Positions 1 to 64,000 of a stretch of DNA of 64,000 nucleotides are shown in pieces. A program made the translations under genes and the position numbers. Source of the DNA: Massariosphaeria phaeospora (lineage: Eukaryota > Ascomycota > Dothideomycetes > Pleosporales); assembly GCA_011032825.1 (NCBI GenBank), contig JAADJZ010000026.1:310001-374000 (forward strand), read 5' to 3'. The number at the start of each line of letters is the position of its first letter. The stretch's first letter is position 1. The notes beneath the pieces are model-generated. The model was not told the DNA's origin. It did not search any database and saw only the letters and a program-made list of their open reading frames with translations.

Positions 1-833
1 GTGGCAGCTGTAGACTTCGAAGTCTTTGAGTTCACCTATATAGCAGTAGATATGTCAGCACTATGCACAGCGTCAAACCGTCGACAGCGCGAAGCCCCCG
101 ATGCGGCCCAGAGCGAACATACCCGGGTGCGTGAGCCACAGCGGTTTAATGAGATGCATGGTGGTGTGGCCGTCGAGCCAAGCGGGGCATGCTAGAACGC
201 GACCTCTGGGGAGCTTGCACGATGAGCGTTGTAGACGGCGCCGTATGAGTGAGCGTCTCCTCCGGTTGATCGCGCCAGTTGTCTGGCGTTGGACGACGCG
301 AATGCGTTGCGCTGCTTGGCACGAATTATTGCAGGGGTAAGTTTAAGGTTTAGTGGTGTCGATCGTTTATATGGGCCCGCCTGCAGCCTCGACGAGTAAA
401 TATACGGGCATAGTCACAGATTTAGGGAAGCGCAAACGTTGGAGGTCAGGTAGTGATTCAATTGCTCTCTATAATATCAGTGCAGTAGAGTTGTAAAGCT
501 CCGTATACGACTAAAGAGGCGTCGTACTTGGGTTAATGCTGGAGACTTTGCTCCCTATGTTCCCAGCCCTGAGTAGCTACATAACCAGCGCTTAACAGCC
601 TGGAACTGTGATGGCGGCTGCTCGGAACAATGTACTAGATCTCGAGTACGCCGTACTAGGCTTTGATCGGTCGCGTAATGCTATCGAGCCGAAGCAATGA
701 TGTGGGTGAGCCAAGAAGGGGTTCGGATTACGAGTACTGTAAGGCACAGCCGAATGCTTCGCAGGTAATGTGGCTCGACTCGCAAGCTCTCAAATACATA
801 TGTTGGAGTTTGATATCTCGCCCGGGGCTGTAT
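1..833. other. Gene-free left edge
   Basis: Only short open frames with no recognisable protein signal are present on either strand. I see no tRNA or clear repeat here. It may be the flank of a gene lying left of the window, together with the 3' region of the minus-strand zinc-finger gene. Confidence 0.5.
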
Positions 834-1776
834 TCATCGTGCAATCTTCTTTCGCTTCTTGAAGACGACTGCTGGCGCGGGATCATTGTCGGTATCCTCT
901 TTCTTAATACTGGTGTCTGTAGAAGATGCTTGCACATCTTTGCTAGCACTGCCTCCGCCTGAGGTCCCTACTATGCTAGCTTCTTCCTCGGTAGGTATAT
1001 CGTGTAGAGTACTCGGTGGACCTGCTTCCTGGACCTCGGGATCCTGCTTGATCTTCATTTTAGACTCTTCTTTGATTTCGGGTTCTCCCTCCTTCTTAAC
1101 GCCTGGGCTTTTGGCGTTGTTGAAAAGTGACTCGATATCATCATCAGCCCCTCCCGCCTTGCCCGGAAGCAATTTGTACGTCTGGCCCCAGCCCTTCCTC
1201 TTTGTGATCATTTCGCCCGCAGCAATCTGTTCTTCTTCTTCCTCATTGAGCTTCCTTTTGAGTACTCCCTTATTCAGAGCTGCCGGCTTGAACTCTCCCC
1301 CTTCATCAATTTCACCAACAACCCGCCGACTCACTACCTTCCACTCTCCAGCCTGCCCAAAGTCGCTCCTCGCCTGTTCCGGCACGGCAATGCCCATAGC
1401 CGCCAGTTGGCTCCATTGCTTTTTCCTATCTTCGATCGTTGCTTTCTGGGCCGGCTCTTGCGTGATAGTGGGTTTGCTACCGACGGGATTCGCCACGGAG
1501 GAGGATCCTGACGTTACGAGGCCGTTCAGACGTGCGACTTCATTCTTTGCTTGCTGCTTCTTGCGCTCTTCTATTTCCTGTTCCCGGTGCAATCCCTTCA
1601 ACGAACGTTGGATGCTACCTTGGTGACGACCTGTGGCTTCGTGCTGCGCGCGCTCGAATTTGGTGTCTTTGACGTACACCAAGCAGAATTTGCACCAGTA
1701 TTTTGGCTAGGACTATGTTAGAGAGAATTATAAATGAGCGAAGAGATCTTACGATTGATTTCCAGTATTCCGACAT
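834..1776 (-). CDS. U1-type C2H2 zinc-finger protein, WBP4/FBP21-like
   Basis: Two exons, 1776-1753 and 1706-834, give 298 residues. The first exon is only eight codons (MSEYWKSI); the intron has a GTAAGA donor and a CTAG acceptor. Joining the exons creates an N-terminal matrin/U1-C-type zinc finger, YWCKFC followed by H-x5-H in QHEATGRHQ, at about residues 9-35. That is the hallmark of the WBP4/formin-binding-protein-21 family of spliceosome-associated proteins. The rest is charged and probably disordered, with KRKGWGQTYKLLPG near the middle and a C-terminal basic KKRKK that may be a nuclear signal. No WW domain is visible, as expected for the fungal form. A role in pre-mRNA splicing is inferred from the family. 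The exon join is well supported because the finger is split exactly by the intron. Confidence 0.82.
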
Positions 1777-2046
1777 GATCGTGACACTCTTGTAGAGGCA
1801 AAGAATGAGCGAAGAGCATTAACTAGTTGCGACAGCTGCTTAGTCATGTGGCAGAACTAAAAGCGGTGAAGAGCGGCTCTCGCAAACACTATCGCGGTAC
1901 ATGTGGTCAAGTTTTCACAGGTTGCAAGATAGGCCGCAGAAGTCCTCCATTAAAATTAATTCAATGCTAATACTTGGTATCATGAACAAAACAAACTACC
2001 TCACAGCTCCGACATTTTCCTCCCTCCCACAGAGTTTCCGTTGTCC

Positions 2047-3962
2047 CTACTCCTGTGCATCCAGCGGCTTCGCCGTAGGCGCATAAGCACTCTTCTCCCT
2101 AATTTTTCCACCCCGAAGGTAAAACCATACTGGCACAGGAATCAACACTACAGCTATGCAACCCAGAAGCGTCGCAGCCCAGTTGATACCCATTCCATTA
2201 AACATTTGCTGGGCAAACAGCGGAAACGCCGCTCCACACAAACTACGGAGGAACGTGTTTGCAGCGATAGCTGAGGCGGCGAACTAGCAGAAGTGTCAGC
2301 GGGACCAGTACATAATTGGGGTGTTGGTCAGGAATCTTACCATAAGATATGCGTCAACCAAGTAGTTCAAGGCTTGCAGGAAGATGCTCAAAAGACCGAA
2401 TCCGATGAGCAGACCAGATAGCGTGGGAACAATCCAGTGAATTGATTCTTTATATCCCGTCCATCCAAACCAGAAAATACCGACGGCAAAGCATGCACCT
2501 CCAAGGATAACTTCAGGTAACCTCCATTCTGGTATCGGTACGTCGTTGTTCGCAGCAAGCTTCTTCTGGTATCCCGGCTGTCGAATAAAGATGAGTGTTC
2601 CGGCAAGAAGTTGTCCAATGATCATACCGAAGAATGGCAAGCCACCGACACCGAGATTCATACCGTGCACGCCTTGGAACACGAGTGGATAGGCCGTCAG
2701 GAATAAGTATAGTAAGCCGTATATGAAAGCCATATATACGGATAACTGTTAGGATAGTCAGAAACTGCCAATGCTATCCCAAGATGAAACGATGGCGACT
2801 GTGGGGGACTTACAAGAAGTACGATTGGCTCGGTAAACAACATTCGGATGGGTCGACTAAAGTTCTTTTCCAGCAGCTCTCTGACATCAATCTCGATCTC
2901 CTCCTGTTTCGCGTGGATACCCCAGTTCTTAGTCCTTCGTCGGAGTTCTTTGGCCTTTTCGACGAGGATTTCGGGCGGGTACGACTCAGATAAGAAGCAC
3001 AGGTTCAACCCGAAGGCCAGGAAACCCATCATAGCGACAATATACTCTGTCCAGCGCCAGCCAAGATGTGACATTACGATAAAGCCGCCGATAAAAGGAG
3101 CGAGAAGCGGTCCAGTGAAGACCGTCATTGAGAAGATTGTGATAGCCATCCCACGGGTGCGATTGTCAAACATGTCGGAAAAGACTGCCGCAACACAGGT
3201 CAACGGGCATGCGCCGAAGAAGCCGCTGAAGAATCGACATATGAGTATCGTCTGCAAATCTTTCCCCGTTGCAACCCCGATGCTGAACACACTAAAGCCG
3301 AATGAAGCGATCACGAGTGGTAGTCGCCTTCCTTTCAGTTCACTGAACGGGGCCCAGAAAATAGGACCTGTCGCGAATCCCAGAACATAAAGTGATGTTC
3401 CCAGCACTCCAACTGTCACCCCTACGCCGTAATCGGTTGCTATGACTCTTGTTGCCGCACTGAATATCGAACTTCCAAATGCGGAAGTGAGAGTTGTGAA
3501 GCCTAGCATAGCTGCGGTGAGGAGCTTCTTCCTAAAGGGCCAGTTCATGGCATGGAGTGGGTCATCATGTCCATCAAATTCTACGACATATTTCTCCCTG
3601 TCGTCTAACGGTGGCGGGTAGGGTTTGCCAGCACCGAATCCAGGCAACGGCCTCTTAGACTGCCTGCTCTTTAAACCAGCACCAACTGTCCCACTGTGTT
3701 GTGTCCTTTGTGTTTCTATACGGCTTATTGCTGTGGGATGCCGTGCTACGTCGATGCCCTCTTCATGCTGTGTAGGCAATCTAGACATAGCGATGTCTCG
3801 TTCTTCTGCTGAGACATCCGAGGATGATGAGCTGGATGAAGTTGATGTGGTCGAAGTTCGCGCAATGGGCTCGTGCAGTTCTTGTTTCTCATGGTCCGTT
3901 GGAAAACGGTCGCGATTCGCATCTTCTTCGGCTCTCTTGATAATTCGATCGGAAGCGTCCAT
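2047..3962 (-). CDS. MFS transporter, DHA1 drug/polyamine:H+ antiporter type
   Basis: Three exons, 3962-2814, 2745-2341 and 2283-2047, encode 596 residues; both introns are short (68 and 57 bases). A long hydrophilic N-terminus (about 135 residues) contains the [14 protein letters not shown] stretch typical of the fluconazole-resistance/polyamine (FLU1/TPO-like) subgroup. Twelve membrane segments follow. Motif A variant SELKGRRLP lies after TM2 and the motif C region, [15 protein letters not shown], is in TM5. A cytoplasmic central loop with [18 protein letters not shown] links the halves. The exon joins restore [16 protein letters not shown] and [18 protein letters not shown], both standard for the family. 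It should export drugs or polyamines at the plasma membrane; the substrate cannot be read from sequence. It is not next to any biosynthetic enzyme. Confidence 0.93.
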
Positions 3963-5421
3963 TTTCGTATCGATGTTGCTCGGAGTCTATGGAAGAGGTC
4001 CAATTCAAGGCGAATGAAGGCGTTTTGATGTCGACTAAAGGAACCTCATGCAAAGGCTGGGTTATAGGACGTGGACAACTATGACGGATAGTGCGAATGA
4101 AGTTCGGCCGAAGATTTGGGGTGGCGATTGTGAGGCTGATGTGTAATAGATAGTTGGAGGGATTGCAGGCGAGCACTCTGCTGATAAATTACCGCGGGGC
4201 GTTTCTGCACTATGTACGGAGTACCCAAGTGCTCAATTTTTGGGCCCGTTGCTGTGACGTACTCGTATCGCGCGACAAAAGATCACCGCGTCAAGCCTTT
4301 TCAAGCCTCGGCTATCGGCTTTTCTAGCCGCCTGGAAGATCGAGCGTTCTTCGCGATCCTTTGACAGCCTAGGAGGTTTTAGCAATAGGTAAATAATCTA
4401 GTTCTGTCTTTACAAAGCCCTATTGTATACAGCATACTAGGTATTGTATGTGTATGGATTGGCTTACCTAGGTGCGCATCGGAAACGAATTATGACAGGG
4501 CGGTGCGAATAACCCTCTCTGGACGACCTTTACTAAAGGCTAGTTACAAGAAGAGCGCGGAATAAATCTTGCGCCGCAGACTCGATACTCGTAAATCAAC
4601 GGACTGGCCGTTACACGTAAAGTAAAATCAAAACGGCCACCGTTCATTTACACCAGTCATGGCCACATCGTTTCAACGAACGGACATATTGCTTGTTTAG
4701 ATGCAAGCGCAAGCCACTGTTTCTGTTCATCAGCCTCGCAGACGCTGACATGCTCTGGAGAGGTGTATACACCTTCCCAAAACGTCCCATAGGTTGCAGG
4801 ATGTGGAGATGACTACTTGCATATATTCCAACTTTCTACATCTTAGTAATCGTGCCTAGTAAAGCTGCACGTCTATGATAGACGTTGCCTACCCGCGAGT
4901 GTAGTCTTGGAACCGTCTTCTATTGACAGGCCTAAAAGCCTTAGCACCGTTTACGTTACACTACTATCAAGTGGACCCGCAGTACGTATGCAAGCACATT
5001 CGGATCACCGCAGAGAACGCAGGGCCCTGCAACATGGCGGATATGCTACTCTGCATCTCTGTCTGGGTGGCATTTCGCCAGAGCGCAGCAGTCTCTCTGC
5101 GTTTGGTTTGTCCTGGTTAATAATGGAAACAGGCTTCTTCGAAGCTGGGACACATAGACACGGCTCTGTCAATGGTGGCTGGTACACTCAAGATTGGATA
5201 CATTGTCAATGGTGCTTCACACTAAGCTCACTTGAGAACAGTGTGGTGATGGAGAGATCAGCAAAAGATGATATGCATCGAGTCGTTATTTCATCCTATC
5301 AGGCCTTCGTAAGACATGATATCCATAAACCAGCCCGGCCCCCGACCCCTACTTAGTTCTGGCAAGCCGACGCGGCGTAACGCCAAGAACGATCGAAGAA
5401 ACGAAAGGCATAGACATCAGC
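3963..5421. other. AT-richer gene-free stretch with a decayed repeat
   Basis: Between the divergent upstream side of the transporter and the 3' end of eEF1B no coding signal is convincing. A frame at 4907-5356 needs a TTG start and matches nothing I know. The part at 4355-4449 is one copy of a dispersed repeat described separately. Confidence 0.5.
4355..4449 (+). repeat. Dispersed degenerate repeat, copy 1
   Basis: This stretch aligns by eye with 32291-32386. Shared blocks in order are GATCCT, TTGACAGCCT, AGCAATAG, CTTT-CAAAGCCCTA, TGTAT and a closing ATAC-AGGT-TTGT. Many differences are transitions, which fits old copies decayed by repeat-induced point mutation, though that is inference. 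Confidence 0.6.
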
Positions 5422-6440
5422 CTATAATTTCTGCATGGCAACCTGATCAAAGAGTCAGCAGATGTAAAGGCCAACAGTCTTTTGCATAAGCTTACCACAT
5501 CGGTGGATTGAACATGATCCTCGTCCTCTTCGATCTGCTGCTGTAGCTCGTCGGTGGAGACCTTCTCGTCCTCGACAACCAAGTTGATTTGGAGCTTCTT
5601 GATACCGAAACCGACAGCAACGAACTGAGAGGCTCCCCAGGTGAGACCGTCTTTCTGAATAGCCAGAACGTTGGCCTTGAGTTGCTCCAGGTCTGTCTCA
5701 TCATCTATCGGGAGGATTAGCATGTGCGCGTGGTTCAAACAAGGCCGTGCACATACCCCATGGCTTCACGTCCAACGTAACGATAGACTTGGCAGCCGGC
5801 TTGACCTTGCCAGCCTTCTTCTTGTTGTACTCAGCAAGGCGCTCTGCTTTTAACTTCTCGTTCTCCGCGTCCTCCTCCTCATCGTCACTGCCGAACAGAT
5901 CAACCTCGTCATCATCATCCTCAGCAGCAGCAGCAGCAGGTGCCTTGGCTGGGTTGAGAGTGAGCTCAGCAGACTCGGGACCGTAGGCTGTGTGCTCCTT
6001 GGTTGGGTCTCCAGGGAGGGTCTGGAACTCGGACTCGAAGGTCAAGATGTGGTTATACCAGCGCCAGGCATACGGGTACTTCTCAGGCGCAGGAGCGGTT
6101 TTGAACTGCTGGTACACCTTCACATCGGCCTGTGACGGGGTGTAGCTATGCCTCGGTCAGTTATGACTCCTTCAGGATAAATGGACCAGAGAGATGGTAA
6201 GAGGACAATCAGAGGTGCGACAAGCGCTTGGTTTTGTATTCAGATAGCGGGGTCTTAAGCCGCCTCATTAACACGGACCAAATATTCTCATCATATAGTC
6301 GAGAAGGGTGCTGTGTAGGATACAAGGACTCGACGGATGGCGGGGCAGAGACTTACTTACCCAACAATGTAGCTTCGAGTCTTGATCCAGTTGTTGAGGA
6401 TTGTAAGACCCGCATCGGAGACCAGGTCGGTAAAGCCCAT
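5422..6440 (-). CDS. Translation elongation factor 1-beta (eEF1B alpha subunit)
   Basis: Four exons, 6440-6361, 6145-5757, 5704-5496 and 5442-5422, give 232 residues. It is the guanine-nucleotide exchange factor that reloads eEF1A with GTP. The N-terminus [12 protein letters not shown] starts the GST-C-like helical region. The middle holds a polyalanine run followed by the acidic [17 protein letters not shown] block. The C-terminal catalytic EF1-GNE domain runs from about residue 140 ([20 protein letters not shown]) to the end. The last coding exon is only seven codons and supplies VAMQKL-stop, matching the conserved C-terminal AAMQKL that contacts eEF1A. Start and all joins are in frame. It shares its upstream region with HSP78. 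Confidence 0.95.
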
Positions 6441-6929
6441 GGTTGCGGATTGGTGGAATGGGCTGAGTTGATGGATGGTGGTGGAGGTTTTGTGGTGGTG
6501 AGTCGGAGAGGGCAGCAGCTGGTTGGGTTTTGCGGCCCCTTCGGACGCGGAAAATGTTTGACTTGGCCCGGGCGGCGCGCTAGAGCCGAATCACGTGACC
6601 CAGCCTTTTCAACCTTCCGAGGTCCAAGGAACCGCCTTCTGCACGTCGACACTGCATGCGCAAGCACACGATTATGCTCTTAGGTATGTTCGCGGCCGCG
6701 CGGAACACTGACTAAATTCGCCCTTGCAATTGGCGTTGTGGTCATTCAAGGTGCTGGTGAGGTCGACGCTCGAATAGTTCTCGCGAACGGGACGGGAAGC
6801 TCTAGAAAGAGCTCGAACCATCGCTCGACTTCCACCGCTCGAGTCACCCGAGGCACGCCACCTGCAGATATAAAAATGAAATCCCCCTAGAAGCTCTTGC
6901 ATGATCGATTGAAGAGCCCTACACTCATA
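6441..6929. promoter_or_regulatory. Divergent promoter between eEF1B and HSP78
   Basis: The two start codons are 489 bases apart and point away from each other. On the HSP78 side, GAA triplets fall at 6785, 6796, 6805 and 6815, close to a 10-base rhythm, with an inverted TTC at 6778. This resembles a gapped heat-shock element but no canonical nGAAnnTTCnnGAAn unit is present. A hairpin AGCTCT-AGAA-AGAGCT lies at 6798-6813. Confidence 0.5.
6869..6875 (+). promoter_or_regulatory. TATA box of HSP78
   Basis: TATAAAA stands 61 bases upstream of the chosen HSP78 ATG at 6930. Two tiny open frames follow it (6876-6890 and 6901-6912); whether they lie in the transcript depends on where transcription begins. 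Confidence 0.5.
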
Positions 6930-9296
6930 ATGCTGACTAGCAGAGCGCGTGTCGCCGCGAGGCGCATCGTCACCTCAGAAGAACTCTCCCGTCTACGTCC
7001 CATACGATATTCGCCTCTACAAATTACCTCGATACGTCCGATCGAGCCCGCATGTTCTTCACTACGCCGGGTGACGGCCATTAGGAGCTACACAAATGGC
7101 CGACCGCATCCACCTGGTGGTACACATCGCATGAACCTAGGCGGCGAACCTGAGAAGCCGGCATTGGAACAATACGGCGTGGATCTGACAGCGCGGGCAC
7201 GAGACGGCAAACTAGATCCAGTCATTGGAAGAGATGGTGAAATACATCGGACAATTCAAATTCTGTCAAGGAGGACTAAGAACAACCCGGTGCTAATTGG
7301 GGCTGCGGGAACTGGCAAAACCGCTATCCTCGAAGGTCTCGCCCAGCGCATAGTCCAAGGCGATGTCCCTGAGTCGATCAAAGAGAAGAGAGTCATATCG
7401 CTTGATCTTGGCCAGCTCATAGCTGGAGCAAAATTCAGGGGAGATTTTGAAGAGCGGTTAAAGAACGTCCTGAAGGAAGTTGAAGAAGCCAAGGGTGGAG
7501 TCATTCTCTTCGTGGATGAACTGCATACTCTTCTTGGTCTGGGTAAAGCAGAAGGAAGCATTGACGCCAGCAATCTTCTGAAGCCGGCCTTGTCCAGGGG
7601 AGAGCTACAGTGCTGTGGAGCCACGACGTTAAATGAGTACAGGCAGATCGAAAAGGACGTTGCTCTAGCAAGAAGGTTCCAGCCAATCCAAGTCGGCGAA
7701 CCAAGCGTGCCAGATACCATCTCAATCTTGCGGGGTATCAAAGAAAAATACGAGGTCCACCACGGCGTTCGCATTACAGATGGTGCTTTGGTGGCGGCAG
7801 CGACCTACAGCAATCGGTATATAACGGATCGATTCTTACCCGACAAAGCAATTGATTTGGTGGATGAAGCTGCCAGTGCTCTACGTCTCCAGCAAGAGAG
7901 CAAGCCTGACGCAATTCAGGAGCTCGACAGGCAGATAATGACAATCCAGATTGAACTCGAATCCCTACGGAAGGAAACGGACATTGCTAGTAAAGAGCGG
8001 CGAGAGAAACTTGAGGAGACACTGAGAACAAAGCAAGAAGAGGTCAAAACGTTAATGACGAAGTGGGACAAGGAGCGCGAGGAGCTTCAGGAGCTCAAGA
8101 ACATCAAGGAGAATCTGGAAAAAGCACGGCTGGAGTTGGAGCAAGCTCAACGGGAGGGCAATTTCGGAAAAGCTGGAGAGCTCAGATATTCCAGGATCCC
8201 GGAGCTCGAACAACGCCTACCTACGGATGACGATACTCCGGCTGGCAAAAGTGAGGGCTCTTTGCTCCATGACTCGGTCAACGCCGACGACATTGCTTCC
8301 GTTGTCTCGAGAACAACCGGCATACCTGTGTCCAAATTAATGCATGGGGAGAGTGAGAAACTCATTCGCATGGAAGACTCCCTTCGCCAGCACGTGCGGG
8401 GGCAGGACGAGGCATTGACAGCTGTTGCCAACGCCATCCGCATGCAGAGGGCAGGTCTCTCCGGTGACAACCGCCCAATCGCCTCTTTCATGATGCTTGG
8501 GCCTACGGGGGTTGGCAAAACTGAAGTTTGCAAACGTTTGGCAGAGTTCCTCTTCTCGACGTCCCAGGCCGTAATCCGATTTGACATGTCAGAATTCAGC
8601 GAGAAACATACCGTTTCGCGCCTTATAGGCTCTCCGGCTGGCTATGTAGGCTACGACGACGCTGGACAGCTGACTGAGGCAGTTCGGCGAAAGCCTTATG
8701 CGGTTCTTCTTTTCGACGAATGGGAGAAGGCCCACAAGGACATCTCGACACTGCTTCTCCAGGTCCTCGACGAGGGTTTCTTGACTGATGCTCAAGGCCA
8801 CAAAGTCGATTTCAGAAATACTATCATTGTCTTGACGTCCAACCTTGGCGCTAACATAATTGTTGAGGACAACGCAATCGACCAGGCCGATAAAGACTCG
8901 AGTGTAATCTCTCCAGAAGTCCGCAACTCTGTCATGGATGTTGTATCTTCGACCTATGCCCCCGAATTCCTGAATCGTATTGACGAGTTCATTATATTCC
9001 GGCGACTTTCGCGCGAGGCGCTCAGAGATATAGTCGATATTAGGCTGAAGGAGCTACAGCAGAGACTCGATGATCGTCGCATTACGCTCGAGGTACCCGG
9101 TGAGGCCAAGCAATGGCTTTGTGACAAAGGTTACGATCCGAGGTTCGGCGCTCGACCGCTAAACAGGCTTATTGCGAAGGAAATCGGCAACGGCCTGGCC
9201 GATAAAATCATAAGAGGAGTAATCAAGGGTGGCGATGTTGCCAAAGTGTCGATCCTAGATGACGGCGCTGGCCTTGTTGTGTCCACGGCAAGTTGA
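6930..9296 (+). CDS. HSP78: Mitochondrial ClpB-type disaggregase Hsp78
   Basis: One uninterrupted frame of 788 residues from ATG 6930. It is an AAA+ disaggregase that works with mitochondrial Hsp70 in the matrix to dissolve aggregates. The start gives [12 protein letters not shown], an arginine-rich presequence; the frame upstream of it opens only with TTG. There is no Clp N domain, as in yeast Hsp78. NBD1 carries Walker A GAAGTGKT at about residues 124-131 and Walker [11 protein letters not shown]. The coiled-coil middle domain covers about residues 380-455. NBD2 has Walker A GPTGVGKT, pore loop GYVGYDDAG, Walker [13 protein letters not shown] and the FLNRIDE box. Trp in DEWEKAH replaces Ile of bacterial ClpB or Phe of yeast Hsp78, a mild change. 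C-terminal RFGARPLNR is intact. Confidence 0.96.
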
Positions 9297-9593
9297 ACGA
9301 AGTTTGGGCATGGATTCGTGAGCATTCCGGCGTTTGAGATACCAGCATGCATGCCATCTGGACGCAAGTGGCTCCCATAATAAGGGTTTTCATAATGATA
9401 ACATGATTGTATAATAGACTAACTGTCACGTTTAAATCTCAGACATAGTCCAGTTGCAAGAGGTGTTCATTTTATGTTTGCTAAGCTAGTGACATCCCAG
9501 GTACCAGAAGACATCTCCTCTGATCCCCGACGTTGTACACCAGGCTAACCTTCCATCCTCCTCACCTCACTATGCATTCTAAAAACTATCTAA

Positions 9594-10724
9594 CTAGACA
9601 TCTCCATACCCATCCTTGACATCCTCGTCCTTGACATCGACATCATCATCGCTCAGATCCACGACCTCCGCTAGCCCTTGGTAGTCATGTCGATTGGCTA
9701 GACCTGCGATCCGATCCGCGATCTCGTTGCCCGGTACCTAGATTTACAGTTAGCTTGACAATCCCTTTTCCCATGTACTGAAAATTAGAAGACTTACTTT
9801 GGAGTGAGATGGGCTCCACCGTAGCGACAATGATGGGCCCAGGGCGCAAAGTTGGTTCACTTTGGTCACCACGTAGTCCCTCAGATCCCAATACCTCCTG
9901 CCGCCCAGCTGCTGCATTACCGATTGCGCATCGGTATAAACAACGACGCTTTCCAGGAGGTTCGGCGTCGCCTTGGTGATTTCGATGGCTTTGTCCAGGG
10001 CTTTAATAAAGGCGATGCCTTCGAGTAGATTGGTGGGGGTGCTCTGGCCCCTGACCTTGTACCCGGACATGGTCCAGGGGGACCAACCGCCGCCGTGTGG
10101 CAAGGTCTGGCGGTATACTATGGCCAATCCGCAGCCCGAAGTGGTGTTACCTCCGGAGGCATCGGTATACAAGACGAGTTTCGTAGGGTCCTGTTTGGCG
10201 ATGGTGTGTTCCTCGTAGACATCACGTATGGCGCGCATTGGTTCTGCGATCTCATAGGTGAACGCGTCTGGAAGGCTGGGGGGAAGCTGGAGGTTCTCAA
10301 TCGGGCGGCGGTATCGGTTGGGGACCAGTGTCTGGATGGAGGTGACCTGGAATCGCCTTACTGCTTCGAGGGCAGCCGCATACTCGCCATGTAAGCGAAG
10401 CTCTTGGAACACGCGCTCTTTCCAGGCCCCTAGATCGCCATGTCTGCTCGGACCGCCCAATTCGGGACCATTTGGCTGTCCTCCGGCCCTGGCCGCGGCT
10501 TTGTGTTGTCGCCGGGTAAGTTGTGGTTCATCGGGCGGGGGGCGACGCTCGGGAGGGGGTGGTGGAGACGGAGATGGGGCGGGGGAGCGCTCGTCTCGAG
10601 CTCGGGCTCGGCGAATGGGTAGCAGAATTGGGCCAAAGGCCGGGAGTGGGAGTTGGAGTTGGCGGGGTGGGCTGGGGTCGTCGGCGGTCAGGTCGATCGC
10701 GGTCGTTGGAGAGGCACCCTCCAT
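9594..10724 (-). CDS. Stand-alone RNase H domain protein
   Basis: Two exons, 10724-9798 and 9737-9594, give 356 residues; the intron is 59 bases. The N-terminal 110 residues are proline-rich and start with a SUMO-interacting-like AIDLTADD. The RNase H fold covers about residues 180-330 with all four acidic catalytic positions: D188 (LYTDAS), E235 (NLLEGIAF), D265 (VVYTDAQSV) and D317 (PGNEIAD). The last aspartate is restored only by splicing after SPSHSK. The tail is acidic (DLSDDDVDVKDEDVKDGYGDV). It should cut RNA in RNA:DNA hybrids. The domain resembles RNase H of fungal non-LTR retrotransposons more than classical RNase H1: no hybrid-binding domain and no reverse transcriptase is nearby, so it may be domesticated. 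The longer frame upstream lacks an ATG and reads through a minisatellite. Confidence 0.8.
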
Positions 10725-10831
10725 GGTGCCTGCTCTGGTAAGAGAGAAGGAGGGCGGGACCGAGGCAGATAGGTAAGTCGCAAGAAAGATTTCGCACTGC
10801 GCTAGTGGCCTTGGCAGGGTGGTGGAAGCGT

Positions 10832-10957
10832 GGTGAAGGTGGGAGAGACGTACACGTGGTAAAGGTGAGAGAGATGTACATGTGTTGAAGGTGAGAGAGA
10901 CGTACACGCGGTGAAGGTGAGAGAAAAAGACGCGGTGAAAGTGAGACAGGAAGACGC
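10832..10957. repeat. Minisatellite, 26-base then 24-base units
   Basis: Three 26-base units (10832-10857, 10858-10883, 10884-10909) are followed by two 24-base variants (10910-10933, 10934-10957). Each unit begins GGTGAAGGTGAGAGA or a close variant. It sits 108 bases upstream of the RNase H gene start, so it may lie in its leader or promoter. Confidence 0.85.
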
Positions 10958-11340
10958 GGGGTAATTTCACATAGGGCAACTCGGAAACACTGACAAGCTC
11001 TATCGTATCTAACAGACAAGATTTTGTCTTGATAGGAGGATAGGAAGAGAGCCGGTTCAGTCAAGCCTGGTGTCGCTACACCATGCCATTTGACCCCTCT
11101 CGACAGTAGAGAGCTTCCCCATCCTCTTGGCAAGTGTAGTGATTTGAGATGTCTGCAGCGCCTCCAGACGTAGGCAGGTATATCCAGCTGTTGTGGTTAC
11201 AGTGGGTTGAGAGAATGCCGATTGGATTCTGTGTTGGGTGGTGTTGACCTTCTGGATAGTGTTTGTGGTATCCACTCATCCTCTCAACTCCACTTGTGGC
11301 CTCCTGAATATTTTTGTGGTATTCACCCATCCTCTCGACT

Positions 11341-12343
11341 TCACTTCCGGAATAGACTACCCTGGCTATCCATCAAAGGATTCGGCTGGAATTCCAGCTC
11401 CCCGTCAAAGAGTGGCCTGGTATCGTCGTCGACTCTGCTCGGTGGCATCCTAACCTCCCCCCGTGCGATCTCCACGGTGCTCATGACGGGCAGCATCAAC
11501 AGGAGCAACGGCACAAGCTGCCCGAAACTCCAGTCCTTCTCGCCTAAGCCCACCAATTTGACGCTCTCGGGCGGAGTGCCGAAGGCCTGCGACTCCATCA
11601 CTACGCGGACGGTAGCGCCGATACCCGACGCGATGAGCATGAGCAACCCGACGACTTGCACGGACTTGATCCAGCGCGGGTGTTGCCGATAGTGCAGGTA
11701 CCAGGTGGAACCGATGAAGATGATCACTTGGCCCGCGATGACAGCGATGGTACCAGCGATGGCGAGGGCAGCGTTCGAAGAATGGCCACGGGATTCAACA
11801 GTCCAGACACATGCGATAGGGAGGCGGGGCTCGAGGTTCTTCATGACAGATTGCAAGATGAAGATACCGGACAGGATGCCAAGGAACAGATTGACAAGCA
11901 TGAGGAACTGGCGCAGCCAGCGGAGGACCCAGTCGCGCTTGAAGTCGTTGACGAGAGCGAGGAGAGTGGAAAGGTTGGTTGCGGTGGAAAGGAGAGAGAG
12001 CAGCCAGATGATGAAGAAATGGTACGGCACCATAGTCTTCATCTTGGCGAGGCCTACGGATTGAATGCCGATTCCTGTGAGGATTTGCTGGTCGGAGAAA
12101 GAGAGGAGCAGCTTGCGGGCTATGGGCGCGGAGGTGGACTTGCGTAGACCGAGGAGGATAATGATTGCGGAGAGGAGAAGCGAGAGACAGTTGGTTACTA
12201 TGAAGGAGAGGAGGACCTGTTGTACATCAGTTACTCGCTGTTTGTATATTGAAGAAAGGTGTTGAACATACGCCAGGTCCTGCTACACCTGCATCTGTCG
12301 GCGTCGAATCCGGCACCACCGAACAGTTCGCGTTAAACTCCAT
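11341..12343 (-). CDS. Fungal multi-pass membrane protein of unknown function
   Basis: Two exons, 12343-12272 and 12216-11341, give 315 residues. The ATG at 12343 is preferred because splicing links an N-terminal segment NCSVVPDSTPTDAGVAGPGV to the first membrane helix. This matches a fungal family whose members start with a non-membrane N-terminus and a P-D/N-x-x-GxGV signature, followed by FSDQQILTGIGIQ. I see about seven hydrophobic segments (LLSFIVTNCLSLLLSAIIIL, then six more up to LVPLLLLMLPVM) and a short polar C-terminus. The seven-helix layout is receptor-like, but no function is established and I assign none. The gene is on the same strand as the RNase H gene, 616 bases apart. Confidence 0.75.
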
Positions 12344-13664
12344 TGTCGCAATTCATGCACGACTCCGTCAGATGCGTCAAAAGAGAAATATCCGGCTATT
12401 TCTTATCTCCGGATGCGCAGTTCAGGGTCTCTTAACGTCAAGGAAAAGAGAAAGGAAAAGGAGTGCGGTGAAAGCCAAATCGCAAAACTGCGAAACGAGG
12501 TGAGGTCTAGTCAAGAATGCGGCCCGTTTGGAACCTAAGACCGTTTGGTCCCTGAAACGCACAGCCTTATCTGACATCATCAAATGCCGATGTCTAATTT
12601 TAGCGCGTGGAATGTGCGCCAATCGTTGCACTTTGCCCGCGTCCGCTGGAACAACTCTTGTGGCGCAGCGCTTAACATTCACAGTTGCGATGCAGCGACG
12701 TATCCTACCATCAGCTGCGAGTCGAATCCGCCATTCAATACTCAGTGCTTTCAGCACCTCAACAAAGGACGCTGACTTGCATAGGCTATAGGGCTGAAGT
12801 TGTCCCCTTACACCCCATACCCCGCTCGATGCCCCACATCCCACATCCTCTAAATGAAGCGGAGGCGAGCGCAGGACGGCTGCTCACTGAAGTCCACTCT
12901 CCAACACGCCACAATCGACAGGTGTGTTCGCAGGAACATCGGCACAAAGGATATATACGCTCTAGAATACCGGGAAAGGACCAACCCCATGAAATCGACA
13001 TTGCCTAGATTACATCTGAGTGCAATCTTACCGGGAAATAGCAGTACCGCGATCGCTCAAAATGCATGGACTCTGGATAAGGCCAAGGATATCTAATTGA
13101 ACTGTAGAGCCCGTCTACTCTCACTTCGCCCTGAAACATACCGGATTTGAGATAACAGCGCCTAGATATACAGATTTAAGACGAACTTGAACGATACGCC
13201 TCGTCCTTTATACGGTAGTTTGCAGCTCTAACGGCATCTCATGATGGTTCTTGATCGGTGTCTGTTGAGTTGCTGATTCTGCAAGCCACTCGCCACCGAC
13301 CATTTACCCGCATGTATGTAAGATCTGATATAACCACAGACTTCCAACAGGCTGGAGCCGATACATGGCAAGGGTGAACCACGACTACTTGAGTGGACAT
13401 CTGTTCTGGATCTCTGCATGGAATGCTCGGCACTTTCGTTTACAGAACGTATATCCGCGGCACAAGCTGGCATTGGACAGTTAGGCATCGTAGGATTAAG
13501 CTGCAGGGCAATTCGATGATTGAGACCCCTCGCCATGTCAAGAACCGTCGCAGCAAGAACGCAAGGGTATATGTGAATTAGCGCAGAGAGTCCCCGATAA
13601 GTACAGCTCCAGTTCCAGAGTTCTCGTGGCAAGTTCTTCTCCACATCTCGTTCAACTTCTAGAC
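12344..13664. other. Gene-free intergenic stretch (1.3 kb)
   Basis: This is the shared upstream region of the membrane-protein gene (minus) and the FAD oxidase gene (plus). Open frames on both strands are short, overlapping and lack recognisable domains. No repeat or RNA gene stands out. Confidence 0.5.
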
Positions 13665-15598
13665 ATGGTCAAAATGGTGCAACCTTCCTTTGTCTTTTCG
13701 GTCCTTTCAATCGTGGGGTGCGCCGTCGCTGCTTCGTGGATTGGCGAAACTAAAGAGGTGGACGGTGTCGCTTACCAGTGCAAATGTTATCAAGACAATG
13801 CTTGTTGGCCCAAAGGAACCGATTGGACTGCTTTGAACAAGACAGTGGGTGGTGCTCTCGAGATCGCTCTCCCTCCAGCAGCTGCATGTCATAATAGGGT
13901 TGGGAACCTATCAACGAACGTCTACAATCAACAAGAGTGCGCTGAAGTACAATCGAAATGGACGGATGAGCAATGGCTGTAAGGAGTGAGATTGAGAAAA
14001 TTGGAAAGCCCCCTTTGCTAATGACCTTAGAACGGACCATCCAGTTGCCAACCTTTGGCCCTTATACACCAATAACACTTGCTTGCCGTCTAACGACCCA
14101 AATACCCCTTGCACACGGGGTTTCTACGGTAGTTATGTGATACTTGCAACCACGAAGGCCCATATCAAGGCAGGTGTCGACTTTGCGAGGGAGCACAACC
14201 TGCGGCTTCTCATTCGAAACACTGGTCACGACTTCATGGGTCGAAGCGCTGGATATGGAAGTCTGATCATCAATACCCACAGCTTTAAAGAGGCGACATT
14301 TGCGAAGAAATACGATGGGCCTGGGAAATGGACTGGTAGCGCTGCTACTGTCGGGGCGGGTGTTCAAGGACGCGAATTGTACCGTCAGGCTTTTGCTCAG
14401 GATCCGAAGGTCGTAATCGTCGGAGGAGAGTGTCCGGTAAGCACAAACGATCGCTCAGAGAATTGTGGCTGACTTAGGATAGACTGTTGGCTGGGCTGGT
14501 GGTTATATTCAAGGTGGTGGGCATGGGCCCTTGACTTCAGTTTACGGAATGGGCGCTGATAACGTACTCTCTTTCGACGTCGTCACCGCCACCGGCGAGT
14601 ATGTGACAGCAAACGCGGACGAGAATGCGGATCTGTTTTGGGCGCTGAAGGGAGGTGGACCATCAACATTCGCGGTTGTGACCTCCATTACTGTCAAAAC
14701 CTTCCCGGAAGTTCCCACTGCTGGCACCATTCTCAACATCAACACCACTCATACTAACGATACTGCCGTGTTTGATGAGGGCTTTCGCATTTTTCACAAC
14801 TTGTCTAATCACTACACTGACAATGGAATGTTCGTTTACTTCGAACTCAACCTCGGCCGCCTTCACGTCGCTCCTTTGGTGGGCCCCAGGATGGACGAGG
14901 CGAAACTCAAGCAGGTATTGAAACCACTCTTTGACCAGCTGGACGCCGCCAAAATCCCATACGACGCATATACGCGCGCGTTCCCCACCTTCTTCGAATT
15001 CTACATGGACATGTTCGAGGACGAGATGCCTCAACAGAACTCCATCGTCGGCGGCCGAATGTTCAGCCAGAAGGATATCGCCGAGAATGGTGACCAGGTC
15101 GCGAAGGCACTGCTGTTCGCCAGTCAACCCACAAACGATACTTTCGGCTTCTCCGTCGGTCACATCGTCAATCCTGGACACGGGGTCCCTGTCGTGGACA
15201 ATGCGATCCATCCGAAATGGCGCAATTCGAGCAGTTTCGTCATCACGAACCTGATTATGAACGGCGACGAGAGCTGGGAGATGAAGGAGCTCAGGGCCGA
15301 CCAGCAAACCAACATTGTCGGAAAGGCGCTGAGAGAAGCTGGGCCAGACGGGGCTTCCTATGTAAATGAGGTGAGTCTTGGAGTATAGGTCCGATATTTA
15401 TAACCATGCTGACAAAATTACCAGGGAGACCTTAACGAACCGAACTGGCAGGAGTCGTACTGGGGATCAAACTACCCCAAGCTCTTGCAGCTCCGCAAGA
15501 AATGGGATCCGGAAGGCGTCTTCTACGCTCAGACGACACCTGGCACGGAAGACTGGAGTGTGATTGACTACGGCACGAAACTTTGCAGGAAAGTATAA
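13665..15598 (+). CDS. Secreted FAD-linked oxidase, BBE/isoamyl-alcohol-oxidase type
   Basis: Four exons, 13665-13978, 14031-14436, 14483-15370 and 15425-15598, encode 593 residues. A signal peptide (about residues 1-26, core FVFSVLSIVGCAVAA) leads into a Cys-rich CKCYQDNACWP segment typical of fungal isoamyl alcohol oxidase relatives. The PCMH FAD domain follows. Both covalent flavin sites of the berberine-bridge family are present: His171 in RNTGHDF and Cys239 in GGECPTVGWAGG. Cys239 sits at the end of exon 2, so the join there is well supported. The C-terminal BBE motif LNEPNWQESYWGSNYPKLL needs the last splice. It oxidises an alcohol or similar small substrate outside the cell; the substrate is not predictable. 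An in-frame second ATG at 13674 is an alternative start. The gene is solitary, not in a cluster. Confidence 0.92.
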
Positions 15599-16453
15599 GT
15601 TGCTTTCCTCTTCTCATACTCGGCCCATGGTTTCTCCGAAAAACCTCATAAGATTGCCCAGAAATCGGCTTCGCAGCCTCCGGGCCCGAGGCCCCGAGTA
15701 CCTACTCCGTACGTTTCTCGAACATTGCGTGGATAGATAAAGAGGCGTACAAATGTGGGGTCGGTGGCGTCTTCGTTTGTATCAGCCAAGAAAATTTGAA
15801 CGATTCCGCCTATGATAATCCTCCGGCATGCTTTAATTCTCCTCATGCGCGCCGGCATGGCCAATGATACAAGATCGATGACATTGAGACACAGACATTA
15901 GCTTCTTTCTCGATATTGCTTGGATGCGCAGGTACCCTTCAATCGAGATTTTCTTGCTTCAGATAACAAGTGCAGCTTCGACAGTGCTACAACGGACCTT
16001 TGCATGTAGCAAGAACAAGCACGGTAGAGGATAGATGGTGGGCTGAGCTGCATCCTCAAACACTAACAGGTGAAACATGACGCTTTTGCCTTGGCTTTCG
16101 CTCAAACAAACTCAATAACGCCCCCGTCGCTCTGGCTTGCAGTATTTAGCGTGTGTAGCCAATCTACCCGGATCAGAATGGCCCACATCTTGCATTAAGG
16201 CGCTCTTACCTTGCATATGACGCCACACTTTTTGTGTTTCTGGAGCGAGCACCTATCGCAGCGTGCGCACGCCTCTCGTACAATATATGAAGAAATACCG
16301 GTGTCTCCCGGTACACTCTTATTTATCAGGTAGACGCCCACTCCTCTCCTGCTGCCCCGTAGTCTCCACTTGTACCGTCTTGTCGGGTCTTACTTGACGG
16401 TACCAACATACTAGTGTATTTGTCCGGGTTGTCGCTTGTACCCTATTATCACG
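15599..16453. other. Gene-free intergenic stretch (0.85 kb)
   Basis: This is the 3' flank of the oxidase and the upstream region of the Pth11-like gene, which lie on the same strand. I see no coding signal, repeat or RNA gene. Confidence 0.5.
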
Positions 16454-17808
16454 ATGACTGTGCAACCGACTGGACCAGGTCTTGCGGCGTTCATTGTTAT
16501 CATTGCTTTGTTAGTACTCGCGACGATTGCTGTCTTCCTCAGAGTCTGGGCGCGGTACGTAACTAAGGCGGCGGGACTCGATGATTATCTTATGTTTTTC
16601 GGTATGTCGCCTCTGATGTACACCCCATGACTGAAGACTTTGCTGACTGTACTTCTACTGTTAGGATGGGTGAGTTTGAATTCGCCCAGAGACAATCATG
16701 GCTAACAAAGCTATGAGATGGTCGAGTTCTTGTCTGCATCAGCGACACTTATTGCCGTCTCCAATGGCCTAGGGACGCACGCATGGCATCTCGATCAATA
16801 CCAAATGCAACAAGTGCTGAGATGGATTTTTTTCTCTGGCCTGCTCTACGCTATAGCGACAGCAGCTGTCAAGGCTTCTATTTGCGTGCTTTTACTTCGC
16901 ATTACTATCCATCAACGGATTTATCAGTGGATACTCTACAGCATAATATTCGTTGCTGTCGCCAGCGCAATAACTGGTATGATTGCCACCTTAACAGCCT
17001 GTAAACCAATTGCAGCAAACTGGGACCATAGCAAAGGAAATTGCGACGGGCAGTCCGTTGGTCAGATCGTGCAATACGTCTTCGGTGCTGTCTGCATCGC
17101 CATAGACGTAGCCTGCGCTAGTCTTCCAGTATTCATTCTATGGAGCGTTCAGCTTTCGAAAGACACGAAGAAATATATTGCAGGCATTCTTGGGCTGGGT
17201 GTATTGTACGTCCGTAATACCTCAGTCGACCTCGCGATAACCGGTCTACAGTGCCTCGATAGCGACCATCGTCCGTATGAAGTACGAAATCCCGGTCCAC
17301 AGATACCCCTTTTGGACAGTTACTCACCGGATACTCTAGATACGTTACCACCTATATTGACCCAGTCGACTTCGTCTACTGTAAGTGAGTTCCTATTTGA
17401 AAGAATACTTGGTTTCTTACTTTTGCCAAATTGGCTGACGTGCTAGCCGCGCTATTCCCTATCATGTGGTCTGCGATCGAAAACCTCGTCGGCATCCTTG
17501 CTGGCTGCATTGCAACCATGCGGCCAGTCCTCCGTGTCTTTGGCATCCGCAGCGACTCGGAGGGTCCCAGTGCCTCAAAGCCTAGTCTCGGACTCCCATT
17601 GCACTCACTCAAGTCTAACAAAAGGTCGGACGGCTCGAAAATAGATAAAACTTACCAGATCATCGTCGAACCAGAAGGGGGAAGGAAAGAAGACGGGGAT
17701 GCCAGTGACCACGGGAGTCAGAGGAGGATTCTGGAAGATGGAGAGTTACCCACCATCGACAAGGAGAGCGAGGTAGACGTCAAGAGTGTGTCTCAGGACC
17801 ACGCGTGA
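16454..17808 (+). CDS. Pth11-like / fungal rhodopsin-like integral membrane protein
   Basis: Six exons, 16454-16601, 16665-16669, 16718-17205, 17252-17281, 17340-17380 and 17447-17808, give 357 residues. Exon 2 is just five bases (GATGG); it joins FFG to WMVEF and gives the family's usual 23-residue gap between the DD and the GLG motif. The 30- and 41-base exons restore SIATIVRMKYVTTYIDPVDF. Family landmarks are AGLDDYLM, NGLGTHAWHL, TACKPIAANWD and VGILAGCIATMRP, spread over seven membrane helices. The polar C-terminal tail (about 90 residues) is probably cytoplasmic. Relatives include the Magnaporthe surface sensor Pth11, but no CFEM domain is seen and the ligand is unknown. Start ATG is used rather than a TTG 18 bases upstream. 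A frameshift was considered and rejected once the introns were placed. Confidence 0.85.
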
Positions 17809-18542
17809 AGGTTGTCTCTCCAATAGTTCCGTTCGGGGGTGACGAGGGTGTGTAAGGTTCTGCTCTGGTCTGTCTTTTCCACGACGTACTTCATTTCTAT
17901 ACAGAGTGACAGCTCCGAGGAGCGATCTCCGTGCAGATGGAAGGAGATAGAGGAAGGGTCAAACTACCATCGGCAATCCCAAATATATCAATGTCGCACC
18001 GATCGTCTTCAATTATAGCCATTCGTCTACAAGTGACTTAGCGCATGGATGGAGCGACAGCTAAGCCTGAGATTCCTCTTGTGTGCATGAACTGCCCTTT
18101 CTCTGGTGGTGCAGCTTGAATTGTCGCGATGCAAGACTACAAACAGACATGGTGGTGATGTCAATGTCGCACTAACGCTAGATACGGATTGGGCCTAGCG
18201 TAGAACCTTGAAATGATGCTCTTCACAAGCCAGTCCATCTCCCTCAACGCGTTCCGCTTCGATCTCCGCCGCCGCCGTCTCCTTGTGCCACATCGCACTG
18301 CATTCGCTTCGGACCCCCATCTATCCACGACTCCCGCCGGCTTGGCTCTCTTGATGCGAAGCCCGCTCTCTCTACGGCCGTCCCTGTGCCCTCCGCACCC
18401 GTTCCACCCTTAGCAATCGCAACGGGCCTATCTACAGTCAAATCCGATTCACCAATTAGAGCCGGTCCCTCCGGCCTATCCTGCAGGGGCGCATGGTCCT
18501 TGCCCATCGAACCCTCCACGATCAGCTTTCAATGTCGATTGA
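17809..18542. other. Gene-free stretch, probable leader of VPS9 gene
   Basis: About 730 bases between two plus-strand genes. The right half is rich in C and T with short frames, consistent with promoter and leader of the next gene. An ATG frame at 18213 ends quickly and shows no family signature. Confidence 0.45.
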
Positions 18543-21500
18543 ATGCCTCCCGTGCTGAATCCCTTCCTGCGGGCCTTCTTCCGGAGCACTCTCCCCAGCC
18601 AGTGTTCGCCAGTCCAGCACCACGTGAGCGCCAGCCTCTAACTCCCTCCTTGAACAGTAGCTGACTTTGCGCGTTCGACTTCAGGTCCTCCTTGTTCCGA
18701 CGACCGAGGTGCTGCTGACCTCCCGCGACCGCGACACGAATGCGTCGTACGCCGACCTCAGTGGCTCCGAGGAATTCCTAGCCAGCCATGTCCTGCGCAT
18801 TCCCGGCGGCGTGGGCCCCAACAACCAAGTCAAAGACGGACCTGGGTTTCGAGAGACGCGGGGGAAGGCGAAGCAGTACTCGACAGCAAACGGACGCACG
18901 GTGATAATCAAAGATGCCTTTGTGTACAGCAACAAGGGTGCGTCAATGTGGCGCGGTGCTGTGGATGCGGTGCGCTGACAAGACGTAGGCTTCAAGACGT
19001 TGAATCAGGCACAGCTGCTGAACGACACCATCTTCCACCCCGATGCCTTCGACGCTCAGCCCTGGCTTGTCTACTTCATATCGCGGCCGCTCATTGGCAC
19101 GTTTGAGGCGACTCCGATAATCCCAGCCGCTTTGCCAGGCACAACTGATAATGGACCATCAAGCCTGGCCCCCGCCACTTCTGCGAGCGGGCCGAGCTCC
19201 TCCATGCCGCGGAAGAAGGAGGTCAAATCGTTTGGGGATCTGCTGAACAACTTCCCCATGATAGCACGACAGATGCAACCGGGATTGGAAAGGTTGTTCA
19301 AAGAGTTCGGGAAGGAGCTTGAGAAGCCTCTCCCTTCAACACCCTCGCAAAGCTCACAGCGCGCATCAGTCAAATCTCGCAGACGTGGCTCTGCCTCCTC
19401 GGCAGAAAGCATGCCTTTATCGTTACACAGTAGCATGTCACAAGGGCCAAATGGATTCGTTTCGACACTTGAGATCGGCGACGACGAAGATCTGATGCGA
19501 CGTGCTTTGGAAACGGCAGTAACCGCTGCGATTGATCTGTTCCAGATGGTGGACAAGCAGCAATTGTCCCTCCTCGGTGCGACAACTGACCTGACTGGTC
19601 CGATTGTGGAGCGCATGATCGAACGGTACATCGCTGAACAGGTCCATCACACCATCTTATTTCCGCGGGTATGCTCGATCCGGCGCTTTGACGATGTGGA
19701 GCTCGCCGGCCGAATACGACAGATGGTAGATGTAGATATATCCCAGGTTGGTATTGATATCGGTAGCGGACGAAAAGGCAAACAAGAACTCGCTATACGC
19801 TTGTCCAAAGCCGTGGATATATTCAAGAAGATGGGTGTTGCTGGAAGCCCGCAGGAGATGCTCGAAATACTTCTTGCAGTCCAAAAACACATCACGATGC
19901 CCGACACGAGTTCTGATACAACTAGCGTCCGCACAATGACAGCTGCGGATGGGGCAACGTACTCTGAAAAGCAGGATCATCTGCTCACTATCAATGCCGA
20001 CACTCTTGTTTCGTTATTATTAGTGGTTGTAATCCGTTCTCCAGTACGGCATTTACAAGCCCGATTATCTTATATGCGTCATTTCATCTTCATCGACGAG
20101 GTAGAAAACGGAGAGATGGGATATGCGCTCAGTACTTTTGAAGCGGTGCTGTCGTATCTGGCAAGAGATTCCGCAGGGCTACGCAAAGCAAGTCGAAGAA
20201 ACAGAACGTTGTGGCAAGCAATCAAGACAGGTGATATTGCAACAATGCAAGGTGTGCTGGAGCCCGGTAGATCTTTCCATGAAGATGTCGAAGATGGTTC
20301 CGAGGGAGATGACATGATCTGTCAGAGACCTCGACCTGTTAGGTTCGCAGTTAGTGAATCTGACCTATCTTCCTTGGCAGGAGCCACCATCAATGGCGAT
20401 AGTGAGCCGCATTGGGAAAGACGATCCTCTTCGAGTAATAGGCGGAAGGGTGAGGATGGACCTCTTGCTCATATATTCCCATTTCAGCGGGCTCCGACAC
20501 CACCCCTGGACCTCCCGAAAGTGAAGAAGAGGGTGTCTATGGACACCCGCAGTATGTCCAGCTCATCGGGATATTCGTTCAGGTCCCGTACCACCATCGA
20601 CTCTCGAGGAAGCGGTATCGAAGGCGATACTTCGATCGAGAGGCTGTCTATGACGCAGGGATCTGAAGGCAATTCGGTTCTGATGATGGCCATCGAGAGC
20701 AAACAAGATAAGGCGCTGAGATATCTACTTGACCTGACTGAGTACTACTCATTAGAGTTTGTCTTCGACGACTGCAATAACGAAGGCACGACATTACTGA
20801 GTGCGGCGATACAACTCGCCCACACGAAGACAACCGATACCCTCCTCACATACATTCTTGAGAACACCTCCAACGAGGAAGAGATCAGGCGGTACTTTAT
20901 ACGACAGGACTCTAAAGGAAGATGTATGGGGCATTATTTGTTCAATCAGCCACATCTTACCGATCGGATCGGACACTTGATACCCTGGCAATTGAAGGAC
21001 AAAAATGGGCAGACGCCTATATTTGCGCTTTGCAGATCCTATGACCACGATCAATACCGCCATATGGTGGACAATGCGCTCCTAGCTGCCACGCGGGCCC
21101 AAGGGGACGGGCAACCTTTACATCTGGATGAACACATTGACAACAAGGGTAACTCCCTTCTACACATCATCAACGATCCCCAGATCGCCGCGAAGCTTCT
21201 CTATCGCTGTGATTCGGATGTAAACGGTCCAAACGACAAACAGTTTACACCTCTCATGGTGGCGAGCAAGTACGGCCGTACCGAGCTTGTTCGAGTGCTC
21301 TTTCAGGATCCTCGAGTAGACTTGTTTGCCAAGGATGTACGCGGGCTCACGGCTGTGGAACTTGCTAAAGACGACGAGGTACGCAATCGAATTGACGATC
21401 TTGTGCTCTTGTCCAATCAGCCCTCCCCTGACGGCCGTACAACGACGGTTGTACGATCCTTCTTTGTTGAAGATGGTACTATTCGGCTCGTGGTGAAATC

Positions 21501-22728
21501 CGGCGCCCCCAATGGAAATGCTACCATTACCGTCACCACATGCCGTCGCTCAGTGCAAGATTTTGAAAGTCTTGCAAAATGGCTCGCTCAAGAGCATCCC
21601 GCGTCCTGGCTCCCAGCCATCAACAACCTCTCATCACCTTTCCTCATCCCTTCGCGTCCATCGCGCTCCGTGTTACGAGATATCCAGCTTCGTCTCGATG
21701 CTTTCCTCAGAATACTACTCATACATCCCACATTTTCGACTCATGAGATGGTCTGGGAATTTTTTCTAGTCCCGGACATCGATTCTTCGATGCTTGCCGA
21801 GCGCTCGGCGCGGAAAGCCGAACTTCGCATAGAACGCGTACGGGAGGAGTACGCGCCGATCTTCGATGTCCGCGAAGTCGAGCTCTTCGTTCAACACGCA
21901 CGCGAATCCGTACGCTCGCTGCACCACGCCTCAAAATCTGTGCTCCGGCGGACAAACAAGTTACGCTCTGCGTCTTCAGACCTAGCCGACGCAGCGAAAT
22001 TGGCGAACACTGCGCTCCACTCACTCACTTATCTACCGGACAAGCATTTGAAAGCCATGGAGCGGTACACCAAGACCCTCGCCCAAAGCGAAGCAAGTCC
22101 GCTTGCGGGCTTTTACTACAGCATGCACGCCATCTCGAGCACCATTACCGCCATGCTTGCCTCTCTAAACCGCCCCTCGACCCTCATCACATCCATGTCC
22201 ACAACCCAAAAAGCTGTCGACCGCCACCACCTCTCGATTCGCCGCTCAGACCGCTGGCCCCTCGGCCTCCTCGATGACGCTCGGTCCCGCGTACAAAGAG
22301 ATGCGCAAGAGAAAATGGATAGGGCGACCGAGGAGATGACGGGCTTGGGCAGAGAATTGAGGTACACGCAGCAGGTCGTTGCGGGCGAGTTGGCGAGTTG
22401 GCAGGAGGGAAGGGTGGATATGGGCAGGCGGGCGCTGAAAGAGTTTGCGCGGAAAGTGGTTGTCACCGAGAGGGCGAGGCTGGAGAGCATGAAGAGGGCG
22501 GTCAGAGAGTTGGGCATTGGCATGGGCAAGAGTGCTAGCCAAGCGAGTGACTCTGCGGATGAGCCTGCGCAGACCAGTGTGGATGCACCGACGGTGAACG
22601 GCGGCGTTGAAGACGTTACGCACGAGCCCGAAGAGGACCTGGGTCACGGCGTGTTCAACGGAGACGTGCATGCTGCAGAGGACGAACGCCTACTTGGCGG
22701 AGCCTCGGAGGAAGACGATGGCCGGTGA
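18543..22728 (+). CDS. VPS9 domain / ankyrin repeat / PX protein
   Basis: Three exons, 18543-18623, 18685-18937 and 18989-22728, encode 1357 residues. Exon 1 supplies MPPVLNPFLRAFFRSTLPSQ; both introns are about 50-60 bases. A VPS9 exchange-factor domain ends at about residues 440-510 (NADTLVSLLLVVVIRSPVRH, FIDEVENGEMGYALSTFEAV). Such domains load GTP onto Rab5-type GTPases on endosomes. Ankyrin repeats lie at about residues 665-930 (GNSVLMMAIESKQDKALRYL, FTPLMVASKYGRTELVRVLF). A PX-like phosphoinositide-binding region follows at about 940-1045 (VQDFESLAKWLAQEHPASWL), then a long helical, BAR-like C-terminus. The order VPS9-ankyrin-PX points to endosomal targeting plus Rab activation. The protein ends with an acidic low-complexity tail. 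Function is inferred from domains. Confidence 0.88.
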
Positions 22729-23559
22729 CCCGAGCGGGGCGCATGAGTGCTATGTTGTTGTCGCTTTTCTTGTTCATATTCTGCCATGTTTGGCTTTGGA
22801 TAAACGGGGATTTGGGGGTTACGTGTGTGGGGGGTACTGGGTATACCAGATGGATGGGTTTGATCTACACGGGAGGAGGAGTTGATGGGCGTTTTTAGTA
22901 TTGATGTTTGTTTCGTGGGAGGGGAGAGAGGGAGGGGAGAGAGAAGGAAGCAGAAATGGTAATTAGATAATTTAATTTGTGCGCGCAAGTGTGTGGCAAG
23001 TGAGTTGGTGAGCTAGTTTCTGAATAAATAGGTTCGTTCCTGTGCACATATTATTACTAGATGGCAGTCCTCTTTGCGCAAACAGGACAGGGTCTCCGGA
23101 GCTGACCAAGGCTGAACATACACACACTAGATACAACTCTTTACCTAGAGTACTATCTATGTATCACTTAGATTTCCTCTTTTATATGGTAGAATCAAGT
23201 TGACGCTGTATATAAAACTGTAGCTTTCTATCGACATATTGCTGCGTTGGATAATCCTGCTGGAGGCGTTCGGATTCGTGTCCTTGGTTCCAGAGATTAT
23301 GTTTTTGTAAGAGGCAGGCGCATGTATTTGGCTACCTTCACGACGAGAAACGAATAAATAGCCACAACCAGAAGGGACAGACATGTATATTATTTATAAT
23401 CGATTGCCTATTAGTTTTCTTGTGATCGTTCGGGCCTTTGGGGCCATCACAGATAGGAAGGAAGCTTCTAAGTACACTCAAACGCCGCGATATCCAAAGG
23501 GTTCCATCATACACTCCCGTCTCCGCTTGCTCGTCGTACATTGCTTTGCGCAGCTCAGC
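22729..23559. other. Convergent 3' regions
   Basis: Two genes end here tail to tail. The sequence is AT-richer with a purine-rich GGGAGAGAGAGG-like tract near 22918-22950. No coding signal. Confidence 0.5.
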
Positions 23560-24576
23560 TCACCGGCTCTCAATGGGCACTTCGACGGCGACTTTGGGCA
23601 CCATGTTCCGCGGCATGTCCTTCAGTTCTGATCCTTGGCCGCTTTGGGCCCGCTTGCGGCCGGTGAAGTTGAAGTGGTGGCTGGTCGAGGGGCGCTCCTC
23701 GTGCTTTCCGTCTGTATGGTTGCTGCTGCTGCTGTCGCCGAAGCGCGCGAAGAGACCGCGCTTCTTCGCGGGTTGGGGCTGCGGCTGCGGCTTGGGGTCG
23801 TCGTTCAGCCCGACGTCCTCGAACGCCTCTTCGGCGGTCGCAGGGTGGGCCGTCTCGGGACGACGCTCTTGGAGCGAGGCGCGCGGCGGTGCTCGCGAGC
23901 GGCGTACATCGAGGGACCGCCTAGTATCGAAAGATCGCCGCGCGTCGAAGGACTGGTGGGGACGGCCATCAATACTGTCTGGCATAGGAGAGCTGCCGGA
24001 AATGTCCTGTACCACGTTGAGCATGTTGCAAATCGACGCTAGGCGTGGCTTGATCGTACAAACGATCTCCTGTACGAGTCAAAGCTCTCTCGCGATATGC
24101 TGAACTGCTCAGTCTCGCTCAGGAAGCTCCGGTGATTCGACGACGTGGTGGATACATTTGACTTGGAGTGCCAGAAGCTCGGTTTCAATGGCGGCGAAGG
24201 CTGGCGCAAATGTTAGTCCGGTAAAGCGCTGCTATTGTGTCCGCGCCGTGACCGTTGTGTCTGATAGAAACGCAGATCTGCCGGGAGCTATGGGGGCCAG
24301 TGCATACAGGCAAGTAGACTCCTTCATTGATCTCTGTGCGGATTGTAAGCGCCCATTACGCAGAAGACAGTGCGGCGGTCGCAATTGACACCAGACGCCT
24401 CTGAGCGCCAGAGAGCAGTTCTTACCACTCAACTTGTACTCGGCGGGCTCTTTCACTGATACAGGCCGCGAGCCTGCGACAGCCGTGTTCTGGAAGCCGG
24501 CTTCCGCGGGACTCGGCTGGCCCTCGCTGGGCACCTCGACGCCTCCAGCGCGCTTGAAGGGATTGCGGATAGGCAT
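23560..24576 (-). CDS. Small Arg/Ser-rich fungal protein of unknown function
   Basis: Four exons, 24576-24426, 24333-24308, 24200-24060 and 24006-23560, give 254 residues. The second exon is only 26 bases and supplies EINEGVYLP. The protein starts MPIRNPFKRAGG and has no membrane segment or known enzyme domain. It is dominated by repeated RRS motifs: FDSYRRSF, DARRSFDTRRSLDVRRS and later GRKRAQS. Such RRxS/T sites suit basophilic kinases of the PKA type, so it may be a phosphoregulated scaffold; this is inference. Exon joins are supported by frame, by GT/AG sites and by an ACTAAC branch site in the intron before the third exon. The conserved pieces EYKLSEIN and VYLPPSPP recall an uncharacterised family in moulds, but I cannot name it. 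Confidence 0.7.
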
Positions 24577-27500
24577 GGCGGCGCAGAAAAGCGGTATAAA
24601 CAACAGCGCTGCGATGCGGGCACAATGTGGGGTGTTCCGGAGGGGCGACGTTGGTGGACGGACGCAGACGGGACGAAAGCGGACCACTGGTGCTCGTCAA
24701 TGGTCGCGCTGCGGCTCACAAGGCGTCATGACTGCGCCAAGAGGCTGGTGATTGCCGCTGCAGACGGGCAAGAGCGCTGGACGCTCGACCGCGCCATCGT
24801 GTGTTCTCCATGCCCAAGGGGCCCCTCTTCTTGCGGGCGTTGGGCGCCCAGTTCGCATCGGCCGCGACGTCGACGACGACGACGCGGTGTTCTCTTGCGA
24901 GCGCTGCCCTGAGCGCCCGATCACGTATCGGAACCCGTCTATCGGCGAGGTCGCTCGGACCCTGCATGAAAACGAGCACCGAGCCAGGCACCAAACGCTC
25001 CGACATGCCCTTCAGCTCGCCATTAGCAAAACCACCCTCGCAAGAACGCTCTGGTAACTCCATGGCTTGCATTCAATTATCGCAATAGTCTGCCCGCACC
25101 CCGCCCAGCCCCCTGCTAAGAACCGCCTCCCGCCACACCATGCCATCGCAACGTGACAGCCACACAGCATCGTAGCCGGGCCTGACGAGCCAAGTCGACC
25201 TCCTCTCCCGCCCCTCGTTCGCGAGGCTACGCAAACTTCGATCGAACAGATCCTGTCTTGTTTCGAGCGCCCGCCCGGTCGCCTATCGCCATATCAAGGA
25301 CAGGCGTGGCCGTCTTCGAGCTACAATTCGTCCCGCCGCGCAGCACGTGGACTCTCTGATCACACTGCGACCATGCGTCTGCCGCACCACGCCCAAGATC
25401 CAACACCTTCGAGAAGAGCGTGGCCCACCCGCGTGTCGGATCTCAAAAGACTTGCGCCTACGCTAGTGTTGGGTCAGTCAGCCAGACAATATTGCTGATA
25501 CTGGCCGTCTTGGGCCCACGAGCACAATATGATACTCTGGCGTGGAGACTCGGCATAGTGTCGTGGATAGACTCTAGAGCACGATATCGGCCTCACCGCT
25601 AATGCCATGCCTTGCAGATACAGCATCTTGGATCCTGCATGCCTCGACCGAGCTGAACGTGACCAATACCTCGTGTACAGACCACGTCTCCGACGTCGTA
25701 CAATCCAATGGTGATTGTCCGATGGAGCAGGCCTTAGCTTGGTAGAGTCTCCAAGAACCCGGTTTCGATATTGGCAGTCCAGCGCATGCTGATGTACTCA
25801 TAGACCATTGGTGATGTAGAGGTGGAGCTTCAGCCAAATCAGGGTCTTGGACGCTGCTGGGTACCTAGAAGTAATCCTGCTGCTGCAAGTACTCGTACAC
25901 GGCTGCATGGAAGTTTCGTATGTGTAGCGAGTGGCGATGCCGTCCAGAGTGTGGCTGTCATTAAGGCAATACCTAGCAGCCTGCTCTGCATGGCTAGCGA
26001 CAATGCCAAGGATCACTTTGGATGAGGAGCCAGTTGGATGAAACCTTAGTGGACGACTTGTTGTCGGTCCCTGTGATCAACCTTTTCCATGAACTCTGAT
26101 GGCGGTATTCACTGCAAACGCTATCATCTCGGATGTTGAGGCCTCTGCTGAGCACGCACCATAAGGTACTTGTACAGCATCGGTGTGTTGCTCAAGGTGG
26201 ATTCGGATTTAGCATGGCAGCTGCATCTCACGCGTCTCTCGTGGCTGCAAAGCGTCGACTAGCTCCAAGCATGAGCGACAGGCATCTGGAGGATTCGACC
26301 AATCCATAGCTAATAATGGAACAACCAACAGTAGTCTCACGAGTACAGGACTTGCTACAGCAATGACGCGGGCCCGAACCATCTTCTAGAATCCCAATTC
26401 CATGGCCGGCAGCTTGGTCTCTGGCGGCAGTGTCCAGAGGAGCGGTGAGGGCCTGGGTTGTCCAGTTGTACAGATGCGGTGCGTGGTGGCATCAATATGG
26501 CGCCTCGATGCTGTGCTTTCGCTAGACAGGCCGGAGACGAGAAAGCCCCGCTCCAATAGCCAGCATATTTCTGCTGGGCAACATCAAGGGGAGATGAGGT
26601 CAGCCATGGAGTAGTAAGAAACCGGGTCGGTCGGACGCGGGACGGTAGCATCGCGTACAAGTAGGCACTGCTGCTCGATCGAACTAGCCGGGACGAAGGG
26701 AACCGGCGGGTGCGAGAACGGCTGTTGGCGGCGGGCGCGGGCTTGATTTTGTTGTGGTTGAGAGGCGATGACAAAGAGAATTCGACTGCTAGACGGAGAG
26801 AAGCGCCGAATATGCGTCATGATTGCAGTAGGTCAGCCTCTTTCCCACAACGGCACAGGTCAGCAACAAATGGGGGGGCACAGCAGCAAGTTGACGACAG
26901 CTGTTGGGACGCTGTGCTCTGGGGGCCTTGGAGCTTGGAGGAGCCGTTCCCGAGACCCTAGGGGACCATTGCTGCAAATACCTCAGACATAGCACGCAGC
27001 GCGAGCGGTGACGGCTAGCTGTGGCCTGTGGAAGCTGCGGATGTCGGCGATGCTGTGCAAAGCTGCCCAGATTACTTCGGACCGATGTGTGTCGTGGTAG
27101 AGAGGGAGAGCGGGCAGGATGGCAGGGGGCCGTCTAGGGACGCTCGACGCTGGCCGTGCTGCCGCTGTTTCGCGGGACGATGGTGAAATGAGGGAGGACT
27201 CGCAGCTGGCGGCCCGTGCTGGAGGCTGCCACCGAGAACAGAGAGGAGAGGCAGCTGGACGAGCGGCTGGCGAGCCCCTAGCCTCTCCTCTGCCTGTTGC
27301 GATCTGCGTGGAGATCAAACGCAAACGCTCCCCGGCCGCGAGGCGTCGAAAGCTGTCCAGGGCGGGCGGCTAGCGGCTTGGGGCGCAGGGTGGCGGCGCC
27401 GTCGGAGCCACGTCGTCAACCGCATCGAACTGGCCGGAATTATGTGCTCTGCAAAGCGTGAGCCTTGCACCACCTACGCCCCCGTCGCATCCAGATGCGA

Positions 27501-28877
27501 CGCCTGCAAATGGCCGGGCAATGCGGCTCTCTGCTTGGTATTGACAGCGCGCTGGACACCCGCCGGCACGGCAGCGTCGCGCGTGCCGCGTTCCATTATT
27601 GGCCCCGCCTCGCCCCGGCATGCAGCGCGACAGTGCAGACAGCCATCGTCAACCAGCGAAGCGACCCAGTGCGCCCGTCTATTTCGAGTGGTTGTGCGTC
27701 GACAGCACGCCCACGCCGCCCGCGCCGTGCCTGGCCAAGTGTGGTGGTGAGAGTGCTGGAGCAGGTGGGCAGGCGGGAGCGCGGCCGTGGCAGGCTCTGC
27801 AGCTGCTGTCCAGACTCCCGACTCCAGTGTCGACGGTCGCGCGCCGCCGTGGCTGGGTCTCGCACACGCCAGCGTCTCCAGCAAATGGGGTGGCAAGCAT
27901 GGCATGGACGATGCTGTGAAGTATGACATGTCGCGGCGGGGATTGTTTTGTCTTGGGCGAACAGGGGTGCCGGTTTGCAGGCCTCGATGTGGACCCGATG
28001 TTTCCTGCGCGCCCCCAGCGCTGCATCAGGAATCAGGGTGCTTGGGATTGGCACCGAGCGGCTTGGGCTGGCGGCGTGGGTCCGCTGCCCGGCGAGGATG
28101 ATGCTCGCACGGCCAGCCCTGAGCCAGCCCGTGGCCGTCGTCTCCTGGCGCACGCAATATAATTACTCGGCCTGCTGCCCCATGTCCCCCTCCGCCGTGA
28201 CCACTGCCTCCGCTCCCCACGGTTTTTCCAACAGCTCCTTTCCGCCTCCCAGGAACCGTTCGACTCGGATAGCCACCGTGGTGCACGAGGTCTGCACGCT
28301 GCCCTTGGCCCGCTGTTCGCTGTGTGTGCCGCTATATTCATTTGTGGCACCCGCTTCCTCGTCTGCCGCCAGGACCTCACACACTCGTTTCCGCTACGCC
28401 GCTCTGTCGCCCGCATCCACCACATAACCTCACTGCCGGGCTCTCTTGTGCTGTGTCAACGGACACGTCGGCCGCCCTGCTCTCGCCATCACCTATCCCT
28501 CTACTTGCACTATTGCCGTCACGCGGTCGCTGCGGGCCCAGACTTCACACTTCCCCTCTCCGACATCCAGCAACCACTACGCTGGTGCATGTGAGCTCCA
28601 TTTAATATATTTGCTCGCCTGAACAACCAACCATCCAATCGCTACCGAGGCCTCATTCTCCATATCCTTTTCCTATACTCGCCAATCGCCTATAATTCGC
28701 CGACCGTATCCCGCCTGCTGTTGCCCGCTGGTCTTGACGTCGTCGGTCGTCGGTCGAGTGCGGACCCGGTCCCGCAGCGCACCTTCCCTGCACCACAGTT
28801 CCCCCCGCGACCGCTTGGTCCCAACCCACCATCCTTAGTACCACTCCTACATCTTAATTCCTCTCTTTGTATCGACC
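24577..28877. other. 4.3-kb GC-rich stretch without a convincing gene
   Basis: High GC makes overlapping long frames on both strands, for example 24716-25072 and 27596-28153 on minus and 27465-27926 on plus. None shows a domain, plausible codon pattern or intron-joined continuation. The last 280 bases before 28878 are rich in C and T, as in fungal promoters and leaders. The region may hold long leaders, a non-coding transcript or regulatory DNA. No tRNA or tandem repeat was seen. Confidence 0.45.
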
Positions 28878-30388
28878 ATGGGCAAAGCCTTTTTTACCGG
28901 ATGGGCGCTCTGGCAGCAGATGACTTTTGTGAGTTTGCCCTTCTTTCGCACTGACGATGATCTATTGCTAACGTCATGGTCCCAGGTATTGGCTTGCGGC
29001 ATTGTACGCTTCACCTTCTGCACTCTCGTTTGCTCTGCTGACCCGCGTAGGTTGTTACTGTTGCTCTTGGTCTTGTCAAGCTCCGGTATGATCACTATCG
29101 GATCGCCAAGTACACGAAGATCGAGAAGGGAAAGAAAGTTCAAGAGCCGGAGATGCTCGAGGCGCAGCCGATTGAACCCAACAATCCTCGTCACAAGGAG
29201 GACATTCCATTCGGCATTCGTGCCATCGAGAGCGGCATCGAAGTCGACGGAGTATGGATCTCGAGAAGCAACACTCCTGTCGGCAGCAGCAGATCTTCCA
29301 TGACCGACTTCAAGCTCTCGCGGAGTCACAACAACTCCCAGCTCGAGTTGCCCCAAGCCATCCACCCGAGTCACGCCAGTTCACGAGCACCGAGCTCTTT
29401 CGACCTCGCGGTCAACGCCGAGCGTCTTCCCACAAACGACTCGCGCTCGTCGTCGCCTGCTCGGCTTAATCCCAACGATGCGCGCGGTGCCCGAGGTTCG
29501 CACATGAGCAACTCCCACGTTCTTCGGAACTCGGCGACCCTGCAAGCCTTGGAAGGAGGCGAGCCAGGACCTTCCACACGTGAGAGACCCCTAAAAGCCT
29601 AGCGCATTGACCTGAGCTAACCTTGCGACATAGCACGCTATGGAAATAACAACCTCCAGACTAGCTCCGCCAACTCTCGGAACTCTAGCAGAACTAGCGA
29701 TGAATCAGACTATATGAACATGGCTGACAGCCGGCCGTACGAACCAGCATACATCAACCCACGGCAAGCTCCTCTGACAGCTCCGGTCGACCCACGTTAT
29801 GACCTAGACCTCCTCCAAAGCCACCGAATGTCGCACGTCGCCGAGACAGGACAGCTCACTCCCAGAGTCCGCAAACCAGGCAATAGCGGAGAATGGGCCA
29901 GCGTGGCGGACAATATCAGATCCCCTGCAGAAATTTCTACCGCCAACGGCGTCGACTATTTCGTGCCTCAACAGAAGGCTCCCTCTCCTCCGCCAGCTCA
30001 TGCAGCAGAACTACCAGCCCCGTCTGCCTCGACGCTCACCCAGGATGGTCACGTATTGAACCAGGCTAAGCAAGCTGTGCCTCTTCTTGAATCGTATGCC
30101 CCGCGTGCGCGATATCTGCCCGAAGCTTATGAACCACGTGGACCGCTCAACCAGCTATCGTACGACGACTTGCCGTACGAGGTGGAGACTGCTCAGAACC
30201 AGCGGGACAACCAGATCCTCCGGAAGGTCAACTCTGGCTTCGAAATTTTACGCCCTGGTACATTTCAACCACCGAGTCCCGAGGAGGAGTTGGCGCAAGA
30301 AAAACGTCAATCGAAGCGCCTGCAAAAGAAGCGGAGATCTTCCGCCGGCTCTGGATCAAGAACATCGCATTTTGTCGAGCAGGTCTAA
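28878..30388 (+). CDS. Single-pass membrane protein of unknown function, fungal
   Basis: Four exons, 28878-28928, 28986-29003, 29051-29579 and 29634-30388, encode 450 residues. Exon 2 is an 18-base microexon (VLACGI) lying within the only membrane helix, which reads about QQMTFVLACGIVVTVALGLV after splicing. The N-terminus MGKAFFTGWALWQQMTF and the following LRYDHYRIAKYTKIE are the recognisable core of a family I have seen in moulds without a function. The remaining 400 residues are polar and low-complexity, with many Ser, Pro and Asn, and end in a basic block KRQSKRLQKKRRSS. The topology suggests a short outside or lumenal N-terminus and a long cytoplasmic tail. All joins keep frame. No partner gene is evident. 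Confidence 0.75.
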
Positions 30389-31451
30389 AGCCCTTGTTCA
30401 GAATTTGTCGGCAGCATCAAGAACTGCACATGCGCATTAGACGTCATTCTAGATTTTCTTGCTCCTTTGTATCATCTCATCATGGAGTGGCGTTTCTCGG
30501 GTCGCATCTTGAAGCAAGGTATTAGTCCATGGTAGCTTTGCCAGCTGGCACCTATCACCTATTGCATTGGAGTTTTAGCGGCTTTCGTCATAATCATTTA
30601 CGGTGGGATCTCGGGATGGTTTTGCATGCATGTTTTTTTCATTGATGGTGTTGAGCACAGAACAGATGGGCCAGTTTGACATCAACGCCCCCTGCACTCT
30701 CTTAGGCAGAGGCTAGACGCCTACAAAAAAGTCGCATCGGTACTGGGCGTTGCCGTGAACATACGACATTTAATGATACCTGTGGATAATAGCATATTGT
30801 ACACACAACAATTCATTCCATTCATACACCTTTTTGCACAACAGAACAAATTTTTTATTGTTCACTACTTCCATTTTCCTTTCCATTTTACTTCCCTTTT
30901 GCCCGCTCGATGGGTGCGTGCTGTTCTACCCCCCCTATTCGCGGGCGTTTCCTTCCAATCTCCTGTTGCAGCAAGAAGTGACGAGCAATTAAAGTTGTGG
31001 AAGAGGCGGTGCTGGGGCTGGCTGAGTCGCTGCGTGTGCATGCGTGCGCTGCCTGCGGCTGACGGAGGTTTTTGCGAATCATACGGCGGGATGGGGCGGG
31101 TGGTGGTGTGCTGGTGTGCTGGCCCCCTGGGTGAGAGGGCGATGGGGCATAGCGGATCGGCGGGTGGCGGGTGGCGTGGCGTGGCGCTTTTGGGGGGAGT
31201 CTGGGCGCGGGTGAGGGGAGGTGAGGTGAGGTGCAGTGGGCTGGTCCAATTATGTAATGACTGAGTGGATGACAGCGATGTTGAGAAAGGTTTTGGCCAG
31301 CTGAGTAGGTGGGCCGCATTTTTTATTTGATTCTGATGTGATGCGGCTGATGGCCCATGGGTAGCGAAAATGAGCGAAGTGGAGCGAAGTGGGTGGGATG
31401 GATGGGCATGTGCATTCATGTGCATATGAACAGGAATTTGACTATGCATAG

Positions 31452-31487
31452 GAATATGAATATGAATATGGATATGGATATGAATAT
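31452..31487. repeat. GAATAT/GGATAT hexanucleotide array
   Basis: Six units of six bases in tandem: three GAATAT, two GGATAT, one GAATAT. It is a short microsatellite in a gene-free region. Confidence 0.9.
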
Positions 31488-32290
31488 TAGACATATGCAT
31501 AAATGGAGATGGTGATGGGGTTGGGGATTCGAGACTGCAAATGTTGGTGGAGTGACGGGCTGGGCTGGGCTGGCTGACAGCCAGGCGGAGAGTAAAGAGA
31601 GAAACAGAGGTCCAGGGTAAAAGTTAGGGTGGGGGTGGGGGTGTAGGCATTGGCATTGGTAGAGGTGCAGAGGCGAATCGGATGCGATGCGGAATAGGAC
31701 GGTATGGTATGAGCAACGAGTATGTTGTTTTACTTCGTTACTGCTCTAGAGGGACGAAGAGGGGAAGAAGATGGGTAAGAGGCGAATCGGATGCAGATGG
31801 AAAGCTCCATGTAGCAGTGAGACGTGTTGGCGGCGTAGGAGGCGTAGTGATTGAGTGCGTGCGATACTAACGCGTTGCACACGCATATGGATGTCTTTGG
31901 TCACGGTGTATGGCGCGGTTTCGAACCGGATCGGAGCGGATTGGGTGCAGATGTGGATGTTTCGATGAGCCTCTTTAGACGGATGCAATGGATGGCGCAT
32001 CCGATCGGAATGACGAGGAGATCGGAAGGATGATGGAATAGCGTGGGTTGGAAAGAAGGCACGAGATGAGATGGAAATAGAACGAGACTGCGTTTGGGGG
32101 TCTGCTGCTGGCGAGGTTAGGTTTCGTTGCTGTCACAGGGTTTTGCGGAAGCGGACGGCGGTGTTTGGGCATAGATAGATGGCTCGATGTGTTTAAATCC
32201 GCAGACGCACTATCTGACATAATTATATGTAATAAAGTAAGTCCTAACATCATGTATTTGCCTGCCTGCCAACAAAGGAAAACTTTCTGT

Positions 32291-32386
32291 GATCCTCTTG
32301 ACAGCCTCGGATATTTCAGCAATAGCTTGATAGTCCTACCTCTCTCTTTGCAAAGCCCTACTGTATCTGGTATACCAGGTGTTGTC
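32291..32386 (+). repeat. Dispersed degenerate repeat, copy 2
   Basis: Partner of the copy at 4355-4449, in the same orientation. Shared blocks include TTGACAGCCT, AGCAATAG and CAAAGCCCTA. I found no terminal repeats, so the parent element is unknown. Confidence 0.6.
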
Positions 32387-32742
32387 TAAACAGAGATTGT
32401 GGAGGGAGGTTAATGAAGCCTGCAGTAGCTTGTTCGATGATGATGAAGTTTTGAGCAAATCATGCATGCCACGTGGGAATGAGAAGGATGTATTTTATTA
32501 TAAAATTTGGATAGCGATTGCGTAATGGAAGCACAATTACATCAGCCAGAGCGAGACAATGTTTCCAGACAGCAGTCTCCTCGAGGTTAGGTGATGTAGC
32601 TGAGTAGTTCCATGTAGGATCCAAGACAAATCCGCCATATATTGCGAACCATCATCGTAATAACACTGAAACAGAAAATGGTCACTTCGAAAGAACCAAC
32701 TCTGCTGTCTTCACGAGACGCTGGTACAAGACGGCGATGTAT

Positions 32743-33340
32743 CTACAACGGAGACTCATCCTCGTCGTCCTCATCATCGTCATCCTCAGGGTCAGCCGAG
32801 GGAGTCGGCCTCGGTGGAATGCCGACGCTCCGGGTGGGACGGACAGAACGGGTGAAGCTGGGTCTTCCTGAGGGAGAGGGCCTAACGGAAGGAGTTGGGC
32901 GACCGCTGGGACTCGGGCGAACGCTAGGAGTCGGGCGAACGCTAGGAGTTGGGCGAACGCTGGGAGTTGGGCGTACGCTGGGGGTCGGGCGAACGCTGGG
33001 GGTTGGGCGAACGCTGGGAGTCGGGCGAACGCTGGGAGTCGGGCGAACGCTAGGAGTTGGGCGAACCGTAGGGAGACTCAAGCTGGGCAGGGCCGGAGGA
33101 GAGGGACGGCCAGTAGGACGGCTGAAGCTTGGGGCAGCCGGGGGTGTTGGGCGACCGGTGGGGAGGCCTGGGCGGCTGAAGCTTGGGCGTTCAGGGAGCT
33201 CTGGCTCCTCTGGGTCTTCTTCCCATTGAGGGGCACCGGCTACGAGGCTGTTCATGTTTTAGCAGATTTCGATGAGAACCGAGAGCAGCTGATAGTTACC
33301 TGGTGAGGCCGAGGTAGAAGACGATGGAAGTGAGCTTCAT
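32743..33340 (-). CDS. Small secreted protein built of VRPTPS repeats
   Basis: Two exons, 33340-33300 and 33247-32743, give 181 residues. Splicing creates a signal peptide, MKLTSIVFYLGLTSLVAGAP, with likely cleavage after about residue 18; without the join the frame lacks it. The mature protein opens with an acidic WEEDPEEPELPE, then Pro/Arg/Ser-rich RPSFSRPGLPTGRP. Eight perfect VRPTPS hexads follow, then VRPSPS/GRPTPS variants. It ends in an acidic run (EDDDDEDDEDESPL). There are no cysteines. The protein could be a cell-wall or extracellular matrix component or a repeat-containing effector; nothing in the sequence decides. Regular Thr/Ser-Pro makes O-mannosylation plausible. A TATA box stands 82 bases upstream. 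The gene is isolated in a repeat-bearing, gene-poor region. Confidence 0.78.
32890..33065. repeat. 18-base coding minisatellite (VRPTPS units)
   Basis: About ten 18-base units on the plus strand read GGAGTCGGGCGAACGCTG with third-position changes. On the minus strand each encodes VRPTPS. Because unit length is a multiple of three, copy-number change keeps the frame. Confidence 0.9.
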
Positions 33341-33421
33341 CTTGAAAGTGGGGCTGGTTGAATCTGTTTGGAGTATTGACTGGAGTGCTTGTCTACTCTG
33401 AAGAAGGGCGAAGGATGGGAG

Positions 33422-33429
33422 TTTATATA
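33422..33429 (-). promoter_or_regulatory. TATA box of the secreted repeat protein
   Basis: TATATAAA on the minus strand lies 82 bases upstream of the ATG at 33340, a normal distance for a regulated fungal promoter. Confidence 0.55.
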
Positions 33430-34331
33430 CTGTCTTGAGGGCTAATGTGTCGCTGTACAGCTTCAACCGTCTACAAGATTAGTACATTAGCCCACGGTAT
33501 ATTAGCCCGCCGATCCGTTGCCATAGACTGGCTAGCACAAATATCGGAGATGCGGATGCGCAACTTGTTGTTGAGATTTGGTCATTGCGGGATTGAAACC
33601 GGGTTTGAAGAAATGAGTGTAGTACCAAGGAGCGTAAGATTGGGAAAGTTGAAGCTAACGGAAAGAGCCAATATAAAGATATGAAGAGCAGTTCAAACGT
33701 GATGCAGGCCTGTAGTTAGCTGAGTACGTCATGTATGGTGCTGATGCCTGGTTGGGTCAGGAACAGCCCCCCTGAGCCGCAGCAAGGTCCCGAAAGATCA
33801 TCAGGAACGTATCTCAAACTTGGGAATCTAGAGCTAGGTGCCACATAAGCTATCCACCTAGTCGCCGGCTGAATGCTTTATGCAGGATAGGCCACCGTTG
33901 ACTAGGTTGGTACAGGTGCGGGGATATGGCGAGAGGGTGAATCCAGTCTTGCCAAGCCTGAAAGCGCCTTCTGTGTAAAGACGCACCGGTCTGTTTGAGA
34001 CCTGGCATCGGGATCTACGATCAACGTGGACGGACTGTCATTGATGTAAACCTGGGGTCGTATGATGGAACCTCGGTCGAAATTGAGTCCAGTCACCCAC
34101 CGGGCACTTGATGTTGTCGTTGAACTATCCCTTCGGTATTGAACCTCGTTGTTTGATACATAACTGTAGATTGAGATGGCGTGATACCGATGGCAAAGGA
34201 GGCACGCTTCAAGTTGTGTCTCCCTCGAGAGCACGGCAACGAGTAACGGCGCGGTGACGAGCACATAGCAATGTGATACGTGCAGGATCTAACGACCCAG
34301 AGTCGATCCGATGACGCGATTCGCGAAGTTT

Positions 34332-34374
34332 GAATAGCGTGATGCTATTCGTTGTCCCCGGACAACTAAGCATC
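34332..34374. repeat. Back-to-back and nested inverted repeats
   Basis: GAATAGC (34332-34338) and GCTATTC (34344-34350) form one hairpin. GTTGTCC (34351-34357) and GGACAAC (34360-34366) form the next with no gap between the two. GATGC (34341-34345) can also pair with GCATC (34370-34374) around the second hairpin. Confidence 0.7.
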
Positions 34375-35107
34375 ATTCAAGCTATTAGCCGAACAATCTA
34401 AAAGACAGTGCGGTAAATTACATAGGATGATCTGATAATTGACCCGACGGAGATGAAGCGGGGAAGCGCGGCAGCAAGTTTCAAACATTCTGGGATTTGG
34501 GCTGCACACTCGTATTCATACTATGTTTGAGTGGCAATGGAAGAGTGGAACGGCTTTGGAGAAAGCTTTCCATGAACAGCCAGACGAAGTTGCTTTTTCC
34601 AGCTCTGATAGGATCTACCATCTAGTAGAATTACTCCGGTGGTCCATTGCGCAGTCTCTTACAGCGAGTACTGGGAGGATCCTTGCTCTTTCTATCCAGA
34701 TAATCGATAATGCGGAGCTTCCTGTTGATGCTACCTGATGACTCAAAGAGTGCATGTAAGTGCAGAATGATATTTCGCATGGGGGATGAGGTAGTTGGTC
34801 GGACCGAAGGTATTTCTGGCGACAATGGTGACGCTGAAGATATGGAGACGTTGGTCGATGAAGAAAACACTGACGGTAGCAACACAGAAAAACTAAGATA
34901 GAAACTAAGAAACAGGGCTTGTGTAGGTATCTCTGAAAGAGGATGAAGAGTGTGAAATCAGAAGACGGGACGGGACTTTGGGAGCCCCCGCCGGTTCTAG
35001 GCTCGAAAGGGTAAAGCGTCGGGGAAACCCCGGGCCGGGTAGAAAAAAGTTCATGAGCTCCCGCTTGAGCGAAGGGCGAAGTGCTCGAGAACCAGCAATA
35101 CGACAAC

Positions 35108-37413
35108 ATGGGCGGAATCAAGCGAAAAACAGAGACTACAGCACAAACCGAGTCAAAGAGCAAAAGCAAAAAGATTAAAGTCGACAAATCCTCCACCAAG
35201 CGCCCCGCCAAAGCCGACGCTGTCAAACCTACGAAGATCTCCAAGAAAGCCAAAGTCCAGGAAAACGCAGAGGAGTTGATTGAGTCAGATACCAGCGAGG
35301 AAGAGAATGGTTTCCATGGGGTTTCGGCGAAGAAAGTCGCCGGACCCGCTATTCCAGAGGACGAAGATGTTGAAATGGAGGGGAGTGCGAGTAGCGACGA
35401 TAGCAGCCCTAAGAAGCAGATGAAGAAAATCGGTTCTACCCAGAAGGGTAATGTTGCATTAATGGAAGAGCAGAAGGCTGCACTGGCTGGACTTAACGGT
35501 ATATCACTTATACTATCCACCCACCTGTAGCTGCGTGTCTAACTCTGAGAGCAGCAACTTCATCCCGCGAAGCCCACGCTAAACAGAAAGCGCTAGCTAA
35601 GGAACGTAAAGCCGGGAAACCCAACGCCGACATCATAGAACGATCGAAGAAGCTATGGGAGAAGCTCAGACTGAAATCACACGTTGAGAAAGAGGAGAGA
35701 CAGAAGTTGGTGGCGGAGCTATTTGAGATAGTCACAGGCAGAGTCAAAGATTTTGTCTTCAAGCATGATTCGGCTAGAGTCGTCCAATGTGCAATCAAAT
35801 ACTCGACAATGGAACAGAGGAGGATGATTGCGCGCGAACTGAAGGGGGAATACAAGACTCTGGCTGAGGGCAAATACGCGAAGTTCTTGACCGCCAAACT
35901 GCTCGAGAAAGGGTAAGCACTTGAGGTTCTGTAGCTGTGCGACAGCTAACATTGTTCAAGGGATCCCGAGATTCGAGATATGATCGTGACAGAGTTTTAC
36001 GGTCATGTCAGACGGTTGATCAACCACCCCGAGGCTGCCTGGATCCTGGACGACACTTATAGACAAGTTGCGACGACTGAACAGAAGGCGCGACTTCTAC
36101 GTGAGTGGTACGGACCTGAATTTTCGATCAAAGGCCTCAAGGCTACGGATACCGACACCGCAGAGCTCTCAGTTATCCTCGAAAAGTCGCCAGAGAAACG
36201 CAAACCTATTATGGAGCATCTCGAGATCCAGATCAACCAGCTCATACAGAAAAAGCTCATTGGATTCACAATGCTTCACGACGCAATGCTGCAATATTTC
36301 TTGTGCTGCAAGCCCGGCAGCGAAGAAGCCAATGCTTTCCTTGAGCACTTTAAGCCCGACCCTACGCTGAAAGAGGGTGAGGAAGCGGACAATGTCGATC
36401 TTTTGAAGAATCTTGCATTCACAAAGTCGGGTTCCCGGCTTGTTTCGCTCGCGCTCGCATATGGTACTGCTAAAGACCGCAAGGCTTTACTCAAACCATA
36501 CAAAGACACTGTCGAGATGATGTCCTATGATGCCAATGCCCATCACGTCCTGCTCGCAGCACTGGCAGTTGTCGACGACACCAAGCTTACTTCGAAAACC
36601 ATCTTCGGAGAACTGTTACCGTCCAACGATAGCCTCTCTGAGAAGGTTTTAAACCTAGCGAACGACGCTCACGCTAGGACCGTCATTCTGTACCCTTTTG
36701 CATCCGACGCAAAATGGCTATTCAATGACCCGACGCGCGAACGGTTGTCCGAGTTGTACGCCATACGGTCTGCGACGTCGAAGAAGGACCCAAATACGCG
36801 ACAACAGGAAATTACAAAAACCATCGTACCACAGCTGTTTACTGCCATCACTGCTCGAGCTGCAGAAATCGCCGCGTCCCATTCCGGGCTTCAATTCATG
36901 GGCGAAGCCCTCGTCGGTGCGCCTGGTGTGGAAACGGACAAGCGGAACGAGGCACTGACAGAGGTGGCCCAAATCGCCCAGCAGATCATCGACTCGTCGC
37001 TCCCAGTTTCGGCTGGCGATGCGAAGGCTGCGAGCCAGGGGAAGAACATGCTCAAGACACTCGTCCAAGGCGGCAAGTTCGACCCCAAGCTCAAGAAAGT
37101 GGTACCAGTAGAGCCACCGCTGGGCTTTGCCGATTTGTTTTGGGATCAGATCAAGGATAACGTGTTGCAATGGGCTACTGGTCAGGGTTCATTCGTCATT
37201 GTTGGTCTGGCAGAAGCTGAGGGGTTTGGAAAGAAAGATGGTCTGATGAAGGCACTGGAGAAGGGGCAGAATGAGTTGAAGGCCGCAGCTGAGTCGAGTG
37301 CTGAGGAGCCGAAGACATCGAAGAAAATCGGCAAGGCGTCGAAGAAGGGTGACAAGGCACAGGGTGAGAAGAAGGGGAATGCGGGAGCGAGAATACTTCT
37401 GGAAAAGCTATGA
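35108..37413 (+). CDS. PUF6: Pumilio-family ribosome-assembly factor Puf6
   Basis: Three exons, 35108-35498, 35555-35912 and 35961-37413, encode 733 residues. Puf6 and its human partner PUM3 (Penguin) bind RNA through Puf-like repeats and act in nucleolar 60S assembly; yeast Puf6 also represses ASH1 mRNA. The N-terminus is a Lys/Ser/acidic region (about 130 residues) with nuclear-signal-like clusters. Repeat units follow, for example GRVKDFVFKHDSARVVQCAI, GKYAKFLTAKLLEKG and AFTKSGSRLVSLALAYG, and the CPL-type C-terminal half contains the FLEHFKPDP and AHHVLLAALAVVDDTK parts. A Lys-rich tail closes it. The ATG at 35108 gives MGGIKRK; the frame upstream has only GTG. Joins keep frame and restore GLNATSSREAHAKQ and LLEKGDPEIRDMI. 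Confidence 0.93.
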
Positions 37414-37719
37414 TAGTAGTTAGTCATTGAGTTTTAGGGCTGTTATTCAATGTTATGGCCCCATGGGCATTATGAATCATTTATTTTCGTTTTACACATT
37501 GGTGCTTCGTCTGGTGCTTTTACATTTATACGGGTAAAAGGAGGCAGTACATCTTAGTCGAAGCCACAGTCTACCAGCATGCAATAAGTAGCCAAAAGCC
37601 TAGTCTCCTCTTCTGCCATGCCTCCTGTTTTCACGGTACTCCGGAAAATCTCCACGGTGACGCGTCGCATCCCATCCCATATGCCAAGCTCCGTCGGATT
37701 TCCCGCCTTCCGCCCGACC
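37414..37719. other. Short convergent intergenic region
   Basis: Puf6 and the ankyrin gene end here tail to tail, 306 bases apart. The left part is AT-rich, as expected for 3' ends. No gene seen. Confidence 0.5.
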
Positions 37720-38397
37720 TCATTCCACCCTCCGCCGCACACTCCGACCCGCCTCCTCCGCGCCCATGCCCGTCACCACCTCGGACACCAACTCCCGGAG
37801 CTGTCGCTGGCCCTCCTCAGTGTTGAAGTCGTCGCGTGCCGCGAGCTCTTCGATGCGCCGCCGGATCTCTGGGTCGGGCTCTTCGCCGGCTGCGGCTTCA
37901 TCCATGGTGCTAACGTTTACTCTGACGCCGTCCGGCAGGGGTGGCGGCGGGTGGACGTCCTCGTTGTTACTGCTGTCGCTAGGCGCGCCTACGGTTTGCA
38001 GACCCCGCAGGTATTGATATACTTCGTGCGCCTCGCCCTCCTCTGCCATTTTCTCCTCAGCGGTCTTGCCCTCTGCGTTCCGCACCTTCCAGTCCGCGTC
38101 TAGCTCCTCGACGAGACATTTGGCGACGTCGGTGTTTTCAGCTGCGTAGAGGGGCGTCTCACCGTCTTCGTCGAGGACATTCGGGTTGGCGCCGTAGGTT
38201 TGGATGAGTGTGCGCAGGACGTCGAGTTGCGAGTAAGAGGCCGCTGCGTGAACGAGCGTGTAGCCGTGGGAGTCGGAGGCGAATGCTAGGTGCGGGTATT
38301 GGGTGAGAGAGGTGAGGATGGAGGCGGGGCGCGTGTCGATGAGGTTGAGGAGGAGGTCGATGGTGGGCGGGGGATGGGCGCGCTGAGGGGACGCCAT
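37720..38397 (-). CDS. Ankyrin-repeat protein, Yar1-like
   Basis: One exon of 225 residues from a true ATG at 38397. Three ankyrin repeats occupy about residues 10-125: SDSHGYTLVHAAASYSQLDV, GANPNVLDEDGETPLYAAEN and DADWKVRNAEGKTAEEKMAE. The C-terminal 90 residues are acidic and proline-rich (VHPPPPLPDGVRV, EEPDPEIRRRIEELAARDDF). Size and layout match yeast Yar1, the chaperone that keeps ribosomal protein Rps3 soluble before 40S assembly, and its relatives in moulds. The match is by layout, so other small ankyrin proteins remain possible. It lies tail to tail with Puf6, another ribosome-assembly gene. Confidence 0.65.
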   Translation of the reverse strand: MASPQRAHPPPTIDLLLNLIDTRPASILTSLTQYPHLAFASDSHGYTLVHAAASYSQLDVLRTLIQTYGANPNVLDEDGETPLYAAENTDVAKCLVEELDADWKVRNAEGKTAEEKMAEEGEAHEVYQYLRGLQTVGAPSDSSNNEDVHPPPPLPDGVRVNVSTMDEAAAGEEPDPEIRRRIEELAARDDFNTEEGQRQLRELVSEVVTGMGAEEAGRSVRRRVE

Positions 38398-39212
38398 TGT
38401 AGAGGCGGCGTGGTGCTGATGGTCAATTATCGGGACCTATTTCCTGGACGCTGATGGTGGGGTGCTGACAGATTGTGAATGTATTTCAGTACTGTTGCGT
38501 ACCCAGAAGTTTAGCTTGTCGATGATGCGAAAAAAACGTAGCGCCACACCAGATGAGATGCCTGGACATGGATCAGCATTGCTGTGGCGCGGCCGCCGAT
38601 TGAGTCATTTGCTGGCTGTGTGTGGCGCCCCGTTTTTCGTAGAATTTCGCCCGTATCCGGATCTCGCAGATTACCGGAGCGGCTCCTTGTTGTTCTTGCA
38701 TTGTCGCCGCCGACAACGATGCGCAAGCTTCTGCTGGCGTGTGACGGTCGGCGCCCGCTTCTGCATCCAATTGCGCCGGGCCGGCGGCTTGAGAAAGACT
38801 GCTCACGCTGATCGCTGGCCAAGCCGCTGTTTTCTCGTCGACACAGCCTCTTCAGGCCGACGTCAGCACCTGCAGCGGGTGTCGCGTGCGCACGTCTTGG
38901 AAGTGTCCGTCCCTTTTCTAGGGGAAAGCGCCCGTTTCTTCCAGATCCTCACAGCGGGTTTATTAAAAGCAAACAACACGCCTTCACCATCCAAGTTTGA
39001 ATTGCTGCGTATGCCGATTTTGCGCAGTCGGCATCGTGCGAGAGTCGCTATTCTTTAAGACTAGGACTAGGCCTCCTGCCACGCACCGTCTCACTCCAAG
39101 ACTCTCCAAGAACACAAACTCCGGGCGTCAGCAACACCCGCCTGACTACTTAAACACCACGGCCTCCTGCTCTTGCGCTCGACTGTGAGCGTCTCTATCC
39201 GTATATGCGAGG
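38398..39212. other. Divergent promoter region, no gene
   Basis: About 815 bases between the Yar1-like gene (minus) and the lipid phosphatase (plus). A 198-codon frame at 38462 needs a GTG start and looks spurious. No RNA gene or repeat seen. Confidence 0.5.
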
Positions 39213-40568
39213 ATGAAGCTCAACTCTGTCGTGCCGTCGAAACGGCTCGTGTTGTCGTATATCTTCGATTGGATTGTCATCATGTAAGTCGCCCCGTGGG
39301 AGCGAGGACCCACCTTCTACAGAGCGGAACGCGGCGTTCCAAACGTTGGTCCAGCTTGCACCTGCGAGCTCCACTGTCAACGTCTACCATAGCACATCCC
39401 TCTGACCCCCCACAGTGCCATCGCAGGAGTTGGTGGAGGATGGGAATATATAAAGCCATTCCACCGCCCGTTCTCGCCGGTCGACCTCTCGATATCGTAC
39501 CCCTTCGAGCACAACGAAACCATTCCAACATGGCTGCTAGCCGTTACCGCCCTCGCTATTCCCGCCGCAATCATCATGCTCGTCTGTCTAGTCTTCGTAC
39601 CTGGACCAACCACTAGCAGAGGCACGCCGAAGTCGCTGATTTGGAGGAGGAAAATCTGGGAATGGAATACAGGCTGGATGGGCCTGGCACTTTCGCTGGC
39701 GACTGCGTTCATGATCACTCAGGGCATGAAGCTGTTGTTCGGCAAGCCGCGACCAGACTTGCTCGCACGCTGCCAACCCGACCTGAGCAGAATACAGCAG
39801 ACGGCTGTGAACACTATTGGCAGGGACTTTAATCCATTGTGGGTGCTTGTCACGTCGGACATCTGCACAAATCTAGACGACGACATCCTCCAGGACGGTT
39901 TCAAATCGTTCCCTAGTGGTCATTCGAGCTGTGAGTATTCATTTTCTAACACAACGCTTTATGATAGCTAATACTACTCAGTCTCCTGGGCCGGTCTCCT
40001 CTACCTAACGCTCTTCCTCGCCTCCAAATTCTCCGTCGCGATCCCCTTTCTTCCCCCACGCCCCTTCACCACCAACAACGCCCACACCTCCGCCATCACG
40101 CCCTCCAACCTCAAGTCGCTCCTTCCCAGTCACCGCAAACAAACCGGCCTGGCCTACGGCGAAGACCAAGACCCCGTCGTCCCCATCCGCTACCAAGCCG
40201 CCGCACCCCCCGTCTACACTCTCATCCTCATACTCGTGCCTGTGGCATCCGCAATCTACATCTGCAGCACGCGCTTCTCCGATTTCCGCCACTTCGGCTT
40301 CGACATCATCTTCGGCAGCTTGATCGGCATCACGACGAGCTGGTTTAGTTTCCGCTGGTACCATCTACCGATCACGCGGGGCGCAGGCTGGGCATGGGGA
40401 CCGAGAAGTTATGGGCGGTCGTGGGGTATTGGCGTGGGCGTTGGGTCGTATGTGGGGACTGAGGGCTGGAGTCACAAGGGCGACCGCGAGAGCGATATGG
40501 AGATGATGGTGCCGAATGGAAATGGGCATGCGGAGACGTCGATGGCGCCGGCTGGTCGTGCTGTTTAA
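39213..40568 (+). CDS. PAP2-family lipid phosphate phosphatase
   Basis: Three exons, 39213-39283, 39416-39930 and 39982-40568, give 390 residues. It dephosphorylates lipid phosphates such as phosphatidic acid or diacylglycerol pyrophosphate at membranes (Dpp1/Lpp1-like). The three catalytic motifs are present in order: KLLFGKPRP (KX6RP), PSGHSS, and R-x5-H-x3-D in TRFSDFRHFGFD. The intron after PSGHSS is filled by FSWAGLLYLTLFLASKF on joining. Six hydrophobic segments are visible. The loop between motifs 2 and 3 is long and polar, carrying SNLKSLLPSHRKQTGLAYGE. In motif 3 Thr replaces the usual Ser before Arg. The tail GDRESDMEMMVPNGNGH is hydrophilic. Which lipid it prefers cannot be told. 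Confidence 0.92.
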
Positions 40569-41161
40569 TCAAGCGTTTGAAGGGAAAATGATCTTGGCGT
40601 TCGGGAGCGAGATGGCTTTCTGGAACTGCATATTTGCATACTGAAGCTCGCATAAAGATGGTCGCAGTAGATTGTGTGTATACACCATAGTGTTGCCCTT
40701 GTGCGGTAACCTATATTGTTTAGTATATAGTCCGTCCTCTTCTCATTTGTTAGTAATATTGAGCGAAAAGTCTAATCTGATTCTATCGTACTTTGGTATT
40801 CATTCTACAAGTGAATCTAAAAGGCGCAAAGGAAACGGGAAGAGCGATATTAATTGTCTCAAACCTTTTTTATCTCAGCTGAACCTGATTTAAGGTCAGT
40901 TCTTGCATTGTGAGTTGAGCATGGAACAGAGCAGAGTCTTTGCACTCTAGATATTAACAGATTGTGAAGCTGCCCAGGAAAGCGCTGTCTACTTATGTAA
41001 GCATTCGGAGTTAACGGAATCACGTGAGATGGCGTGGTGGCGAAAACGCGGTCCGGGTCGCGTCAGCTCATCCACCGCTGTTTCTCCCACACTCCACCTC
41101 CACCTCGCATTCTGCACAGGACCTTATCTCGCTTCATAAACTCTCTGCCAATTTTACTAAA
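40569..41161. other. AT-rich intergenic region
   Basis: Holds the 3' flank of the phosphatase and the promoter of RAD51. Several AT-rich runs but no coding signal; nothing else seen. Confidence 0.5.
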
Positions 41162-42348
41162 ATGAGCGCCGAAGAAGAACAAGTCGACGATGGCTCAATG
41201 GGCGCTCCTGGCGCCCCCACGCCAGTTTCTGCACTCGAAGTACGTGTCGCCTTCATGCACGGAAGATCCACAGGCTGATATCAGTCTCTAGGGTGTGAAT
41301 GGTCTCAGTGCTCGCGACATCAAGCTAGTCATAGAGGGCGGCTACAACACTGTCGAGGCTATCGCATATACGTGAGTATAACTTTGTGCACGGGAGACGT
41401 TTGTGCTAATCCCTCGTAGACCCCGGAGAAAGCTGGAAGAAATCAAAGGTATCTCCGAGCAGAAAGCAACCAAGTTACTTGCTGAAGGTAAGCGTCACCA
41501 TATCGTAACTGGTTGAGACGTTCCTAATGTTTGTAGCTTCAAAACTTGTACCAATGGGCTTCACGACAGCGACCGAGATGCACCAGCGTCGGAGCGAACT
41601 CATATCCATCACCACAGGTTCGAAGCAATTGGATACCTTGCTTGCTGGTGGCGTTGAGACGGGATCAATAACAGAGATATTTGGCGAATTTAGGACAGGC
41701 AAGAGTCAGATTTGTCACACACTCGCTGTGACATGTCAGCTCCCGTTCGATATGGGTGGCGGCGAGGGCAAGTGCTTGTATATCGACACAGAGGGCACAT
41801 TCCGACCGGTCCGTTGTCTTGCGGTCGCAAACCGATTCGGGCTCTCCGGCGAAGAAGTGCTCGACAATGTTGCATATGCTCGCGCATATAACTCGGACCA
41901 TCAGCTGGACCTCCTCAACCAAGCTGGGCAGATGATGACGGAAACCCGTTTCTCCCTGCTTATCGTCGATTCCGCTACCTCGCTATATCGAACTGATTTC
42001 TCTGGCCGAGGCGAGCTGTCTGCTCGACAAGTGCACCTGGCGAAGTTCATGCGCACCCTGCAGCGACTTGCCGACGAATTTGGTATTGCCGTGGTCATCA
42101 CAAACCAAGTCGTCGCTCAGGTCGACGGCGGCCCGAGTGCCATGTTCAATCCGGACCCGAAGAAACCCATTGGAGGTAACATCATTGCGCACGCTAGTAC
42201 GACTCGTTTAAGTCTCAGGAAGGGTAGGGGAGAAACTCGGGTGTGCAAGATTTACGACAGCCCCTGCCTTCCGGAGAGTGACTGCTTGTTCGCAATCAAC
42301 GAGGATGGCATTGGAGATCCCAAGGACAAGGATCTGGAAAACCACTGA
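41162..42348 (+). CDS. RAD51: Rad51 recombinase
   Basis: Four exons, 41162-41239, 41292-41371, 41420-41487 and 41537-42348, encode 345 residues. Rad51 forms the nucleoprotein filament that performs homology search and strand exchange in double-strand-break repair. The N-terminal helix-hairpin-helix domain (about residues 27-80) reads [20 protein letters not shown] and is assembled from three short exons. The RecA core has Walker [10 protein letters not shown] at 125-133, Walker [16 protein letters not shown], and the polymerisation motif [12 protein letters not shown] upstream. ATG 41162 gives [12 protein letters not shown], an acidic start usual for fungal Rad51. Nothing is missing; DMC1 is excluded by the overall RAD51-like N-terminus and the [20 protein letters not shown] stretch. 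NUP120 follows on the same strand. Confidence 0.97.
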
Positions 42349-42759
42349 GATTCTGTCAGTCTCTTGTTCGGTTTCAATATGGGTTTTGCGATGGTTTTAT
42401 GTGCATTCAACGGCGCTGGCGGAAGCATGCTGATGGATTATGAACTTGAGACTTTGGTCTAGCTATAGTTACATACTCGAATGATCACTGTTATGATGCA
42501 CTGCAGATCACCCCTAAGTCCAGACCATGCGCTATTTCCTGCAGATTGTGCGCTGGGGGTTAAAAAGCAGTATGGACTACAGTGGTGCGCTTTTCTTGGC
42601 AGTGAGTACATGTGGCCCAAGCTTCCTTGCATCCCTGTCCGCGACAGCTCCCAAGTTTTGTTTGCAGCGCGACTTCGACCTGACACCAAAACACCCCGCG
42701 CGCAACGCTCGCCACGGCCCTCTCATAATCGACACATATTGCCGCCGCATGGAATAACA
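42349..42759. other. RAD51 to NUP120 spacer
   Basis: 411 bases of 3' flank and promoter. The frame of NUP120 stays open upstream to 42481 only through an ATG with unlikely sequence (residues rich in Cys and Pro), so I start the gene later. Confidence 0.5.
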
Positions 42760-45700
42760 ATGCCCAAATTCGGAGGTACGTGCCTCTATAAGGAGGCAAG
42801 ACTGAATCTCGAGCCGGCTTTCCCTGGATCGACTGTCTCCTTCACTCTCCCCGCCAGTACCACCTCGACCTTCGGACCGCGAACACGTCCAAATCGCACT
42901 ATAGTCAAAGAGGGTGATACCGATCAAGATGAGGATGCGTTCGCGAAGCGGCACCTTGCCAGCGATGGGTCCATCTTCTTTAGACGACACCACGGTTATC
43001 CTCGAAGCTTCCTCTGGCGCATTCTGGACAGCAGAAAGACGCTCGAGATCCAGGCCTCCGATATAGAGCAGGACCCCGTCAGCGATTGCGAGGCGAATCT
43101 GACGCTTCAACTACACTTCACCTCGCCCATCCGCCCGTTCTGCGTCGCATTCGCTGAGCCACAAGATCGCAATGCCCTTACCGTCTTCGTTATCACAACT
43201 GCCAACGAGCTCTACACCATCACACTCCATCGCGAATTCTTTATGAAACTACGTGCCTCGGACCAAGACGTAGAGGACTGGTGCAAGAGGTCGACGCCTG
43301 GATTGTTCAATGCCCGTGTCGCCTATCGACTCGTCGCTGTCAGCGCCAACGAGCTCCTCATATCACTGGACGATGGAGGGATACTTCGATTGACCAGGCA
43401 TGGTAGCGAGGATGACTTGTGGACGGAGGCGGTATACCAGCAGAACAATTGGTCGGTCCGGAACCTCTTGTCGTGGAAAGGCAGACATATGGTGCGATTC
43501 GATAATGTGGACCTTGATGCATCAGCCGCCGCTGCCATGGTCTTGTCTCCCGACGACCAGCATATATTCTCGGTCTGTCTGGACCATAAGCTAAGAGCAT
43601 GGAACGTCTCATCCGGAAAGCTAGGCATGCAGCTCGATCTTTTAGGCGAAATCGAACGACTGGACGAAAGGACGACACCATACTTCATCGGGCCTTCACA
43701 GCCAAATCTCATGGCAGTAGTGGACATTCCTGGGCCGTCTACGGGTGCCCTGTACTATGTGGTCACTTACTCACCAAAACAGCATCAGTTTAAGTTTTGG
43801 GGTATAAGGGATGCAGACGAAGACGACTCGATCGCGGGATGGTTCGACACACATTCAGATGTCCCCTTCATTCCTCCTGTTGATGATCTGATGGATGCCA
43901 CAGTCTGGACTTTAGAAGAGTTTCACGTCATTCCTGGACCCGCTGGATGGAGAGGTGCTGAGCTCTGGATCCGCGCAAGATCTGGACCAAGTAGCAAGAT
44001 CTATTCCCTAACATTCAGTCTTTTGGATGAACCTGGGGAATTGGCGCACGCTTGGAAGAATAATTGGACCACAGTTAATCCTGGCCCACTGACGGTGGAT
44101 TGCCTTAAGAAAAACCCCACGAACCCAAGCGAACAGGACCTAGACAGTCTAGAGCTCTACGAGTGGAGTTTTTCGGAACAGTGGCTCGATTTCCTATTTT
44201 ACCCAGGGCGGTTTACCATCCCGACTCTGGAAAGCGCACTTCTCATATTCCGCAAAGCGCAAGATCGCGGGCGCTCAGCGCGGCCACCCCCTCGAGGATC
44301 TCTCAAAGAACGCATATGTAACACGATTGCAGCTTCTGTTCCTCGTGGACCAGGTGGCACGATCAATGACGGGAAATATGAAGAGGCTGTTGCAGCCCAG
44401 TGGCAGTCCTTCTACGGGCTAGTAAAAGATCTACACAAGAGAAGAGGAGAAACTCTATCCCTTGTCTATGACCATGAACTGGGCATGCCGTGGCTAGTGC
44501 TTAGTGATTATCTTTCTGTCATCCGCAGATGCAGCGACCCTGAGACCATTTTTCTCAATAAAGAAATTCTTCTAACCTCCAAACGAGCATCCGGACCTCT
44601 ACGCAACGCCTTGTCCACGCCTGATTCCTGGAACGTTTTGCGTTTGCTCAATGCTGCCGCTTCCTTTCGCCGAAACCTCCCCTCTTCGTTCCAGCGGCAG
44701 TTTAAACGTCAGGTTGAAACGGATCTTCTTCATAATCGCGCGACTTCAATCATCGAACGACTCGAGGTGATGGAGCAAGATTCGGCCTTGCTAGAATATG
44801 TCACTGATGAAGACCTCGCTGGCTTTGTCGATCAGCTTGGTATGGAAGTTAAGGACCTGACGACTGAGACATTCATACGAGCAATCCAAATCCTAGGCCA
44901 AGAGGACCAGGGACGCGCAATGAGAAAACAGATCACACGATTTGGCATCAATGCCTTGGTCTCGGTTTCTCAAGAGACTTTACTTACGAATCAGGATGTT
45001 CTCCTAGATCTTCTCGCGCTTACGCTCTTCATGCATTTTGAACCAGATATATCGGAAGAGTTTGATTCTGCAGAGGTTTTCGTAGAGCTTGTGAATCAGC
45101 TCAAGGATTACGTTCTCCTGAACTGGATGGCTACTACCACATGGGCGCACCAGACGCCAAATGGTCCCAGCACAACGGCTTTGATGAAGAGTCTAGACGA
45201 GACCCACAAGACTTCATCGAAATTTCCATTTACTCAGACTGTTCTAGAAGGTATATTAGGGCACCGCTCTTTCGAGTGCAGTTTTCCCCAGGGATTGAAG
45301 GCCGAAGTTTTCACCTATTGGAGCGGGGTATGGATGACGCTGTTGTTCCAAGACCAAGCATTCGACGTCGCTGTGGAAGATATTATGGCGAAACTACTTT
45401 TCCAGAAAGAGTTCGAGCTGGCGGTAGACTTTTCTAAATTTCTTGCCGACAGCAATTGGGCGACTTACTTGAAAGGTCGCATGCACGCCGCACTGGGCGA
45501 GAACACGCTTGCGTCCGTGTGCTTCCAGAAAGCCGCTTATCACCTTGGTGAGTGACGATGGAGAGATAGGATAGTCAGTCTGCTAACTGTTTTAGCTCTG
45601 GGCATGTTCAGCGTCGACGATGCTGACACAGCAGCTCTTATATCAGGCGATGAGCACAATTCCTTCTCATCAGGTCTTGCCAATTACTACCATCATATCC

Positions 45701-46495
45701 TGGGTCTTTTTGAAAAGGTCAAAGCATACCCTTTCGTCGCAGACTTCGCAAAACTAGGATTGAGGTCATTAAAGGGAGGGGAACAGGAAGAACTGAAAAC
45801 CGAGCTCTTGTCCCGACTGTTCACTGCATCTATACAGACATCACGGTTTGATGAAGCGTACTCAACTCTTACCAGATACTCAGATCTGGCTTTGTAAGTT
45901 GGCTCCGGACCACATATCTGATCTTGCTAATGCTCTATGCAGGAAACATTCAGCACTTCAAACCTTCATCACGTCAATGATACAGCAATCTCAGACGGCT
46001 ACTCTACTCAAGTTTCCATTTGTCGGGCTAACATATGAGGTGGATGCCACCCTGTCCTCTCTCTGCCATAAGACGCTTAACCTCGCATCTGGCCCGCCAT
46101 ATCACCACATTCTGTACTCCTTCCGCCTTTCCCACAACAATTTCCGTGGCGCAGCTTCCATCCTCCATGAGCGACTCCAGCGACTTAGGACTACGTCTTC
46201 CAAAATCCATGATCCTGCTGATACCTCGTTGACGCAGTGCTACTTGATGATCATCAATACTCTTTCGTCAGTTAGTAAGGAGGAGGCGTATATCCTCGCC
46301 GAGCAACGCATCGACGACGGAGTGGTGCCACGTCTGGGTATTGGAATTACCAAAAAGAAGAAGATGCTCAAGAGACAAATCGTCACTTTGGAAACTCTCA
46401 GGAAAGAATACCAAGCGGAGCTGGACCGGATAGCAGCGATCGAGACAGGGCAGTTTCCGTTTGTGGGCGCGGTTGACGATATGGATGTTCTGTAG
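42760..46495 (+). CDS. NUP120: Nucleoporin Nup120/Nup160 family
   Basis: Three exons, 42760-45547, 45596-45893 and 45943-46495, give 1212 residues. Nup120 is a member of the Y-shaped Nup84 scaffold complex of the nuclear pore. The start MPKFGGTCLYKEARLNLEP fits the fungal N-terminus, where YLYKE/TRLxLxP is usual. A beta-propeller-like half of about 480 residues contains LTLQLHFTSPIRPFCVAFAE, DDGGILRLTRHG and SPDDQHIFSVCLDHKLRAWN (WD-like). A helical half follows, ending in a region with KEAYILAEQRIDDGVVPRLG. An ATG at 42481 would add 93 residues without similarity to anything, so it is treated as leader. Both introns are small and have canonical sites; joins restore AYHLALGMFSVDD and SDLALKHSALQTF. 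Confidence 0.9.
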
Positions 46496-47014
46496 TTGGG
46501 TTTCACAGCATGGCGTTAATGGCGGTTGCATAGCCAGTCAATGGGACGTTGGGACAGGACAACTATGGGCAGGCGAGCGAAATGCGGGTGCATCTTATCT
46601 GAAGACGACATATTGTAGCTCTTAGTAGGGCGGTGCAATAATCAACGGAGCTTAATAGCAGAGCTTGACGTCAGTAAGATAGGTTTACTACAATAGCTAT
46701 CGTTGCTACAATAAATCTCGTCGCAATGAACTCCCGAAAATCTTTTATCCTAATATGTAGCAGAGGAGGTGCAGCACGTCGTCTAAACTTCCCGTTTCCG
46801 TTGGCGGACGCCAAACTCGCGCGCTAAGGGGCTTAGCGCCAGATCGGTGGGGCAGTCGCGCCTTCGTCTGGTGAAAGAACAACTGCTCTGTCTGCTCCGG
46901 GTTTGTCTGTGTTCTGACGACCACCAACGTAGCACACCTAATCCTAATGTTTTGCAAACCTTCAGTTTTGGTTTTACATGCGCTGTGCTCTTACACAACT
47001 CACCAAGCATAACT
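46496..47014. other. NUP120 to E2 spacer
   Basis: Holds 3' flank and the promoter of the E2 gene. An ATG at 46978 lies just upstream of the E2 start in a different frame and could act as an upstream start if transcribed. Confidence 0.5.
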
Positions 47015-48362
47015 ATGGTAAACATTACACCCCGGACGCGCTCGCGGGAGCTTATCCACCAGTAGCAGTGTTAACCACGCCTTGCAGAACTCCAAGTCCC
47101 TTCGCCGTCTCGCGACCGATCATGGCTCGCTTCATACCGCGGGTCTGCCGCCGAACTACCTCTTTCCGCATCCCAGCGCCTCAGATCCCTCCTCTGACTT
47201 AACCGCCCTCGACGTCCTCCTTGTTGGTCCGGTTGGCACGCCATATTCGAAAGGTGTCTGGCGCCTCCACCTCGACATCCCACCGACTTATCCTACTGCG
47301 CCTCCGACCGCTACCTTTCGCACGCGTTTGTGGCATCCGAACATCGATGAAGCCACGGGAGCTGTCTGCGTTGAAACGCTAAAGCGTGATTGGAGCAGCA
47401 CGCTGAAACTAAGAGATGTCTTGGTCACAATCTCATGCCTTTTGATTCAACCGAATCCCGCGAGCGCCCTTAATGAAGCGGCCGGAAAGCTCGCCAGCGA
47501 AGACTGGGATGGCTTCTGCAGAAGAGCGAAGCTCATGACGGAGATACATGCTGGAATCCCTAAGAATATTGCTGAGGAGGTTAGGGAGGCACAAATGAGA
47601 GGTGAAGATAAAGGGGAAATAGCCGCAGAGAAAGAGCCTATTTCTGAAGTCGATGGTCATGGCAAACATCTAGCAAAAGTCACACCAGCTGCGGGTTCAA
47701 AGGTTCAACAGAGTCGAGTCCAAGAAGATGAGGAGAATCTGAGACGTCGAGGTGACACGGTGGAGCCCGAGAGTGACCCTGAGAGTGACTGGATTCCTGG
47801 TCCTCTGAAGTCACCGAAGCCGTTTGTCGCAGCAAAGGACAACATTTTCGGTATCAAAGGCTTAGGCGATACCATGAGGTTTAACACGCCTCCAAAGAGA
47901 ATCTTTGCGACAGGGCCCAAAGTGACACAACAGGATGGAGAGTCGGACAACGATGATTCCGATCCGTTCATCACGGTTCAATCAAGGAGCAACGCTCAAC
48001 AGACGTTCAGTCTCCGCATGCCACCGACGGTGCCTTCCAGGATTGCAGAAGATGCATCTAAGGATACACCAGAATTGCTCAAATTCTCGCATCAGAATCC
48101 CTTTTCCGCCATCCAGCTCAACAACCAGACCCATCCCCTACTAAAAGAATTCTGCTGGTCATGGCAGGACTCTGAGATCCTCCATGACACTGAGACGATC
48201 AAAGAAGGTCCATCAAAGACCGACGTCCGCAAGCGGATGGCGGGAGATGACTTTGAGAAGCAGCGTCACTGGGAGACGAAGAAATTCAAGAGAACTGGAT
48301 ATGATCTCTCTAAGTACAACAAGGGGGACTTTGGGCCACGCACTGGTATTGCCAGGCTCTAA
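47015..48362 (+). CDS. Ubiquitin-conjugating enzyme, UBE2S-like, with long tail
   Basis: Two exons, 47015-47017 and 47088-48362, give 425 residues. The first coding exon is the ATG alone; the 70-base intron has a GTAAAC donor, GTTAACC branch and TTGCAG acceptor. The UBC fold spans about residues 4-160 with HPN at 84-86 and catalytic Cys95 in GAVCVETLKRDW. The stretch LKRDW-x11-TISCLLIQPNP-ASALNEAAGKL and the TEIHA end closely match human UBE2S, the APC/C partner that extends Lys11-linked chains. A 265-residue polar tail follows (acidic, with RRRGDT and FNTPPKRIFATGPK) and ends GIARL, recalling the C-terminal LRRL by which UBE2S docks on the APC/C. Fungal role in mitosis is inference. UBE2C-type E2s lack this tail. 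Confidence 0.85.
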
Positions 48363-49089
48363 AAGTTCCCCAGTGTTTTGACTAAAGCTACCCTTGTGGG
48401 CCCCAACCTTCAAAGTTGGACATTGATTATGGCTTGCATAGCGGTTGCGGTGCATGGGCGGAGTTCTATGGTACGTTATTATTAGTCCTTGATGCTGTAA
48501 CGTGTTAACACGTCATCTTGAAAAAGGTGTATTCATGTCTTGAACGAGTGATTGATTACCACTGATGATCGCGTTGGATATTCAAGAGCAGGCGCATAAT
48601 ATTTGCCACCTAGAGAGAGAGGCTGCTGGAATCACTTGCTGCAACTTTTGTGCGATTGCATATTTACCATATACATACCCTTGAGATATTTATTGCCAAT
48701 TTACGATATATTCACAGCACCTATGGATATGATATACAGATTACTTTGTTGGTCGTTCCTGCCTGTGCTGTTCCGAGCTGGGAGACATGGTTTTAAGTGC
48801 ACAATCTGCAAGGCAGGATTTAATGACTGTAAGTTAAAGACGACTGTTGCGCATCTGATAGGCAATGGAACGTTCATGCCAATAATGTGGGGAGTGGGAA
48901 TTGTGCCACAGTGCCACAGCGGTGACCCTGCACCCCTGATCGAAGCTTTGACTCCATGCTGCGCCTCACTCACCATCCACCCCGGCCGCATGCCACAGCC
49001 GTTGCTCTCAGCTACCATGAGCTTCACGAATTGCTCTCTCCGGTAGCGTGGGCCCGCCCAGATGCAGCCATCCATTGCGATAGAGCGCC
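48363..49089. other. E2 to RIC1 spacer
   Basis: 727 bases. A frame of 147 codons at 48603 is Cys-rich and begins without an ATG; it resembles no protein. Otherwise 3' flank and promoter sequence. Confidence 0.5.
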
Positions 49090-52000
49090 ATGACGTATTG
49101 GCCCATTTCCTCGCCTTCCGTATTCGCGGCCACCAAAAACACCCTCCGCGAACGCCTTCACACCTCCCACGATGGCACGGATCCTAGTCGACAGGAAAGT
49201 GACAAGCATAGCCTCGCAGCAGACGATAGCGCCAATGGATCCGTGGCAGAGTCTGAGGAGCAGAGCACGGGCGACGAAGCTTCGGTGCAAAGCGAGCACG
49301 AAGTAGCAGAAGATGCGATCGCGCAGGAAGATCGCCGCGCAACTGGACATTTGGCTGAGGATGACGTGTCCGGCGAAATCATTGGGATTCAAGTGACTCG
49401 GAGCGGGCACATGTTTGCTACCATCACTCGGACTACTCTGACCATCTGGCAGACCAAGGTATGTGGCCCGCAATTGCGATTGAATCGAGCACTGACAGGC
49501 CCGTAGCCCACAGCTGTCCTGGCCTCCGTACTTCGCTCAAACCAATCATTAAAGACGTATGGACCTAATATAAATATCCTTCTTCGACCTGATTCTCAGA
49601 TATTCGTCGTGCAGACCGCTCTCGGCTTCCTCATCACTTACTCCCTTGCGACTGACCCCACGTCTCGTGTATATAAGACTCATTTCGCAAGTACAACAGG
49701 GGGGCATTCGAGAAGGACCAGTTCGATATCAGGTTTCAAACTACAGCGCCAACATGACACAAATGCGGGGCCCGGGGAGGGCAGTGGCATCAAGGAGCTC
49801 AGTCTTCGCTTCCGTATGGTTATACGCGTAGATGCGGGAATTGCTAGAGCATTGGCCCTCGATGACGAGCTTGTGGTGGCCACAAAGAAACCTGTCGCCG
49901 TTCAGTGCATACGTTGGGCACCAGATAGTACCGGTAGCCAGACCAGCACGGAGATTCTGAACCGGATGGCATGGCTGGACAACAAGGCGACAATCGTTGA
50001 GATGATTCATGACCGGCCCATGAATCTTTCTACCTGGATTACTGGAGACGGTAAAGCATTTGCTGTTCAGAGGTTGCCGCCAAACACGCTGCAAGATGGT
50101 AAACCCCATCCCAGCCTCTTCCGTGGGCATGGATTCCACACTCCGGAAACCGCAGCCGAGTACGGTGAGAAGGCTGCCACCAATGCAAGGTTCTCATTAC
50201 TTGCTGTTGGATGCGCCAGTGGTGACGTATATGTGTACACGGCGCGAGATTATACAGGAAATATACCCCTCTCGCACAAACTGCGACCCAACACGACGTC
50301 ACCCGGCAAGCTGACTGTTCTGACGTACTCTCCTGACGGATACTGTCTCTTCGCCGGTTATGAGCGTGGATGGGCTATGTGGAGTGTGTTCGGAAAGCCT
50401 GGCGCTACAAGCTTTCCGACCGACAGGTCTCTATCCGAGACAAATGAGGAGGGATGGCTACTTGGAATAAAGGACGCCTTCTGGATAGGTGGTGGTGCTG
50501 AGCTCCTTCTACTCGGCAACAAAGATAACCGGCTATTTCTACTAGAAATGGCTCGGAGTGCCATCACAGGGTGTTTCTCTTCTGCCAATGTCTCGCGGTC
50601 CTTGATGCAGACCAGCTCCGGATTCATGATCTATCGGGGCTATGAGTTGCCAGACCTTACGACTATCTCAGCAGATGTTTCCCTGTGGCACCATGTCCAA
50701 GTCCCTTCTCATTACCTTGTGGATCAATGGCCCATACGGTGCGCGGTCATCTCAAACGATGGCCGATACGTCGCTATTGCTGGGAAAAGAGGTCTTGCAC
50801 ACTATAGCGTGAACAGCGGCCGATGGAAAACTTTCGATGACCCCTTTGTGGAGAATGAATTCACGGTTCGCGGTGGTATGTGTTGGTTCCAGCACGTCCT
50901 TATTGCCGCCGTTGAAGCGCATAACTCACATGAGGTTGGTTCATACAGTCAATCATGTCACTCATACTGATCGATTGCACAGATTCGAGTATACTCACGC
51001 GAAGCGATGCTTGACAACGACCATGTCATGCATATTCAAAAACTACCCGCTCCCATTGTGCTTATTACTCCGTCAGGGGAGGATTCACTCCTTGTCTATA
51101 CATACGACAATATATTATATCACTACATCATCAATGTGTCTGATGCTACGGTCAAGTTAATTCAGGTGGGCCAGATCGCGCTGCATGGCATCGTTCGCGC
51201 ACCGCCTCGAGTACGCGCACTCAGTTGGATCCTACCAGAGGAACAGATTCGTAAGATTGAACCATTTCGTTGGGGAACAATACTAATCCGGAACAGATAA
51301 TGGAGATCCTTCGCAAGATGTTGCTGTTGCTACCATATTGTTCCTAGTCGATGGCAAACTGGTCCTGCTGCAGCCTACCACCACAGAAGGCGGAGAGCTG
51401 AAGTATGAGATGCGGATTATCGCACAGAATGTGGAGACGTATGCGCTCATGCGCGACCATCCGACATTCGCCCTAGACATGCAGGAAGATTCGTTACCGC
51501 CTAGTCCTTCTGTAGGGCTGGCCATCAACGGTGTGCATGGCCACGATTTGCGCGACTCGCTATGGTTCTTCGACGGGCGTGACGTACGGGTGTGGATCGA
51601 CATGCAAGATGTCTTGTCATCAGCCTCGAGCGAAATGGGCAGAGAACTACCCTCCGCAGTAAAAATCCCTGTCGACTTCTATCCTTTATCAGCTCTTATC
51701 AACAAGGCGATCGTATTTGGTGTGGAGGCAGAGCTGGTGCAACGGAGAGATACCAGCTTTGCTTACCTGCGGTTCGGCACAAGGGTAAGTGGGGGCCATG
51801 CTCCAACGAATCGCTGAATTATTCCTGTGCTTACGGATATGCAGACGCACCTCTTTCTACCCGCCTTGCTGCGATATCATCTTGCGCAATATAATCATCC
51901 TGCAGCTTTGCATTTAAGCCACCACTATCAACACCTCCTATACTTCCCACATGCGTTAGAGATTTTGCTGCATGAAGTCCTTGATGAAGAGGTAGACACT

Positions 52001-52630
52001 TCGCCCCTACCCGAGCAAGCGCTGCTCCCAAGTGTATTATCCTTTCTCAGCTCGTTTCCGCAATATCTTGATATTGTGGTGCAATGCACACGCAAGACTG
52101 AAGTGCGGTCATGGCGGACCCTGTTCTCGAATCTTCCTCCGCCAGAGGAGATGTTCGAGGAATCACTACAGAAAGGCAGCCTGAAGACAGCAGGGGGTTA
52201 TCTTCTTGTTCTCCACACATTTGAAGAACTGAGCTCCAACGGCGATCAGGTAGTACGGCTACTAGAACGCGCTAAAGCAGAGCAAGATTGGGATCTGTGC
52301 AAGGAACTAGCGCGATTCCTGATGGCCCTGGATGAGTCGGGGGCGACGCTCCGCCAGACGCTGGAGTTGGTGGAGCTAAAGAGCCCGTTGGCTGAGCGGG
52401 ACTACCAACCTCAGTTCACGTTTGAGGCGGCCAGGCTTGGCATCCCCCGACGCGGGCGCAACAAAGCAAACGGGACGGGTGTCGGCATGGGGATGGGTAT
52501 TGATTTTTCGTCCGGTGGTACCGCGGACAGGAGCTCTGAGGAGAGCAGTCGTAGCCCGACGAGCGCAGCGGTACAGGGAGGAGACTATTTTGGCGGCGCG
52601 ACCACAGGTGGTGGTGCAGGTGCTGCTTGA
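49090..52630 (+). CDS. RIC1: RIC1, subunit of the Ric1-Rgp1 exchange factor
   Basis: Five exons, 49090-49458, 49507-50934, 50983-51250, 51297-51784 and 51845-52630, give 1112 residues. Ric1 with Rgp1 activates Ypt6/Rab6 for endosome-to-Golgi retrieval. The N-terminus MTYWPISSPSVFAA is the conserved Ric1 start. An acidic insert (about residues 30-90) interrupts the first WD-like blade. Blades follow with LTVLTYSPDGYCLFAGYERG and CAVISNDGRYVAIAGKRGL. The RIC1 domain lies in the last exon: LFLPALLRYHLAQYNHPAAL, YFPHALEILLHEVLDEEVD and LSSFPQYLDIVVQCTRKTE. The C-terminus ends in a Gly-rich stretch. One intron (50935-50982, 48 bases) uses a weaker GTTGGT donor, but skipping it meets a stop. All joins keep frame. 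Confidence 0.93.
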
Positions 52631-53761
52631 TGTAGTCGCATCCAGAGTCGAATCGAAAATGCCCCTATTTTATCAGGCTCTTAAAGATAATGCCCACCTA
52701 TCTGCAAGCAGTGCTCCTCCAAGGCCATTATCTGGGTTGGCAGCTGGTCGCGAAGCTTGGCGTCAAGTTTACGAGTTTACGAGCTCCAGGGCTTGCTTTT
52801 CAGCTCTCATGTTCGTGGTGGGGACTGCAACCGCGGGCCTGTGGTGGCACAAGCATCGGTGACGATGGGAGACTACTGCTAGATGGTCGATAGCTGGCTT
52901 GGGGGTGTGTGTGCTAGGTATATACAAGTAGAGGCCCAAGGTGCAGGCGGAATCTGCCCGCATGTCACGTGTATGGTACGGGGCTCGACAAACTCCGGAA
53001 GTGATAGATATCATTACGACTTACGACGGGCCATCTGATGAGCTGTGCCACCCGTTTCATGCTGGAGGAATAGCGAAAGCGAGGGTTAGTGACGGGCGCC
53101 GGTCGTGTCCCATGGTTGGTCCCGCGGCGGTCAAACAACAACAGCATGGACGCGCAAAGTGTCACAACAGTCCCCTCCCAAGCGGCTTGGCTGCCGTAGG
53201 GCTTCTGTGGAAGCCCTGTCAAAGCTGCAAGCCCATGGGTCAGATCGCTCAGCGGCGCAGCCTTCCACTGCCCGTTGCTTCTCCCTCGCCGCGGTTCACC
53301 ACCCAGCGCTCACGGCGCAACACTGCCACTATCCATCGTGAGCAAGCAGCGCATGGCCTCCACGCACTTGCATGCCGCGCAACGCAACAAAGCCCACTAA
53401 CCCTCTCTCGCAGACCGTTGTTTGTTTTATATATTAGCGAGGATGCGCGCTCTACGGAGGCCATCTATCCCAAGAGACCAACACACCTCTCAATGAGCCA
53501 AGACCTCAGACCGCCAACCACAGTTCATCTCCAAGCCTCCGTCCCAACCTCATCGTGCAGATTGAGCTGCAAAGGGTAGCGTAAGGCAGCATCGAGGCAA
53601 CATCCCTCTACATGCAGAACTCCCCGATAACCCGCGGCATTCCCCCGATGGCCGCCCCACCGACGCAGATGCCCTTGCCCTTCTTTACCGAACACCTGCA
53701 TACCGCATCCTACCTCTCGCCTGTGTCCCGATCCCATTATTCGACATTTTCCTGGACCTCA
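52631..53761. other. RIC1 to transcription-factor spacer
   Basis: 1.1 kb. A 67-codon ATG frame at 52659-52862 ends in a hydrophobic segment and could be a tail-anchored small protein or chance. A 212-codon frame at 52941 has no ATG support or similarity. The right half is upstream sequence of the next gene. Confidence 0.45.
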
Positions 53762-55811
53762 ATGGCACAGTTCCACGCCCCCAATGATGGTGCGCAAATT
53801 TACTCATCGTCGTGCTTTCTTTTACATATTGGTGGTGGCTGTCGCGCGCTTCAATTGAGCCCAAGACTGTGCTAATCGTTGCATTTCCAGCCTCGCGACC
53901 ACAGCCATCCAGTCCGCCGGCCAATGAGAGCAATCAATCACATGACTTGCTCTTCATCACGGGCAATACGCCCGCCGATTTCAAATCGAAGAAGAACATG
54001 ACCAAGGTGCGCAAGAAGGCCATGGGCAGCTACCTCGAGAAAGAGAAGAAGCCAAGGGCGCGGGTGACGAGCGAGGACTCGACCGCATCGCCGACGAACA
54101 TTCCCAGGGATCAGCTGGAAACTAGCACTGCCAAATCGAGAGTCGATGCGTTAATCGTCAAGCCGAGACAGTCGTTGTCGCCAACCCATTCCCAACTATC
54201 GAGTACCATTGACCACGCGCCGAGTCCTGATACTCGAATAGCCCGGGTGCGACAGTCAGTTGATAGCATATTGCCCTCTGCTCCCATAGTAATCCCCATG
54301 CGGACGAATATTCCGCTGATATATGACGAAACTGCGCCCGAGCCCTTTGCATCTATTGGCAAACCGTTAGATCCTTTCCGGACCATGTTTCAGGCCCATC
54401 ATCCGCGCATCTCGGTCGAAGAGCTCAAGTTCCACTGTACGTATTACTGACTACCCCCTTTACCTAGGAGAAAAGACTGACATAACCAGGCTCCCGTGTC
54501 TTCGGTACCAGAGCAATGGGCCAGCATTGGATCCCAACCCTAGTCAAGTCGCCGCACGCATTTCTCAGCACCTTGTGTATCGCCTCTGCTCACTATGATG
54601 CCATCAATGGACGAGAAATCGAAAGTGTACAGACCGTCGCCTTGCGCCAGGAGGTCACACACCTCATAGGCCAAAACTTGGTAAACCCTGAGGCGCAGGT
54701 CGACGACTTCAACGTCATTGCACTGACGCAGTTGATTGCTGCTGGCATGATTTCTGGTGAGGACGCAGCCTTGACCTACCACGAATCGGGAATCGAAGCC
54801 ATGATAAAGCAGCGCGGTGGTATCGATACGTTGGGCGTGGGCGGGCGGCTTGCTTCGACAATATCATGGGTGTCTCTGGAGTCTGCCATTCTTCGAGAAG
54901 CCAAACCTCGTTTGATGTACATCGAATACTCCACATCCAAATCAACAAAGACGTATCTAAATGTCGCCACGATACCTGAGTCCCCTCTGTGGTGTCCACG
55001 CAGCGACTTCCAGACTATCAAAAGGTCGTCTGGTTGCACTCCCCGGACGCTAGACATATTGAAAGACATACGCATGATGATGGATCTCTTCCTCCACGAA
55101 ACGAGACACAGTCGCCAAAACACACCAACTCTCAAAAACTTGTACAAAAAGCTACAGCAATACCCGTCAGCCGCCGAACTCCAGGAATATAATGTCCTCA
55201 CGGCCCATGACTGGAAATACGAGGCGATTCGCATGACCGCTATCCTGCAAGCTACAGCAATTGTTCAACGCATTCCCCTATCCGAAGCGCTGAGATTCGC
55301 TGCACTCGAGTACACATCAAAACCGCCCTCGCAGTCTTCCAAACACTCCTTCAACCGCCACGACTCTCCTCTACCAGACCTACCTACATCAAGCCCCACT
55401 TTCTCGCAAATCCCGACCCACGCCTCCACTATCTTCTTTCCACCTCCCCAGGCTCCCCTCCGCACCCCTCCTACCACCCTTCTCCTGCGCAGCCTCCGCA
55501 CCGCGCTCGACAACTCCAACCTCTCGCACTGCTGGTCCGACATGGCGGGCGTGCTGCTCTGGATCGGGCTGACAGTCGGCGCGGCCACTCGCCGCAGCGA
55601 CAAGGTGCTCAAGAGGTGGTTTGCCGCGCTCGCCGTCCGCGTCTCGATTATGCTGTGCTTTGAGCATCCGGAGCCCATGCATGCGACGTTGTTGGCTATG
55701 GGCGAGGTGGTCGAGAGTGTGAGGTGGGCGGAAGGGGAGGGAGAGCTGGCGATGAGGGGTGGTGATAGTGCGATGGGGGAGAGGGCGAGGGGCAAGAGAC
55801 GGAGAGTGTAG
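53762..55811 (+). CDS. Fungal-specific transcription-factor-domain protein without Zn cluster
   Basis: Three exons, 53762-53789, 53891-54436 and 54490-55811, give 631 residues. The N-terminus MAQFHAPND joins ASRPQPSSPPANESNQSHDL and then the family block GNTPADFKSKKNMTKVRKKA. A middle fungal-specific transcription factor domain runs from about residue 195 (FHCSRVFGTRAMGQHW) to the end, with LTQLIAAGMISGEDAALTYH. No Zn2Cys6 cluster appears in any frame near the start, so it resembles the subgroup that keeps the regulatory domain but lacks the DNA-binding cluster. It could act as a partner of other factors. The same frame is open upstream to an ATG at 53612, which would add 50 residues rich in Pro, Ser and Thr; I prefer 53762 with moderate confidence. 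Confidence 0.72.
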
Positions 55812-56681
55812 GATAGGATAGGACTCGAGGGACGAGGTGAGTGCATGTATGGACGTAGGGGCTAGGAAAGGCTCGACTTCTCCACAGGCGTCTTTGGCTG
55901 GGCAATAGAAGACGGAGTGTTCTAGCGTGTTGGATCTTTTTCGGTTTGGTTGGCTGGTCATTCTTGTGATTCCCCAATTCCTTATGTATTATTATCCTCT
56001 TATCTATTCCAGTCATGGGAACGCATTTAGAGGACAACGCTACCTCTGTAAGGACATTTCACGGTTAGCAGAATAGTTTTGGAATACTACTTTGCAGGTC
56101 TTGCCGTGCAGGTGTCTGTCTTCATAGGATCTTGCGGGAAGGTAGTTAGGAGCTTACGGCTATGTATTAGTGAAAGGTGTGTGGTCACAATACAAAGGGA
56201 GCATTTGCCCCACTAAGCAATCGCGAGCAGTAAACCATCCCCCCTCATCTAGACCTTCCTGAACGAGGAAATTACCAAAGCCATAAAGAACACTGTGACG
56301 TGTGAAAGGTCTCACCTTGGAAATACTCTGTACGATTTCCACAGAAAAGAAAAGTGTAGTGGCGATAATTCACGTTTGCGACGCACCTGAACCCCGCGCA
56401 TCTCCAGGGCTATCCCCCCCACCAGCTGACCCCCTAGTCTGACCCCTGACGTCACCGCCTACCTCAAAGCTCTTCTGCCTGCGATAACCGCGGAACGCAC
56501 CAAACAACTCCCATCTGAAGATTCACAATCGCATAAATAGCCCTCTTCCACCCCATTCGGTCGCCATCTACCACAAGCTACCCCACCTGCCTACGATTCC
56601 ACCACGATTCCACCACGAGCCAGAATCCAGCTCCCGCAGCACTTCCTACGGAAAACTTTCACATCCGAAACATCAAACAAG
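55812..56681. other. Intergenic region with I78 promoter
   Basis: 870 bases. The last 150 bases before the I78 inhibitor contain GCATAAATAG, a TATA-like element, about 150 bases upstream of the ATG, and C/T-rich sequence. No coding signal. Confidence 0.5.
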
Positions 56682-57060
56682 ATGCCTCTCGTAGTCCCCG
56701 GCATCCAGTCCAACAGCGGATCGTCGAACAACGACTGGATGACCAAGCTCATGGGCAAGAAGCTTGGTGATTCGCACGATGAGATTGTGAGTATGATTTT
56801 ACTCGGTCCACCCACCCACATCACCCTCTCACTGCCCGGCTCGCATAGATGCCCTCCCTCATCTCATCTCATCTCATTTCATCTCGATCGATTGATGGCT
56901 AACCACGCGCCCTATCACACAGACGTTCGCGAAGGAAGACCTCCCCAAAGAACACCGCGTGCTGCGGCCCGACAGCATGAAGACTATGGACCACAAGCCC
57001 GAGCGCATGAACATCCACGTTGATGATGATGGCACCGTCAAGGACATCAAGTTTGGCTAG
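56682..57060 (+). CDS. Peptidase inhibitor I78 family protein
   Basis: Two exons, 56682-56786 and 56923-57060, give 80 residues. MPLVVPGIQSNSGSSNNDWM is the family N-terminus, WMTKLMGKKLGDSHDEITF joins over the intron, and the C-terminal half carries DLPKEHRVLRPDSMKTMDHK and PERMNIHVDDDGTVKDIKFG, which is the I78 fold with the buried inhibitor loop. Small I78 proteins block serine peptidases; the fungal form has no signal peptide and is presumed cytosolic. Length equals that of relatives. The 136-base intron is large for this window. Gene is solitary. Confidence 0.93.
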
Positions 57061-57944
57061 ACAACCTCTTCCTTACATGGCGGTCCTCATCGGGGGAGTT
57101 CTGAGGCAGGACAGTAATGACGAGGGGTTCATGATACAGATGGATGTTGGATCTTGTGCTATGAGGCATGGTTAGGATCAGGGCCCGAGCTAGGTATGGG
57201 TCATGATGTTTTCACTTCGTGGGGACCATGTATCCGTATGATCGATTTAATGGATGCACGTCCGCCCATGATCAGTGAAATCAAGACCTTACGTGTGCAT
57301 TCTTGTAGTCCCATATGCATTATCCGCCGATTCTCCTGGTAGCCAGTTCAAACGGCTTTGTCTTCCGAGTACTGCGCTTTGTGCCTTTCGCTGGCTGCGG
57401 CATGTGAAGGATGTGCATTATTCCCCGAACGAGGCAATCTTTAAAGAAGATCCGTCAGTGCCCTGAAACAAGAAGCCAGGCAATCGAGTGACATGGTTAT
57501 GTTCCTTTAGTGCGTAGACGATATCCGTGTAGTAGTTTTCGTAGAAGCACATACAGGCCCTGGCGAATTAGGTGTGGAGATATGCTCAGTCTCGACGCCT
57601 CCCATTGTCAATGTGAACCAGATCAACCCGTGCATGCAACATAACTTCCTTGTGTCTTCCCAAGAGCAATAATATCTTGTTGTAGGTGTTTGGTGTGTAA
57701 ACACGTAGAATCTTCGCACTATACGAGCTTAGTGTCAGCGTGGGGTTCCCTGCCCTGCCCGCCCCCTGCCCCAAAATCAATCATGCCCCGCTCAATATTA
57801 CTCCACTCCACCACTAGCTTAGCTTGCCGTGCAATACCTTGCCCCACCCCACTCTCACCTCGGCTACGTCCTCAGCCCACAATCGCTTCCACGCAGTGGA
57901 TATATACTTACAATGGCGGAAAACCACTATCAATTCAAACAAAT
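57061..57944. other. Intergenic stretch left of tRNA
   Basis: 3' flank of the I78 gene and upstream region of the tRNA. No coding signal or repeat recognised. Confidence 0.5.
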
Positions 57945-58044
57945 GGACAGATGGCCGAGCTGGTTATGGCGCCAGGTTAAGGACGCACCTTAGCATTTTC
58001 TCCTGGTCACGAAAGTGGCGTGGGTTCGAGTCCCACTCTGTTCA
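57945..58044 (+). tRNA. tRNA-Leu(AAG) with 18-base intron
   Basis: Acceptor arm GGACAGA pairs with TCTGTTC (one G-T), discriminator A at 58044. Box A TGGCCGAGCTGG and box B GGTTCGAGTCC are canonical. The anticodon stem CCAGG/CCTGG holds loop TT-AAG-G, anticodon AAG at 57979-57981. The intron is 57983-58000, placed after position 37, and contains CCTTA that can pair with TAAGG of the loop. A variable arm CAC-GAAA-GTG marks a class II tRNA. The CCA end is not encoded. Confidence 0.93.
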
Positions 58045-58076
58045 ATCGTCTGCTCTGTTGAGTGGGTTTCAGGATA

Positions 58077-58084
58077 TTTTTTTT
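58077..58084 (+). terminator. RNA polymerase III terminator
   Basis: Eight consecutive T lie 33 bases after the tRNA end and are the first run of four or more T downstream. Confidence 0.75.
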
Positions 58085-59107
58085 GGTGGAAATGGGTTGG
58101 GTGTTGGGATGGTAACATTGCTATTACCACCGCGCCTCTGTTGGATAGCTATGTCGTCGTATGAGCGACTACGCTTTATTTTTGCTGCTATAATGCTTGT
58201 TATGTTGTTTTTTATCTACGGCTACTACCAAAAGCCTAGCTAGTATTACTATCGTCTCATTCTACAAAATTAGACTTGAGTTCTGTTCATCTACTTTTGG
58301 CTGCAGATATCTCCCCAAACACCCTATATTATCTACCTCTGTCTTACGAACCTACAACTCAACACTTGATCCACGGCACACTTATCGAATCGTCATATAT
58401 CGGCAATACGTTCCTGTTGAGGCGATGCGGGTGTATAATGTAGATAAAGTTAAGTCAATCAATCTTGACTCAGCACTTCGCGCGACCTGTTGCACCCATC
58501 AACCTCCACCACCACCAATCACGATCCTCGACTCCGTTGTGTCTCCACTCCCGCAGTAGGACCGTGGAACAACGCGAATCAAAACAAGGCATTCATCCAG
58601 TCATGCTCTGTAGTGCTTCCTATCATTTTATGTTTCCTTGCGATAATGGTATGTTATCAGTACCAATCAGTGGGCTCTGGAAAAGTAACTGAGTCTTTGT
58701 TTTATTCCTAATGGTAAGCCTATCTAAGACAGAAGCTCTGACACCAACATTATTGAAAGTAGAAGTTGAGATGCAAGTAACTCTTCCTGTATACCACTGA
58801 GCGACTGCTACTGCGTAGAGCCTGTTCGGTGGCATTTCCTCTAGGCTGGAATCGCGTGGGTAGGCACGAAGATCGTTGGTGTGATATTTACATAGCCTGG
58901 CTCGCAATGCTTACTATGGGTAATCTAGGCAGGGGAAACGAGGCACAGTCAGTGTCTTTTCCCGTCAGGTCTGAGATCCAATTCCGTCGCTATCAACCTA
59001 TGACGGTTTCCGGTGTTCTGCCACTCGCAAGTTGGTCGACAAGCCCCCAACCTCTAAAAACTCCATGTAAATGCCCCATAAAAAACACACAAGTTCCCAG
59101 CGTCCCC
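58085..59107. other. AT-rich gene-free stretch
   Basis: About 1 kb between the tRNA and the 3' end of the thioesterase gene. Short frames only, low GC. It might hold old repeat debris, but I cannot match it to another part of the window. Confidence 0.45.
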
Positions 59108-60087
59108 CTAATTCACAACCCTCTTCATAGTCGCCGCCTGCCTCGGCTCAATAAACAGCGCCTCGGCCTCCGTCAACACCACGGGCGTCTCCCCTTTACT
59201 CTCGTCAACTAGCGTCTCCAGCCGCCCCGTCACCCACGCTTTGCGGCCCTCGACCTTTGTCGTCTCGGCTCTCAGCACGACTACTTGACCAGCCATGACG
59301 GGTTTCTTGTACGTTATTTGCAGCGAAGCCGTCACAGCCACCTTGTTGGGCAGCGCGGGGAAACAGCACCGCCCCAGCCCCTCGTCCAGCAGCGTAGCCT
59401 GCAGTCCGCCGTGCACAATGCCCGGATGCCCGCACAGCCCCTGCCCCAGATACTGCAGCGACACGTAGTGCGAGCCGTCGGCCGTCGTGAACTGCAGCGG
59501 CGGCACGGCAATCTTGTCCGGGCCCAGCAGCGTGCCGCCCGTGAGGTTCTGCGCGCGCAGCTTCTGGGGGATTTTCAGGTGCGGCCGCGACGCTGTGTAT
59601 TTCTCGTTGGCCAGGAGGCTGCGCGTGAGGGGGTGATCGAAGATCTGGCGCTCGATTGCTGCCACTTCGTCGCTCGAGGGGACGAACAGTGTGAGGGTTT
59701 CTTCGTCGGTGGGGGGGTTCACGACATCTAGGAGGGTGTCGACAGCGGGGGAGGCAGCCATGATTGCGCCGAGGGAGAAGGTGAGGAGCGTGAGAGCTAG
59801 AGCTATGGGCGCGCGGATATAGAGGGGGCGTTTTGGAGGTTGTTTCGCTGAGGATTCAGATTCGGGGGTGGATAGAGGTGGTGCTCGAGGATGTTTAGTC
59901 TTGATCTACTAGATATTTACAGGAAGAGCAAAGAAAACTTACCAGCGATATTCCTCGGAAGTTTCCAAAACCTCACTCTGTAGCAGCGCGAACCCGTCTC
60001 TTGAAGCTCCGGCGCAACCTGCCACCGCCTAGCGACCGGCCGTCCGGACCGGCGCACAATGCGAGTGGCTCTAACAGTTGCATACAT
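59108..60087 (-). CDS. Mitochondrial-type hotdog thioesterase (PaaI superfamily)
   Basis: Two exons, 60087-59943 and 59883-59108, give 306 residues. The intron (59942-59884) has a GTAAGT donor, an ACTAAAC branch and a GAG acceptor, the first AG after the branch. The N-terminus MYATVRATRIVRRSGRPVAR is Arg-rich without acids, a mitochondrial presequence pattern. A membrane helix follows at about residues 75-95 (IRAPIALALTLLTFSLGAIM). The hotdog domain covers about residues 165-295, with GHPGIVHGGLQATLLDEGLG, the catalytic-loop signature, and TASLQITYKKPV. It should hydrolyse acyl-CoA or a similar thioester at an inner or outer mitochondrial membrane; the substrate is unknown. A start at the internal MAASPAVD would drop the presequence and helix. 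Confidence 0.83.
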
Positions 60088-60848
60088 ATCCGGCTCACCT
60101 AACGTAAGTCCACTAGTTAGGCAGACGAGCGAAGACGCATTTGCTGCAGAAATTGGTGCGCTGAGGTCAGTTCTGTGGGCATGGGCGCTCGGCGGACGTT
60201 CGGCGATCGCGAAATGCCTCGGCTCAGCTGCGACGGGTTGGATCCGGGGCAGTTTATTTGGTGTGAAGTGCCGCCAAGAGGAAAGAACGGCAAGAGTGTT
60301 CGGCCGACGGGAGATTCAATTGCCCATGGTACTCCGTACGGTAGAGATGATAATTACGTAGAGGGCAGGAGTTCGAATACGTGGTGGCCAGCAGGCAGTG
60401 ACCCCCTGAGTGTTTGTCATCATTAGTTGATATGCTCACGTCGTACTGGCAAACAACCTGAAGTTTGAAATATTCCGTTCATATCTTCAGCGTCCAGTAT
60501 CCCTATCTTATTCTACACATCCACACTTCTCATGTTTCCACTCTTCCGAGCAGCAACTATAGCATACATACATGAGTGGGGAATCGAATCGTGTCACATC
60601 GAAGCTAATCCACAGCGTTCCGATCGTCCCCAACGCCCAATCCTTCTAGGAGCAACTACAGAAGAGAAATTATCCCTCGTGGGGCGATGATAGTAAGACA
60701 GAGACAATGGTAAGTTGCAAAGGTAGACCTTTTAAACGCCAAAAATGCCGACAGGTCGAGGTAGCCGACGATGGTTGCGGTGCAGAAATCGTGTTTTACA
60801 GATAAGGGATGGATGTATCGTGTTGCGGTATGATCGAACAACGGTGCT
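60088..60848. other. Thioesterase to TIM44 spacer
   Basis: 761 bases of promoter (thioesterase) and 3' flank (TIM44). A GAGTTCGAATAC at 60368 recalls a tRNA box B but no tRNA can be folded around it. No gene. Confidence 0.5.
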
Positions 60849-62559
60849 TCAGTAGTAGTCCCTGGCACTCTTCTGCAGTTCAATGAATCTCCATCCTCTC
60901 GTTTCCGGATTGTTCACGTCCTCGGGTATCCGCGTAACTCCAATGGCGTAAGTTACTTGCTGGACTTTGTCGTCCATTCCGGCGGCCAGATCGCCCGTTT
61001 TGGCGTTCTTGTACACGTGAACTTCTTGCGTCCTGCAGGTGAGGATGAAAACTGGTATCTCTCCAGGCTCCAGCAACCGAGCATTCAGTATATCGACATT
61101 CCGGATATCTACTATTCGTCCGTCTGATTTCAGACCAGCTGTCGTGTATTGCTGCATCAGTGCCGCATAGACCGAGTATTGTGCTGCCGACAACCAAAGC
61201 TTGAGTGTCTCGATATCGCCCTTAACATATGCGTCCAGCACTTCGGGGAGGGTGTACTCGCGCATCTCAGTCAAGAAAGGCTCGAGTTGAAAGTTTGGGT
61301 CCATTTCGCGGAACTTCTTGATGACCATGGCAGTCTCATTTTCGGCAAAGAAACCCGTAACGCGATCCGAGATACTGCGTGCAGTAGATATAAGAGGATT
61401 ATCCGACTCCTTGTAAGCGGACTGCATGTTGAAGATTCCCCTCATAACGCGGGACGAGTCTTTAAAGTCCTTCCACATCTCCTTGTAGCGTGCATCTTTG
61501 TGTAGTGTAACGTTGGTCCCGGCACTAGCTGTCGTCAGTATAGCATGTAGAAAAAATAAGGAGAGCTCACTTGGGATCCTCATCCATCGGCCCTGTCGAC
61601 TTCTGGCCGCCTGTTCTTTGCAACTCATTGAGTTCTCTCAGTTCCCTCCTCCGCCGGCGCTCATCCTTCTCGACCCAACCCCCATATCTAGACGAACTGC
61701 CGTCATCCACGGTCTCCTTGACAGCTTGGAAAGCCTTCGATTGGCGCACAGGTCGCGTGACATATTCAATCCCGGTACCCGTGACAGTCGCAACCTTACG
61801 TACGCCTTTCACCGGTGTAGTATCCCAAGTCCACGCCGCACCGTGGCCAATAGCTTTTCCTGTGGTCTTCAATGCCTCGGCAGTCTTGGTCGTCGCCGCA
61901 TCCGTAACCTGACTATAAGTGTTTTTGGCCTTCTGGACGGCTGGATTTTGCGTGAAGTCGTTCACTCCCGCAGACAGTTGTTTTGTAGAGTCGTTCCATT
62001 CTTTCGAAGCCTGGAACTCAGTCTTGAGCGTCTCCGTGAAAACTTGCCAAGGTGTCTTGTCACCGTGTGGCGGTGGCGGAGCGTCCTTCTTCTTGCCCTC
62101 TTTCTGCTCCCCTTGTTCCTCTTCTCCAGTCTTCTTCTCTCCCGCTTCACCCTCTTTTCCGTCGGCCGGCTTCTCCTCTGCGGTGCCCTCTGGCGAGGCT
62201 GATGCCTTGGGATCTGTCTTGGGCTCCGGCGCCTGGTCTCTCACGTCCTCTGTCGGTTTCTTTTGCGCCTGCTGAGATAATGGAGACTGAGAAGAAAAGT
62301 GGCGGGCGTAGGTGGATGAGGCGCGGAGCACTATGTCCTGTGGTAGGAGATCACTCCGCAGGAAGTGGAAGGTGGAGGACGGGGGTTGAGATAGTGGGAG
62401 CCGTTGCAGATTTACTGATGGCCGCGACGTTAGAGATGCTGTTGTTAACCGTCTATATGCTGCTGCTCGACCGTGAACACTGGAAGGCGAAACGGCGAAT
62501 GGCCGGAGGCTGCTCCATCTTGCCGCAGCAGAAACGGTTCCGGCGGTCGGTGGTCGCAT
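60849..62559 (-). CDS. TIM44: Tim44, import motor subunit
   Basis: Two exons, 62559-61571 and 61524-60849, give 554 residues. Tim44 tethers Hsp70 to the TIM23 translocase on the matrix side. Residues 1-90 are Arg/Ser/Thr-rich presequence-like, with RHFSSQSPL near the end. A long charged linker (about residues 95-160, PEPKTDPKASASPEGTAEEK) is unusually rich in Glu, Lys and Pro. The N-terminal binding region PWQVFTETLKTEFQASKEWN and the C-terminal Tim44 domain (ADARYKEMWKDF-like start, TAGLKSDGRIVDIRNVDILN) are intact. The splice restores DEDPNAGTNVTLHKDARY. The C-terminus ends SARDYY. It diverges from uS11m with 261 bases between starts. Confidence 0.95.
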
Positions 62560-62820
62560 GCTCTGTTCTATCAGTAGACACGACCGAGTAATCAGTCAGA
62601 CGCAAAGAAGCTCGCGCCAAAGATGTGGAGTCGAGGTTTGGGCGCCGATGATCTGAGAAAGAGTGACGCCGCCGCCGCCGCCCTCGTCCATTTTCTTCCG
62701 ATGCAGCACGGGCCACTCACCTTTTTCTGCCGCGTTCTGAGCACTCAATCGGACCAGCATTGGCGCATCGCCGCATCGCCTCTCACCGTGTCATTCCTAT
62801 ACATGGGCAGTCCCACAGCA
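62560..62820. promoter_or_regulatory. Bidirectional promoter of TIM44 and uS11m
   Basis: The two mitochondrial genes diverge from 261 bases. A GCC trinucleotide run (GCCGCCGCCGCCGCC) lies near 62668. No TATA box is seen on either side, fitting housekeeping control. Confidence 0.6.
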
Positions 62821-63450
62821 ATGCGCGCCTTCCGTTCTCTGCAACCTTCTATCTGCGCGTCATGCCGCTCGTCGCTGCCCAACCAGTCGCTGGCGCCCCT
62901 CCGACCCTTCTCGAGCTCCGTCCGCAGCCACGCCAGAGATGCATCCCCGCGTGGCAGCCTGGACCAAACCTTGGGCGCGGTGGCTCACAATTTCAAAAGA
63001 GCATCCGATGACTTCGGCAACATGATCCCACCATCCGGGAAATTCGCGAACCTCGTCAAGCAGGAGTGGGAAGAGGACCTGCGGCACCATCTCCACATCT
63101 ACTCGCACAAGCACAACACACACATCACGCTCTCGAAGCCGAATCGCGACTCGCTGATATCGGTATCTTGCGGTAATATTGGATTTCGGAAAGCTGGGCG
63201 GGGGACATATGATGCCGCATACCAGTTGGCTGCCTTCGTCATGAGCCGAATTCAAGACAAGGGGCTGCTGCCAGACATTGAAAAGTTGGAGCTTATCTAT
63301 CGGGGGTTTGGACCTGGACGAGAAGCTGTCACCAAGGCCATTCTGGGCTCAGAGGGAAAGTATCTTCGGGATAAGATTGTCAAGCTGTCTGATTCCACGC
63401 GCCTGAAGTTTGGCGGGACTAGGAGTAAGAAGCCGAGAAGATTGGGTTAG
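62821..63450 (+). CDS. Mitochondrial small-subunit ribosomal protein uS11m (S11/Mrps18)
   Basis: One exon of 209 residues from ATG 62821. It belongs to the S11 family of the mitochondrial small ribosomal subunit. The presequence MRAFRSLQPSICASCRSSLP fits mitochondrial import. The S11 core contains HIYSHKHNTHITLSKPNRD, VSCGNIGFRKAGRGTYDAAY and QLAAFVMSRIQDKGL, ending with KFGGTRSKKPRRLG. Upstream in-frame ATGs at 62803 and 62623 would add 6 or 66 residues that resemble no presequence and overlap the promoter with TIM44, so the 62821 start is preferred. Relatives are about 200 residues long. Confidence 0.88.
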   Translation: MRAFRSLQPSICASCRSSLPNQSLAPLRPFSSSVRSHARDASPRGSLDQTLGAVAHNFKRASDDFGNMIPPSGKFANLVKQEWEEDLRHHLHIYSHKHNTHITLSKPNRDSLISVSCGNIGFRKAGRGTYDAAYQLAAFVMSRIQDKGLLPDIEKLELIYRGFGPGREAVTKAILGSEGKYLRDKIVKLSDSTRLKFGGTRSKKPRRLG

Positions 63451-63676
63451 GAGAACACAGGAAAACCCGGGCCTTTAGAAGAAAAGCGGAGACTCGCTTC
63501 CAGAGCGGTTACTTGTGCCTAGAAGCCCGGCCTGGGGTTATACATCACAGCATTATCTGGGAGCATAAATTATCTATTACCCCAAATCGGGCTAGGAGAC
63601 CGAAGAGGAAGTGTAACATCCACGTACTGTACATTTCAAGTTCATGTACATCTTCAAGAGACAATTGTACAAACAG

Positions 63677-64000
63677 TCATGTTATTCTCTGGGACAACGG
63701 AGCTCTCTCCGCTGGAGGCAACTCCCTACTGTCAAGATCTTTGATCGCGACCAACCTGGGTGCATAAGTTGTGGTCGTGTACCTCGGAGGCCCTCCTGTG
63801 CTTCCTTGCTCACTTCCACCGCTACTGCTAGATAATGCCAGCGGGTCATTGTCCCAGTCATCTGCGTCGTCTTCAGAAGTTCGTTTCTGGAGTCTCTGGT
63901 CGTGTCGCAGCATAGACGATCTTTCGTCGTCAAAGTCCTCGTCAAGGAGCTCTCCATCCGCAGTATCATAATCCGGTGGTGCAATCCATTCCCGTGGCAC
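63677..64000 (-). CDS. C-terminal end of an unknown acidic protein (cut by right edge)
   Basis: An open frame enters from beyond 64000 on the minus strand and stops at 63677, giving at least 107 residues. The visible part is acidic and polar (DGELLDEDFDDERSSML, SEDDADDWDNDPLAL) and ends PRYTTTTYAPRLVAIKDLDS then RELPPAERAPLSQRIT. No domain is seen. It reads as a disordered C-terminal tail; what precedes it is outside the window. A second frame on the same strand (63682-63984) lacks this coherent composition. Confidence 0.6.
   Translation of the reverse strand: MPREWIAPPDYDTADGELLDEDFDDERSSMLRHDQRLQKRTSEDDADDWDNDPLALSSSSGGSEQGSTGGPPRYTTTTYAPRLVAIKDLDSRELPPAERAPLSQRIT

Follow-up and report, generated by a model that had tools for sequence, protein, structure and literature searches.

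The stretch of Massariosphaeria phaeospora DNA analysed here (the window; 64,000 nucleotides) carries on its minus strand a predicted gene of two exons (33340-33300 and 33247-32743), which are joined across a 52-nt GT-AG intron and encode a protein of 181 amino acids (Table 1). This gene model had been proposed in the first-pass annotation, and its coordinates, frame and splice sites were all confirmed (ATG at 33340, intron 33299-33248, last base of the TAG stop at 32743). Without splicing, the frame runs into a stop after 14 codons. The base at position -3 of the ATG is A.

Table 1. Features of the gene and its promoter, in the direction of transcription (positions in the window)
Feature	Position	Strand	Remarks
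Promoter cluster, three copies of GGGCTAAT/ATTAGCCC	33439..33508	minus	at -168, -153 and -106; just upstream of the TATA-like box
TATA-like box TATATAAA	33422..33429	minus	starts 89 nt before the ATG; sequence match only
Exon 1	33300..33340	minus	ATG at 33340; most of the signal peptide, 13 codons and 2 nt of Ser14
Intron, 52 nt, phase 2	33248..33299	minus	GTAACT...CTAAAAC...ACAG; predicted from sequence
Exon 2	32743..33247	minus	rest of the signal peptide, acidic head, R/P/S/T core, C box, acidic tail, TAG
Eight perfect VRPTPS hexads	32923..33066	minus	residues 75-122
Variant array end: VRPSPS, GRPTPS, VRPSPS	32869..32922	minus	residues 123-140
C box	32797..32868	minus	residues 141-164; contains TRSVGIP and RPTP; common to most relatives
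Acidic tail and stop	32743..32796	minus	residues 165-181; net charge -12

Architecture and coding evidence

Residues 1-18 resemble a signal peptide, as judged by eye, by hydropathy and from the relatives described below, not by a dedicated predictor. Cleavage after residue 18 would leave a mature protein of about 163 residues. The signal peptide created by splicing, the eight VRPTPS hexads, the acidic head and tail and the lack of cysteine had been described before and were found again; the mature length reported earlier was 160 residues. The acidic head (residues 19-34) has a net charge of -6 and is separated from the array by a proline-rich stretch of 40 residues. The array itself (residues 75-140, 66 residues) carries a net charge of +11, and the 24-residue C box that follows it +5. 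Cysteine is absent from the 181-residue protein and its sole lysine is residue 2. The approximately 163 mature residues include 47 prolines, 41 serines or threonines and no asparagine, a composition that allows O-glycosylation and not N-glycosylation. A Pfam search of the protein gave no match. An AlphaFold model, calculated from the exon-2 frame and four relatives (P0001-P0004, thus only five sequences, with P0006 left out), had a mean pLDDT of 56.7 and no secondary structure, i.e. disorder is predicted. Eight matches to solved structures at E ≤ 1 (best 0.00025; FLVCR2, circumsporozoite protein and one uncharacterized protein) were judged compositional. An SH3-domain ligand was rejected, as the array (residues 75-140) contains no PxxP.

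Tandem Repeats Finder reported an array with an 18-bp period, 9.8 copies, 89% matches and a score of 261, together with a 54-bp row; the earlier proposal that units of 18 bases keep the frame when their copy number changes is supported by the sequence. The 11 units of the array differ from their consensus at 23 nucleotides, yet these changes cause only three residue differences, against 14.6 ± 2.0 expected under random placement (as few as three in 0 of 5000 simulations), although the units are copies of one another and such figures therefore overstate their independence. The eight perfect units depart from the consensus 10 times, always at third positions, and none of their four variable columns alters a residue (P = 0.0032, for units picked because they are perfect). 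The encoded residues of the array are constrained.

We weighed this result against the possibility that the gene is a nearly neutral minisatellite whose secreted product is dispensable and whose array arose by slippage. The array is indeed a tandem minisatellite and relatives are few (seven proteins in all searches), but the drift at third positions leaves the residues as they are, serine codons (AGC/TCC/TCA) and arginine codons (CGC/AGG) are switched with the residue unchanged, and the frame, the splice sites and the ends of the protein are intact. We regard this explanation as improbable. The constraint test fits the minus frame and the opposite-strand frame equally well, as their third positions coincide. 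Consequently, a plus-strand frame (32642-33229, 195 codons, with GVGRTL repeats), which is open across the array and in which most of the array differences should be silent too, had to be considered as the real gene. It would start from TTG or from a later ATG, has no signal-peptide-like start and gave no Pfam match, and the relatives read the minus frame. It is for this last reason, and not because of the constraint test, that the minus frame is preferred, and there is hardly any chance that the plus-strand frame is the gene.

Promoter motifs and neighbourhood

The three copies of the promoter motif lie at 33501-33508, 33486-33493 and 33439-33446. The GGCTAA core of GGGCTAAT/ATTAGCCC is given as the canonical XlnR site (PMC6348686). 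GGCTAA occurs nine times in the window, three of them in the single 68-bp cluster in this promoter, and a cluster of this kind appeared in 0 of 2000 simulated 500-bp pieces. Among the other 260-bp segments of the window, four of 482 contained an 8-mer three times within 80 bp (one minisatellite accounting for two of the four), as did two of 5000 simulations; the motif had been spotted before it was tested. Genome-wide, a close pair of GGGCTAAT occurred once, as did its reversed control, and GGCTAA pairs numbered 88 versus 85 for the reversed control. An XlnR-controlled promoter was rejected, since both kinds of pairs are about as frequent as their controls. The GGGCTAAT copies form a possible regulatory cluster. 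Separately, GGCTAAACTAGTAACTCGGCTAA was found exactly on several contigs of the same genome (e.g. C1:2725909, C4:1194537, C6:790798, C31:160697 and C34:1052326) and is perhaps part of another dispersed repeat.

The surroundings had been called a repeat-bearing, gene-poor island, which we find overstated: there is a spacer of about 4.7 kb with one short copy of a dispersed repeat, but those neighbours that were scanned resemble housekeeping genes, and the upstream flank (33420-35000) occurs once in the genome. From 30.4 to 35.1 kb, frames of 110 codons or more were considered, and the five longest that do not overlap had no Pfam match at E ≤ 0.01. The spacer is flanked by frames without a Pfam match (29051-30385) on one side and by a CPL-domain (Puf6-like) gene on the other. 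The frame 35081-35530, also without a Pfam match at E ≤ 0.01, is by its position the start of the CPL-domain gene. PAP2, Rad51 and VPS9 genes are located further out. A Pfam scan of 19 neighbouring frames (E ≤ 0.001) detected CPL, ankyrin, PAP2 (two frames), Rad51, MFS, ClpB-like AAA, FAD-binding, fungal rhodopsin, VPS9 with ankyrin, ubiquitin-conjugating, fungal transcription factor and thioesterase domains, and six of the 19 frames had no match at this threshold. The segment 32291-32405 is a copy of a short dispersed repeat that matches at least 43 other places in the genome with 77-86% identity, as counted from 40 of 153 candidates; conserved sequence extends somewhat past its ends, and five copies had no Rfam match at E ≤ 0.1. 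It is perhaps the decayed repeat of the first-pass annotation. We read the surroundings as a spacer holding one small gene, and nothing in them marks an effector island.

Elsewhere in the window, the segment 31001-32000 has a GC skew of +0.48, the strongest strand asymmetry in the 1-kb table. A 100-base tRNA match (RF00005; 57945-58044), perhaps with an intron, was not reported by ARAGORN in its bacterial setting. A 26-bp minisatellite of 3.7 copies (10829-10924) lies inside the minus frame 9753-11060, the later part of which resembles an RNase H fold by eye and which had no Pfam match.

Relatives in Pleosporales and turnover of the repeats

A phmmer search with the window protein retrieved two proteins (E = 2.5e-6 and 7.3e-5), and a profile of these two and the window protein retrieved seven at E ≤ 0.1, with P0007 (E = 0.031) as the weakest. 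A further search with residues 1-45 of P0004 returned just P0004 and P0002 and added nothing. The phmmer and profile searches were restricted to the approximately 8000 candidates with the most shared words, and further relatives may have been missed because of low-complexity words. Five relatives (P0001-P0004 and P0006) come from named species, of Decorospora, Setomelanomma, Pleomassaria, Paraphoma and Plenodomus (BDW02DRAFT_118095, EK21DRAFT_107601, K504DRAFT_59416, FB567DRAFT_41343 and NX059_002528), which belong to four families: Pleosporaceae, Phaeosphaeriaceae (two), Pleomassariaceae and Leptosphaeriaceae. P0005 and P0007 are from metagenome contigs of 1,640 and 1,290 bases. The relatives are annotated as 'hypothetical' or 'uncharacterized'.

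In comparisons with shuffled sequences, the N-terminal 34 residues scored z values of 13-18 in all five named relatives, values pushed up by the order that signal peptides have in common, and the C box with the tail scored z values of 7-14 in all five; the similarity of the ends is of a low-complexity kind. P0005 aligns only at its C-terminus (z = 9.5) and P0007 only in its N-terminal part (z = 15.0, compared with 1.7 for the C-terminal end). A similar N-terminus and a Cys-free R/P/S/T core are common to the window protein and all five named relatives, and four of the five share the [VI][RK]PT motif, the RS[VIF]G[ILV]P box and a D/E-rich tail, respectively. The RSxGxP of the C box is absent from P0003. 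P0006 has neither an acidic head nor a D/E tail, so the charge blocks are not universal. The first-pass annotation had named a frame conserved in relatives without a signal peptide as evidence against its model; on the contrary, all five full-length named relatives begin with a similar N-terminus. The named relatives differ from the window protein in their length (109-141 amino acids) and in having none to three [VI][RK]P[TS]P[SP] hexads. None of the five has the VRPTPS array.

Reciprocal searches of the M. phaeospora genome (42.08 Mb) gave a mixed result: they returned this gene first for P0003 (E = 2.7e-6) and also for P0002, yet with E = 0.085; with P0001 and P0004 it was not found. The genome contains one match to the gene at E ≤ 0.001, and no second copy was detected at this threshold in searches with the window protein and P0001-P0004. 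Judged by sequence similarity, P0001-P0004, P0006 and the window protein appear to form a small orphan family, found so far in Pleosporales.

The repeats of the family vary. The window protein has 13 hexads of the form [VIG][RK]P[TS]P[SP], whereas P0003 has three, P0001 and P0002 have one each and P0004-P0007 have none. Periodic cores beyond those of shuffled sequences were present in the window protein (6 residues), P0004 (18 residues) and P0007 (9 residues), with 0 of 2000 shuffles reaching the observed periodicity in each case. For the remaining proteins it was reached by 54 (P0001), 322 (P0002), 225 (P0003), 512 (P0005) and 85 (P0006) of 2000 shuffles. Clear arrays are therefore found in three of the eight proteins, each with a different unit, and five of the eight have no clear periodic array. 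Such differing units suit a repeated remodelling of the core between kept ends. P0003 suggests that the [VI][RK]PTP motif is old, and the VRPTPS array probably arose when this older motif was expanded in one lineage, because clear arrays occur in three of eight proteins and their units have 6, 18 and 9 residues. Arrays of other units in the relatives are as expected if length and composition outweigh the exact sequence.

Known repeat-peptide systems and proposed function

We compared the protein with several known systems. A Kex2-processed repeat precursor was rejected, as there is no KR, RR or KK pair anywhere in the protein; dibasic pairs and cysteines are likewise absent from the five named relatives. 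KEPs, which resemble it as secreted tandem-repeat proteins, are recognised by three or more repeats with KR, RR or KK between them, and in the KEP survey the sequences were cut at these pairs (PMC6339444). Rep1 and Rsp1 of U. maydis also carry Kex2 sites (PMC4617103). Plant CEP peptides and their nematode mimics share with the window protein an RPT core and repeated short units. SPG, the element that defines both CEP groups, occurs neither in the window protein nor in the seven relatives, and a CEP peptide mimic was rejected. For group II CEPs, PSPG is named (PMC9739355). A dikaritin-type cluster was rejected too: 25 window frames scanned (19 at E ≤ 0.001, six at E ≤ 0.01) included no UstYa-like Pfam domain. 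The VRPTPS hexad as a word had no match in a literature search that mostly excludes subscription papers, and within the same scope no title among the matches listed had the family as its subject. The available parts of PMC4617103, PMC5923269, PMC6339444, PMC9739355, PMC4197245 and PMC6348686 describe similar kinds of protein, but not this family. It is apparently undescribed, its broad kind being the fungal repeat-containing secreted proteins.

In the basic Arg-Pro core, as the sequence shows, a [VI][RK]PTP motif has been multiplied into the hexad array. Our preferred reading, held at somewhat less than even chances, is that the gene encodes a secreted, non-enzymatic, disordered and O-mannosylated polymer of the surface or matrix. 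O-mannosylation is usual for Ser/Thr-Pro-rich secreted proteins of fungi, and the core would carry it after secretion. It could then adopt an extended, polyproline-II-like form. This helix has three residues per turn, which gives the array the faces V/T, R/P and P/S and one arginine every two turns; with a six-residue repeat all arginines would lie on one face. Such a rod might bind acidic polymers of the fungal wall or of the surrounding matrix through many weak contacts, and the acidic ends may limit or bridge this binding. Copy number would set the length and valency of the rod in 18-bp steps that keep the frame. The predicted role is that of a multivalent coat of the surface or matrix, rather than of an enzyme or a peptide precursor. 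A GPI-anchored wall protein was rejected, since the protein ends in its acidic tail and has no hydrophobic C-terminal GPI signal. Of the wall-anchoring or matrix role suggested in the first-pass annotation, GPI anchoring thus falls away; given the lack of a GPI-type tail and of a Pfam domain, what remains plausible is a non-covalent role in the wall or matrix.

The main rival is that the protein could be an apoplastic repeat-containing effector, released while a host is being colonised, which protects the hyphae or attaches to proteins of host defence or to the host wall and changes its repeat number under host pressure, like Rsp3 of Ustilago maydis. Rsp3 is a predicted non-processed repeat protein without a GPI anchor; its orthologues share 35-55% identity in the N-terminal domain and 4-21% in the repeat domains, and its alleles differ in length between isolates (PMC5923269). 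The window protein likewise appears to be secreted and non-processed, with no GPI anchor, and to combine a conserved end with fast-changing repeats, so that the kept ends and differing middles of the family could be read in the same way. The XlnR-site core of the three promoter copies could moreover tie expression to plant polymers. However, Rsp3 is much longer and has Q/P-rich and Cys-rich regions, and the likeness drawn here is one of architecture. The window protein lacks a Cys-rich part such as the one on which Rsp3 depends for its function, the XlnR reading is weakened by the reversed control, and the region, with its single-copy flank and housekeeping-type neighbours, is not marked as effector- or transposon-rich. 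The effector class named in the first-pass annotation is therefore matched loosely, by the signal-peptide-like start and the tandem repeats, but not by its setting, and we consider an effector distinctly less likely than not to be the answer.

The strongly basic Arg/Pro-rich array (+11 in 66 residues) between acidic segments would also fit a precursor or carrier of a cationic proline-rich antimicrobial sequence, in which the acidic head and tail neutralise the basic core until proteolysis. Every arginine of the array is followed by proline, however, and proline after arginine blocks most basic-site proteases. Proline-rich antimicrobial peptides are rich in Pro and Arg and can form Pro-Arg-Pro motifs (PMC11678341), whereas the window protein, for all its Pro and Arg, contains a single PRP, no dibasic release site and acidic ends, and no fungal example was named among the literature titles listed. 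This possibility appears remote, slightly more so than that of the neutral minisatellite.

Returning to the surface or matrix polymer, we can extend it to the family as a speculation that is rather unlikely to hold in full: Pleosporales may possess secreted charge-block polymers, made of an acidic head, an Arg-Pro rod and an acidic tail. Each lineage would build the rod anew from other repeat units and preserve the ends and the chemistry, rod length and arginine spacing, rather than the exact sequence, being under selection in a coat of the hyphal surface. The gene brings to Pleosporales, in which plant pathogens and saprobes abound, a small secreted family without a Pfam domain. It is also an example of repeats that turn over while the ends are preserved, and its 18-bp array would serve as a ready length marker across isolates.
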